Source: Dichetophora obliterata
Taxonomy: Eukaryota > Arthropoda > Insecta > Diptera > Sciomyzidae
DNA: 64,000 nt
Direction of reading: 5' to 3'
Assembly (NCBI GenBank): GCA_963920525.1
Contig: OY986438.1
Span: 48,888,288-48,952,287, forward strand
Shown piece by piece: positions 1-64,000 of this stretch. The notes beneath the pieces are model-generated. The model saw only the letters and a list, made by a program, of their open reading frames with translations. It did no database searches and had not been told where the DNA came from. Each line of letters begins with the position of its first letter. Within the stretch, counting starts at the first letter, position 1. Position numbers and translations under genes: made by a program.

Positions 1-1540
1 GTTTTGGTCGTATAAGACTTAACTTTGGTACTTTGGTTTGTGAAGTTACTGACAGTAACTGTACGAAAAATTGGTTTCCACGCCCCCTTTTGCGCCCACA
101 AATCAGTGAAAATGCTATATTTCATGCAGTTTTGGCCGTATGAGACTAACATATGATACTTAAGTTTGTATGGTTACTTTCGGCAATTGTACTAAAAAAG
201 GGCGTCATCGCTATATAGCCACACCCACTTTTTAAGAAACCATCAAAATTGACTACTGGGTCGATTGAGCTAAAATATTGGCTTAGTTTGTACGGTTACT
301 GTTAGCAACTGTACTAAAAATTGGTCTCCACGCCCCCCTTTTACCGCCCACAAACCAATGAAAACGTTTTATTTCAACGGTTTGGGTCGTATTAGACAAA
401 AATTTTGTAATTCAGTACATATGGTTACTCTCGGCAAGTGCACTAAAAATAGGCCTGCCCTACTTTAGTTAAACTCACTTTTCGGGGAGTTAGCGTCCAG
501 TGAAGTAAAGTGCGCCAGGCTTAACCTAAATTGAGCTGAAATTTGGGCAGTCGATTTGTTTCAATTACGAGATGGCTCAAGGGAAATATTTTACCGCACC
601 CCTTTTTACCGCTTGCAAAACAACAAAAATGCTATATTTCGCACGGTTTTGATCGTATTAGACTAAAATGTGGTTATTTAGTGCACATGGCTACTTTCGG
701 CAGCTGTACTGAAAATGGTGAATATATTTGACATTTCTTGACATTTTTTTGTATAGCAGTAAGGCGGTCTGTGGCAGAACAACGTTTGCCGAGGAGATAG
801 ATTGTTCCTGTGAGGTTTGGTAACGTTTGGACGAGGGGGCGTGGTTCCTCCCATACATGCCAAATTTGCGCTATCGACCACAAACTAAATAAGGGATATA
901 TATCAGACGGTTTCGATCGTAAAAACTAAGATATTATCATTTTGTTCAGATGGTAACTGTCAGTAACTGTACAAAAATAACTTTTTCGTCGCAATATATA
1001 TACGCTCACTTTTTCGAAATCATGGCAATTCCGGAGTTCTACACATTTTTATACTGAAACTTGCTGTGTAGGTGCTCCAAGAGGCAGTCACGATACATAA
1101 ATGTTTTCACGCCCACTTTTAGCGCCCACAAATCAATATCTGTACATATAAAAATGAATCGTGATTTGTTCGGATGCTTAAAACTTGAAAACGACTAGAC
1201 CAAATAGAATACTTCCTTCTACTGGTTTGTTCGTAACTGCTACGCAAAGGTTTAGGAAAAAAGTAATGCCACACCCCTTTTATCGCCCACAAATCAATAA
1301 AAATGCTATATTTAAGAAGGCTTTGGTCGTATTAAATTAAAATTTGGTAAATAAGTTCTTATGATGACTGTCACTAACTTTAATAAAAACGGGCGTTGTC
1401 ACACTTCATCTACGCCTACTTTTGGAAATATCACAATACTCCGATACTATTGGTCCGATTGAGCTCAAATTTTGTAAGTGGCTTTGCTTTGAGTACGAGA
1501 TGGTTTAAGAAGAAATGTCACACCTTCTTTTACCTCCCAT
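1..1540 (+). repeat. Diverged tandem repeat, period about 260 bp
   Basis: The phrase TTTTGGTCGTATTAGACT and close variants recurs near 1, 127, 380, 646, 909 and 1320. A second phrase, CCACGCCCCCTTTT followed by GCGCCCACAAATCA, recurs near 80, 330, 595, 1110 and 1270. Spacing is irregular (about 126, 253, 266, 262 and 412), so units have lost or gained segments. The short reading frames here are not conserved between copies, so none is taken as a gene. Confidence 0.6.
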
Positions 1541-1560
1541 TAATATAAAAACAATTTGTG

Positions 1561-2515
1561 TTATCGAATAGCGTTATGGGTTGCACAGCTTAGAAATTCG
1601 GTATTCGACCACAATTTAGACGTACCGTTTCAGTGATGAAATTTTATGGGAGTTGGACAAGGGGGAGGGGCACCTCTCATACAATCCAAATTGGTGATAT
1701 CGAATAGCTTTGAATTTATAGGAATTCAGCTTTGGAATTCAGTTTTTGACCTCAATTTACACATGCAGTTTCAATGATTTTATTTATGGGCGTTGGACAG
1801 GGAGGCCTGACATCTCCCTTACATCCCAAATTTGCAATATCGAATTGCTTTGAAGTTATAGGTTGACAGCGTAAGAAATCGGTATTCGACCTAAATTTAT
1901 ACATGCACTTTCATTTCTTTCATTTTATGGGCGTAGGGAAAAGGGGAGTGACACTTCCCATACAACCCAACTTTGTGCTATCAAATAGCTTTAGAGTTAT
2001 AGGTCGCAAAGCATCGGAATTCAGTATTTGACCAAAATTTACGCATGCATATTTACTGATAAAATTTTTTAGAGTTTGTCGGGGGGCGTGGCACCTCCAA
2101 CTTAACCCAAATTTGCGATATAGAATAGCTTTGGAGTTATAGGTCAGCCTTGGAATTCAGTATTCGACCTCAATTTACACATGCAGTTTCATTGGTAAAA
2201 TTTTATGGGCGTAGGGAAAAGGGGAGTGGCACCTCCCATACAACCCAAATTTGTGTTATCGAATATATTTGGAGTTATATGTCGCACAGTTTTGGTATTC
2301 GGTATTCGACCTCCATGTACACATGCAGTTTAATTGATTACATTCTATGAGGGGTGATCAAGAGGGCTTGGCACTTCCTATACAACCCAAAATTGTTATA
2401 TCGAATAGCTTTGTGGATATAGGTCGCACAGTCTCGGAATTCAGTATTTGACCTCAATTTAGACATGCTGTTTAACTGATAACATTTTATGGGCGTTTGA
2501 ATAGGGAGAGTGGCA
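1561..2515 (+). repeat. Tandem repeat, about 141 bp, seven units
   Basis: Each unit contains GGAATTCAGTATTTGACC, then CAATTTACACATGCAGTTTC, ATTTTATGGGCGT, GTGGCACCTCCCATACAACC, CAAATTTGCGATATCGAATA and GCTTTGGAGTTATAGGTCGC. Unit marks occur near 1588, 1734, 1877, 2015, 2152, 2294 and 2435, spaced 137-146 bp apart. Two further units are present in reverse orientation at 44290-44575. The block looks like the central satellite of the Helitron-like element. Confidence 0.75.
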
Positions 2516-2538
2516 GCAACGCGCCGGGTTTCAGCTAG

Positions 2539-2944
2539 TTATAAAATAAAATTCCTTTTTGAAAAAATATTCTAAAAAATTAAAAAAAGAAAATAAAAGT
2601 TATGAAGTTATTTGATATATAAAAGTTTTTGTATTTAAATACAATTAAAATATCAAAAATATGCATGAAAAACAGCGTTATCTTTAATTTGATTGCAAAC
2701 ATTTAAAATTTTTTTATGCAGATTAGAAGAGCTTTTACCGGCCTTTACTTTCTGACAATTTGTTTTTTACAACTAATACACCAGCCAATATTTAGAGGTT
2801 TTTTAAAACCATTCCAGCTCACGGATGGCTATCGCTAGAGTCGACATATTTGAGTAGTCATCATAACATAAACTAAGGATTATTTTGTGGACCTGACCCT
2901 AGCAACGTTTTTTCTTTCTATGGAGCATGAGGCACCTTAGTGTA
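2539..2944. other. Unassigned AT-rich spacer
   Basis: No gene, RNA or repeat boundary is recognised between the Helitron-like 3' end and the Tc1-like element. Confidence 0.5.
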
Positions 2945-3466
2945 TACAGTGGCTCACAACGAAAGTCGGGCAGTTATTTCTTAGCATTTTCGCATTGGTT
3001 TCAGAATTGATAATGTATGAAGAAAATTGCAATATATATTTTTCAAAACATTATTTTTTGGTGAACAAAATTAAACACAAACATAATTAAAAAATTAGAA
3101 AATAACGGTGAAACAAATTTAAATCGAAACAAACCTATAAAAACGAGCTCACATCAAAAGTCGGGCAAGTAAAGAAAAAATGCAAATCATGGTCCGTAAA
3201 CCGTTATTCCTGCTTTAAACTTTTTATTACTGTTTACTTCAGTCAAACGCAAAACTTAAAAAAAAAACATATCTTGAAAAGTGAATTAATCAACACCGGC
3301 AGAAAGGCAGCTCGTGATAGATCATTATTTCAAACAAAAATCCGAGCGACAAATTTCACAAATCGTCTTAAAAAGTAAATCAACAATGCACGATATAATC
3401 AAACCTTATATATAAGATAAGAGAATATGCAATAAAAAACGTATAGAAGCTAAAAATAAACTTACT

Positions 3467-3602
3467 GCATTATTCTGTATCACGAACATGCACACCAACG
3501 ATGAGAAAGACACGAGAAGCAATACAATTTTGTATGAAAGAAAATATTGCTTCTCGTGTCTATCTCATCGTTGGTGTGCATGTTCGTGATACAGAATAAT
3601 GC
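3467..3602. repeat. Large hairpin, 58-bp arms, 20-nt loop
   Basis: Arms 3467-3524 and 3545-3602 are reverse complements with a single mismatch (AAAGA against the partner of TATCT). The loop is 3525-3544. The hairpin lies inside the transposase region of the Tc1-like element, where a direct coding sequence would be expected, so it is an inverted duplication of coding sequence. Confidence 0.95.
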
Positions 3603-4482
3603 ATTTAGCTCCAAAGATGAAAGGAGCGTTTTAAGAGAAATAATAAAAGACCCATTTTTATCTGCACCAAAACTAAAGATCATGTTAAAACTCAATTTGA
3701 AAAAGAGTGTGCACTCAGAAACAATTTGAAGAGTTTTGAGAAAAAAATTTATAAAATTGAAGAAAAGCACGAAGAAAGCCATGTATTAGCAAGAAAAATA
3801 TAAAATAACTCCTCAATTTCGTGCGTGATCAAATGACCAAAGACTTTTCATTCTGCAGCAAGGTTAATAGGTTAGCAGAATAAATTGGGATATTTAGCAC
3901 TTTTTAATTATAAACATTTATTTAAGGTTTTGGTTACCGATGAGAGTTAATTTAATTTATTTGGCTCAAATTTAAGGCAGAAACCGAATGAAGAATTTTG
4001 ATATAAAAATTTCAAACATACGGTTAAGCATGGTAGAGGATCAGTCATGGTTTGGGGCTGCGTCTGTAGTTGGAAGGATTAATTTTATTGATTATTATGT
4101 ATAATGGACTAAATATAATTGATTATTAAGTATAATGTTTCGTGCACGTGATATGCACGTAAAAGAAAGTGCGGGTAAGTAAGGAATTGCAGACAGTTTT
4201 GAGTTTTACCAAGACAATGACCTGAAACATACGACGCTCTTGGTAAGGAATTGTGTACTTGATATTTGTCCAAATGTCATAAAAACAACCTCACAAAGCC
4301 CAGATTAAAATTTTATAGAACATCTATGGGATGAACTTGAACCCAGAGTGCAGTATCAGAGATGGGCATCTTTAGATCCTAAGTAAAGAGTGGAATCAGA
4401 TTGTAAAAATTTGGTTGCACCAATGCCAAAAAGGCTGCAGGCAGTCATAAAAGAAAAAGGATTGGCAACAAAATATTAAATT
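3547..4482 (+). pseudogene. Tc1-like transposase remnant
   Basis: The N-terminal part reads RSVLREIIKDPFLSAPKLKI, typical of the second helix-turn-helix of Tc1 transposases. Near 4020-4060 the phrase VKHGRGSVMVWGC is the conserved block after the first catalytic aspartate. Near 4205-4245 a FYQDNDLKHT-like phrase marks the second aspartate, and near 4300-4335 PDxNFIEHLWDELE marks the DD34E glutamate. Frames change several times and stops intervene (for example near 3800, 4070 and 4385), so no protein can be made. The first helix-turn-helix region is replaced by the foldback at 3467-3602. Confidence 0.88.
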
Positions 4483-4705
4483 CTTAGTTTTAGCATTGAA
4501 TTGGTTTATAAAGCTTTGGTTTGCTTTAATTTTGTTTTACCGTTATGTTCTAATTTTTTAATTGTGTTTCTGTTTAATTTTGCTCACCAATTAATAATAT
4601 TTTGAAACAAATATTTACTCGAAGTTTCTTCTTTCATTTTCATTTCTGAAACCAATGCGAAAGTGCTAAGAAATGCTTGCCCGACTTATGTTGAGAGCCA
4701 CTGTA

Positions 4706-5512
4706 TATGTAAAAAAAAATAGTGCAAATTATAAGAAATACTGATAAAGTTTAACTACGAATTAAAAATACTAACATTAATGGGTTACTTTCCTTCTTTT
4801 TGATTTCCTAGATTTAACTTATGTCATATAGAAGTTTGTGGTAAGGAGTGTAACACTTGCTCTTGCAAAGGCAAGGAATTTGCAAAGGCAAGGAATGTGA
4901 CCCATTATCACTTATTACATTACTATGCATTACTATGCTGTACTGGATTTAGGACTAGGCCCGTGAGGCACGGGCGTAAGGCGGCAACATTTTTGAGGGC
5001 TGAAAACTTTTGAGGAAAACAAAAAGTTAGGAACGGAATAAATTTGGCTGCAGCGGAATTGAAAAGGCGGCAAAATATTTTCTTAGCTAGTTTATAAAGA
5101 AACTCAATATGAATCAAATGTTTAAGGAAAACTAACCAGCAAAAACTTCGCTTACAAGCAATGAATAAAATATTGCAAAAAAATCGTGCATTCGATTACT
5201 TTTTGGGTAAAAGAAAGTATTACTTTAACATGGGCATGTCATTGTTTCACCCACAAAAAAATTAAAAATGAATTTTATTGGATTTTTGTTAGTTTTATTA
5301 AGGTACATCATTTTCTGAACGAATGCAAGAAAAAACAGAATTATAATTTATTTAAATTCAATTTGTCGGTGAATAGTGTTTAGTGTTTATTGTAAATTGA
5401 ACATTAATTCAAATTTTAGAGATTTGACTAAATTTACCTTCGAGTAACGACACCTGAGCTGAACTCTCAACATCCAGAACAACAAGGCGTATCTGGCCGA
5501 CTCTAAACCCTC
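4706..5512. other. Spacer, possible retroelement remnant at its end
   Basis: No supportable gene. A short minus-strand open frame at 4923-5117 has no recognised domain. The last 60 bp before 5512 may encode a few residues of the non-LTR element that resumes at 6907, but the match is too short to call. Confidence 0.4.
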
Positions 5513-6906
5513 GTAGCTCGTTCTTGTAACTCGTAAAGGCCGCTTTACATTGTCCTACTGTGTATTACCACATGTGAGATAGAAAGTATTATTGAATTTC
5601 ATCATGCTGTCATTTTTAATTTTTGTATGAAGAAAATAATTTTTCGCTTTTAGACTATCTTACAGAGTCGCACCACATTTTTAAACTTTACACTGTACTA
5701 AAACGTGAAAATTTTAGTAATGAATCGGTTTTTAATAACTTAAAGCCCCTACAAAGTTTAATAATCTGTAAAATTGCTTCCTTCTGTTATTCCATTTGAA
5801 AATACATTACGAGTTTAAAATTTTCTCACTTAAATAATAAATTTCAAGAAGGTTTATGGTAAAATGCATATCTGGTGGGATAGAATGTGTGATGAAATTA
5901 GAAACAAACCAAAAAATAAAATGTGGTACGACATGCCAAAAAAATCAGAACACACATTGCTTTCCGTTGTTTACACCATCTCACTTTCTATCACACATGA
6001 AAATTTTGACATGTGTTAACACACAGTAGGATAATGTAAAGCGGCCTTAACGATCGCAGTTACCGACCCATGTTACCGATTTGACGTCACTCTGACGTAA
6101 TTCTCACCTACACTGTTTGTGTAATAATCTGAACCGATTTCTGTTCGATTCGTTTGTTTCAAATCGATAAGCTGTCACATGTTTCGATTTCACTTCAATA
6201 GAATCTTTGAAACAGAAACAGAAAACGTGTTTGTGTAAGAAAAGTGAATCGATAAACCTCATGTTTTTCTCACTCACTCTGCGGCAAGTGAGAATTCTAC
6301 CAATTTGTATAAATGACAGTAATGTTGGGTATATATGAAATAACAAGTACTCGTAATTAATATTCTAGAACGGGTACTTTTGCTTAAGTAACATTTTTAA
6401 CTGATTATAATGTTTTTGTTTGTTTTAAAACGTTTTAGTTTTCAAGCTAATGCGATTTAAAAAGAATTCCCATTTACATAAAAGAAGGCAATTTAGAAAA
6501 CAAAATATTCGTTGGAGAAATGGAAAAGAACCCGGTTGCAAATATTTGCCAAGTTTTTATTACACATCACTTATTGTCAAATTATTTACATTCATAATTA
6601 ATGATTATAATACATTAATATTACATAATTAATTTACTTAAACTTCAAATAATCACTTTTTAACAACAAGACCATCACATTTTTATTATAAAAATGTAGC
6701 GAACATAAAATAAAATAAATGCAAGTAGTCATCTACTTGTCATTTGACTCAGTTTCGCATCGTTTTTTCTCGATTTGTGTTCTTTTTCATCATGGACTGA
6801 CTTTTTACCGATTTTAACGTACATAAACATTAGTTTTAACGAAATCGATAATGCGTGACGTCACACAAATCGGTAACTTGCCGATTTTGTTACAAGAACG
6901 AGCTAC
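5513..6906. mobile_element. Long-inverted-repeat element (outer host of a nested MITE)
   Basis: GTAGCTCGTTCTTGTAAC at 5513-5530 is the exact reverse complement of 6889-6906. A second inverted pair, GTTACCGATTT plus GACGTCAC at 6072-6090 and GTGACGTCAC plus AAATCGGTAAC at 6855-6877, lies further in. The spacing of the two pairs agrees only if the 512-bp insertion at 5537-6048 is removed, so this element is older than that insertion. The interior 6100-6850 has no recognisable transposase. No convincing target duplication is seen at its ends, so the superfamily is undetermined. Retroelement coding sequence starts immediately to the right. Confidence 0.75.
5537..6048. mobile_element. MITE with TAA duplication, PIF/Harbinger-like
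   Basis: Ends are AGGCCGCTTTACATTGTCCT on the left and, reverse-complemented, AGGCCGCTTTACATTATCCT on the right. Both continue with ACTGTGT. The element is flanked by the trinucleotide TAA at 5534-5536 and 6049-6051. A 3-bp TWA duplication is the rule for PIF/Harbinger elements. It carries no coding capacity. It sits inside the left arm of the outer element 5513-6906. Confidence 0.85.
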
Positions 6907-7475
6907 AGAGGTAGCCACGCTAGTGTCCATTTTCACAGGGCACTACTTAATAGACAGACATGCCTCCAGACTGGAAATCATCACAAATGACTTCTGCAGA
7001 AGCTGCAGGGACGAGGAGGAGGAAGAAACCATCACCCACCTTCTATGTTCGTGTCCCGCGCTTGCTAGAAGAAGGCATAAATATCTGGGGTCATTCTTCT
7101 GCTCTGAGCTTGATGACCTATCAAGGACAAGCATCAAATGCCTTACAAGCTTTACTAAAGGGGCTTCTACACAATACAACGGTTGTACCAATATCGGCTG
7201 CTATTTGACGGTTGCGTGCGATTATTGCATTGTGTGGGTGCAAGCATGCGAAGAGTTGGTTGGAATGGTTGAAACTGCCAACTGCTGTACAACAAGTGAT
7301 TGTACAGCCGTTATATCGTGTAGAAGAACCTTAAGAGCTCAATGTGGTTCCACTCGGACAAAAGGCCAAGTTTGCAGCGGTATTACAATGGACCTTACAG
7401 GTCTAAGTGAGCCGTGGTACGTGTGTATGGTTTGAGCACGTACAGCGGCTGCCGTCTCAACCTAACCTAAGCTAA
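6907..7475 (+). pseudogene. 3' end of an RNase H-type non-LTR retrotransposon
   Basis: The frame 6897-7130 encodes ATEVATLVSIFTGHY followed by NDFCRSCRDEEEEETITHLL and CSCPAL. This is the C-terminal cysteine-histidine knuckle that follows the RNase H domain in I/LOA-type elements. The same knuckle appears at 15296-15496 and, more distantly, in the large element at 50079-52494. The 3' untranslated part ends at about 7475 with CTCAACCTAACCTAAGC, a (CCTAA)n-like tail shared with the other two copies. Everything upstream (reverse transcriptase, RNase H) is missing, cut at the boundary of the inverted-repeat element 5513-6906. Confidence 0.75.
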
Positions 7476-7639
7476 CGTCATCTTTTGCTGAAATTAGATC
7501 GTTTATTTGTTTTGGAATTGTTTCTACTAATTTTGATAGTCGTCTGGTGTAATAGTGTCTCAAGTTTCTTGTAATATTGTTCGAAGACTTTCAACGGTTT
7601 TAGCTAGTCTTTTCCGTAATTTTAGATTTCATCAAATGA

Positions 7640-8110
7640 CTTATTGATTCGATTGGCGATTGGTCAGGGCTGCTGGCGGGCCAATCCAAGATCAGTATTT
7701 GTTTTTTGCACAGATATTACATCGATTTTCTTGATTTATGGCATGGTGCGCCATCTTGTTGATAAATATATTCACCATCATTTGATTGAAGTCTTGGAAT
7801 TGATGAAAGTAAATCATTTTGGAAAATATTTATATATTTCTCAGAGTTGACAATTACCAAATCCCTTTGCAGAAATACATCCCAAGACTATTACAGAAGC
7901 TGGAGATTACCAAATCCCTTTGCAGAAATACATCCCAAGACCATTACAGAAGCTGGTTTCTTGACTTTTTTTAATGATACCAATCCTTATGAAACTGTTC
8001 ACCTTTTTTACGCAGCACTTTGGGTCGCGTGTCGCCCATAAAAATTTAAAATCTTGATTCGTCGCTCTCAAAAATTCGCTACCCTTGCAATAAATCTGCC
8101 TCTGGATGTT
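7640..8110 (-). pseudogene. Tc1-like transposase remnant, minus strand
   Basis: All three catalytic blocks of a DD34E transposase can be read on the minus strand: SDESRF near 8055, QDGAPCHKSRKS near 7750 and LDWPASSPDQSPIE near 7665. The distance from the second aspartate to the glutamate fits 34 residues. There are stops, and a 53-bp tandem duplication (7853-7905 and 7906-7958) falls between the first and second blocks and breaks the frame. No terminal inverted repeats were identified. Confidence 0.8.
7853..7958. repeat. 53-bp tandem duplication in the Tc1 remnant
   Basis: ATTACCAAATCCCTTTGCAG and the following 33 bp occur twice, starting at 7853 and 7906, with one clear difference (GACTATT against GACCATT). 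Because 53 is not a multiple of three, the duplication alone would kill the reading frame. Confidence 0.85.
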
Positions 8111-8129
8111 GGACAGATTTGACATTGAT

Positions 8130-8430
8130 TTAAAATAAAAACTAACGCATTTGGCAAAGAAAAAAGTGCTTTCCACCAAGACAACGCACCGGCGCACACT
8201 TTTGTAGTCGCCATGACAAAAATCCATTAATTGGGCTATGAACTGCTACCCCATCCCCCATATTCTCCAAATTTAGCCACCTGCGACCATTTCCCGTTTC
8301 CAAACCTGAAAAAATGGCTCGGCGGCAAGAAATTTGGGTTGAATGAAGAGTACCATCGCCGAAACAAGAGCCCATTTTGGGGACTTAGATAAAACCTATT
8401 ATTTGGAAGGAATAAAAATCTTGACTTAGT
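8130..8430 (+). pseudogene. mariner transposase C-terminal remnant
   Basis: Plus-strand translation shows FHQDNAPAHT at about 8171-8202 (second catalytic aspartate). It is followed by LGYELLPHPPYSPNLATCDH at about 8232-8290, the YSPDLAP-D block with the third aspartate of the D,D34D mariner family. FPNLKKWLGGKKF follows. A stop in the first block and loss of frame after 8350 mark it as dead. The N-terminal two thirds are absent. The neighbouring Tc1 remnant runs in the opposite direction. Confidence 0.85.
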
Positions 8431-8473
8431 TTACAGATATTAAAATATACTATTTAGAGTAATATCTAATATA

Positions 8474-9694
8474 CAGTTGTGAACAATATAATAGGGTCAC
8501 TCATATGGAGTTTTTTCATTACTCTTAAAAAAAAAATAATTGTTAATAATTAACTTAAAATTTTTATTTTGTTTTGTTCCTTAAAAAATACCTTAAATAA
8601 ATGTTAAATAAAAAGTTCAAAAATTCCATTGAATAGTTATAAAAAATATTAATTATTTATATATATAGGCGAAAATTTCATTGGACATAAAAATAGGGTC
8701 AAAGCAAGAAAATAGTGAAGTTGATAAAACAAAGTTATAAATTCATTCTAAAATTAATATTTTATTGAATATCAATTATTATCTATTACTGCTTTTCACC
8801 GTTTTGGCATCGAATTCACTAAATCCTGACACGTTTTTTGTGGAATGGAGAACCAAGCATTCTTCACTAGCTCCCATAATTCTGCATTATTTTTTGGCTT
8901 TATTGGTCCAATACGTTCCTTAACCGTTTTCCATAAATTCTCTATCGGGTTAAGGTCCGGTGTACTGCGCAGGCCAAACCATAACTTTGACTCCATTATC
9001 CGAAAACCATTTTTTTGCCAGACCTGAAGTGTGTTTTGGGTCGTTGTCCAGTCAGAAAATCAGAAAACGGGAGCATTACTTCTTGGAGTATTTGGACGTA
9101 ATGATGCTTATCCATACTTTCCTTAATCCAAAATATGGGCCCAACGCCGTGTCATGAAAAGCAACCCCACACCATGATACAACCACCCCCATGCTTACAT
9201 GTTTTAGTGGTATAGCGTTGGTTGTATGCTGCGTTTTTTTGGCGTCTTACAAAAGTTCTTCCATCGTTACCTACTAAATTTATTTTGGTTTCGTCGGACC
9301 AAAGCACATTTCGCCACTTTTTGCTATTTTCAGTACCTGTCCAATCAATGTGAGATTTTGCAAACAGCAAACGATTTTTTCGAAAGAAAATATTTAAATA
9401 CAATAAATAAAAACATGTCTATTCACAATATCTATTCGCAATGTCTATTCGAATCACGAAATTAACAATTAAATGGTTTTAAAGACGCTGACCCTATCTT
9501 TTTGTCCACTTGCTACAATTGCTTTTTGAAATATTAAGTGAATAAATAATTTACCGTTAGTTTTAAGTGTTGCTAACTGAACATTTTCGGAAATAGTAAC
9601 ACCCATAAATAATTTCCACAAAGTTTTCGCTTCGTTTCGTACCAGGGTTGCCAAGAAATGGCATGTATATTTTTACATATATTGTCCACAACTG
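8474..9694 (-). mobile_element. Tc1-like transposon, internally shortened
   Basis: Ends CAGTTGTGAACAATATA (left) and CAGTTGTGGACAATATA (right strand) are flanked by TA at 8472-8473 and 9695-9696. The minus-strand transposase is recognisable. RNVLWSDETKINLVGNDGRT holds the first aspartate (about 9260-9320). KHGGGCIMVWGCFS is at 9152-9195, a DNDPKHTSGLAKKW frame at about 9000-9050, and TPDLNPIENLWKTV at about 8915-8960. At least two frameshifts separate these blocks. The N-terminal DNA-binding part is not seen and the element is about 400 bp shorter than usual. Confidence 0.88.
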
Positions 9695-9708
9695 TATAGG
9701 GTAAAACA

Positions 9709-10210
9709 CCCAGTCCTGAGCCCTCAGCCTATTCTGAGCCCCCCGCTCATTTAATTGTCTCTAGCTAATAATTGTCTAAATGTCAATTAAAACGGTAAAT
9801 TTATAATTATTAGTCAAAATTCGTTCAGTTCGTTCAGCTATCAACTGAGTATGAAATATTCAGTTTGAAGTGATTTTTTGAAGTGAAAAGACGTGTCTCG
9901 GGCTCTTACTCAGTCAAGTGATTTTCTAAAGAATATCGACAAGGAGTCACACACTTTAAACCTTCAAGTATGGACATTTTGTTATGATTTTTATAATAAG
10001 CTTTGGCTATAACAAAAGTTGAATATTATTTATTATTAATTTCTAAAATATTTTATTAAAAATATTCTCTGTCAAGGCAAAAAAATGGGGCTCATATCTG
10101 GATAACTAAATACGATGTTTCCAGTTATGAGCCATGGGGGCTCACAATTGGAATATCACAGAAAAATTAAATATCCTAATGTGAGCCCGTGGAGCTCAAA
10201 GCAGGAAAAC
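9709..10210. repeat. Left subterminal GGCTCA..ACTGGG motif cluster
   Basis: Motif copies in either orientation are seen near 9709 (CCAGTCCTGAGCC), 9730 (ATTCTGAGCCCC), 10088 (GGCTCATATCTGGA), 10113 (CCAGTTATGAGCC), 10139 (GGCTCACAATTGGA), 10178 (AATGTGAGCCCG) and 10194 (AGCTCAAAGCAGGA). Repeated subterminal motifs are typical transposase-binding sites in DNA transposons; that role is inferred here. Confidence 0.7.
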
Positions 10211-10539
10211 AAATTGTTATAAACTTTCTTACTAGCCTATTAAGCCTGGCTCTCTTATTGGATATTTAAAGGCATTCAAAATAAGAAAATCGACTTTGAA
10301 AAAGCCGCAAGAATAATTAGGCTCTTGATATTTGTTTGCAATTAATGCCAGATTCTGCACTTGAATTTGCATGTATTAAATCCCGAGTCCATGCATTAAT
10401 GTGTTAAGAGCTCTCATTTTTTGGCGGATGTTGGTCAGTTTGACTCTACTCACTATTAAATTAACAATTTATTTTATACAGAAAATATCTTTTGAAATGA
10501 CATCCAGAAGAAAGTATAATTAACGTAGGTGACATTGCT

Positions 10540-11475
10540 TTGGCCCTCAACGACATTAAATCCGGCATGTCAATTCACGAAGCTTCAAGGAAATATAAAA
10601 TTCCGTGCCCAACACTCCAAAACCGGATTCATAACCATTCCAATAAGGATCTGACTGGTCCTTTGCCGGTTTTAACATGCGTCGAAGAGATAAAAATAGT
10701 GAAATGGATATTTGATAATCATGAAATAGGTTTTCCAAGAAGAAAACATGAAGTTCAAAGAATTGTTCAAGAATTTCTAGATGCATGCCCGCGTGAAAAT
10801 ATGTTTAAAAATAATTTTCCTGTCGACAAATGGTATAGCGGATTTCTTAAGCGACATCCAGAAATATCTGTTCGAGTTCCTGAAGCAGTAACAAATACCA
10901 GTGCAGCTCTTTCGGAAAAATATTTAAGAGGCTGGTTCCATCAAATTCAAACATACTTCGATGAAAAGTCCTATACCAATGACCACCTTAAGAATCCATC
11001 ACGAATTTTCAATGGTGATGAATCAGGCTTTTTATTATGCCCAAAAGGAGGACCAGTTTTAGCTCCTAAAGGTGCAAGTAACGTTTATGAAACAGATAAA
11101 GGAGCAGCTAAAGAGAGCATCACAGTCATTTTTTCATTTGCAAATGCAAATGAATTTCATTTGCAATTTTCATTTTCAATGCAAAACATTAAGAATGAAA
11201 AAAATTTTCGAAGCAAAAAGATACAAAAATTTAAAAAAAAAAACACCAAAATAATTAAACCAAAACGAAAAGTAGTTCCTCAAGAAAATCAAAATGTTAA
11301 AAATCATGTGCGTAATTTATTTAGTAATCCAGAGTGCCCTACAATATCCCAAAATAATAAATCACCTGATTTTAAACCAGAAGACTGCTGTTTCGATTGC
11401 TTACAAATCATTAAAAAAATTGACGATACGCCGACAGTTAAGTGTTTCATGTGTGATAGAGTTTATCATTTTTAA
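10540..11475 (+). pseudogene. psq/pogo-type transposase, truncated, PHD-like tail
   Basis: The 311-codon open frame opens with a pipsqueak-type helix-turn-helix (SIHEASRKYKIPCPTLQNRI, residues 11-30). A CENP-B-like second DNA-binding region follows (about 45-115). The start of the DDE fold is FNGDESGFLLCPKG (about 157-170, first catalytic Asp at 160), followed by VYETDKGAAKESITVIFSFA. After residue about 205 the DDE core stops. The frame then runs through a lysine-rich stretch to a C-x2-C, C-x2-C, H pattern (Cys284, 287, 302, 305, His310), the first half of a PHD-type zinc finger. The second and third catalytic residues are missing, so this is an internal-deletion product. The frame opens on TTG; its first in-frame ATG is at 10567, inside the psq motif. 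A stop lies upstream at 10498, and the polypyrimidine tract and AG just before suggest a lost 5' exon. Confidence 0.8.
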
Positions 11476-11778
11476 TGAGCGTCGAAATTAAAATATTCAG
11501 ATATGGATTCAAGTGCCGAAGATGTTAAAAACCTAATAATAATATAATTTATGCTAATTTTACGTACAAAATGAATTTGTGATTTGTGTTTTATATCTGA
11601 TATTATTTTTTTAAGTTATATTTTATGTTATATTTTATACACGGATTAACGTAAAAAATGAATTTGTGATTTATGATTTATGTATAATATTATTTTTTAT
11701 TTATGTTTTGTTAACGTTTTGAATATTAATTACTCATAAAATATTTAAAATAATAAAGTTCTTAATGTAAAAACCAGA

Positions 11779-12028
11779 TGGCTCATAACTGGGCAAAAGG
11801 TGGCTCAAGACTAGAACTCGGGGGCTCATAACTGGGAATCGGTTCATTTTTTAATTAATCATTATTTTAAAAATATTAGTCTAATTGGCATTCAAACAAA
11901 TTAAACCAATTTATTATTCTTGAATAAACGCGTATTTTAATACTAAAAAACTGCCAAACACTTTAAAAATAACTAAGTTATCATTCTTCTAAGTAAAAAA
12001 TTCTCTAAAGGGGGCTCAGGACTGGGTG
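11779..12028. repeat. Right subterminal GGCTCA..ACTGGG motif cluster
   Basis: Four same-strand copies: GGCTCATAACTGGGC near 11780, GGCTCAAGACTAGAA near 11802, GGCTCATAACTGGGA near 11824 and GGCTCAGGACTGGGT near 12013. Together with the left cluster they give at least ten copies in one 2.3-kb element. Confidence 0.75.
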
Positions 12029-12040
12029 TTTTACCCTATA

Positions 12041-12536
12041 AAGCATTGAGAAATAAAACGTTTTTTGCTGGAAAAATACCTAACATTCAAAAAGTCTCTG
12101 ACATCAAATTTGCCCTCGTGTTCCCCTCCAAACGCACAGCTTCAAAGCGACGCTATAATAGCGAGCAACACTTTGAGGCAAATTTAAAGCAACAATAGCT
12201 TGCAAGAAATTGATAAAATTTTTCAATACGATATCAATTTTATGACAATTCAAAACAATTGATCTTAGATACATGCCACCGCTGACTTTTTTGTTGAAAT
12301 TGGGATGATCTTTTATATGTCCTGATATTTCAGATGGGATTTCAACGTGGGTTTTTTATTTGCTTGCATACGCACTTAACCAGTGTGCAGCGGCCTCCAT
12401 AAAGAAATATCAGAACTAGCCTATTGTAATTTTTTGTTGGCAAAAACATATTGATCTGGTTTTGGCGTAGAGATACATTTTATTTATTGATTTTTTGGAG
12501 TCATTGACGAATGTGTTTATATTTTTTACTCTTTAG
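12041..12536 (+). other. Intron sequence upstream of a kinase exon
   Basis: No repeat or gene is recognised. The stretch ends in a pyrimidine-rich tract and the acceptor CTCTTTAG at 12529-12536, so it is read as the 3' end of an intron. Confidence 0.6.
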
Positions 12537-13429
12537 ATGGCTGAAATATCGCATAGCGTTGTGTCACCAACCTCCTTTCGCGTCGAGTATAAACGTAACG
12601 GCAACGGACCCGTAATGTTCCAAAGACACGTTAAATTTCAGGTGAGTTTTTAAGCATATGCAAATCAAACTAATTTTGCTAACCATATTTAATCAATGTC
12701 CTAATGTAAAGGTCGACATAAGTGCCATTTGCAAACAAGGTGAAATCGCGGACATGCTTTTTGCGTTGACATTCACGCTACTATCCGGTAATTGACATGA
12801 AGACTTGACCTCATCCATAATTTAAAAATTTTTTTTTTTCATTATTTGATTTATTTAGGAAACATTCGGCGTTTTCGACGCATTTGCGAACACATACAAT
12901 CGCAAGTCTGTTCGAAACGTTTTCCTGGACCAAGCAGCCCGCCAAATATTTCGACTGTAACGCAAGCAGTATCGGAGAGTTCATCGTGTGGTTCGGTATC
13001 GAGCGAGAGGCTTACGTTTAAGCGTCAGGTTTGCCTAATTGTCATTATTCAATGTTTTGCTATAAAATTGAAACACGATTTGAATAACACGATATTGTTT
13101 TACAGATTGAAAATGATATTGAAAACGATTCGATTTTTACGTTTAAATCGGGAAATGGACGGAGAGCATCGACTACAAACAATAATAATGCAAATCCAAT
13201 AGATATTCCAGGAAGTCCAATAGCTGTGAGATCGAGGTAAGTTTTTGGACACAATTTTGTGGTTAACAAATAACTTTGTTAAGAATTAACATCTTTCCTA
13301 TCAAACCAATAAACAGTAGTCTAATTTTGATTCTACATTTATAGTTCGGAAACAGCTGAACACGATCGCAGCCGTGAGCATCAGAGTGAACGTCAGGCGA
13401 CAACAATGTCCGGGAGTGCCATCGCATGA
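12537..13429 (+). CDS. sff: SAD/BRSK-family serine/threonine kinase, last five exons
   Basis: Five exons join in frame: 12537-12641, 12712-12787, 12859-13028, 13106-13236 and 13345-13429 (TGA stop 13427-13429), giving 188 residues. Every intron is GT-AG (70, 71, 77 and 108 nt) and the phases agree. The peptide contains [20 protein letters not shown] and KFQVDIS, then [20 protein letters not shown] and EHIQSQV. This matches the C-terminal KA1-like region of SAD/BRSK kinases. Family members act in neuronal polarity and presynaptic development; Drosophila sff regulates neural glycosylation and synaptic function. The tail after about residue 80 is low-complexity (Ser-, Asn- and Arg-rich) and ends SGSAIA. 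The kinase and UBA-like domains would be encoded to the left, outside the window or beyond the TE-filled intron. The symbol rests on recognition of the KA1 region, not on an alignment. Confidence 0.85.
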
Positions 13430-15186
13430 GAATTATTTCTCTGATTTAGTTACTTTTTACTATTGTTTTTTTGGACAAAACTACGCACTCCTCTCTTCGA
13501 AGTAATCGAACAAAAGCAGTTATCTTACATAAAAAGAAAATACAAAAAAATTATCCTTGATAATTAAACGATTTCTTTGAACAATTTAAGAACTTAAGAA
13601 AAAAACAAGTATTTAAACCGAAGCAATAAATGGAATCCTTAATTCATTAAACTAAAGACCCAATCATCAATTGCTGCAGGACAAAAAAAAAAAACCAAAA
13701 AAAATGAAAGAATAAATATTATAAAAAACACACAAAAAATAATGTTTGAAGAAATGCGTAACGAAATAAAAATACCAATAAAAATATAATAAAATAAATA
13801 ATTAATCAAAACTAATTAATGATTAATAATTTTATTATAAATCCAAGTAAATCGAATAAATTTGTATGCAGCTGCTTAAATTAAACTCCGCTTCCAAATA
13901 TTGCTTCATAACTTGATTTAATTTAAAATTTTGTTGATTTTGATAAATACTATAACTTTTGTTGAAATTGTCACTGTTTTATAAATAATTTGTAATGTGT
14001 TGTGGTAACATGCGCTCTAAATCATTAGTTTTCATTAGGAAACAGGAATAAAACAAACGACTTTTACTCATTTCTCATTCAGAAAACAAAATATACTTTA
14101 AACCAACTTTGAATCTTCAAGATATAAATTAAGATGCTTTTTTTTACTTTGTATTTATTTATTAATACCGAATATAATAAGTACAGTTAGAACTGAGTTC
14201 TTTTGAAGTACAACATAAATATATTCAATATATTTATTTTTATATAATAAAAACTTAAATGGCAATGATAGATCAATGCACGAATTTTCTTCAGCGTCTG
14301 TAGATAGTTTCAAAAAATATGTAATATTGTGAAATTTTTCACTATTCTGCCTTTGTTATAATACACTAAAAAAAAAAACAATAAAACCATCATCGTCAAA
14401 CAATTGTAAAAAATCATTGGTGATTCACTAACGATAGGTTACTTCACATTTTAAATTGATAAAAAAAGTAATATCTTTTCGAAATGAGATCTTAAAAGAG
14501 GATTTGCTATTTGTGAGAAGAAAGAAATTAATAGACAAAGCTATAAAAATCGACCAAAATATTGCCGAATTTCTCATTGACCAGTCTGATCTGGAAATGT
14601 TCTTGCAGCTTTATGGTACCTACCGCCTAATTTACTCTAATTTTTTCACAATCTAACCAAAGTAATCAATTTCACAAAAGCAATATCGATAGTTACGTAG
14701 ACTAAACCCTAAATGACTTCTATATAAGAGCCATTTCAGCACTGCAAATTGTTGATCTAGTGTATCTGTCCATTCATAAAGCAATTATACCACCCATCTA
14801 AATAAACTAACGCTCTATATGCAGATTTTTTTATAAAACAAGTCCCTAAACGTAATTACTACAAAATAAAAATCTCATACATCATATACATATTTATAAA
14901 ATATATTAAATTTCACAGAAAAGTGCAAAATCTTGCTTACGTGGCTTAGTTGTTACGATTTCTGCCTTATAATCGACAGGCAGAATTATTTAAGTCAGTC
15001 CAAATCAACTGTCCCAAAGAAAAGAAACGACCATTGACCATTTTTAAAAAAGTTAATGTTATTTTTTGCTAAATTTTGTTAAAAGTATTGGCATCTCATA
15101 AAAGCTGTGTTCAAAATGGAAAAATTTCTATTATAGAAAGCAGTCAGTTGTTTACTCAAATTTTTGTTCTTAAGTTAAACTATTAG
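13430..15186. other. Kinase 3' UTR and intergenic DNA
   Basis: AT-rich with many AATAAA-like hexamers up to about 13860. A 66-codon plus-strand open frame at 14456-14656 has no recognised motif and probably no function. No RNA gene is seen. Confidence 0.5.
13625..13630 (+). terminator. Likely poly(A) signal of the kinase gene
   Basis: This is the first canonical AATAAA after the stop codon, 196 bp downstream. More copies follow near 13710 and 13775-13800, so alternative ends are possible. Confidence 0.45.
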
Positions 15187-16550
15187 ATAAGGTTAGGTTA
15201 GTGTGGCTGTCTCAAACGAGGCACACTTAGGCCAATGAGGACCATTGTGATACCAAGGGTTAATTTTTCCTATCTCTATTTAAACCTGATCTCTATTAAA
15301 TTGAGCTGTTTACTAAGCCTAGGATTCGGTAAACCGTAGATTCTGAGAGCTCGTGAAGGTCACTGAAGAGCCGGTTGCCTGAGTGGAGGAAACGTTTTTG
15401 AACCAACGCTGTGCAAATGCAGAGGAAATGTACTGTAGATTCTTCCTCCTCCTCATCTCTACAGCTTCTGCAGAAGTCGTTGTGGGGTATGTTCAATCTT
15501 TGAGCGTAGTGCCCTGTAAGGATCCCTACTATGGTGCTAATGTTGTCTCTACTGAGAGAAATTAGTTCTTTTGAACGCTTAATGTTGAGTTTGGGCCAGA
15601 TTTGCCGCGTTATATTGCCTTATCTTGAGATAGTTGTCTGGTAGTACCTGTAAGAGTGAGTTCATCTGCTTTGCAGTTACCTAGAAAATCCTTATGTCCA
15701 GGAATCCAGCACAGAAGGATATTGAGCTGCTCTGCCATCTCGTTTAGAGATTATTTCAACAGTTCCTAGGGCTTTCAAAGCGGCTTGACTGTCAGTAAGC
15801 AAATATTCATGGAAGATATCTCATTTGCCTGAATCTAAGTTAACTCTTCATGTATAGTAGCGATTTCAGCTTGATATACACTGCAATGGTCAGGGAGCCT
15901 AAAGGCTAAATTAATGCTTATTGCTTCTGAGTAGACTCCTCCACCTACTTTGCCATCTAGTTTTGATCCATCAGTAAAGATCTCAATGACATTGTGAGGT
16001 AAACGGTTTCGTAGTTCCCACTCTTCTCGAGAGGGAATGGATACATCAAACTTCCTTTTAAAGGATAGTTTTTGTGTGATGTAGTCAATGGACCTAGGTA
16101 TGGGAGGGAGACATTTTTTAATGCAAGAATATCCTAGTGTACCTTCTTTCCACTGGAAGGTGGCTTTTAGGCGAATGGCTGTATTAGCGGCCATCAGTTT
16201 AGCTAGGATGTCAAGTGGTGTAAGATGGAGCATTATGTCTAATGCATCTGTCGGAGTGGTTCTTAGGGCTCCACTGATGCACAGTTCCGCTGATCTTTGA
16301 ACTTTACGGAGAAGGTTTAGGTGAGTCTGTTTTTCTAGTGTATGTCACTAAACAATACCACCATATATCAAGATTGGCCTTACAATTGCTCTATATAGCC
16401 AGTGAGTAAAACTTGGTTATAAACCCCATTTGCTAACTACTATCTTTTTGCTTGAGTACATGGCAATATTCGCTTTTTTGGCTTTTTCGAGCAGATTGGG
16501 TTTCAAAATTTAGTTTCCTATCCAGTATTAAACTATAATTTATTATAATA
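15187..16550 (-). pseudogene. 5'-truncated RNase H-type non-LTR retrotransposon
   Basis: Reading the minus strand from right to left, SLILDRKLNFET (about 16520) and AMYSSKKI (about 16450) are reverse-transcriptase thumb blocks. THWLYRAIVRPILIYGGIV and ALRTTPTDALDIMLHLTPLD follow. An RNase H start, IEIFTDGSKLDGKVGGGVYS and YQAEIATI, lies at about 15855-16000. The terminal NDFCRSCRDEEEEESTVHFL knuckle is at 15430-15490. Several stops and frame changes intervene. The 3' end at 15187 reads, on the element strand, CTAACCTAACC. It belongs to the same family as the fragment at 6907-7475. Confidence 0.85.
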
Positions 16551-18189
16551 TTAATATATGAATGTTTTTCTTTCCAACTTATTGAAATTTTACTATACAC
16601 CCTTTCAATAATCAAACTTTTGAGAATTTTTCGAACTTCTGGTTAAATATCATGGGTAGAACAGAAAAGTACATCATTGTTAAATTCTTCGGTAAAAATT
16701 CTGAGTTTGCTATTTGCTTCATTTGGAAATTACAGCCCTTCAAAACTTCGAGTAATTTCTATTTATAATATATGTATTTTTTGTAATATATCCTTGAGAG
16801 TTAGTTTCGAATACAATCTTAAATATTCGAACTTGGATGTTATTTAACTTTAATATAGAATTATTTTATATACTGCCTTTGGTACAACTAGAAATTTTGC
16901 AACATTTATGTCTTTTAGGAATTGCTTTCAAGAAAAACATGAATATTATTGCAAGAATATCGGATTATCAGCAATGTAGTTGAAGTGCTTATTGCACTAA
17001 CATGAAGAGCCACATGATACAAAATCAGTTTTTTTTAGGATCGATGCATAACTTAATAAATTACCAACAGCCACTAAAAAGATTTCAGCTATTCTATTTT
17101 TAATATTCTGCTCATTAACAAAATTTTCCTTGTACAGTTCTATTCAATTTTCTTCATACAATGTTATTCATTTTATTAATTATTCATTAGTATTTATTTT
17201 TTTATGTATGTGAATCAAAAAATATTAAAATGAAATGCTTGATGGTTGCAATTAATATTTGTTGTGGGTGTATTGAAATAGTTTCACTTTAATAAAAACA
17301 ACCTTCACATTTTTATGAATTTTTATAGAAAATTTAATAGAAAGCCCTATTGAACACTAAGTAATGCATTATGTTAAAAATGTTATTACATACCTAACAA
17401 AAGGAATAATGATGTCATGAAAATTTATCAATTTTTTCAAATAACATTAAACTATGATCATTTCATAAAAACCTTTTACTTGCAATCTTAAAACGCTCAC
17501 AGTAAGCCGTGGAAATGCGTTCGGCTAAAAATTTCGAAGACAAAGTTCGAAAATCAATTTGTGCTAAATTTCGATGATTAATTAATTTGTGAATACAAAT
17601 ATCAAATAACAAAAGCGGTTTATTTAATCACTGTTAACCATAAAAAACTAATAGGTTGAAAAAAGTTAAATTAAAAAAAGAAATCTTCAATCTTTTGGCT
17701 TAAAAACTGACCACTTAGCCATCTCGGTTATTACAGTGACTTCTTGAAGTCAAATAAAGTGCATACTGCATTTCATGATTTCAATGAAGTAAGCTCCATG
17801 GAATATTTATACTGCTTGTTATAAACACTAATTTAATTTTTATAACAAATATTTTGATTTTTGAGTGTAAGCGTTTATTTTTCCTTAAATGGTTAGACTC
17901 GACTTTGGACTGGTAACTCAAATTCAATTATCAGTGTAGAAATGGCAGAACGTCACAGCTTGATAGCGTATATCATAAACCAATAATTTCATTTATAAAA
18001 TTGCATGATACAAATTTAAATAACTACTTAAAGGACTGGAATGTCAGCAGTTTCCTAATGGAGCAAAACTTCAGCAGTTTATTTTCTTATTGTGCAAGCG
18101 AACAATAAAAAACTTGAAAACAAAAATTAACTGCTGACCCAAAGCTTTCCAAGAGAGGCCTTTGAAAGCAATTCAAAGTAAGCTACATT
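16551..18189. other. Intergenic, nothing recognised
   Basis: AT-rich sequence without supportable genes, RNA genes or element ends. Confidence 0.5.
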
Positions 18190-18312
18190 GGAGTGCTTTT
18201 TTCCTATGACACAAAATATTAAAATTACAATGGTTTGTTATACGTCGGGTCAGCACTTTCATCCTTTCAGCTGACTTGTAAGCACTCAAAAAGCCTTTCG
18301 GAGTGCTTTTTT
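18190..18312. repeat. 123-bp hairpin repeat, copy 1
   Basis: The unit begins and ends with GGAGTGCTTTTTT and is repeated at 18558-18680 with about five substitutions. It contains two potential stem-loops: GTCAGC..GCTGAC (about 18249-18275) and AAGCACTC..GAGTGCTT (about 18281-18309). Confidence 0.85.
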
Positions 18313-18557
18313 CCCGCTGGGTATGAATAAATAAAATTAAAATAACTATACATGCAAAATATCTAAAATAATAATTTTCTACTACTAAATATACTAGTTT
18401 TATCCGATCTGCATTGCTTGGCCTCTCAATAAATAAAATATGTGCATTTATTGTGAAAAATTTGATAAAAAATGTTATATTTTTGCTGTAATGCAAGTGG
18501 ATGTACAATATTTAAGATTTTTTCATTTAGTGCAAAAATTCAAAAATCTGAAAGCAT

Positions 18558-18680
18558 GGAGTGCTTTTTTCCTATGACACAAAATGTTAAAATTACAATA
18601 TTTTGTTATACGTCGGGTCAGCACTTTCATGCTTTCTGCTGACTTGTAAGCACTCAAAAAGCCTTTCGGAGTGCTTTTTT
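18558..18680. repeat. 123-bp hairpin repeat, copy 2
   Basis: Direct repeat of 18190-18312, 368 bp downstream in the same orientation. Both stem-loop pairs are retained. The 245 bp between the copies shows no internal similarity. Confidence 0.85.
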
Positions 18681-19037
18681 GAATGGACTTCTTGAATTTA
18701 AGTTAGGATTGCAAAAAAGCTAGGCTCAACAATGACCATTTAACTGCACACCCCACTGCAACGCGAAGTGGATGCAATCCATCCCATGGAGTATCTGTTG
18801 TTAAAATCACTCAGTATTCGACAATTTTGATTGTTATTATTGTCGTTTAGATCAAAAATGATCTTCAGATATAAAATTGCAGTTCAATATGTTTTCTTCC
18901 TGTTCCGCCATTCCTTCTCCACCAATCTTCGCGCAAAATTCCAAGCGAATCGGCAAGTTTGTTGCATTCAGTTTGCTTGTTAGTTTAATTTTATATTGGA
19001 ATAAGATTAAATCTGTATGCATAATTGTCTGCAATGG

Positions 19038-19290
19038 CTATCTGCTGCAACCCCTTTGAGCAGAGAGACTCCTTGTTGAAACTATAGGATTGGCTTGTAT
19101 GGCAGCAGCTATAACTCTTTGCGTCCGAACTGAGGGAACTCGATAATTAAAATAAGGCCTTCTTGTGGTTGTCTCACTCTCGACAAAATTATTCACGATC
19201 CTCATTATAGCACATCTTATAGAAGAAGTGCCTCCAAACGTGCGCCTATATTCTCTTTGGACGGAAACTACGGACGGCAACGTATGAAAG
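19038..19290 (-). pseudogene. Tc1/mariner-superfamily transposase N-terminal fragment
   Basis: Minus-strand frame with VQREYRRTFGGTSSIRCAIM followed by RIVNNFVES, then VPSVRTQRVIAAAIQANPIV and STRSLSAQRGCS. This is the paired helix-turn-helix region of a widespread insect IS630/Tc1/mariner group whose C-terminal signature is LDYFLWGYVK. No catalytic part is attached. Other members are at 21255-22010, 27500-27640 and 42489-43785. Confidence 0.7.
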
Positions 19291-19330
19291 TGGCACCCAT
19301 TCCAAATTCATGTCTTATTGTCCCCATCCT

Positions 19331-21254
19331 CCATTTTCGTTAAATTAAAAGATTAATCTATAAAATGAAAAATTTAACAGACTAACTACTCAAAAAATAA
19401 TTTATCTATTTTTAGTAATTATCTTTTTTTTTGGTAGCATCTTTCATCAGCCTACCAGTAGACAAAACTAAAAACTCATCGTACCTGAGAACAGAATTAT
19501 ATAAATTTTATATGTGCTAATGTATAAACGATTTAAAAGTCCATTTTTAGTGGCTTGCTGGAAAAAGGTGGTAACTAACAAAAAAATTAATTTCGAAGAC
19601 AATGGTAATTAAAGTTGTAATATCTACACCGAGAAAAAACTAGTAAATTCAACTTAATTAGAATTCAATTGTAACTTTATTCTAAGTAGTTTTCATATTT
19701 GCTTTGTGCTCAAGAACACCAATTCTTTAATATTGCAGCGTTTCAGTTGTCAATATATCCAAGAATTGCTGCTTTTATTATAAGAACCAAAGCTGTCAGA
19801 AAAACAACAGTAGTAGTAAAAAATAAATAAGAAGAAAAATCGTAAATTTCCAAAGAACTGAATAAGAGAAGTTTTGATTCAACAATGCAATTATTTAAAG
19901 TGCTCAAACATAAAAGGCTAGAGCTGGCTCAAAAATACACGAAAAGCCCTGACAAATACTTAATTTGACCGAAATGACTTCAGCGAGCTCGCCTTTAAGT
20001 TATTGAAATAAATTCGCTTATTTGTGTATCAATTTTTTTTTTTTTGGGTTTGTTTAGTTGCATTTGTAATAACAGGAATGAATCGCGAAAATAAGTTAAT
20101 ATTAATTTAATTTATATACGTTTAAAAAAAACAGCTGATTCCTTGCGGAACATTCGATTTGAATCGCTTTGGGTTCAGCCAGATCAAGTTAAAAAAACTT
20201 GACTAAAAGACTGACTTGAGCAATTATGGTTTGTACGCACCATTTCTATGTATTCGTATAAAATTTGACATTAGCTGCAGCCAGCTCGAGCCTATTATGC
20301 TTGGGCCTTAAGTTTGGATTTGGTTGAGAATTTTCTTAATTCTGCTACACTTTTTCTGAGTTATCAGGTATTTTTAAAGCAGATGCAAAATGAGTTTAAA
20401 AGTAACTCGTGTTAAAAGAGTTGCATTTAGCAACAATTTCATTGTTAGTTTTAAGAGAAAAGTCTTAATATCAAGAGTGTCACTTTTCTTAGCAAAACTA
20501 ATGTACTTTAAAATACTCCAGCTTTCTTAAAAAGTTTTTCTTTTGAAGTTAATGTAGTAACAGGTCATTGAGAAATTTGTTTTGCTGGTAAAAATTCCAG
20601 AATTAGGCATTTATAAAATGTCATTTCTGTAACCTGTTCTCGATCAAAATAATAACAATTCAAAGATAGTAACTTCCGCATCCATTGTTTCTACATGCTC
20701 TAGATGACAAGGTCAAAATATTACGTATACCGTGTGCATTTTCTGCTATTTAAAATAGTTATACAATTTTTGAACGTATGTTTCAGCTAAAAACTTTTTG
20801 TCCCTCGATTTTTCAACTTTTTGAATTTGGCGCCTTTTAGTAAGCAAAACTTAGACACAAGTATCGATTAAGCGACCTCTCAGTGTGGCTTTTTACACTA
20901 TTTATATTCTAGTTTCAAAAATCCACCAGTGGTTTTGAGTGCTAAAAATGTTTTATATTTCTCTGATGCCTGCAATCTCCAAACGTTTAAATCATTTCTG
21001 TAACCACTCCAAAAACACAAAATGAACACCTATAAATTGATTTCATGACGTAATACCATGTGGCGTCGAACGATTTGAACTTACTTTGAGGCCAAAGAGT
21101 ATAAAGAAACCATAACTCTAGCTTTAAGTATTATTTTTACATTTATTCATTTTTTCAAATGGAAAAAAGGGCACTTTTGGCGGAGTAATTTTTAAAGTGT
21201 TGGTTTTTTGAAAATTTGAAAAAATACAGAAAATTCGCAATACTGAATAAAATA
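19331..21254. other. Intergenic, nothing firm
   Basis: A MITE-like end (ACACCGAGAAAAAACTAG at about 19627) and a poly-T run near 20032 are visible, but no partner end is recognised. No genes. Confidence 0.4.
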
Positions 21255-22010
21255 TTTATTTAAAGCTATACATCAATGTCTGCCGTTTTCTTTTTAAATA
21301 TAATTTCATGTAAATGTTGCCCGCGGCTACGCCTGAGGAGGTTTATCCGTAAGCTCCAATTTTGGCATACTTTTTCCAGCATTCCGGACGGTATTTCACC
21401 AATGGCAGCTGTAATGTTGTCTTCCAGGGCTGCAATTGTGGCTGACTTGTCTCTATAATCGAGACACTTCACGTAGCCTCACAAAAAATAGTCTAGTGGG
21501 GTCATATCGCACGATCTTGGGACTGCTCCAAAACGTGAGATTAATAACTCACCAAACTCGCCTCTCAATAGGTACAAGGTATCGTGTGCCGTGTGGCATG
21601 TGACACCATCTTGCCAACCAAGTCCAATTCTTCAATTTTTGGCAAAAAAAGTGGGTATCATCGCACGCTACCTTGCTCCAGAGATTGTAACGTTGCGATT
21701 TTCATTATTTTAAAGAAGTACGGTCCAATGATGCCGTCTGCTCACAAACCGCATCTGACAGTGCATTCTTCAGGGTGCATTGGCAGCTCTTGAACTGCCT
21801 ATGGCTGCTTTTCGGACCAAATTTGGCAATTCTGTTTGTTGACGTACCCATTGAAGATAATTTTGTGCAGAAACACATTTCTCACAGAGCACGAACTTCG
21901 ATAATAAAATTCAATGATTTGCAAGCGCTGTTCGTTTGTTAGTCCGTCTATTCATGGTGAAATGGCAAACCTTACTGAGCATTTTTGGCTTTTTCATATT
22001 TTACAAATCA
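21255..22010 (-). pseudogene. Tc1/mariner-superfamily transposase, internally deleted
   Basis: The minus strand begins near 21950 with a degenerate N-terminus (TNEQRLQIIEFYY-like). It jumps near 21860 to a GYVNKQN-like block that follows the first catalytic aspartate in this group. It ends at 21266-21472 with CLDYRDKSATIAALEDNI and EKVCQNWSLRI. That C-terminus matches the one at 42595-42804 (KVCENWCCRLRFVRASRSSH). The helix-turn-helix and first catalytic block are missing and frames shift repeatedly. Confidence 0.7.
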
Positions 22011-22341
22011 CGCGCGAGCTGTAGACAAATTTACACTGAAAAAAAAAAGAAATTGTTAATTTTTGAACAAAACTTAAAAGGAAGTTTTAGAGTTCTTCTT
22101 ATCTGTATATATGTACTAAAAATATATTATGGCTTATTTAGTAGAAATTTTGATTGTGAATAGAACTTGTGTGTCCTTAATCCAGTGTAGTATTACGCTA
22201 TATCACTTTGTTTTTTAAGCAGAAAGAAACCTTCGATCGACGTTTTTGTTTTCATATTTTCTGATGTATTTGGTTAGAAAAATTTCTCGCATTACTTCTT
22301 TTTCTAGCCATTCTAGGTAATTTCTATAACTTTGGTGCAAT

Positions 22342-22794
22342 CAGTGGCGTAGATATGGGGTAGATCCGCGGGTCTAGACCCCCCAGAGCCATGGAAACAT
22401 TACCAAATATCTCACGTTATTGTGAATTAATTCTAATATTAAGTTAAGCACGAATCCTAATGTATATGTATTGCCAAAAATACTTCTTTTTTTTCTCAAG
22501 AAAGTTATCAAAATTTGATTCAGTTCAGTGTTTAATTTTTCTAAATCGGTCAATAACTATTAGAAATATAATGCCATGTGTAGTGACATTCGATGTAGTT
22601 TAGATTCAATTCAACAAGCTCATAATTTTTTAACTACCTACAGTTTTTCGACGTTTCAATAAAGTAAGGCTGTGAAACATGACATTCAGCTTCCCAAAAA
22701 AGTCATGTAATAAGGTTTTCAAGAGTATACTTTTTTAAGGTTTTTATATTTTTTACAGACCTCCCTCCATAACCAAAAGCTAACTACGCCACTA
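22342..22794. mobile_element. hAT-like MITE with 8-bp duplication
   Basis: Short inverted ends CAGTGGCGTAG (left) and CTACGCCACTA (right) are flanked by an exact 8-bp repeat GGTGCAAT at 22334-22341 and 22795-22802. An 8-bp duplication is diagnostic of hAT-type integration. The 453-bp interior is non-coding. Confidence 0.85.
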
Positions 22795-22802
22795 GGTGCA
22801 AT

Positions 22803-25217
22803 CAATAATAGATTGAGCAGATCTCTTCTAATTATGTGCCCCTATTCTTAAATTGAACACTACGGTACTAAAGTTCTATGAATTCGAATATATTGATTAC
22901 TGTCTTTTACAGCATAAGAATAGTCGAATAGTCTAAGAAATTTTCTAAATCGTTCGTTAGCCGCATTTGATCTAGTTGATACTCGATCTTAAATTTGAAG
23001 TACTTCTTTTGTAATATGTTGCATCAATCCTCAGCCTTTCTGTGGTTCTTATATGCACATATTTCGAAATTTTATTTTAAATATTTGAATTTTGGTTTAT
23101 TTTGTTTTTAAAATAAAATACTGATTTGTTTTAATTTTTTTATTTAAATTTAACTTTATCGTTATTTATATCAATTTGATACACTGCGCCTTTTCTCGTT
23201 GCAAAATAGCTACGCCTGAGTGAAGGTTAAACCCGTATTGAATTCAGCTTAATGCAAGGCAGAAGACCTATTTTTTGGCACTTGATGCTTACAAATTATA
23301 ATGTAGAAAATTAAAATTTGAAAATATTTAAATGTGCCAACCCTGGAAACATTACATACATTTAACTCTGCTGAGAGATTTAACAAAAAGAGCACCCACA
23401 TTGTATTTAAGTACATACATTTTTACTTATAAAATAAAAATTGTCTATTATAAACACTAAGTCTTGCTGAAAAGGCTTTGTAAGTGATTTTATCAAGTTT
23501 TTTCTGTATTTAAAATTGCTCTTTTTTTGTAATTACAACATCAAAAAACGAATATAAGCAACGTATCCCAGGATTGTCGCGAATTTAGATTAGATTAGTT
23601 TTTGAACAAAATGCACTTTCCAATTTTGTTCCAGTAAGCCGACGATGTTTAGATGAATCTTACTTGTGCTTTTATTTAATTACGTATGTTTTTATTTGTT
23701 TTAATAAAATGACCAAATTAATAAAACGGTGAAGAAGTTCTTCTTCTACCAAGTGTTCACCTGGACGCACTTCTTTTTTGTTTGGATGGTAATAAGTTCA
23801 GCAAAGACCATATGCAGAGTTCGACTTATCTATTTTCTTTTGAATAATTTTGTGAAGTAAACGTTTTATGTGTAAGTTGTCCAGTTGTTATTCAATTATT
23901 AAGTTTTTGATACTCAACTAATCCATAGCATAAATGGCCAATAAAAAGATGTAGGTTTGAATCAAATCTTTCCGATAATAAGCAAAATAATTCTAAATCA
24001 ACTTTATGAGTACTGCTTAAAAGCTCACTGAAGAAAAAGATTTATTCATTCAACAAATTCCCCTTGCTTTCTGTGGTATCACAACAGACCAATAATTTGG
24101 TGTAAATGGGCTGGTTTAAAGACCTGCCGCCACCTTCTAACCTGACATATTTCCATTTTTTTACTTAAAAAAAAAACACTTCTTTCGTTGTACTTTGTTT
24201 CATCCATTTCATTTCCATTTTTAATGAGATTTTATGATTTGAGTTGCATGTCTATCGCACTAATTTAAGTAAAAGACTTTTTGATTAACTGTTTTTTTAA
24301 CTGCTACCATTGTTGCCGCCGAGCCGAAAATTAAAGATACTTGATATATATTTGTACGAAAAGCATGAAAGAATAGAATGAGATAAAAACTGTAAGAGAT
24401 ATGACACAAATTTAATTTAATCTTACTGTGCAATATAAGAGAAAATATGAATTAATAGTAAAAACAAACACTTTTCAAAACTCATGTAAATTTGTCTATG
24501 AAAGCGTAGCATAAGCTCAAGGATATTTAGGATATGAAGATGTACGAGAATGGGAGTTGCAACTTAGGATAGCTTCAAAAAAATATAAAATTGAATATAA
24601 TGTATATTTACAATATATATATATATAAATATGTATCTATGGTATTTCCTGTGGCACACACTTAAAGCTTTTATAAATAAAATTAAATAAATTACATACA
24701 AAACTAGATGCAAAGAATAGATCGTAGAATGACTAAAAAAAAACTCTGTAAAGCATGCATGACGATCAAAAGAAAAATTAACATAATTGCTAAACTTTAT
24801 TTTAGCCAAAAACCAAAACGAGTAAAGCGAAATTATGAGTTTGTCTTTTTGTAAAGAACTTTTTTAAGCAAATAAATAATTAACATTTACCAAAAACTCC
24901 TCCGCCTGAAGCAGAATTTGTAATTGAAATGAAGAACCCAAAATTTGTAGCAAATCTGCAATATTTACAGAAAAAAAAACAAAACAAAAAACCCAAAACA
25001 AATCTTTAATAAGAAAACACAAACTATTTAAAACAGCTAAACATTTTTAATATTAAAAAATAAAACGAAAACTATGCAAAAACTCTCGAGTGAATGTGTG
25101 AAAAGCAAGAATATGTGTATATTCTAGTTTTTACACATGATTGAAAAGAAAAACAAAGGTAATTGACACATAAAAATAAGATCTAAAATAACAATAAGTT
25201 TAACGAAGATCTGCTCT
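22803..25217. other. Intergenic, nothing recognised
   Basis: Only simple AT tracts, such as a (TA)n run near 24605-24630. The minus-strand frame at 24564-24809 is a translation of such tracts. Confidence 0.5.
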
Positions 25218-25332
25218 TGGGCCAGTTTCATCAGTTAATATAAAATTTGTATGTCACTTAAACTTTCTGCTATTTAACTTTTAAATCAACAAGTAAAGCA
25301 TACTCTTAGCAGCTGGTGAAACTTGACGCTAA
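25218..25332. repeat. Small foldback, possible MITE
   Basis: GGGCCAGTTTCATCAGTTAA near 25218 is an imperfect reverse complement of AGCAGCTGGTGAAACTTGAC near 25310. Further matches run toward the centre (TTTAACTTTT). No target duplication is clear. Confidence 0.45.
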
Positions 25333-26411
25333 AAATTATTTATGCTAAACTAAGGCTTGAAGAAAAAACAAAAAAGTAATGCTAGAAATACTATTATCTG
25401 TAAATCTTAACAAATACAAACATAAATAATACTCACACATACACAAACATATGAGATTCATCTTAATTCTTTGAAATGCATTTAAATATTGGAATAGTGA
25501 AAAAACAAAAACAATTATAACTACCGCTCACAATACAAACTAACGACTTCTTTTATAAAACTGTTGAGAAAATTTTTTTATCAGTAGTGGCATAATTTAC
25601 AAAAATATTTCACATTTCTGGCAGAGATAAAGATGGATGGCGTTGAAGTAACCGTAAAAAAATTCAAAGTAGTAGATATTTTTGATTGATTCATTTTAAG
25701 AAAGATGTGTCTATTGAGATACTATTTTGTAGAGTGGTTTTTTAAGGCATACAATTTCTTTTAGAAATAAAATACTGAGAAAATAATGAAATAGAAAATA
25801 TTTTGGCTCAATTAGCTTGGAATTTTTATGTCATTTCGTGTTTAGAAAGAGTTTTGGACATATGGTGAACATCTTCTCAGTCTTGTTTTGCTCCAGTTTT
25901 TACCCAACATAGCTAAGCTTTTGCTACAGTAAGCTGTTTCCCAAAGCATTTTATATAAGCATAAATGCAAATGACACAAGCCCACTCTGGTGATATCTTT
26001 GTTGGAAATTATATTTCTTTGCAAAAAACACCTTTAAGATATAAGTAACAATTCTATTTCTGATGCAGTAATTCTTTTATTTAAATTTGACATTAGCGGT
26101 TATTTAACGGTTTCTTAAAAGTTCATAGGGAATGTTGCAATAATCATATTTAAATTTATAAAACTTTTTCAATATTTTTTAAACCTTTTTTATTACTTAT
26201 TATCAATTGTTAATTGCTTGGGCATTATCGCAAGAAAAACATTTTTTGTATTCCCTACTTCCGAACATGTCACCTGAAAATATGTAGTTCGTAAGAGTAG
26301 AATTATCGGAAGGAGTTGAGATAGTTACATGAAACCTGGTACACACGTTCATATGGACCCAAAGACCTGGACGTATTAATATTTTTTAAATCAGCTTATG
26401 AGCACGACCAC
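25333..26411. other. Intergenic, nothing recognised
   Basis: No gene or repeat boundary supported. Confidence 0.5.
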
Positions 26412-26894
26412 TAGGGCTGCCAGGTTTTTTTTTGAAAAAATCGGAATTTTACAAAAAATAAATCGGGACATAAGAAAAAAAATCGGGAAAAAGATGTTTG
26501 CATGTCGCTCGTTTTTTTCAATAACGTCACAACTCAAAAAATGCAATGTCTTAGGTAAGTACATAGAAATACTTGTCATAGATCAATTTTAATTGTGTGA
26601 ACGATAACGATATCTTATTTACTTTTTGCGATAGAGGAAAATGTGTCGCTCAATAGTTCAGTACCCCAGCAAAATTTTTGATGCAAATGTGACATGCATT
26701 CTTACGGACACTGCTTCCAGAAGACATTATATCAAACTGTGCTTATTTTGAGCCTTATAAAGAAGTTCTTTATAAGGCATAGATTTTATAAAATCCTCTG
26801 GAAGTGGCATTTTTATTAAATCCTTCTGGAAGACATTCAAATGGCATTTCAATTCAATTAAAGTACAAAAATTATATATAATTATAATATATGT

Positions 26895-27120
26895 TTTAGA
26901 TATTTTCCGTGGGATTTTTTAAACCCCCAATGAAACCCAACCACTTACTACTTACAACACCAAAATGCTTTGAAAGTCGGGAAAAAGGATATTTTACGTG
27001 TAATTTTTTAAACCATCACAAAACCCAAACACTTTTCATTTCCAACACCAAAATCACTAGTCTGGAATGTCGAGAAAAGGGATATTTCCGAGGGATTTCT
27101 TAACCCCCAAACCACAAAAA
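26895..27120. repeat. Tandem repeat, about 93 bp, three units
   Basis: Units begin near 26897, 26989 and 27084 with ATATTTTCCGTGGGATTTTT or variants. They share AAACCC, AACACCAAAAT and GTCGGGAAAAAGGATAT blocks. The last unit is partial. Confidence 0.65.
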
Positions 27121-27499
27121 CCATTCTAGTCCATTTAATGCCTTCTCAAAGTTCTCCTGCAAAACACCTACATGAATCCTTTGATTGAAGGGCTGAAAGA
27201 AATCTTCCATTGAAAAAGTCCTCGAATCACTTCTAGAAAAGCATTCCTCCCAATGACATGCATAAGTTAAAATAATGCCTTCTGGGAATGAAAGTGGAAG
27301 GGATGGAATTCAAGGATGGGCTTTCCCTTCCTCTTTCGCTTCTTTTGGAAGCACCTTTTTTTGCTGGGACGATGAGAATAAAAAAAACTTAAAATACGTT
27401 TAGTGAAAATCGATTTCTTTGAGTAAACTTCTTTGAATAAAAAGAGCGATATGTAGCTTTAAAAAATATATTTTATTACCCAAGGAAATAAAACCACAC

Positions 27500-27640
27500 G
27501 AAACAGTGCGTTTTTCAAGTTGTATAGGCAGCTCTTGAACTGCCTCTGGCTGCTCTTCAGACTAAATTTACCAACTCTGTTCATCAATTTTCTAAGTCAA
27601 ATGGACACGTACAAGCGGAAAGTGAAGAAGAATATCTGTA
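27500..27640 (-). pseudogene. Scrap of Tc1/mariner-superfamily transposase
   Basis: GGCAGCTCTTGAACTGCCT and the following 50 bp closely match 21780-21850 inside the transposase remnant there, in the same orientation. Only this mid-protein piece is present. Confidence 0.6.
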
Positions 27641-27994
27641 CAAATTTAGTGATGCAGAAATAAAAACATAGAATATATTTTTAAAAAGTAATAAAAATAA
27701 TAAAAAATTAAATTGCATTTCGGAAAATCGGGACCTGGCAGCCCTAGCACTGGAAATACTATAAAATGGCTTATAATTGAGGCACTTATATAAAATTTTG
27801 TATGAGTGAATGTTGCTTCGAAACCGCGAAACATGAAAGAAATACGCGTAGTTCGCCCATAAATACGGCTACTTCTAATACAACCCTCAACGTTTAAATG
27901 TTATTAGAAGTGTTATATATGAGTTAGAGAGAGAAAATTTTAAATGCGAGTTCATGGGATCGAATCATGGCAGAAGGTAGAATCATGGCATGGT

Positions 27995-28440
27995 AGAAGG
28001 TAGATGCATTTCGGACAGCGTTCTCTGTCTCATATCCAAAATTATCAAAGTCAGCTTTTTGCGAATGAGAACGAAAGGAAAGCAATGGCTGCATTCAGCG
28101 GAGTCAATAGTTGGTAACTGGCTGTTGTGTTAAAATTCGCTGAAACACTGAAAAAACGCTTCAAATTTGAGTGAGAAACCTTTTCAATTAAATTATTTAC
28201 ATAATTAAATAATTATAAAAATAAAAATAAATGTTTAACACAACACATTACACAAAATAAACAACACATTCAAAGAAAAACATCGCTCACTAGGGTATCG
28301 CTATGATAACATTTCACAACAGTTGACTCCGATGAATGCGGCCAATTTTCGCTTTCTCATCGTTTTCAGATTTTCTATGAGCTGTCAACTAGGTTTTGAC
28401 AGTTTCGGCAGTCTGTCGCTCCGAAATGCATATACCTTCT
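27995..28440. mobile_element. MITE with long inverted arms
   Basis: Outer ends AGAAGGTAGATGCATTTCGG and, on the opposite strand, AGAAGGTATATGCATTTCGG match with one difference. A second inverted pair (GCATTCAGCGGAGTCAA at about 28092 against TTGACTCCGATGAATGC at about 28323) shows that the arms extend inward about 110 bp. Non-coding. Confidence 0.75.
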
Positions 28441-28760
28441 CTAATTTTACAATGGATCGAATCAAATTTTTTTTTGTGAAACCTAGGTAGATTCAAAATG
28501 GTAGAGTTGTCACAGAGAGGTGGGTACCGTAGCTGTCAAAAATTAGAAGAGCGTAAAAGACAATAAATAAAAGCAGATAGAAAACTGTCAAATGTTTTCT
28601 AAAATGTATATAGTGTTTTTTTGTTATTTTTTGTGAAACTATTATTAAATAACTGTTTCGAAATATTTTAAACTGTTCGCAAGTATTTTAATGGCTTTTC
28701 TTTTCGAATCCATTGCCGAGTGTCATCGACTTTATAAATTTATACAAAAAATATATAAGC

Positions 28761-29057
28761 AGGGAAAACGACGCCGGAGATTCTGTTGATTTGTACTGCC
28801 CCAGAAAGTTCTCTGCATCCAATAGAATCATCTATGCCAAGAACCACGCATCTGTGTACTTGAGCAATGTCGATGTTGATGCAGAAACCGGCCGCATTAC
28901 CATTGTTTCCAAGACCTATGCCGTCTGCGGCAAAATCAGACGTATGGTTGAATCCTATAATTGCATTGTGCGTTTGGCCAAGAAAAACGGATTAGCAAGA
29001 ACTTCTAAAGTTATTAACAATAAAGTTGCTAAAATCAATTTAAATAAATCAATTTAA
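28761..29057 (+). pseudogene. RpS21: Ribosomal protein S21 retrocopy
   Basis: The intronless frame encodes [20 protein letters not shown], then [35 protein letters not shown] and [10 protein letters not shown]. This is the small-subunit protein eS21 almost end to end. The codon in the initiator position is AGG (28761-28763), so the normal start is lost. The open frame continues upstream only through unrelated sequence, with no in-frame ATG back to 28713. After the usual C-terminus the frame runs on about 20 codons in AT-rich DNA. Many conserved residues are changed. Loss of the start and the absence of introns point to a processed pseudogene. It lies between two MITEs (27995-28440 and 29093-29621). 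Confidence 0.88.
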
Positions 29058-29092
29058 AACACAAAAATTCACAACATAATTCTATTTATGCC

Positions 29093-29621
29093 CGTATGAC
29101 ACTACGTTTTTTTTCTGTTTTTTTTTTGTGTATTTTACGATGTTTTCCGAGCGAAAAGCAGGTCATATTAGAAATCCGAAGTCGTGTAAACGAGAAAGCT
29201 ATCTGCTAAAAAATGGAGTAAAAACAAACGAAAAACAATCTAGCCTATTAAAAACATAGTAGCCAACTCGTATTTCGTTTGGTTTTTTGATAGTTGTCTG
29301 TATTTCATTATTTTTTATTTATTGGACAGAATGTGTTATTTTATAAATACAAATTAAAAATTAAACGTAATCGTCTGGCCACTTAAGTTTCATATTTAAA
29401 TTTTTAATTTAATTAAAATTACTCTTTTTAACTGAACGCGATTTGAACATATTTATTTTAGCCGGAAACAAAACGTTAAAAATCTGTATTTTACGCAAAC
29501 CATTTGTTTCCCTCTAACATATTGCCGAATTGTTTTTGTAATTTAGTTTTCGTCGGTTTTTCGTTAGTATTTAAAATTAAAAATACAATAAAAAAACTAA
29601 ACAAAAACGTAGTGTCATACG
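29093..29621. mobile_element. MITE, ends CGTATGACACTACG
   Basis: CCGTATGACACTACGTTTTT at the left end and AAAAACGTAGTGTCATACG at the right end are reverse complements over about 18 bp. The interior of about 500 bp has no coding potential. The target duplication is not clear. Confidence 0.75.
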
Positions 29622-29687
29622 AGCATTATTGAAAACTTTTTTATTTGCTATGCTTTTGTTCGTAAACAACTGATTTCGTCAGCTAAG

Positions 29688-29690
<3 letters not shown>

Positions 29691-29722
<32 letters not shown>
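29691..29722 (+). repeat. (CAA)n microsatellite
   Basis: About eleven uninterrupted CAA units. Confidence 0.95.
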
Positions 29723-29724
<2 letters not shown>

Positions 29725-29731
29725 AACAACG

Positions 29732-30440
29732 TTTTCAATATGAAAAAGGAAAACATCACTAGCTGATTTTATTGCAATTTCGGCCCTGCTAAAGTCTTCA
29801 TCAGAAATCTTTGTGATACGCCGTGCAAGCGCGCATTAGCGCACTACACCGCAGAGGCGATGAGATTTTAAGTGTCAATTTCTGTTTTTCTCCTATTTCA
29901 TATTTTCATATTTGTTGTTGTATTTTTGCTTTACTTTAGTCTTTATGCTTATGTTATTATTATGGAGTCCAACAGTCGGTTGGAAGTCTTCCACTAACAA
30001 AGCACGGTTAATGAAGTTGTTTTTAGATTTTTTGCTGATATATTTGCAGCCTGTTTCTGTTTGGTCGTGCTCTACCATTTTATTAAAATTTTAAAATCAA
30101 GTATGATTTAAGCTAGCAAACATTTAGAATTTGTATTAAAATCATATAAAATCAACATAAAAAATAACAAGGTCATTTAGGAGAAAAACTTTAATATTTA
30201 AAAATTATTAAGTATTTTAAAGAGGGTTTGTGGGTAAAAGTAAAGGCATAAACTTACGAAGTTTTTCAGTGAGCCACCAATACTTTTTTATATTTAAGTT
30301 CCGATTAATATTTTCATCTTTTAACAAGAAATCCACTTCCTTAAGGCATGTGTAAAATTGACTACAGTTTATTTCCTGGTCCGTCTAATCAAACTTTTGT
30401 TTCCATACCAATTTATCCAAATCATAGCCCTATCTATCTA
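29732..30440. other. Intergenic, nothing recognised
   Basis: Only random short frames. Confidence 0.5.
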
Positions 30441-30805
30441 TCTATATAAATAAAATAGGATGTGTGTATGTATATAACGTATGGACTCCAAAACGGATGG
30501 GCCGATTTTGATGAAATTTTCAGGTAATGTTCATCTTGGTACGGTGGGTAACATAGGCTATATTTGGACCCGATAGGTGGCGCTGGGGTGGACTTATATC
30601 GAAAACTGGAATTTATGGACCAACTTAACTGAAATTCAGAATGCATGTTTGTTTGATCATAAGAAAATAATTTGTGTATAAATGGACACGGTAGGTGGCG
30701 CTGGGATGGACTTATTTCGAAAATTCGATGGCGTGAAAAATATATAAATACTTTTAATTTTATTTTATAACGAGGGGAGTAGCGAAGCACACCGGGTTCA
30801 GCTAG
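30441..30805 (+). mobile_element. Short Helitron-like element
   Basis: It starts TCTATATAAATAAAATAGG after an A and ends CACCGGGTTCAGCTAG before a T. That agrees with the 5'-TC...CTRR-3' rule and insertion between A and T. The last 13 bp match the 3' end of the element at 1-2538 closely, and the TCTATA start recurs at 50022. A phrase CGGTAGGTGGCGCTGGGATG occurs twice in slightly different form (about 30571 and 30689). Non-coding, 365 bp. Confidence 0.65.
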
Positions 30806-32904
30806 TTAAATATATATTAATATTACAAACTTTAAAAAAAATTATATTGCATAAAGTAAAAACAGGATATAGCATTTGGAATATTAAAATGGTGTTTGGA
30901 TAAAAAAATATATATATATTTGTTTTAAAAAAAAAATCATTTATATTCAGAGATCACAGTTAAGCGGCAAGATATAAACACTACAAGGTTCAGTACACTT
31001 CTAAAGGATACTTTAAAAATAGATTTTGATAATTATTCTTGGTATAATATGCCAATAATTTTCCACAAAATACTGATCCACGGATGTGAAATAATTAAAC
31101 ATTTAAATTTACCAATTCTATTTCTATGTGGAGACTAATTGGAATCTATTCCTAAGTCATATAGAAAATTTCGACACTAGGAAAAATTCAAAGGAAAATT
31201 GTATTCGATATCTTAAGATTTCTGATAAATTCGGATCCTTCGAACAAACATTTTATCAAAACAAAAGGAAAGGAAAGATGTAAGTTTTGAACATTTCTTT
31301 CAAGAAACACTTCGGGTGAAACCGCAGATAACAAGAGTCATTCTTATACATAGTTTTTTCTGTTTGTAATTTAAAATCCTATTGCTTTTTACATATATAT
31401 AAAAAAATATGCATATATTTTGCATTGCTTAATTTTTTTTATGAATGATATCAAAGGTGGTATCCCCAATCTGGGTAAGCTTATAAATTAATGGTTTTTG
31501 AAAATTCAGTTTAAATTAGGATAACATAAAACGAGGTTGAAAAAGTTAGCCTATTTTATAAGGAATATTTATTTAGACCAACGCTTTCTATAAAATGTTT
31601 AATAAAATTATAAAGTGAAGGTGTTTCAAAATGGTGGGTTATACGGGGAATATGCCAAACTATGGATCAATTCAGTTAATTTTTAGCAAAGACTTGGGCT
31701 AAAATAAAATAAAATAAAATTTTGTTCAAATAAAGTATTTATGATTTGTATTAAGTACCCGGGTTGTAAGAATCTAAGTTTAATGGGCGTACCCCAACAA
31801 CTGGTCCGTTGTACTGAAAACGTTTGCGTGTAATTATAATGAAATAAAGTATTTATTTTTAAAGATATGGAATTTTTAAAATTCGGATAATGTGGAGGGT
31901 ATCCCGAAAAATAGTCTGATTATAGTTATTTTTGGAACGAATATATCTTGAAGTGATTTTAGAACAAATATGATCTGTGATGATTTTTTTAAAAATATGC
32001 AAGGAGGCCAAAGTTTCATCGATTTTCAACATTTTCTTATGTGGCAAGTAGACGTGGTCATTGTTCGATTTGGTGAATATTTGGAAAATATCTTAAACTG
32101 TGTAAGCTTAAGTTTCGTTGCTCTGCGGCAATTGTAAATAGTTTGGGCCACACCTTTTATGAAAACAGTAGACTGTGCGTCGTATGAAGTATTTAAAGAG
32201 CAATCACCCAATAATTTTTATCAATTTTTTTACTCTTTACATCTACTCATGATGACATTTTGGATAGGTGGCATTTTCTCTTAGTGAAGTCTTTGTAGAT
32301 ATTAGTCAACGTCTTTTAGTTGCCATCTTTTCTGGCCAATTGCTCTTTCTATTTCTTTTTTAGGGTCTGGTAAAAAGGTCCTTTCTTCCTGACAATGAAT
32401 GCAGGATGCATACTTAGCTTGTACTGACTTGTTATTTAAATTTGCTAAGTCTATCATAAGAACACGGATAAATCCTAAGCGACAAAATTCAAACCGACAG
32501 TCAGATCTATCCTATTTAAAAACATTGTAAATAAGCGTCAGATATATACTGGCTAAAAGTAAAGGTTAGTAAGTGCCAACTATTTCAAATTATGCTTACA
32601 AAAATAAGTTTTATTAATTGTTTCCTATTGAATGTTTTAGTTGAAAAAATAAATAGCAACACTGCAGTAATACTTACGATACTAAAAAAGACCAGTTAAT
32701 AAATACTGTTACATTTCAATAAACTTAATTGTGGCTTGCTTTCTAATACACGCAGAGAAAAGCATTTCTTCAATCTAATTGCATAGCAATTGTAATATAA
32801 TATTATAAAAATAGTTGCTTGAATGTTAAAATTTTGAATGTTAAGTTATTTAAACTTTTGCAAAAAAGGATCCACCAAGCGGAGGTTTCAGAAAACGTTG
32901 TTAG
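30806..32904. other. Intergenic, nothing recognised
   Basis: AT-rich, with a short (TAAAA)n run at about 31699-31721 and a CACGCAGAGAAAAG MITE-like end near 32749. No gene supported. Confidence 0.5.
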
Positions 32905-33830
32905 GCCCCTTAACAAGCCAATGTTCGCGACCAAGCCGTTCTACCTTTCAACAAGACTCCGCTACAGCTCATAAGGCAAAAACGACTCAAACTTGGCTCA
33001 AAAACCAACTGTGCATTGTTGAATTTTTAATAAAACATTTGTGAAAAATGTGTGAAATAGTGGATAATATTAATACGTTAAATGAAATAATTGCCATTTA
33101 TTGAAAAAACGCACTCTGCTCAGCTGTTGTTGACGAGTTGAGCCGCTAACAAATCGATAGTTACGGAATAATACGTCTTGACAGTTTCGTTCCGTTTCGA
33201 CAAGTTAAGGCCCAACCAAAATAGACGTTTTGCTCCGTAACGAGTAAAAACGTAAGTGTTCAGTTAAATGTATTTTAATGCTGTTACCCAAAATGAGCAA
33301 ACGTAACTGAACGAAACTAAACGAAACAGTTTGACAAGACGTATTATTCCGTAAGAACCGAACTGCTAGCGTAGCAACTCGTCAACAACAGCTGTGTGCG
33401 TTTTTATTTTATTTTCATCAATTTGTTTCAATTTCGCCATTATTTCACTCATTTTTCACAAATATTTATTAAAAATTACAAAATGCACAATATAAATAAA
33501 TAAATAATACTCGACTGCCTACTGATCAGCTGTTTCAGACGAGTTGAGCAAATCGTTTCATTTTGGGTTAGATCCGTAAACATCCGTAACGAGTGCAGAC
33601 GTTCGTCAAAATGCTATCGTCTCGTTTCGTCTATTTTGGTTGGGCCTGGACTACAAATCATAGAGGCCATGGCTTGCTCATTTCGACGCGGCTATTCTCT
33701 ATTCTCGACAATATGGAGTATCTAAAGCGCACACTCGCCCGAGCAGTGGCAAATTTACCAATGCATGAAATGCGTAATGTTATCGACGAGTGTCCAGACA
33801 AACTTTTGCGTTGCTGGAAGACAAATTGAG
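32905..33830 (+). pseudogene. Tc1/mariner transposase split by a foldback
   Basis: STFQQDSATAHKAKTTQTWL at about 32941-33000 is the block around the second catalytic aspartate. The C-terminal helix MEYLKRTLARAVANLPMHEM followed by RNVIDECPDKLLRC is at 33713-33815. Between them, from about 33026 to 33647, lies a foldback element that has removed or displaced the third catalytic block. The two halves fit the same transposase type, but I cannot prove they were one copy. Confidence 0.65.
33026..33647. mobile_element. Foldback/MITE complex
   Basis: Two overlapping inverted structures. AGGCCCAACCAAAATAGACG at 33208-33227 is the exact reverse complement of 33628-33647 (a 440-bp MITE). Independently, 33026-33207 is an imperfect inverted copy of about 33290-33473, with long shared blocks such as CAGCTGTTGTTGACGAGTTG and TTACGGAATAATACGTCTTG. 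The simplest reading is a MITE whose internal part was inversely duplicated outside its left end. Confidence 0.75.
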
Positions 33831-34109
33831 TGACCCAATAACAAGAAAAAGTTTTGAAAATATTCATTCGTTTTAATTTTATGACAAAAAATCGTGTATC
33901 AAAGCATTTGCTGGTAAAAAGTACATACTGACTGAAAAAAATGGTTGAGAAATAAAAGTTATTTTTACCTATAGAATCTAAATTCTTATTCTTAGAACTA
34001 CTCTCAGTATTAGTAGAACTATTCTCAGTAGAACTATCTATCTCAGAAGAGGATGAGACCGGACAATGGGTCTATAATTAAATTTACATTTTATTAATAA
34101 GACTATGGA

Positions 34110-34807
34110 CCTTATTACGATTTGCTTTCGACGTTCGATCTGGTTATCGAACAACGAGTATCGAATGTCAAATTCTTATTATGAGCAGTGCAGCCCTGTC
34201 AAAAGGTTCGTTGTTTATCGAATATTCAGTCGAATAGGATTTAGCTGTCGATGCGGTGCGTGCTGAGCAATAATTGTTAAAAATATAAGATTTTTCTGAT
34301 CGTGTTTTGAGTTTTAAGGACTAAAAACTAGTTTTGAACTGTTTTTGTAAATTGTATGCAGGTCTAAGGGGTGAACAACAATAATTTCAGTTAAAAAATG
34401 GTCTCATTGATGGAGGTAAGCTTTAACTGCAAAAGGTATTTGTTCCAAAGTCCAGATGACAAAGAAATGGGAAGTTAGTACAACACCAAAGTGGCTTAAG
34501 TTTAGCTAAATAAAACGTCCTTCGACCGTTTTCTGCTTCTAGCCAGTTCCGTCAAGCTTTCATCCCCTTCGTACGAACCGTCGAACAATAATTCCATCGT
34601 AGTCGTAACTTTTTTTCTCTTATTTTTTGCAATCAACTTTCAAACAAATCGTATTTAGTTGAAACAAAATGACGATCAGCTGATAAAAATATACTACCGT
34701 GAGTAAAACTAGTTACTCTTTGTCGAAAGCACGTTATAATATCAAATGTGAATTCGTTCGATCAGGCCATTCAACTACAGTCGAAGATCGAACACAACTC
34801 ATAATAA
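34110..34807. repeat. Inverted-repeat element, diverged
   Basis: CCTTATTACGA...TTTCGACGTTCGATC near 34110-34141 pairs imperfectly with GTCGAAGATCGAAC...CTCATAATAAGG near 34778-34807. A TTCTTATTATGAGC copy near 34172 shows the end sequence is duplicated on the left. No coding sequence. Confidence 0.5.
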
Positions 34808-34812
34808 GGGAT

Positions 34813-37084
34813 TTGTTCAAATTTTTATCAAGTAAATTTCTAAAAATCTGATGACTTATAAAACTATATTTAAAAAGGTCATGAAAATTTGAGTGTAAAG
34901 CCTACGTGGGGAAAGAAAAAGTATTGCTTAGTTAATTTTGCCAATGATCATATTTTAATCTGAGACATTAAAACTTCGACACTGCATTAAGATCAAAGCT
35001 GATTTATTTTTAAGGTTTAAACTCTTACGTATTGTTTATCCTCCTTAGCCACTTTTTATTTATATCGGACTTTGTATTTTCGTTGTTAGCTATGAGGACC
35101 GCATTATCATAAACGATAATTCCAAAATGTTTTTGCCTTTTCTTCATTCTGGGAAACTGTTATTAAAGAGCAATAGGAAGAAGATCTGATACATGCTTTC
35201 ATAAAATATAAAATAGGTTGCTGAAAACAGTCCATACTTCAAATGTTTAAAGTTGCAAAAATTATTGTTTTAAAACAAACCAATTTACAGAGAGTGTCAA
35301 AAAATTCTTTAGCATTACTTAAACGCTATTTTAGGCTTATAGTGCCAGAAAAACTCAGCTAAATGATCTCTAAAAACAAAAATTCTTATTATTGCGAGCG
35401 TGCTCACCGAATAAAAGACAAACGAGAAGATAATTAAAACTATTTATATAAAATAAACGCCATTTATATTTATAAATAAAAGAAATATACAATATTTATA
35501 AATACATAAATATTTACATCTATAAAATAAATGTAACTTTATTCATACACAAAAACAAACAAACAAACAAACCATCAAACATTATTTATAATCTACATAC
35601 ACACAAAGTTACGTAATATTCGAGCATAGGTCAGTCATAATTATCAACTTACTTCATTATCTTGAAATAATTTGTAAATGCGAAAAAGAATCAAGTATTA
35701 AAAATGAATAAAATATTTTTTCATCAATCATTCGAAATTCAAATTGATAGATATTACTAAAGTTTTTCACGAGATGGTAGTCGAATCTTGCACACAACTG
35801 TTTTGGTTTTTGTAGCAACTGATTTTAAATATTGCCTGCAGATGTTTTAGCTTTTCGTATACGATCAAAGTTATTGTTTGCAACTGTAGTAATAAAAAAT
35901 TTATTTTTTAATATATTAATAATGTTTATACTTTTTGTGTTGCCATCTCACTTTAATGCTAGCGTATATATTAAAATCTTAGAATAATCAATGATATGAA
36001 AAGGCATTTACTTTCAAAAAACCAAAATAATACTCATTAAACTCATTGTCAGCACCTCGAATCACAACAAATTTAGTTAAACAATAAATATTACACATTA
36101 GTTACAGTTAAAAAGGAAAACTTAATTAAAAAAAAAAATACAAATAACACTACTAAACTAGAACATTCTCAGAAGTCATAAAAAATACAATTAAGTTTTA
36201 TTGTATGTCGATCACAGGCTACTGATATGGAGCGTTACAACATCAACAACATTGAAATACCTTACTATATCTAGACTGTAATACTTGTAATTCGCTTATT
36301 TGCCCTAGTTTTATCATTATAATAGTTTAGTTCTTGGGTTCTCCAAAAATTTGTTATTTAATTAGGTTAAAAAATGGTATTGATATTGTTTGCAAACTTG
36401 TATAAAAGAAACTCTAAATGATGATGATATTATTGAAATAAATAATGAAATAAATAAATAAATAATTTAAAATATATACCCAGCAGTATTTTAATCTTTA
36501 AAAAAATTTTATTTTAACAAGGTTTGCTGTTTTTGGTAGAACATTTACTAAAAAATTTACTGCAAAAAATGCAACGAACAACATTTACTGCGCACCTCGT
36601 CATTGGTGCTCGTCAAATGTGACACTTGATGAATACACTCGAAAGAAAATGTCAAAAAGAGACGAATATAGCAAAATGAAAACGAGCAAACAGTCAAAAT
36701 TCTGTCAAGCACATCAAGAAACGTAGCAGCTTTTTGTGTAAATCGGTAAAAAGGGGGAAAGAACACCCCTACAGAATATCTAATTTTTTTCACAAACAGT
36801 ACAAAAAATATATTTACTTTATTTTGAACATGTGCTTTATTTAACAATATTTATTTCATTTCAGTAAAACAAGTTTTCATAAGAAAATGTAGGCATTTTA
36901 AAATCTTAACACCCTATGAATAAATTGTGACTACGTTGCAACCAATGAGCACCTTGCACGTCACAGCAAAGATGGCAGACATGCGCAATATTTTATCTGT
37001 AGTTCTTTGTATCATGGTCCTACTGAAATATTATTGCATTTTGTTAAATCTTGCAGTTTAAAACTTAAACTTATTAAATACTAA
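34813..37084. other. Intergenic, nothing recognised
   Basis: AT-rich, with (CAAA)n near 35558-35580 and long A/T tracts. The 96-codon minus-strand frame 36557-36847 has no recognised domain. Confidence 0.5.
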
Positions 37085-37092
37085 CTCATTAT

Positions 37093-38441
37093 TAGTGTCC
37101 GACCGAAACCGAAACCGAATATTCGGCCATTTTATAATATTCGGCCGAAACCGAAACTGGTTTGCAATATGAAAATTTAAGTTTTTACAAATGATTGTTT
37201 TTATTAAAGGAAAGCAAAAGTACTACTAGTACAAAACAAGTATTATTTGAATATTGAAGTTTATAATAATTAATTGAAGTTACTATAATAATAATGAGAT
37301 AATTTTTTATGTTATTTTTTAGTAAACACTCAAAATAGTATACACCTACAATGTACATTTTTTTAGAACTACAAACCAAAGTATTTCTGTTTTTCTTAAA
37401 GGCTTAGTATTATAAAAATAGAAATATGTATTTCGTTTTCTTTTCCTTTATTCCACACACACAGAATTCATTCGGTAGTTTAATTATCAATTTAGCTTAA
37501 GTACCCATAAAACTTTAATGGTAATTGCAATAGAGATGATAATATCAAAAATGACAGTATCGAACTCATAAAATAAACCAAAATGTTTTACGTTAACACG
37601 AGAAAAAAAAATCAAATTATAGACGAATTCATGATTTTTGTTTTGTACAATGCGTTGTAAATATTTTTATTAAACCAAACATATAAATTTGAATTAAATG
37701 ACTGATGCAAAAAATTTTGGTATAATTCAAGAATAGCGAAAGCACTCTTTTTTTTTGTTGGATTATACGGATTTCAACCTCCTAAATCCAAATCCAAATT
37801 TCAGGCCGTTGGCAATTGGCTTAGAAGTTATAGGCCTCCAAAGTTGCAAAATGGGCTACAAATCTTTCTGTTTTTTTTAGTGTTCCGCGTTATGGGTATC
37901 AAAAGAAAGTTAATGCGAGTACCTTTCAACGATGTATCAAACATGAAAGTCAATTCATAACTTTTTAAGATATACCTATTATTATATTTACAATTTGTCT
38001 GGAAAACTACTGGTTTCCCTTTTACGAAAGCACGACACTAAAAATGTTTATATCTTTAAAAGTTATGCATGGATTTTCATATTTGAATTGGTACCTTGTT
38101 GAATAGGTACTTAAATTGCCTTTCTTATGATGTCTATAGAGTGTAGTTTTGTTGAAAAATTTAGAAAAATAGCAAGATTTGTAGGCTATTTTTTCCAACT
38201 TTGGAGGCCTATAACTTCTAAATCAATTGCGCGTGGCCTGCAATTTTTCAGATTTGGAGGATGGAGGCCAAAATCAATATAATCTGCAAAAAAAAAAAAA
38301 AAATTCAAAATTATAGTTGTCACTATTCTTGAAATGTTCCGAAATTTTTACCAAAAGTTTCGGCTGGTTTCGGTTATTCGGCCAAAAAAGGCCGAAACTG
38401 GCCGTAACCGAATCCGAAACCGAATATTCGGTCGAACACTA
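37093..38441. mobile_element. hAT-like non-autonomous element, 8-bp duplication
   Basis: Left end TAGTGTCCGACCGAAACCGA and right end (reverse strand) TAGTGTTCGACCGAATATTC are flanked by the exact 8-bp repeat CTCATTAT at 37085-37092 and 38442-38449. Subterminal CCGAAACCGAA and ATTCGGCC motifs are repeated on both sides. The 1349-bp interior lacks a transposase. A separate foldback is nested inside. Confidence 0.85.
37727..38332. mobile_element. Foldback element nested in the hAT-like element
   Basis: TTCAAGAATAGCG at 37727 and CACTATTCTTGAA ending about 38333 are inverted. Farther in, TTAGAAGTTATAGGCCTCCA at about 37820 is the reverse complement of sequence near 38200-38225. The phrase TATAAGCCTCCAAAAATG at 57597 shows a related sequence elsewhere in the window. 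Confidence 0.6.
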
Positions 38442-38459
38442 CTCATTATTAAAACTCTT

Positions 38460-38551
38460 CTGTACTTGAATTTAAACCAAAAGAAATATTACAGCATCCA
38501 TTTTAGCTTTTTGGTTTAAATTTTGGCTTTTTGGTTTCAATTTAAGTACAG
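38460..38551. repeat. 92-bp palindromic repeat
   Basis: CTGTACTTGAATTTAAACCA at 38460-38479 is the reverse complement, with one mismatch, of TGGTTTCAATTTAAGTACAG at 38532-38551. It starts 10 bp after the hAT target duplication. Confidence 0.85.
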
Positions 38552-38783
38552 TTCTGTATTACTTTTTGTTTTTTATAGAATTTATACTGAATTCTAGTAC
38601 ATTTGGATACTTAATTTATAGTAGGCCAATAGCCGGGTGGTCATAGTAGTGAGTTTACAAAATGAATGCCGTGCGTTCTCTCGCTTTGGTTGTTATTTTT
38701 TATTTTTTTTATTTTTTATTTTCATGTTCTAATCAGAGGCTATACTAAATTTTAAGCCAAGCTGTGTTAATACCAAATTTTAT

Positions 38784-39363
38784 AGCGCATTCTTTTCTGA
38801 AAAAAAATTCTGACCTCACAGAATGCAGAATTTTTTAGATTCTGACCTGAATTTGCAGAATGGACTTCTTTTGAGCTGAGAAAAGAACGGAAAAAATGCA
38901 ACATTTGTTTTCATTTGATATTGGCTGCACTGTTGTTTTGAATTCCGATGTATTTGCGATTGAGATTATGTATAGTGCCGATTGCATGGAATTTTTAACA
39001 AATACTCATCGAGCTGTTAAGTTTTATTAAAAGTAACCACTTTAATCAAAATTGTTTTGGACTATATTTAAAAAATTTTTCAAAATTGGAACATTTTGCC
39101 TCTCACAATTGTCACAGCATGTAATATTACTGTCAAAATTATTTTTTTTTTTATTTTTATGTTGGTATTAGTAGAGAGCAGAATGCAGAACTGCCGATTT
39201 TTACAGGTCAGAAAATTCTGCATTTGTTATACTTTTGCGGTCAGAATTTTCGAGGAAAGAACACGATTATTTTCAGGTCAACATTTTTTTTTTAGAAAAG
39301 AACGGAAAAAATGCAGAACTATTGAAGAACTCAGAAAAAATTTTTTCCAGAAAAGAATGCGCT
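38784..39363. mobile_element. MITE, ends AGCGCATTCTTTTCT
   Basis: AGCGCATTCTTTTCTGAAAA (left) and its partner TCCAGAAAAGAATGCGCT (right) form terminal inverted repeats. AAAAAATTCTGACCT and AATTCTGCA-type motifs repeat in both orientations inside. The 116-codon frame at 39096-39446 is built from these motifs and is not a gene. Confidence 0.7.
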
Positions 39364-39550
39364 ATTCGTATTTTACAAATACTAGATTTGAAACCAAAGC
39401 TGGTGTGGACTTAGATATATGTAGTACAGAAAAGTTTAAATTTTAGTACAAGGTTTCTAACCTTGTAAGTAAGAAAAAAAAATACTGTACGACACCTCGA
39501 TCTTGATTTTGTGAAACAGCTAATTGTGACAAGCACTTTATTAAGTCTAT

Positions 39551-40300
39551 AGATAGAGCTGAGCGATTTTTTGATACCGGTGATTTAGTCACCGTGATTG
39601 AAAAATCACTGGTAACTGCGGTGATGAAATACTTTCAAAAACCGTGATCAGTGATTGAGATTTTTTTTAACTTTTGTCTTATGGCGCTTGCACACAGTAA
39701 AAAATATAATTTTATTCTATTTTGTATACATATAAATCCAAACCAAAAATGTTTTAAAAGTTATACCATCAAATCTTATAAATTTTTCCAGACCATTTTT
39801 ATCGGCAGACCAATCGAAACCACTATATTTTTAAATTTCCCGATTTCGGTGAATTTTTTTCTTTCGAACCAGAATATATTTTGACTAACACATGATATAC
39901 ATATGAAATTTTTTAATAATATTTGTTTTATTATTTTTATAATATTGAGTGGTATAAAATTTATAAATTATTTGGAATAAAAAGAGTTTATGCCACTCAA
40001 ATGTTATAAAAAAGATAAATTTACCCTCCAAATATTTTACTGTGCAACGATTCTTGATATATCCAGTGATTTCTTGTTTGCGAGAACTGTTTGTCTCTGT
40101 CTCTCAAGTAAGCATACCATGAGCAACTTGGTATGAGTTTCAATATTGTTTCGGTCATCTCTCACAACTAAATACTTGGATATGTATTTGTTTAGTTATA
40201 AAATAACGTGATCACGGTCACTACATAAAAGAACGGCGATTTCAAAATCACGTTCACTAAGAACGCCGTTCCTGAAAAATCACCGGATCGCCTATCTCCA
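39551..40300. repeat. Possible hAT-like MITE
   Basis: TAGAGCTGAGCGATTTTT near 39555 and AAAATCACCGGATCGCCTAT near 40276 are imperfect inverted ends. Both are followed by clusters of GTGATT/AATCAC motifs. Target duplication was not found, so the element is tentative. Confidence 0.4.
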
Positions 40301-41393
40301 ACATGAGACCATTTAATTTATTTTATTTACAAGCAAAAATAAGTTTGCTTACAAAGAATATAATTACGTATAAAATCAATAATTTCATCAACACGTTTAA
40401 AAGGTAATACTATTCCATTTTGTACCAGCGCACAGTGCACTTTTTTGGCTGGAAATTTTATCGAAAATAAGTAAAATCGAAAAAATTTTTGACCGGAGTT
40501 CTAAAATTTTTGCTATTTTATTACTTAAAAATGTCCGAACTTTATTAATCTCATTTTTGTTTTTGACTTTCTGCTATACGTGGGAAGATATATGCTTCAA
40601 ACTTTGGAAGTTTTTTCAACATTTTTAAGAAGTGAAAATTTTAATTTGTTTTTTCAACTTTAAACACTTTGTGAATTGACCATTTGAGATTTTTTAATGC
40701 AATTTTTTTTATAAAATTTATGTGTTTAAAATGTATTGTTTGTATGTATTTACTGTATTATATCTTTTTTGAGTATTTTACAATAAATTATAACCTAAAA
40801 CTTTTTTTGACACTATTTCTCAACTTTCGGTAAACTTTTAAATTAAGGAATCCAAAGGAATCCAGAATGACATACATCACAGTGTGCGCTGATGTATTGG
40901 CTTTTATGGCAAATAGGTTTTTCTTCCCTGAAGTTCGCGATGTAGAACAAAGTACTAAATTTTATAAAAAAATTCATTGAATTTTTAGACAATTCAGCAC
41001 ATATGAAGACTTTACCAAAAATCTGTTCAAATTTACCGCTTTGCGGTATCTGCGGCATCTATCCTATAATGTATTGCAAAAACTTTTTAAACTAAATATA
41101 TTATTTAAAGATTAATATATAAAACAATTAAGACAACATATATATATTAAGGTTATTTCACAGATATTTTTAGGCATTTAAATGTTCTTATATTCTTTTA
41201 GAAAGTGAATGTGTGGGTGATTATTTTATTCTTTTTTAGAAATTAAGAACAATAGAGTCTAACAATATAAGGGTAGAGAAATTAAAAACGGTTAGTGGCA
41301 AGTAAAAAGTGAGTAACTTTATCAAAGTAAAAGTGAAAATAAATTTAATTTGAACTCAAATGAGTAATTATATTGTTAATATAAACGATCTTT
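40301..41393. other. Intergenic, nothing firm
   Basis: A 71-codon minus-strand frame at 40843-41058 contains several Cys and His residues but no recognised spacing. No gene is supported. Confidence 0.4.
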
Positions 41394-41861
41394 GTGGTTT
41401 ATTTTTTGGAAACTCTCAAAAGTAACAAAGATCGAGTGGACCGTTTAAATATAGTGTTCGAAAAAGTTTGCAACAAGTTCAATGTTGATGTTGACAGTGC
41501 GTTTATTGATCGTGCAAAAGTTGATAACTTTTACAAGTCATTTTTAAGAATTTGGAAAAATTGTGGACGGTCAAGAAAAAATTTTGTATGCCAATATGAA
41601 AATAGTTTGTGGTATAAATCAAATGTAAATTTCAAGGCGAACCCAAAACACAATTTAACGGATATCGAAAATCCAGCATCCAGTTCAAAACGGGGTCGTC
41701 TTTTAAGATCTTATGCAGAGTTTTCAAATGTTTCCAAACGCAAAAAAATGCAACAAATTACCCAAGACATCGACTTAGATCAAGCATTGGATATAGTAAG
41801 ACATCATTTACGAAGCCAGCGAGAATATCGTAAGGTTAATAGGTATAGTAACACCTACTAA
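41394..41861 (+). CDS. Unrecognised 155-aa protein, likely TE-derived
   Basis: This 155-codon frame is the longest plain open frame between 16 and 50 kb. It opens on a GTG at 41391-41396 and has no nearby ATG-led context. Composition is protein-like: charged and helical, with aromatic residues at regular spacing (FYKSFLRIWKNCGRSRKNFV, about residues 46-65), then SSKRGRLLRSYAEFS and VSKRKKMQQITQ, and an acidic-basic tail. A W-K-x-C-x-R-x-x-x-x-F motif followed by GR...S-E-x-S-x-x-x-K-R-x-K is reminiscent of N-terminal parts of uncharacterised insect proteins that recur in many copies. A second decayed piece with features of the same kind lies at 44658-45165 on the same strand. The link is inference. 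No known enzymatic domain is visible. Confidence 0.45.
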   Translation: MVYFLETLKSNKDRVDRLNIVFEKVCNKFNVDVDSAFIDRAKVDNFYKSFLRIWKNCGRSRKNFVCQYENSLWYKSNVNFKANPKHNLTDIENPASSSKRGRLLRSYAEFSNVSKRKKMQQITQDIDLDQALDIVRHHLRSQREYRKVNRYSNTY

Positions 41862-41911
41862 AATAATATAAAACTCGCGTTTTAATCTTTTTCCTTATCC
41901 AAATTAACCAA

Positions 41912-42200
41912 ATTGCATTTTCGCTCCTACAGACAAGTTCCGTGGAAACGAAAACACACTTTGAATTCTAAAGAATTGTTTACAACCAATTTTGCCAATT
42001 AATAAATAAACCTAAACTTACCAAATTGCATTTCCGCTCACATAGAAACGAAAATGCATAATTCCAAAGAAATGTTTGCGATTAACTTTTTAATAAATAA
42101 TTCCAATGAACTCTTCGCAACCAATTTTGCTAATCAATGCATTTCCGTTCGAACAGACAACGTTATATAGAAACGAAAATGCATTGACCCAAACCCAAAA
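41912..42200. repeat. Three repeated hairpin units
   Basis: TTGCATTTTCGCTCC (41912), TTGCATTTCCGCTCAC (42028) and ATGCATTTCCGTTCG (42136) each face a downstream inverted partner GGAAACGAAAACAC, GAAACGAAAATGCAT or GAAACGAAAATGCAT within about 55 bp. Spacing between units is 108-116 bp. Linker phrases AATTCCAAAGAA and CAACCAATTTTGC are also shared. Confidence 0.75.
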
Positions 42201-42488
42201 TAAACAAACAATTCCAAAGAATTGTTTATTGCTAATATAAAAAGCTTACAGACGGAAAATGCAAGATCAGCACTTTCGTTAGTATAAATACCACCTAAGA
42301 AATTGTTGTACTTTAGTCTTAAGATAGATTCACAATAAAGAACTAACGGTTTAAAAATTTGTTTTTTTTTATTTCGCGTTAAATTCAAACTCGTTTCTGT
42401 TAATCTGATTGACGCAATATTTAGTGATGACTACACAAAAATATCAATCGTGAAAGAAACTGCATCAGATATAAAGAATCAAGAATAT

Positions 42489-43785
42489 AAAGGGTGTTTT
42501 TTATAGAGTAATACAAGTTTAATTCATAATAAAACATAGTCATATATTTTTAATAACAATGTAACGAGCTTTTTGGATAAAAATTTTTATGACATTAATG
42601 TTTAAATATGATATCGGCCATGTGGCTACTACGGCTTGCGCGTACAAAGCGCAATCTGCAACACCAATTTTCACAAACTTTTCGCAGCATTTGCGGCCGT
42701 ATCTCACCGATAACTCTTCGAATGTTGATTTCTAAGTGTTCAATTGTTTGTGGTTTATTGACGTAGATAAGTGATTTTACATAACCCCAAAGAAAATAGT
42801 CCAATGGGGTTAAATCACACGATCTTGGGATTTAGGCCATTTCGTGAAATTATTTTTTCGTCAAAAGTGTTTTTGAGTAAATCAATTGTAGCGCCCGCTA
42901 TGTGGCATGTGGCTCCATCTTGTTGGAACCACATATCAGCAAGATTAATGCCAGCTAATTGAGGTAGGAAAAAACTTCGAATCATGGTCCTATACCGTTC
43001 ACCATTGACAGTAACATTTTGACCATCATCGTTTCTGAAGACATATGGGTCAATGACTCCGCCAGCCCATAAAACGCACCAAACAGTAATTGTCTGTGGA
43101 TGTAATGGTGTTTCGACAAACGCTTGTGGATTCTCCTCACTTCAAATACTACAATTCTGTTTATATACGTACCCATTCAACCAAAAATGGGCTTCATCGG
43201 AAAATAAAATTTTCCATGGAAATTCAAAATCAATATCAATTTGTGCTTCAGCCCATTCGCCGAATTGGCGGCGCATACGATGGTCGTTTGGCTTTAATTC
43301 CTGCACAAGTTGAATCTTGAAAGGTTTTAAGCCAAGGTCTTTTCGTAAAATCTTCCATAAAGTGGAAGGACACAACCCCAGTTGCTGAGAACGGCGACGA
43401 ATTGATTGATTAGGATCATCTTCAATGCATTCCTGTACAGCGGCTACAGATTCTTCAGTGCGCACTGTTCGGCATCTCACGGGATGCACATTATCAGTAA
43501 CAGTAAATGTGTTCCGAAAACGATCTATTGTTCTTCGAATTAGCAGCTCTGAAGGACGATTATGTACGCCATAAAATGGACGAAGTTCACGATAAGTTTG
43601 ACGAACAGAACCATTATTTTGATTAAAAATTTCCACAATTTGCACACGTTGCTTTAGTGTTCGTCAATCTATTATAAAATGTCAAAGCAAATTAAATAAA
43701 AAGCAACTATCAGTTGTTAAATGGGTGGTCAAATAAAGCAGTGATGCTAACTCAAAGTTATATCACTCTATAAAAAACACCCTTT
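42489..43785 (-). mobile_element. Tc1/mariner-superfamily element, near complete
   Basis: Inverted ends AAAGGGTGTTTTTTATAGAG (left and, reverse-complemented, right) enclose 1297 bp. The minus-strand transposase is described separately. The immediate flanks do not show a clean TA duplication, so the exact boundary may be off by a few bases. Confidence 0.82.
42595..43645 (-). pseudogene. Tc1/mariner-superfamily transposase
   Basis: The first frame (43645 to 43142, 167 residues) holds the helix-turn-helix pair (SELLIRRTIDRFRNTFTV; QSIRRRSQQLGLCPSTLWKI) and FPWKILFSDEAHFWLNGYV, with the first catalytic aspartate. A frameshift follows. The next frames show PQAFVETPLHPQTITVWCVL, then MWFQQDGATCH (second aspartate, about 42900). 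DYFLWGYVKSLIYVNKPQTI (third acidic block, 42800) and the C-terminal KVCENWCCRLRF follow. At least two frameshifts and a damaged PLDYF block make it inactive. It is the best-preserved member of the family also seen at 19038-19290, 21255-22010 and 27500-27640. Confidence 0.85.
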
Positions 43786-44260
43786 CTGATTCTACACCTG
43801 CTTGAATAAACTTATATGAAGTATATTCTCTCATTGAAATATTTTTTTTGCATCATGCGACGATTAAAGCAGTACGTATTTTTAGATCAAGCCTAAAACT
43901 CTTCCAGGGATTGTGTGCCTGTTGCAGTTGCTTCTTATTTGTTTCGCTTTTCATTTGGGTTCGACGAGTTTGCCGAAGTACACCATAAGAATTGACGATT
44001 TTTTTGCTTCACTAGAAGCTAGTGTTTAAGTGAAAGGTGGCTATTTGCACAACTAAATGTTCAATTTTTTTATGATCTTAGCCGAAATAGATCAATTATT
44101 TTTAAATTTAATTAATTAAGCATTGATTAAACTTATTTGATATGGCTCTACCATAGATTTTGATTATTAATTGTGTCTATTCTTTGAAATTTCAAATGAT
44201 TTTGATTTTGAGCTTTTAAGATCAATTATATTTAGATTGTGTTATTCTTCATATAGAAAA
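43786..44260. other. Spacer, nothing recognised
   Basis: No gene or repeat boundary supported. Confidence 0.45.
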
Positions 44261-44590
44261 TTAGCTGAAACCCGGCGCGTCGCTGCCCAGACATCTTGTC
44301 CAGCTCCCATAACATGTTATCAATTCCTTCAAATTCAAACTTCATTCCTGGCTGTGCGACCTATAACTCCAAAGCTATTCGATATCGAAAATTTGGGTTG
44401 TATGGGAGGTACCACGTCTCCATGTCCCATCCCTATACAAATTAATCAGTGAAACGGCATGCGTAAATTGAGGTCAAATACTGAATTCCAAGGCTATGAG
44501 ACCTATAACTCAAAAGCTATTCGATATCGCAAACTTGGGTTGTATGGGAGGTGCCACGCCCCTTATCTTATCGACGTGATTAGGAGTACA
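44261..44590 (-). mobile_element. Helitron/DINE-like 3' fragment, inverted
   Basis: TTAGCTGAAACCCGGCGCG at 44261 is the reverse complement of the 3' end seen at 2521-2538, with CTAA instead of CTAG. Two units of the 141-bp repeat follow (TATTCGATATCGAAAATTTG and TATTCGATATCGCAAACTTG, 142 bp apart). Orientation is opposite to the copy at the start of the window. The 5' part is missing. Confidence 0.75.
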
Positions 44591-44657
44591 GACAAACCTT
44601 TGATATTAACAATGCAAATGTAATAAACCAACCACTAGTTCCTCAATCCAGAATCTA

Positions 44658-45165
44658 CCACAACATATTAAGCTTGGCATTGTGAAAAATTTTATTAAAA
44701 CTATTAAAAGACCGGGTGCAGCTTCAAAACGTCTGCATGAGATTTTTTCAAAATTAAGCTCAGCAAAAATAAAAGAAGGTATGAAAATTTGATAGTTTAT
44801 CTCTCTCACTCTATGCTAAGAAATATTTTTATATTTGTAGGGTATTTACTGGACCTGACATTCGACGGTTAGTAAGAGACGAGCAATTTTAAATTCTCTT
44901 AGAGCAACAAGAATTAATAGCCTGGAACTGTGTAAAATACGTTATTCATAATGTCTTCGAAAAAATAGAAGTGAGAATTGGTGTCCATATGTTGATAACA
45001 TGATGGAAGCTTTTAAAAAAATAAATGTGCATATGTCCCTAAAAATAAATTTTTTGCATGACCATTTAGAGTACTTGCGAAAGCAAATGCCTACAGAGTC
45101 TGACGAGTACGGCTAGCGGTTTCACCAAATAACTGCTCCGTTGGAGTCATGGTATGCTGGAAAAA
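44658..45165 (+). pseudogene. Remnant of an uncharacterised insect TE-type protein
   Basis: The frame from 44658 reads HIKLGIVKNFIKTIKRPGAA and SKRLHEIFSKLSSAKIKEG. After a 62-bp GT..AG interval (44780-44841) it continues FTGPDIRRLVRDEQF and later NVHMSLKINFLHDHLEYL and ESDEYGxRFHQ. The order of blocks (IKLG-x-x-K-x-F, GP-x-I-R-x-L-x-x-D-x-x-F, FLH-x-H-L, E-x-G-x-R-F-H-Q) is one I recognise from an uncharacterised protein group found in many copies in insect genomes. Stops and frame slips show it is dead. The function of the group is unknown to me. Confidence 0.6.
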
Positions 45166-45354
45166 ATCAAATTGTTTAATCGCAGATATATGCTGGAACT
45201 TAGTAGAAGAAGTCTTCGATGATTAAATTATTTTATCAAAACAAAATATCAACTATTAAAAAACATTTATAAATAACTTTTGTTTGTATTTTATTTTTTT
45301 ATTTATTACTTATTAGTTTTTGTGTAAGTTTATTATTTGAAAGTACGTTTCCTG

Positions 45355-46417
45355 CACTCAGAAAACAACACTTATCTTTTTGTGATAAAAAATTTCTCTG
45401 TTTTCGATAATAGAAATTTTCTTTATTTCAAATAAAATTTACTTCAATTATAATAAATTTTCACATATTCGAAGAAATATTTCCTTCCTTGTGGGAAATG
45501 AAAATATTTCATGTCTCTAATAATGATAAGTATTTTTCTCTCACTGAAAAATCTCATTTATAGAGAAAAATTTATAGAAAATGAAAAATGTTCTCTAGTG
45601 TTGATAAATATTTTCTTCAGTAACAACAAATCCTTTCTCGAAAATTAAAAAGACTTCTTCTCAAAAATCGATATATTTTTCTTATATTGAATAAGATACG
45701 AAAAAAATAGAAAGTGTGAGAGAGCAATTGAGTTATTGAAAAGCAAGTGCTGCATATTCTGCATATTATGACGATTGTTCTTTCAAAAGGTTTTTTTTTT
45801 TACTTAACATAACTACACAAATTGATGTTGTTTATTACTACTGTTTCTTTGGATGCATTTACAAAATCGTTTTTCAGAATAAATTTCTGGAATATTTATA
45901 AAGAAACCTGAAAAACAATGCCACAACAATAATTCTACCTCTTAACACATTTTTAACAAATATTTTTAAAACCGAATCACAATTTAATTTTTTAATCGTA
46001 GTTGCGGATATACTTCCGTGTTCTAAAGAAAAATGTACGCAATAAAGAAATATGTTGTATCAATGTTAAGAAAATATATCTTACTTTCAAAGAAAGTGTT
46101 ATTTTTTGTGAGAAACTATAAATTTAACTTAAAGAAAACATTTATTAAAATTAAATAAATATTTCTCTGTTTTCGGGAAAAATTTATACAATAAAGAAAA
46201 CGGTTGAACGTATTATAAAGAAATATTTTTCTATTAAAGGGAAGGTGTCTTTTGTTAATGAGAAAATAATTCTCTTTTTCATGGAAGCTTTTTGCCATTT
46301 TTAGGGAATTTTTGGGATCACATTTAGAGAACAGCATTCTTTGGAGCAAAGTCAATACCATTTTTCACTTAATATGATGCCTTTTTTCTCATATTCCGAT
46401 AAACTTTTTTCTGAGTG
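45355..46417. mobile_element. MITE, ends CACTCAGAAAA
   Basis: CACTCAGAAAAC at the left and TTTTTTCTGAGTG at the right are inverted. The 1063-bp interior repeats short motifs such as AATTTCTCTGTTTTCG and AAATATTTCTC in both orientations. No coding sequence. CACxxxGAGAAAAA-type ends also occur singly near 19627 and 32749. Confidence 0.6.
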
Positions 46418-46487
46418 TGGTTGAGAAAAATACTATTTTATAAATTGGGAAATACGTTTTATGGAAGAGCGAAGTGTTTTCAGGTGG

Positions 46488-47060
46488 ATCCAATCAATCA
46501 ATCAATCAATTTTTCTATTTATTAACCAATATATTTACATACAATATGCACATTCTATTATAAATTTCATAACAAAAAATTTTTCATAATTGATTAATAA
46601 ATAATACATTCTGTTGTTTAATATGAACAAGTGACGAATGCAGTAAGCCTAGTATACAACAAAAATTAAACTTTATTATGTAGTGAAGTGAAGTGGGGTC
46701 ACAAATAAATAAATTTAATATAAATTTAATACAAAGAATTAAAAAATATAAATCCCTAAATCTGAGTTTAAAAAAAGTGCCATTATAAAATTTTAGAAAA
46801 TAAAAAAGAAATAATAAAACATAAATTATAATAAAACTGCAACAATTGAATCAATTACATTGAAATCAAAGTCAAAAAGCCATGATTTCACCTCTTTGAG
46901 GAAAAAAGGACAACTAGAAATGTGACGAACACTAATTGGTAAATTATTAAAAAGTTCAGGAGCAGTGCATGAATAAAAGCTGAAAAAATGATGTAACCTG
47001 TGCGCAAGAACTGTGAAAAAATGTTGATAGTTCAAGAATAATTCACTAATCCATAAATCC
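46488..47060 (-). pseudogene. CR1/jockey-like non-LTR 3' end with (TTGA)n tail
   Basis: The minus-strand frame 46826-47035 ends a reverse-transcriptase ORF: CTAPELFNNLPISVRHISSC followed by PFFLKEVKSWLF resembles the x-P-x-L-W-N-x-L-P...F-K-x-x-L-K-x-x-L C-terminus of CR1/jockey-type ORF2. On the element strand a 3' untranslated stretch runs to a short (TTGA)n/(ATTG)n tail at 46488-46510. CR1-type elements typically end in short repeats instead of poly(A). The rest of the element is missing. Confidence 0.5.
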
Positions 47061-47810
47061 CCAAGAATGCCAGTAGCGAAAAAACTTTGCAGACAAATCG
47101 ATTGTTATTTTATATTGTATGTATGAAGTACTATTTGCACATATATCAACAGTTTACATCATATAAGTAAAAAAAAAAAAATAATTTTGCATTATGACTG
47201 TCTTTTGCTTAGATATGGTTGATCTAGGGTAATTTTGTTGTTGAAGGACCCTATATGTTTTTTTATGGGGATGAGTTTTTGCCAACACACAATCGTACAT
47301 TTCTCAATGGTTTGCAGAATACAGCTATGCTAAAATAAACTATTTTTGAAAAACGTAAAAATAAGGGTGAAAAAACTGGGTTGGGGGATGGAAGTATGAA
47401 CAAATTTTTTATCAACTTTTAACAAACATCTCTGTCATATACAATAATCGCATACCACTTTTAGTTTTGACGCATCAAGTTGATTTCTTTTAGAAGAATT
47501 TGTTGACCTTAAATCATGGTTTTCTCAAAATCCTGATGTGATGGAGAAATTTGAGTGCCAGATTCGTGATTAGAAGCACAAGAATAATTGAAAACATTTT
47601 TTTGTTTCTAACTAACAAAAAAAAAGGGTATTTTTGGTGCACAGTGTAATTAGTACAAAATTTCCTAAAATAACATATTAATTTTTCCACAGAATCAAAA
47701 GTGATGCCAAGTACTTAAAATATTTCGTGATCGCTTTACACAGAGCAAAGAAAGATGATAATCAAAAACAACTATCAAAAATGACAATCAAAAATCGACA
47801 ATCAACTACT
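47061..47810. other. Intergenic, nothing recognised
   Basis: No supported features. Confidence 0.45.
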
Positions 47811-47814
47811 ACGA

Positions 47815-48053
47815 CGCTGCGCCTACAAAAAAAGGGTTATGTGATTTTTTAAAAATTTTTTTATTGCATATTTTTTTAGTACCATCTATCGCCCATATTT
47901 CTGCATTTTCTGCGTTTTTTTAGATCTCTTTTGGCTTAGAAGTGATCAAAATAGCTATGTGCTCGTAGTAGTAGAAATGCCCTGAAAAAATCAGTTTTTT
48001 TGCTCTCCTGAAAAGTTACTGAAAAACACATAACCATTTTTGCAGGCGCAGCG
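47815..48053. mobile_element. 239-bp MITE with ACGA duplication
   Basis: CGCTGCGCCTACAAAAAAAG (left) and the reverse complement at 48026-48053 (GCAGGCGCAGCG, preceded by CACATAACCATTTT) form about 28-bp inverted repeats. The tetranucleotide ACGA flanks both sides (47811-47814 and 48054-48057). Non-coding. Confidence 0.75.
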
Positions 48054-49040
48054 ACGATATACACCTCAGGCCATTTCACTCTTGTGTTCTTTAAATTTTT
48101 TATTGTTATAATAATTGCGCTAAGCTGAATTGAGTATATTTAACTTTTGCTCTTTTAAAAATCGATTCGGTGTCTCAAGAAATAGAAAATAGAAAATAAA
48201 AAAAATTATTTAGTAATATTTGTTCATAAAGTAAAACTTTAAGGTACCATCAAGATTTGAAATTTATTTTTTCCTACTGTAAGATACAAACTTTTCGATA
48301 ACTTCATCGAAATCAATGTTCCTCTCTGAAATCAATTACCCTCTTCAGCTTCAATAGATAACATTGAGAGGTCAAGACGTCTTGACTGCCCATTGTAGAC
48401 CGTAAATATTTTTTTTTATTTATGTTTGGAAAGGTTTCTTTTGCATGAATCAAGAAACCAAGTATTAGATTCGGCAACGACTCTCTGAATCCCCATTTAT
48501 AAATTTCAGAAGTTTTAAGCTGTCTGTTTAGCATTGGTATTTCAATCGTTAACTTTTTTCATTGACCTCATTATAGACTGTAACCAAGCTTTGTATTAAG
48601 ATCTGCAGTTCTTTTTACACAGCAGCTATCAAACTCGATGGCAGAATTGCTTCAACTACTTGTGTATGTGAATTTCTTGAATTGTTTTTGTTCTGATCTG
48701 AAGTTTCAAATGAAACCTATCCAGAGACTCACTGAATTACTCTGAATATTACATACTTTGAGGACCACTTATAAAAAAACCATTATATACTTTTAGTTCC
48801 TATTAAGTTACATAAAAGCATTCATATAGCAAAACTTTATATTATAAGAAAATATTGTGGTGTCAATCCAATTTTTACTTTATATAAAATATATGAAAAT
48901 TTGTAATTAATCTTTATGATTGTTGCACCCCTCATTAAAAATTATATAGGTAAGTCCTAGCGTTCGAAAATTACATTCACATAATTTTTTTCATCAATTT
49001 TCAATTAAGATGTACCTGGTTAAATAGCTCTTCATGAGTA
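48054..49040. other. Intergenic with one dispersed repeat
   Basis: The stretch 48688-48731 (TTCTGATCTGAAGTTTCAAA and on) is about 85% identical to 53322-53364. Nothing else is recognised. Confidence 0.5.
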
Positions 49041-49043
49041 TAA

Positions 49044-50018
49044 GGGGTCGTCCATAAACTACGTTACTGACTTTCCGGTTTTTTTAACCCCCTCCCCCTG
49101 CGTTACTTTTCATAGTGCTTTTCAAAACCCCTCCCCCCCCATAAAGAAACGTGACATATGAAATTAATTCATTCGAATGATTATATATTTTGACTAGCTC
49201 TGCCAATTTTCACTAGTATTAGTGACTAGTATGACTAGATACATTATAGGAACAATTGGAAAAAAATCAATAATTAATATCATCCGTAAAAGCTATTCCA
49301 TCTGCGATCCAAGATTCGATGCTCTCAATCACTGGGATAGAAGAAGCTGGTAGCTTTGTTGAGGATTCTTCAAAATAGAATTTTTCATCGGATTCTATGT
49401 CGACCCATTCAGGTGAATCCTCATTTCTAACGCAAAGAAATTCACCTGGTCTTTGACAGAGTACCCTTAAAGGCTGCATCCGAGCTGCATTAAGTTCTGT
49501 TTTTTTGTGTAAATGCTTTCTGAAAATTGATTTATTTAAATAGAATTTTTTTTCCGATTTATTGTAAACGATGTAATACAAATTTATTGCAATTCATAGA
49601 AGTTATAAAATTGAAATACAAGCTGCAGGTAGGACACGACCTTGAACCGATTTCTTCTTTCTGAGAAGGACAGTATATGTCATACGGTATCTCCTTTGAT
49701 CAAGAACATCATCCCAAATTTTTCAGACGTGTGCTGAGATGGTGAAGGAATACCAAAAGGTTCCTGTGTCGAGGGAAAAGGTGGTGGAATAAATCGTTGA
49801 AACAAAAGTTAACCATCAATTTAGACGATCAAACATAAACATGTCAGGTTAAAATTTTTTGAAATGATTGTGTTATTAATTAGAGGTTTTTCCTCGATTT
49901 TTTTAATTTTTGGTAACGTTACAATATCTAAACACCTCCCCCCTACCATTACTTATCGTAGTGCATTTCAAAACACCTCCCCTCCCCTACATTGGTAACG
50001 TAGTTTATGGACGACCCC
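49044..50018. mobile_element. Harbinger-like element, TAA duplication
   Basis: GGGGTCGTCCATAAACTACG (left) and its reverse complement ending at 50018 are flanked by TAA at 49041-49043 and 50019-50021. Subterminal C-rich blocks (CCCCTCCCCC near 49126, CACCTCCCCTCCCC near 49972) repeat in the same orientation. A 104-codon minus-strand frame at 49267-49581 may be a leftover exon but shows no known domain. The superfamily is inferred from the 3-bp duplication. Confidence 0.7.
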
Positions 50019-50179
50019 TAATCTATAGTAATAAAACTCATTTTCTTTTTGTTTGTTTGTTTGTTTGTTTGGCCTTTAGGTTAGGTTAGGTTAGACCGGA
50101 TGCCCTCGTGAGGCTCACATAGACCAATTCAGGTCCTTAGTGGTACCGGTAGCGAACAAAAGAACCTTTGTGTTTGTTT

Positions 50180-52171
50180 TTAAAAGTCTTTAAAGATTTG
50201 CGTTGAGTTCGCAAACCTTAGGAGGGATTCTAGAGACACCCTGGCTACATCTTTAAGTGACGGGAACGTCGATGAGCCTAGGTATTTTAGTCTCGATCTA
50301 AGTAGGGCGGGGCATGTGCATAGTAGGTGCTCCAGGGTCTCCACTGTGCCCAGTTCTTTGCATTTCCTGCAGTTGTCATTCGTGGTGATGCCAAGCTTCC
50401 TCGCGTGGGCTGCCGTCATGCAGTGACCAGTGAGCATGCCCACTAGTGTCCTGCAATCCTTGCGCGGGCGTGCCAAGATGAACAGAGTTCGTTTTTCGCA
50501 TTGTGCATTGCACATGATTTTCGAGATTTTGCACGTTGTCGTATCTCTCCATCTACGATTCACTGCTAGTGTGGCTCTTCTTTCGAGGTTCCTGTACAAC
50601 TCTTGTAGCGGAGTAAGTACATGTTCTGCGAGTTCTGATTCCAGCCCGGCGCCTTCCTTTGCTAAACCATCTGCCATCTCGTTTCCCTCAATGCCCTGGT
50701 GGCTAGGGACCCAGTAGATGCGCACTCTCTTAGAAGCGCATAGTGCATCTAGTGCATCTCTGCCAGCCAAGACACTTTTGGACTTGATGCTAGCGGAGCG
50801 CATGGATTTGATCGCCGCTTGACTGTCAACGAAAATGTTGATGTTAGAGTGTTGTGTGTCCATGCTGAGGGCTATCTCAGCAGCCTTCCTTATGGCAAAT
50901 ATTTCCGCCTGGAAGATACTGCAGTGGTTCGGCAGTTTATATGGCTGCCTTATATTAGGCTCTGCGCAATACACCGCCGCACCTACCCCCGTAGGCATTT
51001 TGGAGCCGTCGGTAAATATGTTGACCGCCCGCTGTGCTTGTTCTATACCTTTGCACCAGTCGTTTGGTCCCAGAAGAGTTCGTACTTTGGAATTGACTAT
51101 CGTGCGAGGTACCATGTAGTCCGTGCTACTAAGTAGATCCTTTCCGATTGTACAATGTCCAAAATTTTGAATGTGCATGTTGCCTGCTGCCGTGAGGCGT
51201 TGTGCCGTTTTTCCGGCTATTAGTTTTGCGTGTATGTCCAGGGGGTCCATACTTAGAATCGTTTCAAGCGCTTTAGTTGGAGTTGACTTCAGTGCCCCCG
51301 TGATGCATAGCGCTGCCTGCCGCTGAGTTTTCTCCAAGTGCCTGAGGAATGTTGATTTGTTCACAGCCGGCCACCACACAATTATCCCGTAGAGTAGAAT
51401 AGGACGCACTACCGTTACATAGATCCAGTGCATCAGAAAGGGTGAGAGACCCCAAGTACTGCCTAGCATCTTTTTGGATGTGTATAGTGCAATGGTGGAT
51501 TTCTTCACCCTTTCTTCCACGTTGGTTTTCCATGACAGCTTGCTGTCCAGGACGACTCCTAGATATTTTGTGTGAGTTTTCGGTATGAGACGTATATCGT
51601 TCAATTTCGGTGGCATCCACTGTGGTATCTTGTACCTTTTCGTGAATAGAACCAGATCCGTTTTCTCTGCGTTAATACTAAGACCGACTGAATTTGCCCA
51701 TCTAAGTACATCTTTGAGTGTGCTCTCCATTATGGAGCTTACTGTTGATAGACATTTCCCTACTATAATAATGCTTATGTCGTCTGCATAGGCAGTTATC
51801 CTCGGGGCTCTACCTGCGAACTTTTCGAGTAGTTCATTAACTACAAGATTCCATAGTAGTGGCGAGAGGACCCCTCCCTGGGGTGTCCCACTGCGAGCTT
51901 CCCTTTCCATGGATTTGGTGCCCCACTCAGCCCGCACCTTTCTGCAGCCAAGCAACTTGTCTAACCAAAGGTGTATTGCCGGTGGTGCCTCTATTGCACG
52001 TAATCCACTAAGGATTACGGTGGTTGATACATTGTTGAATGCACCTGAGATATCTAGAAACGCCCCGAGTGCGTATTCCTTGTGGTGGAGGGCTTTTTCT
52101 ATGGTTACTACTAGGGAATGTAGTGCCGTTTCAACCGATTTCCCTTTCGTGTATGCGTGCTGGTTGGTCAA
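50180..52171 (-). CDS. ORF2 fragment: reverse transcriptase, RNase H, zinc knuckle
   Basis: This 663-residue frame starts inside the reverse transcriptase (HAYTKGKSVETALHS at 5-19). Catalytic box A is GAFLDISGAFNNV (Asp40). GTPQGGVLSPLLWN is at 95-108 and the YADD box at 128-131. A connection domain leads to RNase H: IFTDGSKM (Asp388), QAEIFAI (Glu423), FVDSQAA (Asp449), WVPSHQG (487-493) and NEMAD (Asp501). The C-terminus has a CxxC..H..C knuckle (Cys601, Cys604, His615, Cys620). The polymerase and RNase H residues are intact, so this copy is young. The ATG is not the true start. Upstream codons continue in another frame (52131-52490) beyond a small deletion. Confidence 0.93.
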   Translation of the reverse strand: MTNQHAYTKGKSVETALHSLVVTIEKALHHKEYALGAFLDISGAFNNVSTTVILSGLRAIEAPPAIHLWLDKLLGCRKVRAEWGTKSMEREARSGTPQGGVLSPLLWNLVVNELLEKFAGRAPRITAYADDISIIIVGKCLSTVSSIMESTLKDVLRWANSVGLSINAEKTDLVLFTKRYKIPQWMPPKLNDIRLIPKTHTKYLGVVLDSKLSWKTNVEERVKKSTIALYTSKKMLGSTWGLSPFLMHWIYVTVVRPILLYGIIVWWPAVNKSTFLRHLEKTQRQAALCITGALKSTPTKALETILSMDPLDIHAKLIAGKTAQRLTAAGNMHIQNFGHCTIGKDLLSSTDYMVPRTIVNSKVRTLLGPNDWCKGIEQAQRAVNIFTDGSKMPTGVGAAVYCAEPNIRQPYKLPNHCSIFQAEIFAIRKAAEIALSMDTQHSNINIFVDSQAAIKSMRSASIKSKSVLAGRDALDALCASKRVRIYWVPSHQGIEGNEMADGLAKEGAGLESELAEHVLTPLQELYRNLERRATLAVNRRWRDTTTCKISKIMCNAQCEKRTLFILARPRKDCRTLVGMLTGHCMTAAHARKLGITTNDNCRKCKELGTVETLEHLLCTCPALLRSRLKYLGSSTFPSLKDVARVSLESLLRFANSTQIFKDF

Positions 52172-52490
52172 TCAGTTTCTCGAGCGTTTTGAGTACGAAG
52201 GAGGTCAGACTTATTGGCCTGTAGTCTTTCGGACATGGATGGCTGCTCTTACCTGCCTTCGGTAAGAATACAACCCTCGCTGTCCTCCAAGCCACAGGTA
52301 CATAGTTTAGCCTTATGCATCCGTTAAATATATTCTTCAGCCATGGGACGACTCGCGATTCAGCCGTTTGCAACATGGCAGGAATTATACCGTCTGGTCC
52401 CGGAGATTTGTATCCCGAGAACGAGTTTATAGCCCATACGATTCCATCCGACGTTATTAAGTCGTGTGGAACCTGTAACGGGGTTGTCCT
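52131..52490 (-). pseudogene. Upstream part of the same reverse transcriptase
   Basis: Minus-strand translation gives SGYKSPGPDGIIPAMLQTAE followed by VVPWLKNIFNGCI and KAGKSSHPCPKDYRPISLTS, then FVLKTLEKLID. These are the fingers motifs that precede the palm in this group. The frame ends where KLID runs directly into NQHAYTKGK in a different frame, so a short segment that normally joins them is missing. Confidence 0.85.
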
Positions 52491-53039
52491 GTGCTTGTTT
52501 GGCCTTTATACAAATCTAAACGGCTCAAAGGATTTTGCTCAAACTAGGTACACATATTAAGTTTATCAAAACTTAAAATGTTACATACTTAGTTTTTGCC
52601 ACGCCCCCTCTGAAATTTTTCAACTAACGGTAATTTTGTTATTATAAAACTTTTTACAATTATGTAAAAACTTTTTACAATAAATTTTTGTGTATTTAAT
52701 TTTAAAAATTTTTTGTTATTTTGACATAAAAAACACTCACATATCTTCAAAATTGGAGAAATTTTCAGTACAACGACTTTTTCAGTACAACGAAAGAAAT
52801 GGCATGAAAATCAAAGTTTGGTCTTTCAATGCAAATATCTCCGCTGTACATTAATATATTTCATTCAAATTTTTTTTGTTCAAAAGTTCAATAAAATCAC
52901 TTCAACTGTACCGTTTAGTCAGTGTATATATGTTTTATGATTATATCAAAAAAGGTCCAAAATATTGACTTTTTACTCAAAAAATGTCTCAAAAATTGTT
53001 GTTGTTGAAATCAATTAAAATCAATTTATAATAAACTAG

Positions 53040-53550
53040 CAAAATTTTAGTTGAAATCAATCAATCAAAAATTTGCAAATGCAAATTTTTACTTAATTCA
53101 AGCAAATATTTGCTAAGTTATTATAAACTTAAGTAGCAACTTTTTACTTAATTCAAGCAAATTTCTTCTAAACACACGAGCACACGTTTATTCTTCATAA
53201 AGAAAATTCGGCGACAATTGGTTAACAGCTGTGATGATCGAACGGATAAGTCCATGCACTTATACTCACGCGGCCGGGGTTCAGATCTCCAGATGGTGGT
53301 AATTTTTCAATTTAATTTAATGTTCTGCTCTGAAGTTTCGAATGAAACCTATCCAGACACGCTGATTGATTTCAAGCCAAATTTTGCTTTTTTTTAAATA
53401 CATGAGGAGTGATTTAAATTAAGATATCTTTTTATAAAATCACACCGTGATTGAGCAAAGTTTTGCTGATTTGCTTTTAAGGAAAACATTTGCTTGATTC
53501 AAGCAAATTAATTATCTCCGTGTCTTAGCGCAGTTTAACTAAAATTTGTT
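53040..53550. repeat. Foldback repeat containing a tRNA-like segment
   Basis: CAAAATTTTAGTTGAAATC near 53039 and GCAGTTTAACTAAAATTTG near 53531 are imperfect inverted ends. The phrase TTCAAGCAAAT occurs repeatedly on both sides (53097, 53152, 53497). A tRNA-like stretch lies in the middle. Confidence 0.5.
53228..53300 (+). other. tRNA-like / SINE-head segment
   Basis: GGCCGGGGTTCAGATCTCC resembles a pol III B box and T arm (GGTTCRANNCY with one mismatch). It is preceded about 40 nt upstream by an A-box-like GTGATGATCGAACGG. No intact cloverleaf or clear anticodon stem can be drawn, so it is not called a functional tRNA. A tRNA-derived SINE head or tRNA pseudogene is most likely. Confidence 0.35.
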
Positions 53551-54659
53551 ATTTTTATCGTGCATTCGGACGTTACTAAAAAAGAAAGTTCTTGTGAGAC
53601 TGGTACTCGAACTTAAAATGTTTCTACGAAATGGTCGATCGCAAAGTCCAAAAGAACAACAAATTGCATATTAAATAATTTAAAAAAAGGGTAACATCAT
53701 CTCAAATATCGTATTTTAAAGGTCACAGTTAACAATTTTATTGGTTCGGATGTTACGTGTAGGACGTCACACATTTTTCCATTGTAGTTTAATTGTGTAA
53801 TTATGTAATTAGTTAAGTAGTTAATTAAAAATTAGTTATTATAAAACAAATTTAATATTATAGACCAAAGTATCAAAAGAGCTACTGGACCAAAGTCGCA
53901 TAGCTTTTACCATATTATGGTATGGTATCACATTGACCAGTTTTTGGGGATAAGTTTTTTAAAAACCTCAAACAAATGGTGAAAAAATCAATGTCCACAT
54001 CAGGTGGTTTTGATGATTCTTTTGCTTTGAGACCGGACCAAGGTTGTCTAGACCGAATCGGACTAGTATGCAATTTTTGTTAACGAAACAATGATTTTAT
54101 TCAAGGATTTATATCAAGAATAAGACACGGAATTTAACCGATTTTTAAGATTTTTTCTGAGTGAATGGCATTAAATATAAGAAAAAAAAAATGGATTTTT
54201 CCATGAAGTAAGGGTATTATTCTCTATATCTTTAATTGTATTCAGTCCTATTCCGACACGAGCATAGAACTTGAATCGTTTTTGATTTTGCTGAATCTTT
54301 TCTTTTGCAAGGATTGCATAAACTCTGCGTTATCTTTGCTCAACATGCGTTTGCATCATCATTTTCGCAAACAATCACCAAACTATAGCTAAAAACAAAT
54401 AAAAAAATGTATTTACAAAGATACTTCTCACAACTTTACTTAAAGAAATAATGTCTCGAGTATATATTTCTTTTCATTCACAGTGTTTCCGTAGATTTGT
54501 ACTAAAACTGTCAAACAGCGCCAGGAAGCACCAGTTTTTTGCTACTTCTGGATAAAATTAGGCTATAACAAGCAATTACCTCAAAGAAACCATCAAAACG
54601 TGGCCGAAAGGAAATGACAAATTAATGATATGAAGTAAAAATAACATCAGCACAGTCAA
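53551..54659. other. Intergenic, nothing firm
   Basis: No supportable gene. The part after 54480 may be upstream sequence of the PHD-finger remnant. Confidence 0.4.
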
Positions 54660-54937
54660 AACCACCAGCAAAAGCAACACCACCCAAGCATCCCAAGGCA
54701 AAGGAACCATCAAAACCATTTGATGAGGACATTGATTTTTGCACCATTTGTTTGAGTTTTTTGCTTAAAGAGCTTACCCCCAAAAACTCCATCTAATGCA
54801 ACATATGTGGCTGGCCTGCTCACTTGAAGTGCGTTTATATGGGAACTTTTTCGTATTTCACATGCAAACATTGCATCACCGATTTGGATGAAAATAAAAT
54901 GGTGATTGAACACTTCCATTCATTACGATTTTTTTAA
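54660..54937 (+). pseudogene. PHD-finger protein remnant, probably pogo-type tail
   Basis: One frame carries a full C4HC3 PHD pattern: C-T-I-C at 54740, then after 15 codons C-N-I-C-G-W-P-A-H-L-K-C at 54797-54832, then F-T-C-K-H-C near 54857-54874. It continues ITDLDENKM to a stop at about 54937. A single TAA just before CNIC breaks it. The upstream run KATPPKHPKAKEPSKP is a basic, proline-rich linker. The pogo-like element at 9699-12036 ends in the first half of such a finger, so this may be the tail of a related transposase; a host processed pseudogene is the alternative. Confidence 0.6.
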
Positions 54938-57440
54938 CCTAAGTGGCGGCATTATAACTTTTTCTTCCTCTTGAGGACTTCTGAATATATAAAATCTCAA
55001 CTAATTATAAAAGAAAAGGTGTTTTACTTCGTATTTTCCTACTTTTATTGGAATTTTTCAGATTGTTCACAACCCAGCCACTTTTTTGGAAGAGCCAAAA
55101 ATCACGAATTTAGAAAATTGGCCGTATAGACTCAAATTTTAATCAAAACGCTAATCTTTTTGCGTTTGAACATAAAAGTTGCGTTTTATGTTTACCTTTC
55201 CAACGGTATCTTCCACTATTCGATATCTTTATTCTGTGAAAAGTTGGAGCCCAAAAACAAAACCTGGTCACAGCCCAGCCCTTTCCCCTACAAATAAAAA
55301 AAATTATTTCTTAAGGGTTGGATTCACTTCTAAGTAATTTTGAAAGAAAAAATTCCTTTTTGATTACTTTTCAGTTTTTTATATGAAAAATATGCTTTTT
55401 TTGAAAGCTGGAAATCGAAAGTTTTTTGACTTTTTACATATTTCAGGATTTTTTGTACATAAAACCTAATTTTTGGATTAGACTGGTATGCACTTCATTT
55501 TTTTTAATTGTTTCTAAAAATTAACTATAAAACATAAAAATCGGATAAAAATAACCGAAAGTTGTGATATTTTACTTTTTGAAAAAATTTAATTTTTTCT
55601 TATTGTAATAAAAGAAAAATCTTAAAAATTCATATTTGAAAAAATGTCACCGAAATGTTGCTAATATGTTTTCTGAAAGAACACTTAATAGAAGTACAAA
55701 AAATTATGTGATTACGTTAAACAACTTTGTCGTTATGGAATATTTGTCTAAAAATGGAACATTTTGTAAATATCGAGTTTGGGTATTTTTACGAAAAAAT
55801 CTCTTAAAACCAAATAATGCACAATTCTTAAAAACGACATTACGAGTGGCTATGGACATGGTCTTAAACTATTTTGTGGAAAAAATTACACAAACCAAAA
55901 TTCGGATAAAAAAGTTATAGCTGTTGAAACTTGACTTTTTCCAAAAACGCTCACAGTGTGAAAAAAATCGATAAACCTATGTATCTCATTTAAAATGACT
56001 AAAGTTATTTCAAAAAAATATTTCGGATTTAGGTTGGAAAAAATTCTCGAATTCCAGGGCTGCCAACATATCAGACCCTTCTTGAATAATGCACTTTTTA
56101 TTAAAGTGTAATAAGGACCTCTATGCTAAGAATCAAATAAATTTAAGAGCAGCACTAAAATGTTATCGCTTTCAGTGAAGATATTTTTGCTACCAAAAAC
56201 TCCCCTTCTTGAACTAAAACGGTCAAAACGAAATAAAAGTAAAAAATTAATGTTATTCTAATCTCATACATTGAATTTGTTGAAATCAATAAAATGTATG
56301 CTATCTGTGTGACAATGAATGCATTTCCGGGATTTTATAAAGAAATAACAAGAAAACATTATTTTATTTGGCATTTTTCGTATTTAAATATTATTTATAA
56401 TATTTATTTATTTATTTATATGTATTAGCGACCCTTTTAAAAACAGTGATCATAGAAAAAACACTTAATACATTTAAAGCACTACGCATAGGCCTTATTT
56501 GCACTTTATTCTTTTCCATTGAAACTATTTATGACCCATATTCTAAAAAGTTTAAGATTTGTATTAAAATACACCAATTCTTTTGTTGTCATCAAGACAA
56601 AATACGATTGATAGTGCCATATTGTGTCATTTTGTATTTAATCACCCTGTTAATTCATTGCTTGTCGGCAATGTTTTGATTTTGTTGTTTTATTTAGTAG
56701 GCATCACGCAAACGCTCTAACATCTCTGTAAGTTGAGGAGCGTCTCTAAAAGCGTGTGAATTTGCTGTTTTTTTATTTATCGTTGGTTTATTTTGGTGTT
56801 TTTTCTTCTTCCTTACCTGGTTTCGGAAAACGATGACATCATAATGAAAGCTTTGCATGTTTTGGTTTTGGGAAATTTTTTAAAAACAGCTGCAATGAGC
56901 TTTTTCTCTCCTGCTATATTGCTTAAGCAGAAGAGAAGCTTTTCGTAATTACTTCATTGTTGACAATTTAGTCAAGATGAATAATTGACGAGAATGAAAA
57001 AGAAATGGAAAACTGAAAAGGTAATGTAAAGGCAATATGCAAAAATGCCTATAGTATTGAAGAATTGCCGATACTGTGTAAAACATTTAATTTGCGTGTT
57101 AACAGTTATAAAAGCGGTTATATTAAGAGCATGATATCCTAGTGAAAGGATGAGAGTGCCGTTATTTATCTTCGAAGCAGAGAGCTGATAGTGAAAACCA
57201 TTAAATATGTATTTGGAGAACTTTTTTACTTTCAAAACTTTCGGTTATTTATTGATGCCGGTTAGAGCTTTTTCTTTGTACAATATTTTAGCTACTAAAC
57301 AAGGCACCATAAATTTTGGCCATTTTTAAAGTTTCTCCTCTTTTATCGATTATTAGCTTAATTAATAATTTCTATAATTGATTTGTGAGTTTTAGGAAGT
57401 AATTTAGCTAAATTCTAACTATTTGTAACTATCAACCCTA
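54938..57440. other. Intergenic, nothing recognised
   Basis: Several open frames of 77-94 codons occur (for example 55636-55920) but have no motif, no ATG context and AT-driven composition. No RNA genes were seen. Confidence 0.45.
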
Positions 57441-57450
57441 AAAGATACAA

Positions 57451-57653
57451 CTGGGTACAAACGTACCCATTTGCAACTCTAAACTGCTGTATCTTTTCAA
57501 CCAGTCCTCTAGCAAACATCGGATCTAGCAAGAAGACGTAACTATACGCCATTTGAATTTTAGTTTATTTTACTGTGGCCAATGGTTGAGGAGCTATAAG
57601 CCTCCAAAAATGAAACGTATGACTTTACACACTCGGGATACGTTTGTACCTGA
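57451..57653. repeat. Small inverted-repeat element
   Basis: CTGGGTACAAACGTACCCAT at 57451 is an imperfect reverse complement of ACTCGGGATACGTTTGTACC near 57631. The left end is itself palindromic (GGTACAAACGTACC). A TATAAGCCTCCAAAAATG phrase inside resembles the foldback at 37727-38332. Confidence 0.5.
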
Positions 57654-57960
57654 GTGGTTTTTATGCTGAAATAAAGTGGTTTATTGTTGAATGAAAAGTT
57701 TTTTAAAATTTTTTATTTTAATAAATTTTAAAAATTTTGATAAAAAAAGCTTAACCTTGGCAAAATTATTGGTAATTTTTACAGCAAAAACACCTACTAA
57801 AACATGCAATAACAATAGCATTCAGCTACTACAGCTTTTTCACACTTTCTCCGCATTAGATCATGTTAATAACCAACTCAAATATCATTGAAATATCTCA
57901 AAGATATCGATAAAAGTGGTCCAAAACAATCAAAAGTAAGAAAAATGGGTATAGTGCCCA

Positions 57961-58680
57961 GTATAGTATAGTATAGTATAGTATAGTATAGTATAGTATA
58001 GTATAGTATAGTATAGTATAGTATAGTATAGTATAGTATAGTATAGTATAGTATAGTATAGTATAGTATAGTATAGTATAGTATAGTATAGTATAGTATA
58101 GTATAGTATAGTATAGTATAGTATAGTATAGTATAGTATAGTATAGTATAGTATAGTATAGTATAGTATAGTATAGTATAGTATAGTATAGTATAGTATA
58201 GTATAGTATAGTATAGTATAGTATAGTATAGTATAGTATAGTATAGTATAGTATAGTATAGTATAGTATAGTATAGTATAGTATAGTATAGTATAGTATA
58301 GTATAGTATAGTATAGTATAGTATAGTATAGTATAGTATAGTATAGTATAGTATAGTATAGTATAGTATAGTATAGTATAGTATAGTATAGTATAGTATA
58401 GTATAGTATAGTATAGTATAGTATAGTATAGTATAGTATAGTATAGTATAGTATAGTATAGTATAGTATAGTATAGTATAGTATAGTATAGTATAGTATA
58501 GTATAGTATAGTATAGTATAGTATAGTATAGTATAGTATAGTATAGTATAGTATAGTATAGTATAGTATAGTATAGTATAGTATAGTATAGTATAGTATA
58601 GTATAGTATAGTATAGTATAGTATAGTATAGTATAGTATAGTATAGTATAGTATAGTATAGTATAGTATAGTATAGTATA
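57961..58680 (+). repeat. (GTATA)n satellite, 144 perfect units
   Basis: Seven hundred and twenty bases of GTATA without a visible substitution. The left border is TGGGTATAGTGCCCA (57946-57960), a small hairpin with one GTATA unit in its loop. The array is open in several frames only because the repeat contains no stop in them. Confidence 0.98.
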
Positions 58681-58963
58681 GTTTTTTTGTTTTTGTTGGA
58701 CGTAGTGATAGCGCGCTATCATCTAGTGGCCCCACGATACTCCACCAGCTCCACCCCGGAACCGCGTCAGCATTTCATCAGGACGGGGGTTTGATTTCGT
58801 AAGATTCCTACGTCCTCCTTAAGCAAGGAGGTTCGGAACTACTGAAGTTTCTCTCCTTTAATATTTTATTTATGTGTCTTTCACACAAAGTCCATGCATG
58901 TTCAGATTTTAGCATTTCGTTCAACAGATTCTCTTCAGTTAATGTAACACCTAGCATATCATT
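58681..58963 (-). other. 3' UTR of the R1-clade element
   Basis: It contains a perfect 16-bp palindrome TGATAGCGCGCTATCA at 58706-58721, about 25 nt from the 3' terminus, and an A-rich end. The GC content is clearly higher than the surrounding DNA. 3' UTR structures are recognised by the encoded reverse transcriptase in related elements, so a role in template recognition is plausible. Confidence 0.75.
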
Positions 58964-59962
58964 TTAAGCTCGTCTCTCCTCCAACCACTTTTCACATTCG
59001 AAAAGTATGTGCTTTGCATCTTCTTCTAGCGCTGCGCATGAATCACAGCTGCTTATTTCTTTAAGTTTAAATCTATGCAGGTATTTGTTAAAACTACCAT
59101 GGTTTGTCATAGCCTGAGTCAGAAAATATCCCATGCTTCCATGTTGTCTTTCCAGCCAGACTTTTATATTGGGGATAAGGCTATATGTCCAGCTCCCGTT
59201 CATGTTTTGATTCCAACGTTCTTGCCATTTAGTCACTACATTGTCCCTGGCATTAATTTTTATTTCTGAAATTTTTTTCTTTCGCTCTTGTGTATTAGTG
59301 TTCGCCCAACTTATAAGTTTAGTTTGGGTATATATTTCTTCTCTTTCCAGTATTAATAAGTCTATTGGTGGCAGACCTGCAAGCACTAAAGCCGCACTTG
59401 TGGACACTGTACGGTACGCTGATATAATACGGAGAGCACTAACTCTCTGTGCTTTCTGTAGTTCCCTCATATTATTCTTCAGATTCAGTGCCCTGACAAA
59501 GGTTGGAGCAGCATAAAGAAGCTGGGAGTGTACTACGCTGTTTATTAATTTTCTCATCTGCGGCCTTGGGCCACCACAGTTTGGCATTATTCTGGCCAAT
59601 GATGCTGCCGTTCGCAAAGCTTTGTCACGAATATTTACTACGTGCTGTCCAAAGCTAAGTTTGTCATCTAATTGCACACCCAAATAGCATAAGCTTCGTT
59701 TAAAGGGTATCTCTCTATCTTGTAGACGTATTTTCGGTATTTTGAAGACCCTACGATCTGTCACTAGAATTGCTTCCGTTTTTGGAACTGCAAGTTTCAA
59801 ACCGTTTCTTCGCAGCCATCTGTTACAATGACATAAGCTATCGTTTACCACTATCTCGATTAATTCGGCAGTTCGCTGGTTTACTACCAGAGCAATATCA
59901 TCAGCGTAACCTATTAGTTTTGCACCTTCTTGTAATTCCAAATTCAGTAGACCATCGTACAT
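58964..59962 (-). pseudogene. ORF2 C-terminal part (palm to zinc knuckle)
   Basis: The open frame of 332 codons starts within the reverse transcriptase palm. The catalytic box IGYADDIALVV is at residues 17-27. It is followed by the thumb (LKLAVPKTEAILV, YLGVQLDDKLSF), a connection region and a C-terminal CCHC-type knuckle (Cys306, Cys309, His318, Cys323) near EERRA. The upstream bases 59963-60040 encode TAGVPQGSVLGPFLWNV in the same frame. The whole stretch is in-frame continuous, but it is out of register with the preceding piece (60052-61593) by a frameshift in the DYLS region at about 60060-60075. Confidence 0.88.
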
Positions 59963-60051
59963 TACATTCCACAGGAATGGTCCTAATACTGAGCCCTGAG
60001 GTACACCTGCTGTTATTTGGTGCTCTTTTATACCATTTTCCGTCTCATAGA

Positions 60052-61593
60052 TTAAAATTCTGTATCCAGATAGTCTGATACTATGTTAAAGAGATAGTTA
60101 TCTAAACGTCGGTTTCTGAAAGCTTGTAGTACTACTTTCCACTTTACTGTGTTAAAAGCATTTTTAACATCTAGTGTTATTATTGAGCAGTATTCTCCTG
60201 TTGTTTTGGCCTGTATAGCTTTATTGCATACTGCGCTAATGGCATCAACTGTACTCTTCCCTTTGCGGAAGCCATGTTGCATAGGGGATAGTCCGCCAAG
60301 GTCATCTATGCGCTCTTCCAAACGTTTTAGCATTACGTACTCTAATAATTTTCCTAGTGAATCCAACGTACAGAGTGGTCTATAGGAACTAGGCTCATTT
60401 AATGGTTTATTTCCCTTTCGTAACAAAACTAACTTTTGTATTTTCCATTTAGCTGGAAAGATTCCGTTTATTAGACATGAATTGAAGACTTCAAGTAAAA
60501 GATCTGGCCATATCTCACATACTACTTTTATGACCTCATTTGGTATACCATCTGGTCCTGGGCTCTTACCTATTTTTAGTTTACTACATGCATGTGTAAT
60601 GTCATCTACGTTCAGAGGGATGAAACCTTCGACTTGATAATTTGGTTCTCTTTTTAGCCCATCTTCATCGAATGGAAATAGTGTTTCTACTATTGTTGTT
60701 GCCCACACTGGTTCTTTAATGCCGGGTATAGGTTTAATGCTACCAAGCTTTTTCATCACAATTTTGTACGGTTTGCCCCATGGGTCGGAATCTATTTCGT
60801 TACATAGCTCTGTCCAGCATCTTTTCTTACTCTCTTTTATGGCTGTTCTTAAGGTTTTACGTGCCGTTTTATACTCAACCGTTAAGAGCTGGTTATCATA
60901 GTTTCGTGTTGACGCTCGACGTGCTGCAAGGCATTTCGCCCTCAACTCACGTATTTTAGCATTCCACCAGTATACTGGGCGCTTGTTATTGTATTTTTGA
61001 GCTCTTGGCATTGCGACATTACACGCTTTTGTGAGTATCTTCGTCAGCGACTCTGCGGCATTTTCTACATTTATATTTTCGGATTGGTTATCCATATTTC
61101 TATCCTTAGCCCGAGTAATATAATCGGACAATTTTTTGTCATCAAGTTTTCTGACGTTCCATCTTGGGAAATTTGCATCTTCTACACTCATATTTGGACG
61201 TTCATCTATATTAAATGAGATATACTGGTGGTCACTTAAGGTGAGATCTTCCAGCACTATCCAATTCATGTTTTCATTGTAGAGGTTTGTCGTTCCAAAG
61301 GTGATGTCGATAATACTACCACCTGTACCTCTCCGAAAGGTAAGTTTGTCTCCGATATTAAATATCGTAAGACCAAGACTAGCAACCATTTCACACACTG
61401 TAGTACCCTTTTTATCCATTTTTTTGGAGTTCCATTCTGTAGATTTACTATTGAAGTCTCCTCCAATGATCACTTTATATTTTGAGGACCTGATAGAAAC
61501 ATCAAGTATGTTAAGGGCTTCTGCAAACAAATTAAAGTCTATATTTGGTGAAAAGTAGCAACTATATACCCTAATTTTGCCCACTGTGACCAA
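60052..61593 (-). pseudogene. ORF2 middle part (endonuclease and reverse transcriptase)
   Basis: The 513-codon frame includes the apurinic-type endonuclease C-terminal two thirds: IRVYSCYFSPN (8-18), IIGGDFNSKSTEWNS (42-56) and LTLSDHQYISF (117-127), with the catalytic SDH. The reverse transcriptase fingers and palm follow: GKSPGPDGIPNEVI (342-355), SYRPLCTLDSLGK (403-415), QHGFRKGKST (439-448) and box A LDVKNAFNTV (474-483, Asp475). It ends at a stop caused by a frameshift. Its ATG is not the ORF2 start; the N-terminus is in the piece at 61539-61727. Confidence 0.92.
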
Positions 61594-61727
61594 ACTTGAG
61601 ATGGTGGGTTTCTGTACGGTTCGCTTATTAAAAGTATGTCTGCATTAATCTCTGTCGCCTTCTGTATCATCAGGTCTTGCGCTTCTCTACCCCGTCCTAG
61701 ATTGATCTGTAGAAATTTCGTGATCAT
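61539..61727 (-). pseudogene. ORF2 N-terminus (endonuclease start)
   Basis: ATG at 61727 opens MITKFLQINLGRGREAQDLM and goes on to ILLISEPYRNPPSQVW (Glu of SEPY is a catalytic residue in this endonuclease family). The frame then runs into unrelated residues and a stop. The adjoining piece in another frame starts only a few residues before IRVYSCYFSP. Relative to R1-type endonucleases a segment of very roughly 50-60 residues is missing, so an internal deletion sits at about 61590-61610. The start overlaps the ORF1 stop as ATGA (61724-61727). Confidence 0.88.
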
Positions 61728-63124
61728 TTTCTTGCTTTATTTCTTATGTTGATTGCACACGCTGTACTACCAATATAATGCTGAGAATTTATTGAGCCAC
61801 TTTCATGGCATAGTATGCATCTCGTTTCCGCTTTGCATTCTTTAGCTCTGTGTCCCGGATTACAGCATTTTCTGCATAGATTGCTTCTATCTGTCCCTTT
61901 ACACTGGCTCGAAATATGACCCTGTTCTAGGCACCTGAAGCATTTCTGAACTCTAATCTTACTCCTCAGCCTACACATAACCCATCCTACTCTGACTTGC
62001 CTCGTACGGAGTAGTGGAGCTGCTAAGTGCTCAGGTAGTTGAACGAGCGCTTGTTTGGTTCCTCCAAACGATGTTCTAAAATTTAATATTTTGAACGTTG
62101 TGGGTTCTTCTACTTTTGTTGCCTTCATAAGAGCATTAACAAGTTCATCTTTATCTGTTGACTCATCCATGTCTCTGATATCAAGAATATGATTTTTGGT
62201 AACCGCTCTAATCATGACATCTTCACCAAGCGTGTTACCTATAGCGTTTCTGAGCTTTTCGGCTTGGCCTTCGCCTTTTTTTAGTTGAACGAGTAAGTCT
62301 CCAGCTTTTGTCCTTCTGATACCACTTATCTCCACACCGATATCAGTGGGATTTACTTGTTGCTTCATCTTTTTTATAACATCTGCGTATGACTCAGACG
62401 TGTTGGATTTAATTGTTATTGCCTCTCCTTGGATTCGCATTTCACGGCGTTTGTTACTTTGATTATCTTTTTTCTTCCTTGCTTTTCGGTGGCTCACTAG
62501 CTCCCAATCATTTGCCACAGCCGGAGTCTCTGGAATATTTATTTCAGCCTGGGTCTGCAGTGCTTTGACTGTTGCAGGTGTTTTCGGCACTTTTCGTTTC
62601 CTCTCTTGGGCAGGAGAAATAGGGTCAACTTGAGTGGCTTTAGATAGCACTTGCTTACGCTCGTCGCATGACAAAACTGGGTTACTACCTATCGCTTCCC
62701 TGTACTCTTTTAGTTGCTGGTACAGTGCGAAAGCACAGTTAAGATTATCGCGTAACGTCTTGTGTATGTTCTTTGCGCCGGAGACAATGCCATTTGCTGC
62801 GCTAAGTTTATTGCCTAACTCAATAAACGCTTTTTCTTCTGAAATTCTGAGCTGACTTTGATGTCTTTTTTCGCCTTCTAAGCTATCTGCTTTACGAGTA
62901 TTCACAGGTGTGCTCGTGTAATCTCTTATGGTACACACATTTTTACCAGGTGGTTTTTCTGACCCCTTTGCTTGCGGTGATCTTACTATCACCGAGCTTT
63001 TCACAAAGGGATTTTTTAAGACATTTTCATCACCGTTCCTCGTGTACAAGTCTTCATCTCCGTTTTCCTTGTTGTAGGTTAGTTTTGTTTTTTCTTGTTG
63101 TTGTTTGTTGTTGTAACTCTCCAT
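61724..63124 (-). CDS. ORF1: gag-like nucleic-acid-binding protein
   Basis: The intact 466-codon frame has a charged N-terminal half (Lys/Glu/Asn-rich, no recognised fold). A central region follows (about 245-375; VNPTDIGVEISGIRRTKAGD and GKGE-like blocks) of the type found in R1-clade ORF1 proteins. The C-terminus carries zinc knuckles: CxxCxxxxHxxxxC at 395-408 (CFRCLEQGHISSQC) and 417-430 (CRKCCNPGHRAKEC), plus a third, wider one (Cys436, Cys439, His449, Cys456). Two to three CCHC knuckles are standard for R1-clade ORF1, which packages element RNA. The ATG at 63124 is the first in frame and lies about 630 nt from the element's 5' end. Confidence 0.93.
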   Translation of the reverse strand: MESYNNKQQQEKTKLTYNKENGDEDLYTRNGDENVLKNPFVKSSVIVRSPQAKGSEKPPGKNVCTIRDYTSTPVNTRKADSLEGEKRHQSQLRISEEKAFIELGNKLSAANGIVSGAKNIHKTLRDNLNCAFALYQQLKEYREAIGSNPVLSCDERKQVLSKATQVDPISPAQERKRKVPKTPATVKALQTQAEINIPETPAVANDWELVSHRKARKKKDNQSNKRREMRIQGEAITIKSNTSESYADVIKKMKQQVNPTDIGVEISGIRRTKAGDLLVQLKKGEGQAEKLRNAIGNTLGEDVMIRAVTKNHILDIRDMDESTDKDELVNALMKATKVEEPTTFKILNFRTSFGGTKQALVQLPEHLAAPLLRTRQVRVGWVMCRLRSKIRVQKCFRCLEQGHISSQCKGTDRSNLCRKCCNPGHRAKECKAETRCILCHESGSINSQHYIGSTACAINIRNKARK

Positions 63125-63750
63125 TTCAATTGGGTCTCAACTCGAAGCCGCTATCGCCGTTTGAAGTGTAGTTACGTTTTGATCCCATGGTTATCTATGC
63201 AAGCAGGGAGGCCATGCGAGGGTTGACATAAGATCCTTATGGGGTATTATGCCAGTGCCGAATCCGTACTAATCAGGAAATATCCATCTGAACCTACACC
63301 ACCAACTCAATGGTGACAAACATTGAACGTACTCCGAGACTCGCTACGTTTTAACGAGACGGAGGGCAACTGTGACATTAACCTATAAGCCATTTCGTTG
63401 GAATTTCACTTCCACTTACTGAGGTCATAGACTGCCACAGTTGTCAGCCCAGGGTGCTTCAAATCCAAAAACAGTATCCAGCAATGCCATAATTAGAACC
63501 GTACTGGGCTTGATCCTAATGCCTTTCGGCGGGTATTGACTAGGGAAACCACAGAGACGTCACTCTCCTAATTACACTTCTCTCGAAGGTACCCTTGTGG
63601 TTGGATACCTAGTTAAGGGCGGTATCCACTCGCCCTGTCACAGGACTTCTTTGGGCACATGCACCACTTTAGTACGCCCTCCATACCTGCCACAACTAGG
63701 GTCCGCGGGGTCGTTACTCCCGTTATCCTATTCTGAGGATACCCTTGCGG
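63125..63750 (-). other. 5' UTR of the R1-clade element
   Basis: Noticeably GC-richer than the host DNA and without open frames of note. At the outer edge, TATCCT and AGGATA (63724-63729 and 63736-63741) can pair as a small stem just before the array resumes. Presence of a long 5' UTR joined to the array indicates that this copy is not 5'-truncated, or only slightly. Confidence 0.7.
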
Positions 63751-64000
63751 ATAGTATAGTATAGTATAGTATAGTATGTATAGTATAGTATAGTATAGTA
63801 TAGTATAGTATAGTATAGTATAGTATAGTATAGTTTAGTATAGTATAGTATAGTATAGTATTAGTATAGTATAGTATAGTATTAGTATAGTATAGTATAG
63901 TATAGTATAGTATAGTATAGTATAGTATAGTATAGTATAGTATAGTATAGTATAGTATAGTATAGTATAGTATAGTATAGTATAGTATAGTATAGTATAG
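63751..64000 (+). repeat. (TATAG)n satellite, right flank
   Basis: Same pentanucleotide and same orientation as 57961-58680, running off the window. It contains irregular units near the element: TATGTATAG at about 63776, a TTTAG unit at about 63833, and TATTAG at about 63860 and 63880. The last 120 bp are regular. Confidence 0.97.

What the first reader, a model, noticed from the sequence alone, without database searches (positions are those of the whole stretch)
57961..64000. R1-clade retrotransposon sitting inside a (GTATA)n pentanucleotide array
The sequence shows the same pentanucleotide array, in the same orientation, on both sides of a 5.07-kb element with a complete 5' UTR and an A-rich 3' end. 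R1-clade elements are known for target specificity (28S rDNA, TTAGG telomeres, AC or ACAY microsatellites). A (TATAG)n-specific lineage would be a further target type. With one copy, chance insertion into a long array cannot be excluded.
Basis: partly seen in the sequence, partly recalled or inferred. Interest (0 to 1): 0.8.

Follow-up and report, generated by a model that had tools for sequence, protein, structure and literature searches.

The report
Retrotransposon that targets TA-rich microsatellites
A jumping gene in what is probably a fly genome inserts almost only inside short-unit repeat arrays, nearly always just after a TA and before a G or C, whatever the repeat unit is, so it is a site-choosing element with an unusually broad but precise rule.

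Summary
In detail: a 5.07-kb APE-type non-LTR retrotransposon (minus strand, 58682-63752) sits inside a (GTATA)n array that runs on both sides. Its exact 25-bp 3' end occurs 221 times in the 1.31-Gb genome. I read the 3' flanks of 100 of those 221 (first in coordinate order): 94 abut a tandem array by a fixed rule (85 reach 24 bp), against 66 of 1273 A-run-anchored control points (1 reaches 24 bp). The family is not (TATAG)n-specific. Units include GATATA (32 of 100), GTATA/CTATA (30, plus 3 variants), GATA (9), GACATA (4), GGTATA, GAGGTA, GCCATA, GCCTTA, rarely CATA and CA. What recurs is the junction: TA then G or C in 86 of the 94. Arrays offering that step on one strand only carry the element in that orientation in 45 of 45. 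Unit arithmetic and imperfect arrays point to a 14-bp target duplication, the usual length for R1. Copies 0.03% apart lie in different units, so one enzyme serves several units. The window copy is broken. Best reading: an R1-type microsatellite generalist, a new variant of the AC/ACAY-targeting kind. R1-clade placement by RT phylogeny was not tested.

The parts
57960..58681 (.). target array, 3' side of the element: perfect (AGTAT/GTATA)n; read on the element's sense strand it is (CTATA)n
   Evidence: TRF; sequence
58682..63752 (-). the retrotransposon copy: 5' end about 63750-63752 (two bases shared with the array), A-rich 3' tail at about 58682-58695
   Evidence: sequence; alignment to 20 other copies; 25-bp 3' end found 221 times in the genome
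61724..63124 (-). ORF1, 466 aa, zinc knuckles near the C-terminus; open in this copy
   Evidence: in L018 its stop overlaps the ORF2 start as ATGA
58964..61727 (-). ORF2 remains: APE-type endonuclease, reverse transcriptase, C-terminal zinc finger; broken by a 92-bp deletion in EN, a 1-bp frame break and an early stop (1004 aa in 11 of 20 other copies)
63125..63750 (-). complete 5' UTR
   Evidence: 5' end shared with the other full-length copies
63751..64000 (.). target array, 5' side of the element, continuing past the window to about 590 bp from the element
58668..58681 (.). inferred 3'-side copy of the 14-bp target duplication (cannot be proven in this perfect array)
63751..63764 (.). inferred 5'-side copy of the 14-bp target duplication

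Best explanation
It is a young, recently active APE-endonuclease non-LTR retrotransposon of R1 type that inserts by target-primed reverse transcription into microsatellite arrays. Read from sequence: insertion into arrays of many different units; a nearly fixed junction (A-tail joined to a G or C that follows TA in the array); orientation that follows the strand carrying that step; a target duplication whose best common length is 14 bp; near-identical ORF2 in copies in different units. Inferred: the ORF2 endonuclease nicks the bottom strand at S-TA (before or after the A; the A-tail hides which), the array strand primes reverse transcription on the A-tail, and the top strand is cut 14 bp downstream, so the array is rebuilt on both sides. 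Also inferred: the need for an array comes from the endonuclease reading about 10-14 bp of repeated TA-step DNA, or from tethering to repeat chromatin; these two are not separated here.
For: Array at the 3' junction in all 40 scored copies and in 94 of 100 less selected ones, 85 of at least 24 bp, versus 66 and 1 of 1273 control points. Junction TA^G 74 and TA^C 12 of 94, versus 2 of 1273 controls with an array and that step. 45 of 45 insertions in GATATA, GATA and GACATA arrays lie on the only strand with TA^S; the pentamer, which has it on both strands, is used both ways (GTATA 21, CTATA 9), and facing copies share one array in L025 and L047. Target duplication: of 22 copies with both ends, 7 hexamer-unit ones allow 8, 14, 20 and so on, and 7 pentamer ones 4, 9, 14, 19 and so on; 14 is the one length from 4 to 39 in both; L037 allows 4 or 14 (15 if an A is counted) and its duplicated internal variant fits only the longer; L042 gives 15; the GATA copy L046 allows 14. 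ORF2 of copies in different units differs by as little as 0.03% (L023 CTATA, L026 GATATA), and units mix on a tree of 23 copies. EN and RT domains.
Against: 3 of 100 3' ends have no convincing array (L096 rearranged, L115, and L104, which the rule flagged) and 4 more only short remnants (L123, L134, L145, L157). 8 of 94 arrays depart from TA^S: two in (CA)n, the rest partly through composite units. The lenient rule also flags 66 of 1273 controls. 5 of 22 copies show no exact duplication (L018, L027, L038, L040, L043; L040 and L043 match 14 with one mismatch by eye) and L039 gives 10. The array baseline rests on 34 kb of random sequence and 58 kb of window; a genome-wide count of arrays did not complete. 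Both samples favour young copies (best matches, or an exact 25-bp 3' end). Copies are not all independent.
Confidence: 0.85

Rival explanations
1. A (TATAG)n-specific lineage, as first proposed, with other units as noise.
For: The window copy and about a third of copies are in GTATA/CTATA arrays.
Against: (GATATA)n is as common (32 of 100; 22 of the 40 best matches), and near-identical copies sit in both.
Confidence: 0.03
2. Insertion is unselective, and copies elsewhere were purged or lost, so arrays are only a refuge.
For: Arrays are presumably harmless ground; a few of 100 lie outside.
Against: Copies are very young (median pairwise ORF2 difference 0.2-0.5% in 21 copies), and a refuge does not explain the TA^S junction or the 45 of 45 orientation.
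Confidence: 0.05
3. The array is made by the element (tail extension or slippage after insertion) rather than being the target.
For: Tandem repeats at the 3' end of LINEs are often tails (recalled).
Against: Same repeat on both sides in the 33 of 40 copies with both junctions read, different units at different loci, and internal array variants found on both sides in L037 and L042.
Confidence: 0.02
4. Several subfamilies, each with its own fixed unit, sharing a 3' end.
For: The two copies in (CA)n and (CATA)n arrays that I compared are older (L162 1.4%, L161 3.6% from the nearest copy), so target preference may have shifted over time.
Against: Among the young copies units are mixed across the tree, with a pair 0.03% apart in ORF2.
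Confidence: 0.08
5. Array recombination and segmental duplication multiplied element plus array, so copies are not independent.
For: Some neighbours look like duplicates (L021/L022, L147/L148, L129/L130).
Against: The 40 copies lie on five large contigs (C1, C2, C3, C4, C6) in seven unit types, with different 5' truncations among the 20 long loci.
Confidence: 0.03

Closest known systems
Waldo and Mino (R1 clade; ACAY and AC repeats)
   Same: R1-clade-type LINE with insertion into short tandem repeats; a few copies here are in CA and CATA arrays, which is that kind of target
   Different: The main targets here are TA^S arrays of many units. Mino in AC repeats is stated in PMC3124438 (passage); Waldo in ACAY is recalled and from the finding; the two defining papers are not held
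TRAS1 and SART1 (R1 clade; TTAGG telomere repeats of silkworm)
   Same: APE-type EN nearest to TRAS1 among solved R1-type chains; A-tail joined to a TAG-type step (SART1: poly(A) joined to AGG, PMC7265360 passages)
   Different: Targets are arrays of many other units; none of the 100 sampled targets is TTAGG
R1 (28S rDNA)
   Same: 14-bp target duplication (many Drosophila R1; some lineages 8, 11 or 13 bp; PMC2718515 passage); EN-RT-zinc finger ORF2 without RNase H
   Different: Target is not rDNA in any of the 100 sampled; EN scores lower with R1Bm than with TRAS1
Togen and some HERO families ((TG)n and other microsatellites)
   Same: Microsatellite-specific non-LTR retrotransposons (PMC4640811 passages)
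   Different: Those belong to lineages with a restriction-like endonuclease according to that paper; this element has an APE-type endonuclease

Membership tests
R1 clade | APE-type endonuclease followed by reverse transcriptase in ORF2 | tested here: met
   PF14529 and PF00078
R1 clade | ORF1 with CCHC knuckles, ORF2 with C-terminal CCHC, no RNase H | tested here: met
   zf-CCHC in ORF1; zf-RVT is below its cut-off, but C926 C929 H938 C943 are invariant in the 36-sequence alignment; no RNase H family listed at E up to 1
R1 clade | EN most similar to R1-clade ENs | tested here: met
   EN domain alone: only TRAS1 1wdu (E 1.9e-16) and R1Bm 2ei9 (1.5e-05) pass E 0.01 among PDB sequences
R1 clade | RT phylogeny places it with R1, TRAS, SART, Waldo | not tested
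   no named reference RTs could be fetched; the nearest named homologues are Lucilia proteins called R1 or R1DM, a database name only
R1 clade | sequence-specific insertion | tested here: met
Waldo/Mino | insertion into ACAY or AC repeats | tested here: not met
   about 5 of 100 targets are CA or CATA type (L128-L132); RT relationship not tested
TRAS/SART | insertion into TTAGG telomere repeats | tested here: not met
   0 of 100 sampled targets
   30 of 100, or 33 with three variant arrays; 11 of the 40 best matches

The most novel reading that the evidence does not exclude
A microsatellite generalist: one endonuclease that recognises tandem arrays as a class, by a TA^G/C step set in repeated TA-rich DNA, with the unit length (4, 5, 6, 10 bp) and most of the unit sequence free. 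It may be recently derived from an AC/ACAY-type target still seen in a few older copies, so one genome would record a target shift within R1-type elements.
Probability: 0.5. Interest if true: 0.72.

Novelty: new variant of a known kind. Interest (0 to 1): 0.6.

Why it matters
Most known site-specific LINEs read one fixed sequence (recalled). Here 221 natural insertions with the same 3' end, 100 of them read, in about ten repeat units (ORF2 nearly identical in the 21 young copies compared), give a ready-made specificity table for an APE-type LINE endonuclease. It suggests which positions matter (the TA^S step, the 14-bp stagger) and which are free. That makes the evolution of R1-clade targets (rDNA, telomere, microsatellite) testable, and points to a compact enzyme with a relaxed but definite target class. 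It also means that such arrays are a regular home of recently active retrotransposons in this genome, which matters for their assembly.

Tried and rejected
Chance insertion, a tail artefact, a purely (TATAG)n-specific lineage and per-unit subfamilies among young copies were tested and rejected. A search for relatives with flanks in bacterial and archaeal contigs found none. The nearest relatives (72-84% in ORF2, P0003-P0009) lie on short unnamed contigs whose flanks could not be fetched. A search with the 5' end of a neighbouring related element mostly hit another repeat. Literature for an earlier report of such a target: the ten paper searches listed no paper that reports it by title or start of abstract, and passages read in eight papers (for PMC7265360 also the abstract) did not either. 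The two key Kojima and Fujiwara papers are not held and Repbase was not available, so prior description is not excluded.

Limits. The 40 copies are the ones scored out of 318 candidates. The 100 are the first listed of 221 (C1, C2 and part of C3), with an exact 25-bp 3' end, so old or 3'-truncated copies are missed. For 7 of the 40 copies the 5' junction was not captured. In one search, 22 copies had both ends. The 97 of 100 that counts remnants was made by eye; the 85 was recounted. The row for L026 is misassigned to a neighbour and not used. Match counts of the gapped pattern are inflated on one strand and not used.
Full report
What is in the window. A perfect (AGTAT)n array fills 57960-58681 and the same array, 96% regular, resumes at 63751 and runs out of the window. 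Between them, on the minus strand, lies a 5.07-kb element with an A-rich 3' end at 58682 and a 5' end at about 63750-63752. ORF1 (61724-63124) has 466 codons and zinc knuckles; ORF2 shows an endonuclease of the APE type (PF14529), a reverse transcriptase (PF00078) and a C-terminal zinc finger. In copy L018 ORF2 is 1004 aa and its start overlaps the ORF1 stop as ATGA. The window copy is broken in ORF2: a 92-bp deletion in the endonuclease part, a 1-bp frame break in the RT part and a stop about 50 codons before the end. Past the window the right-hand array continues, decaying, to about 590 bp from the element.

The host. The window is part of an unnamed 1.31-Gb genome of 76 contigs. The best named homologues of ORF2 and ORF1 are from Lucilia (54-55% and 50%). 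A calyptrate fly is my inference, not a result.

Copies and flanks. A 1-kb piece of ORF2 gave 318 candidates; the 40 scored all show 100% identity as printed. I read the 3' junction of all 40: 20 in 8.9-kb loci, 19 as short pieces, and the window. All 40 run from the A-tail into a tandem array, a few after a G-interrupted tail: GATATA 22, CTATA 6, GTATA 5, GATA 3 (mixed with GTATA units in L042 and further out in L012), GACATA 2, GAGGTA 1, GTATAG 1 on the element's sense strand. Both junctions were read in 33 of the 40, and all 33 have the same repeat on both sides; the 5' side is short or imperfect in L010, L040 and L042. In the other 7 the 5' junction was not captured. Array flanks in the 20 long loci range from tens of bp (for instance the 3' side of L012 and L025) to more than 1.8 kb. 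Some arrays hold two or three copies (as in L012), and copies face each other in L025 and L047.

Less selected sample. The exact last 25 bases before the A-tail occur 221 times in the genome (113 and 108 on the two strands; 0 for the reversed control pattern). I read the flanks of the first 100 in coordinate order (27 already held, 73 newly fetched). A fixed rule flags 94 as tandem arrays: GATATA 32, GTATA 21, CTATA 9, GATA 9, GACATA 4, GGTATA 2, GAGGTA 2, CA 2, and 13 others once each, among them GCCATA, GCCTTA, GATATAGATA and CATA. Eighty-five of the arrays reach 24 bp. Of the 6 not flagged, 4 start with a short remnant (L123, L134, L145, L157), one is rearranged (L096) and one has no array (L115); L104, although flagged, is unconvincing. 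The same rule on 1273 points after A-runs in 34 kb of random genome and in window 1-57900 flags 66, 1 of them at 24 bp or more, and 2 with the TA^G/C step. TRF finds no GATA/GTATA-type array in those sequences.

The junction rule. In 86 of the 94 arrays the base after the A-tail is G or C and the array phase puts TA just before it (74 G, 12 C). The 8 others include two (CA)n and some composite units. Because the tail is A, the cut may lie before or after the A. The step TA^G/C exists on only one strand of GATATA, GATA and GACATA arrays, and all 45 such insertions are on that strand (two-sided p about 6e-14 if independent, which neighbours are not). The GTATA array has it on both strands, and both are used (21 to 9, a mild preference for G, p 0.04).

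Target duplication. Of 22 copies with both ends, 7 in hexamer arrays allow duplications of 8, 14, 20 and so on, and 7 in pentamer arrays 4, 9, 14, 19 and so on. Of the lengths tried (4 to 39) only 14 is common to both. In two imperfect arrays it can nearly be read directly: L037 carries an internal variant on both sides and fits 14 (or 15 counting an A), and L042 gives 15, where the extra base is an A that may belong to the element. The GATA copy L046 allows 14 among others. L039 gives 10 and five copies (L018, L027, L038, L040, L043) give no exact match. Many R1 insertions of Drosophila have a 14-bp duplication, some lineages 8, 11 or 13 bp (PMC2718515, passage).

One enzyme, many units. Among the 20 copies and the window, the median ORF2 difference of a copy to the others is 0.2-0.5%. 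L023 in CTATA and L026 in GATATA differ by 0.03%, and units are mixed on the tree. Eleven of 20 keep the 1004-aa ORF2, 8 the 466-aa ORF1, and 5 both. The family is young and was recently active. The two compared copies in CA and CATA arrays (L162, L161) are older (1.4% and 3.6% from the nearest copy). That hints at a shift from an AC/ACAY-type target, on very few copies.

Relatives. With the EN domain alone, only TRAS1 (E 1.9e-16) and R1Bm (1.5e-05) pass E 0.01 among solved chains. With a 36-sequence profile of the whole ORF2, LINE-1 chains score highest (up to 122 bits, mostly through the RT), then TRAS1 EN with 100 and R1Bm EN with 75 bits. No RNase H family is listed. These features and the 14-bp duplication fit the R1 clade, but an RT tree with named references was not possible. 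TRAS inserts between C and T of CCTAA, and SART1 joins its A-tail to AGG (PMC7265360, passages), a step like the one here.

Reading. The element is best seen as an R1-type LINE whose endonuclease nicks at a TA^S step inside tandem arrays, primes on its A-tail, and cuts the other strand 14 bp away, so that the array is rebuilt around it. Junction, orientation, breadth of units and, less directly, the stagger are read from sequence. That the endonuclease, rather than a chromatin tether, selects arrays is inferred. The ten paper searches listed no report of this target; Repbase and the two main papers on R1-clade targets could not be consulted. I rate it a new variant of a known kind.

Noticed in passing
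L131, L132 (185 bp each): CATA arrays after this element's 3' end run into sequences that, by eye, share short stretches with this element's 5' UTR (CCGCA-GGG start and CCCGCGGACC), suggesting related families in ACAT-type arrays.
   Followed up: partly
L163:4053-4453 and 5450-5501: Pieces of another R1-like element (41-44% in ORF2) end before a short CATA stretch, and what looks by translation like the start of a further R1-like ORF2 follows; a truncated copy of this family (97%) lies between.
   Followed up: partly
L096: The element's 3' end is followed by its own inverted 3' UTR sequence, apparently a fold-back or inverted rearrangement.
   Followed up: no
L161, sense positions about 129-2466: A different LINE (26% to ORF2, AATA-rich tail) lies inside an older copy of this element.
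   Followed up: no
window 1583-2515: Tandem array of a 142-bp unit, about 6.6 copies, 72% matches.
   Followed up: no
window 7853-7956: 53-bp tandem duplication, 98% matches.
   Followed up: no
proteins P0003-P0009, P0123: ORF2 and ORF1 relatives at 71-84% identity in unnamed assembled contigs, so the lineage probably exists in further species.
   Followed up: no
window 57878-58735: The array reads as a long open frame (285 aa of repeats) because the 5-bp unit holds no stop in that frame; not a gene.
   Followed up: partly
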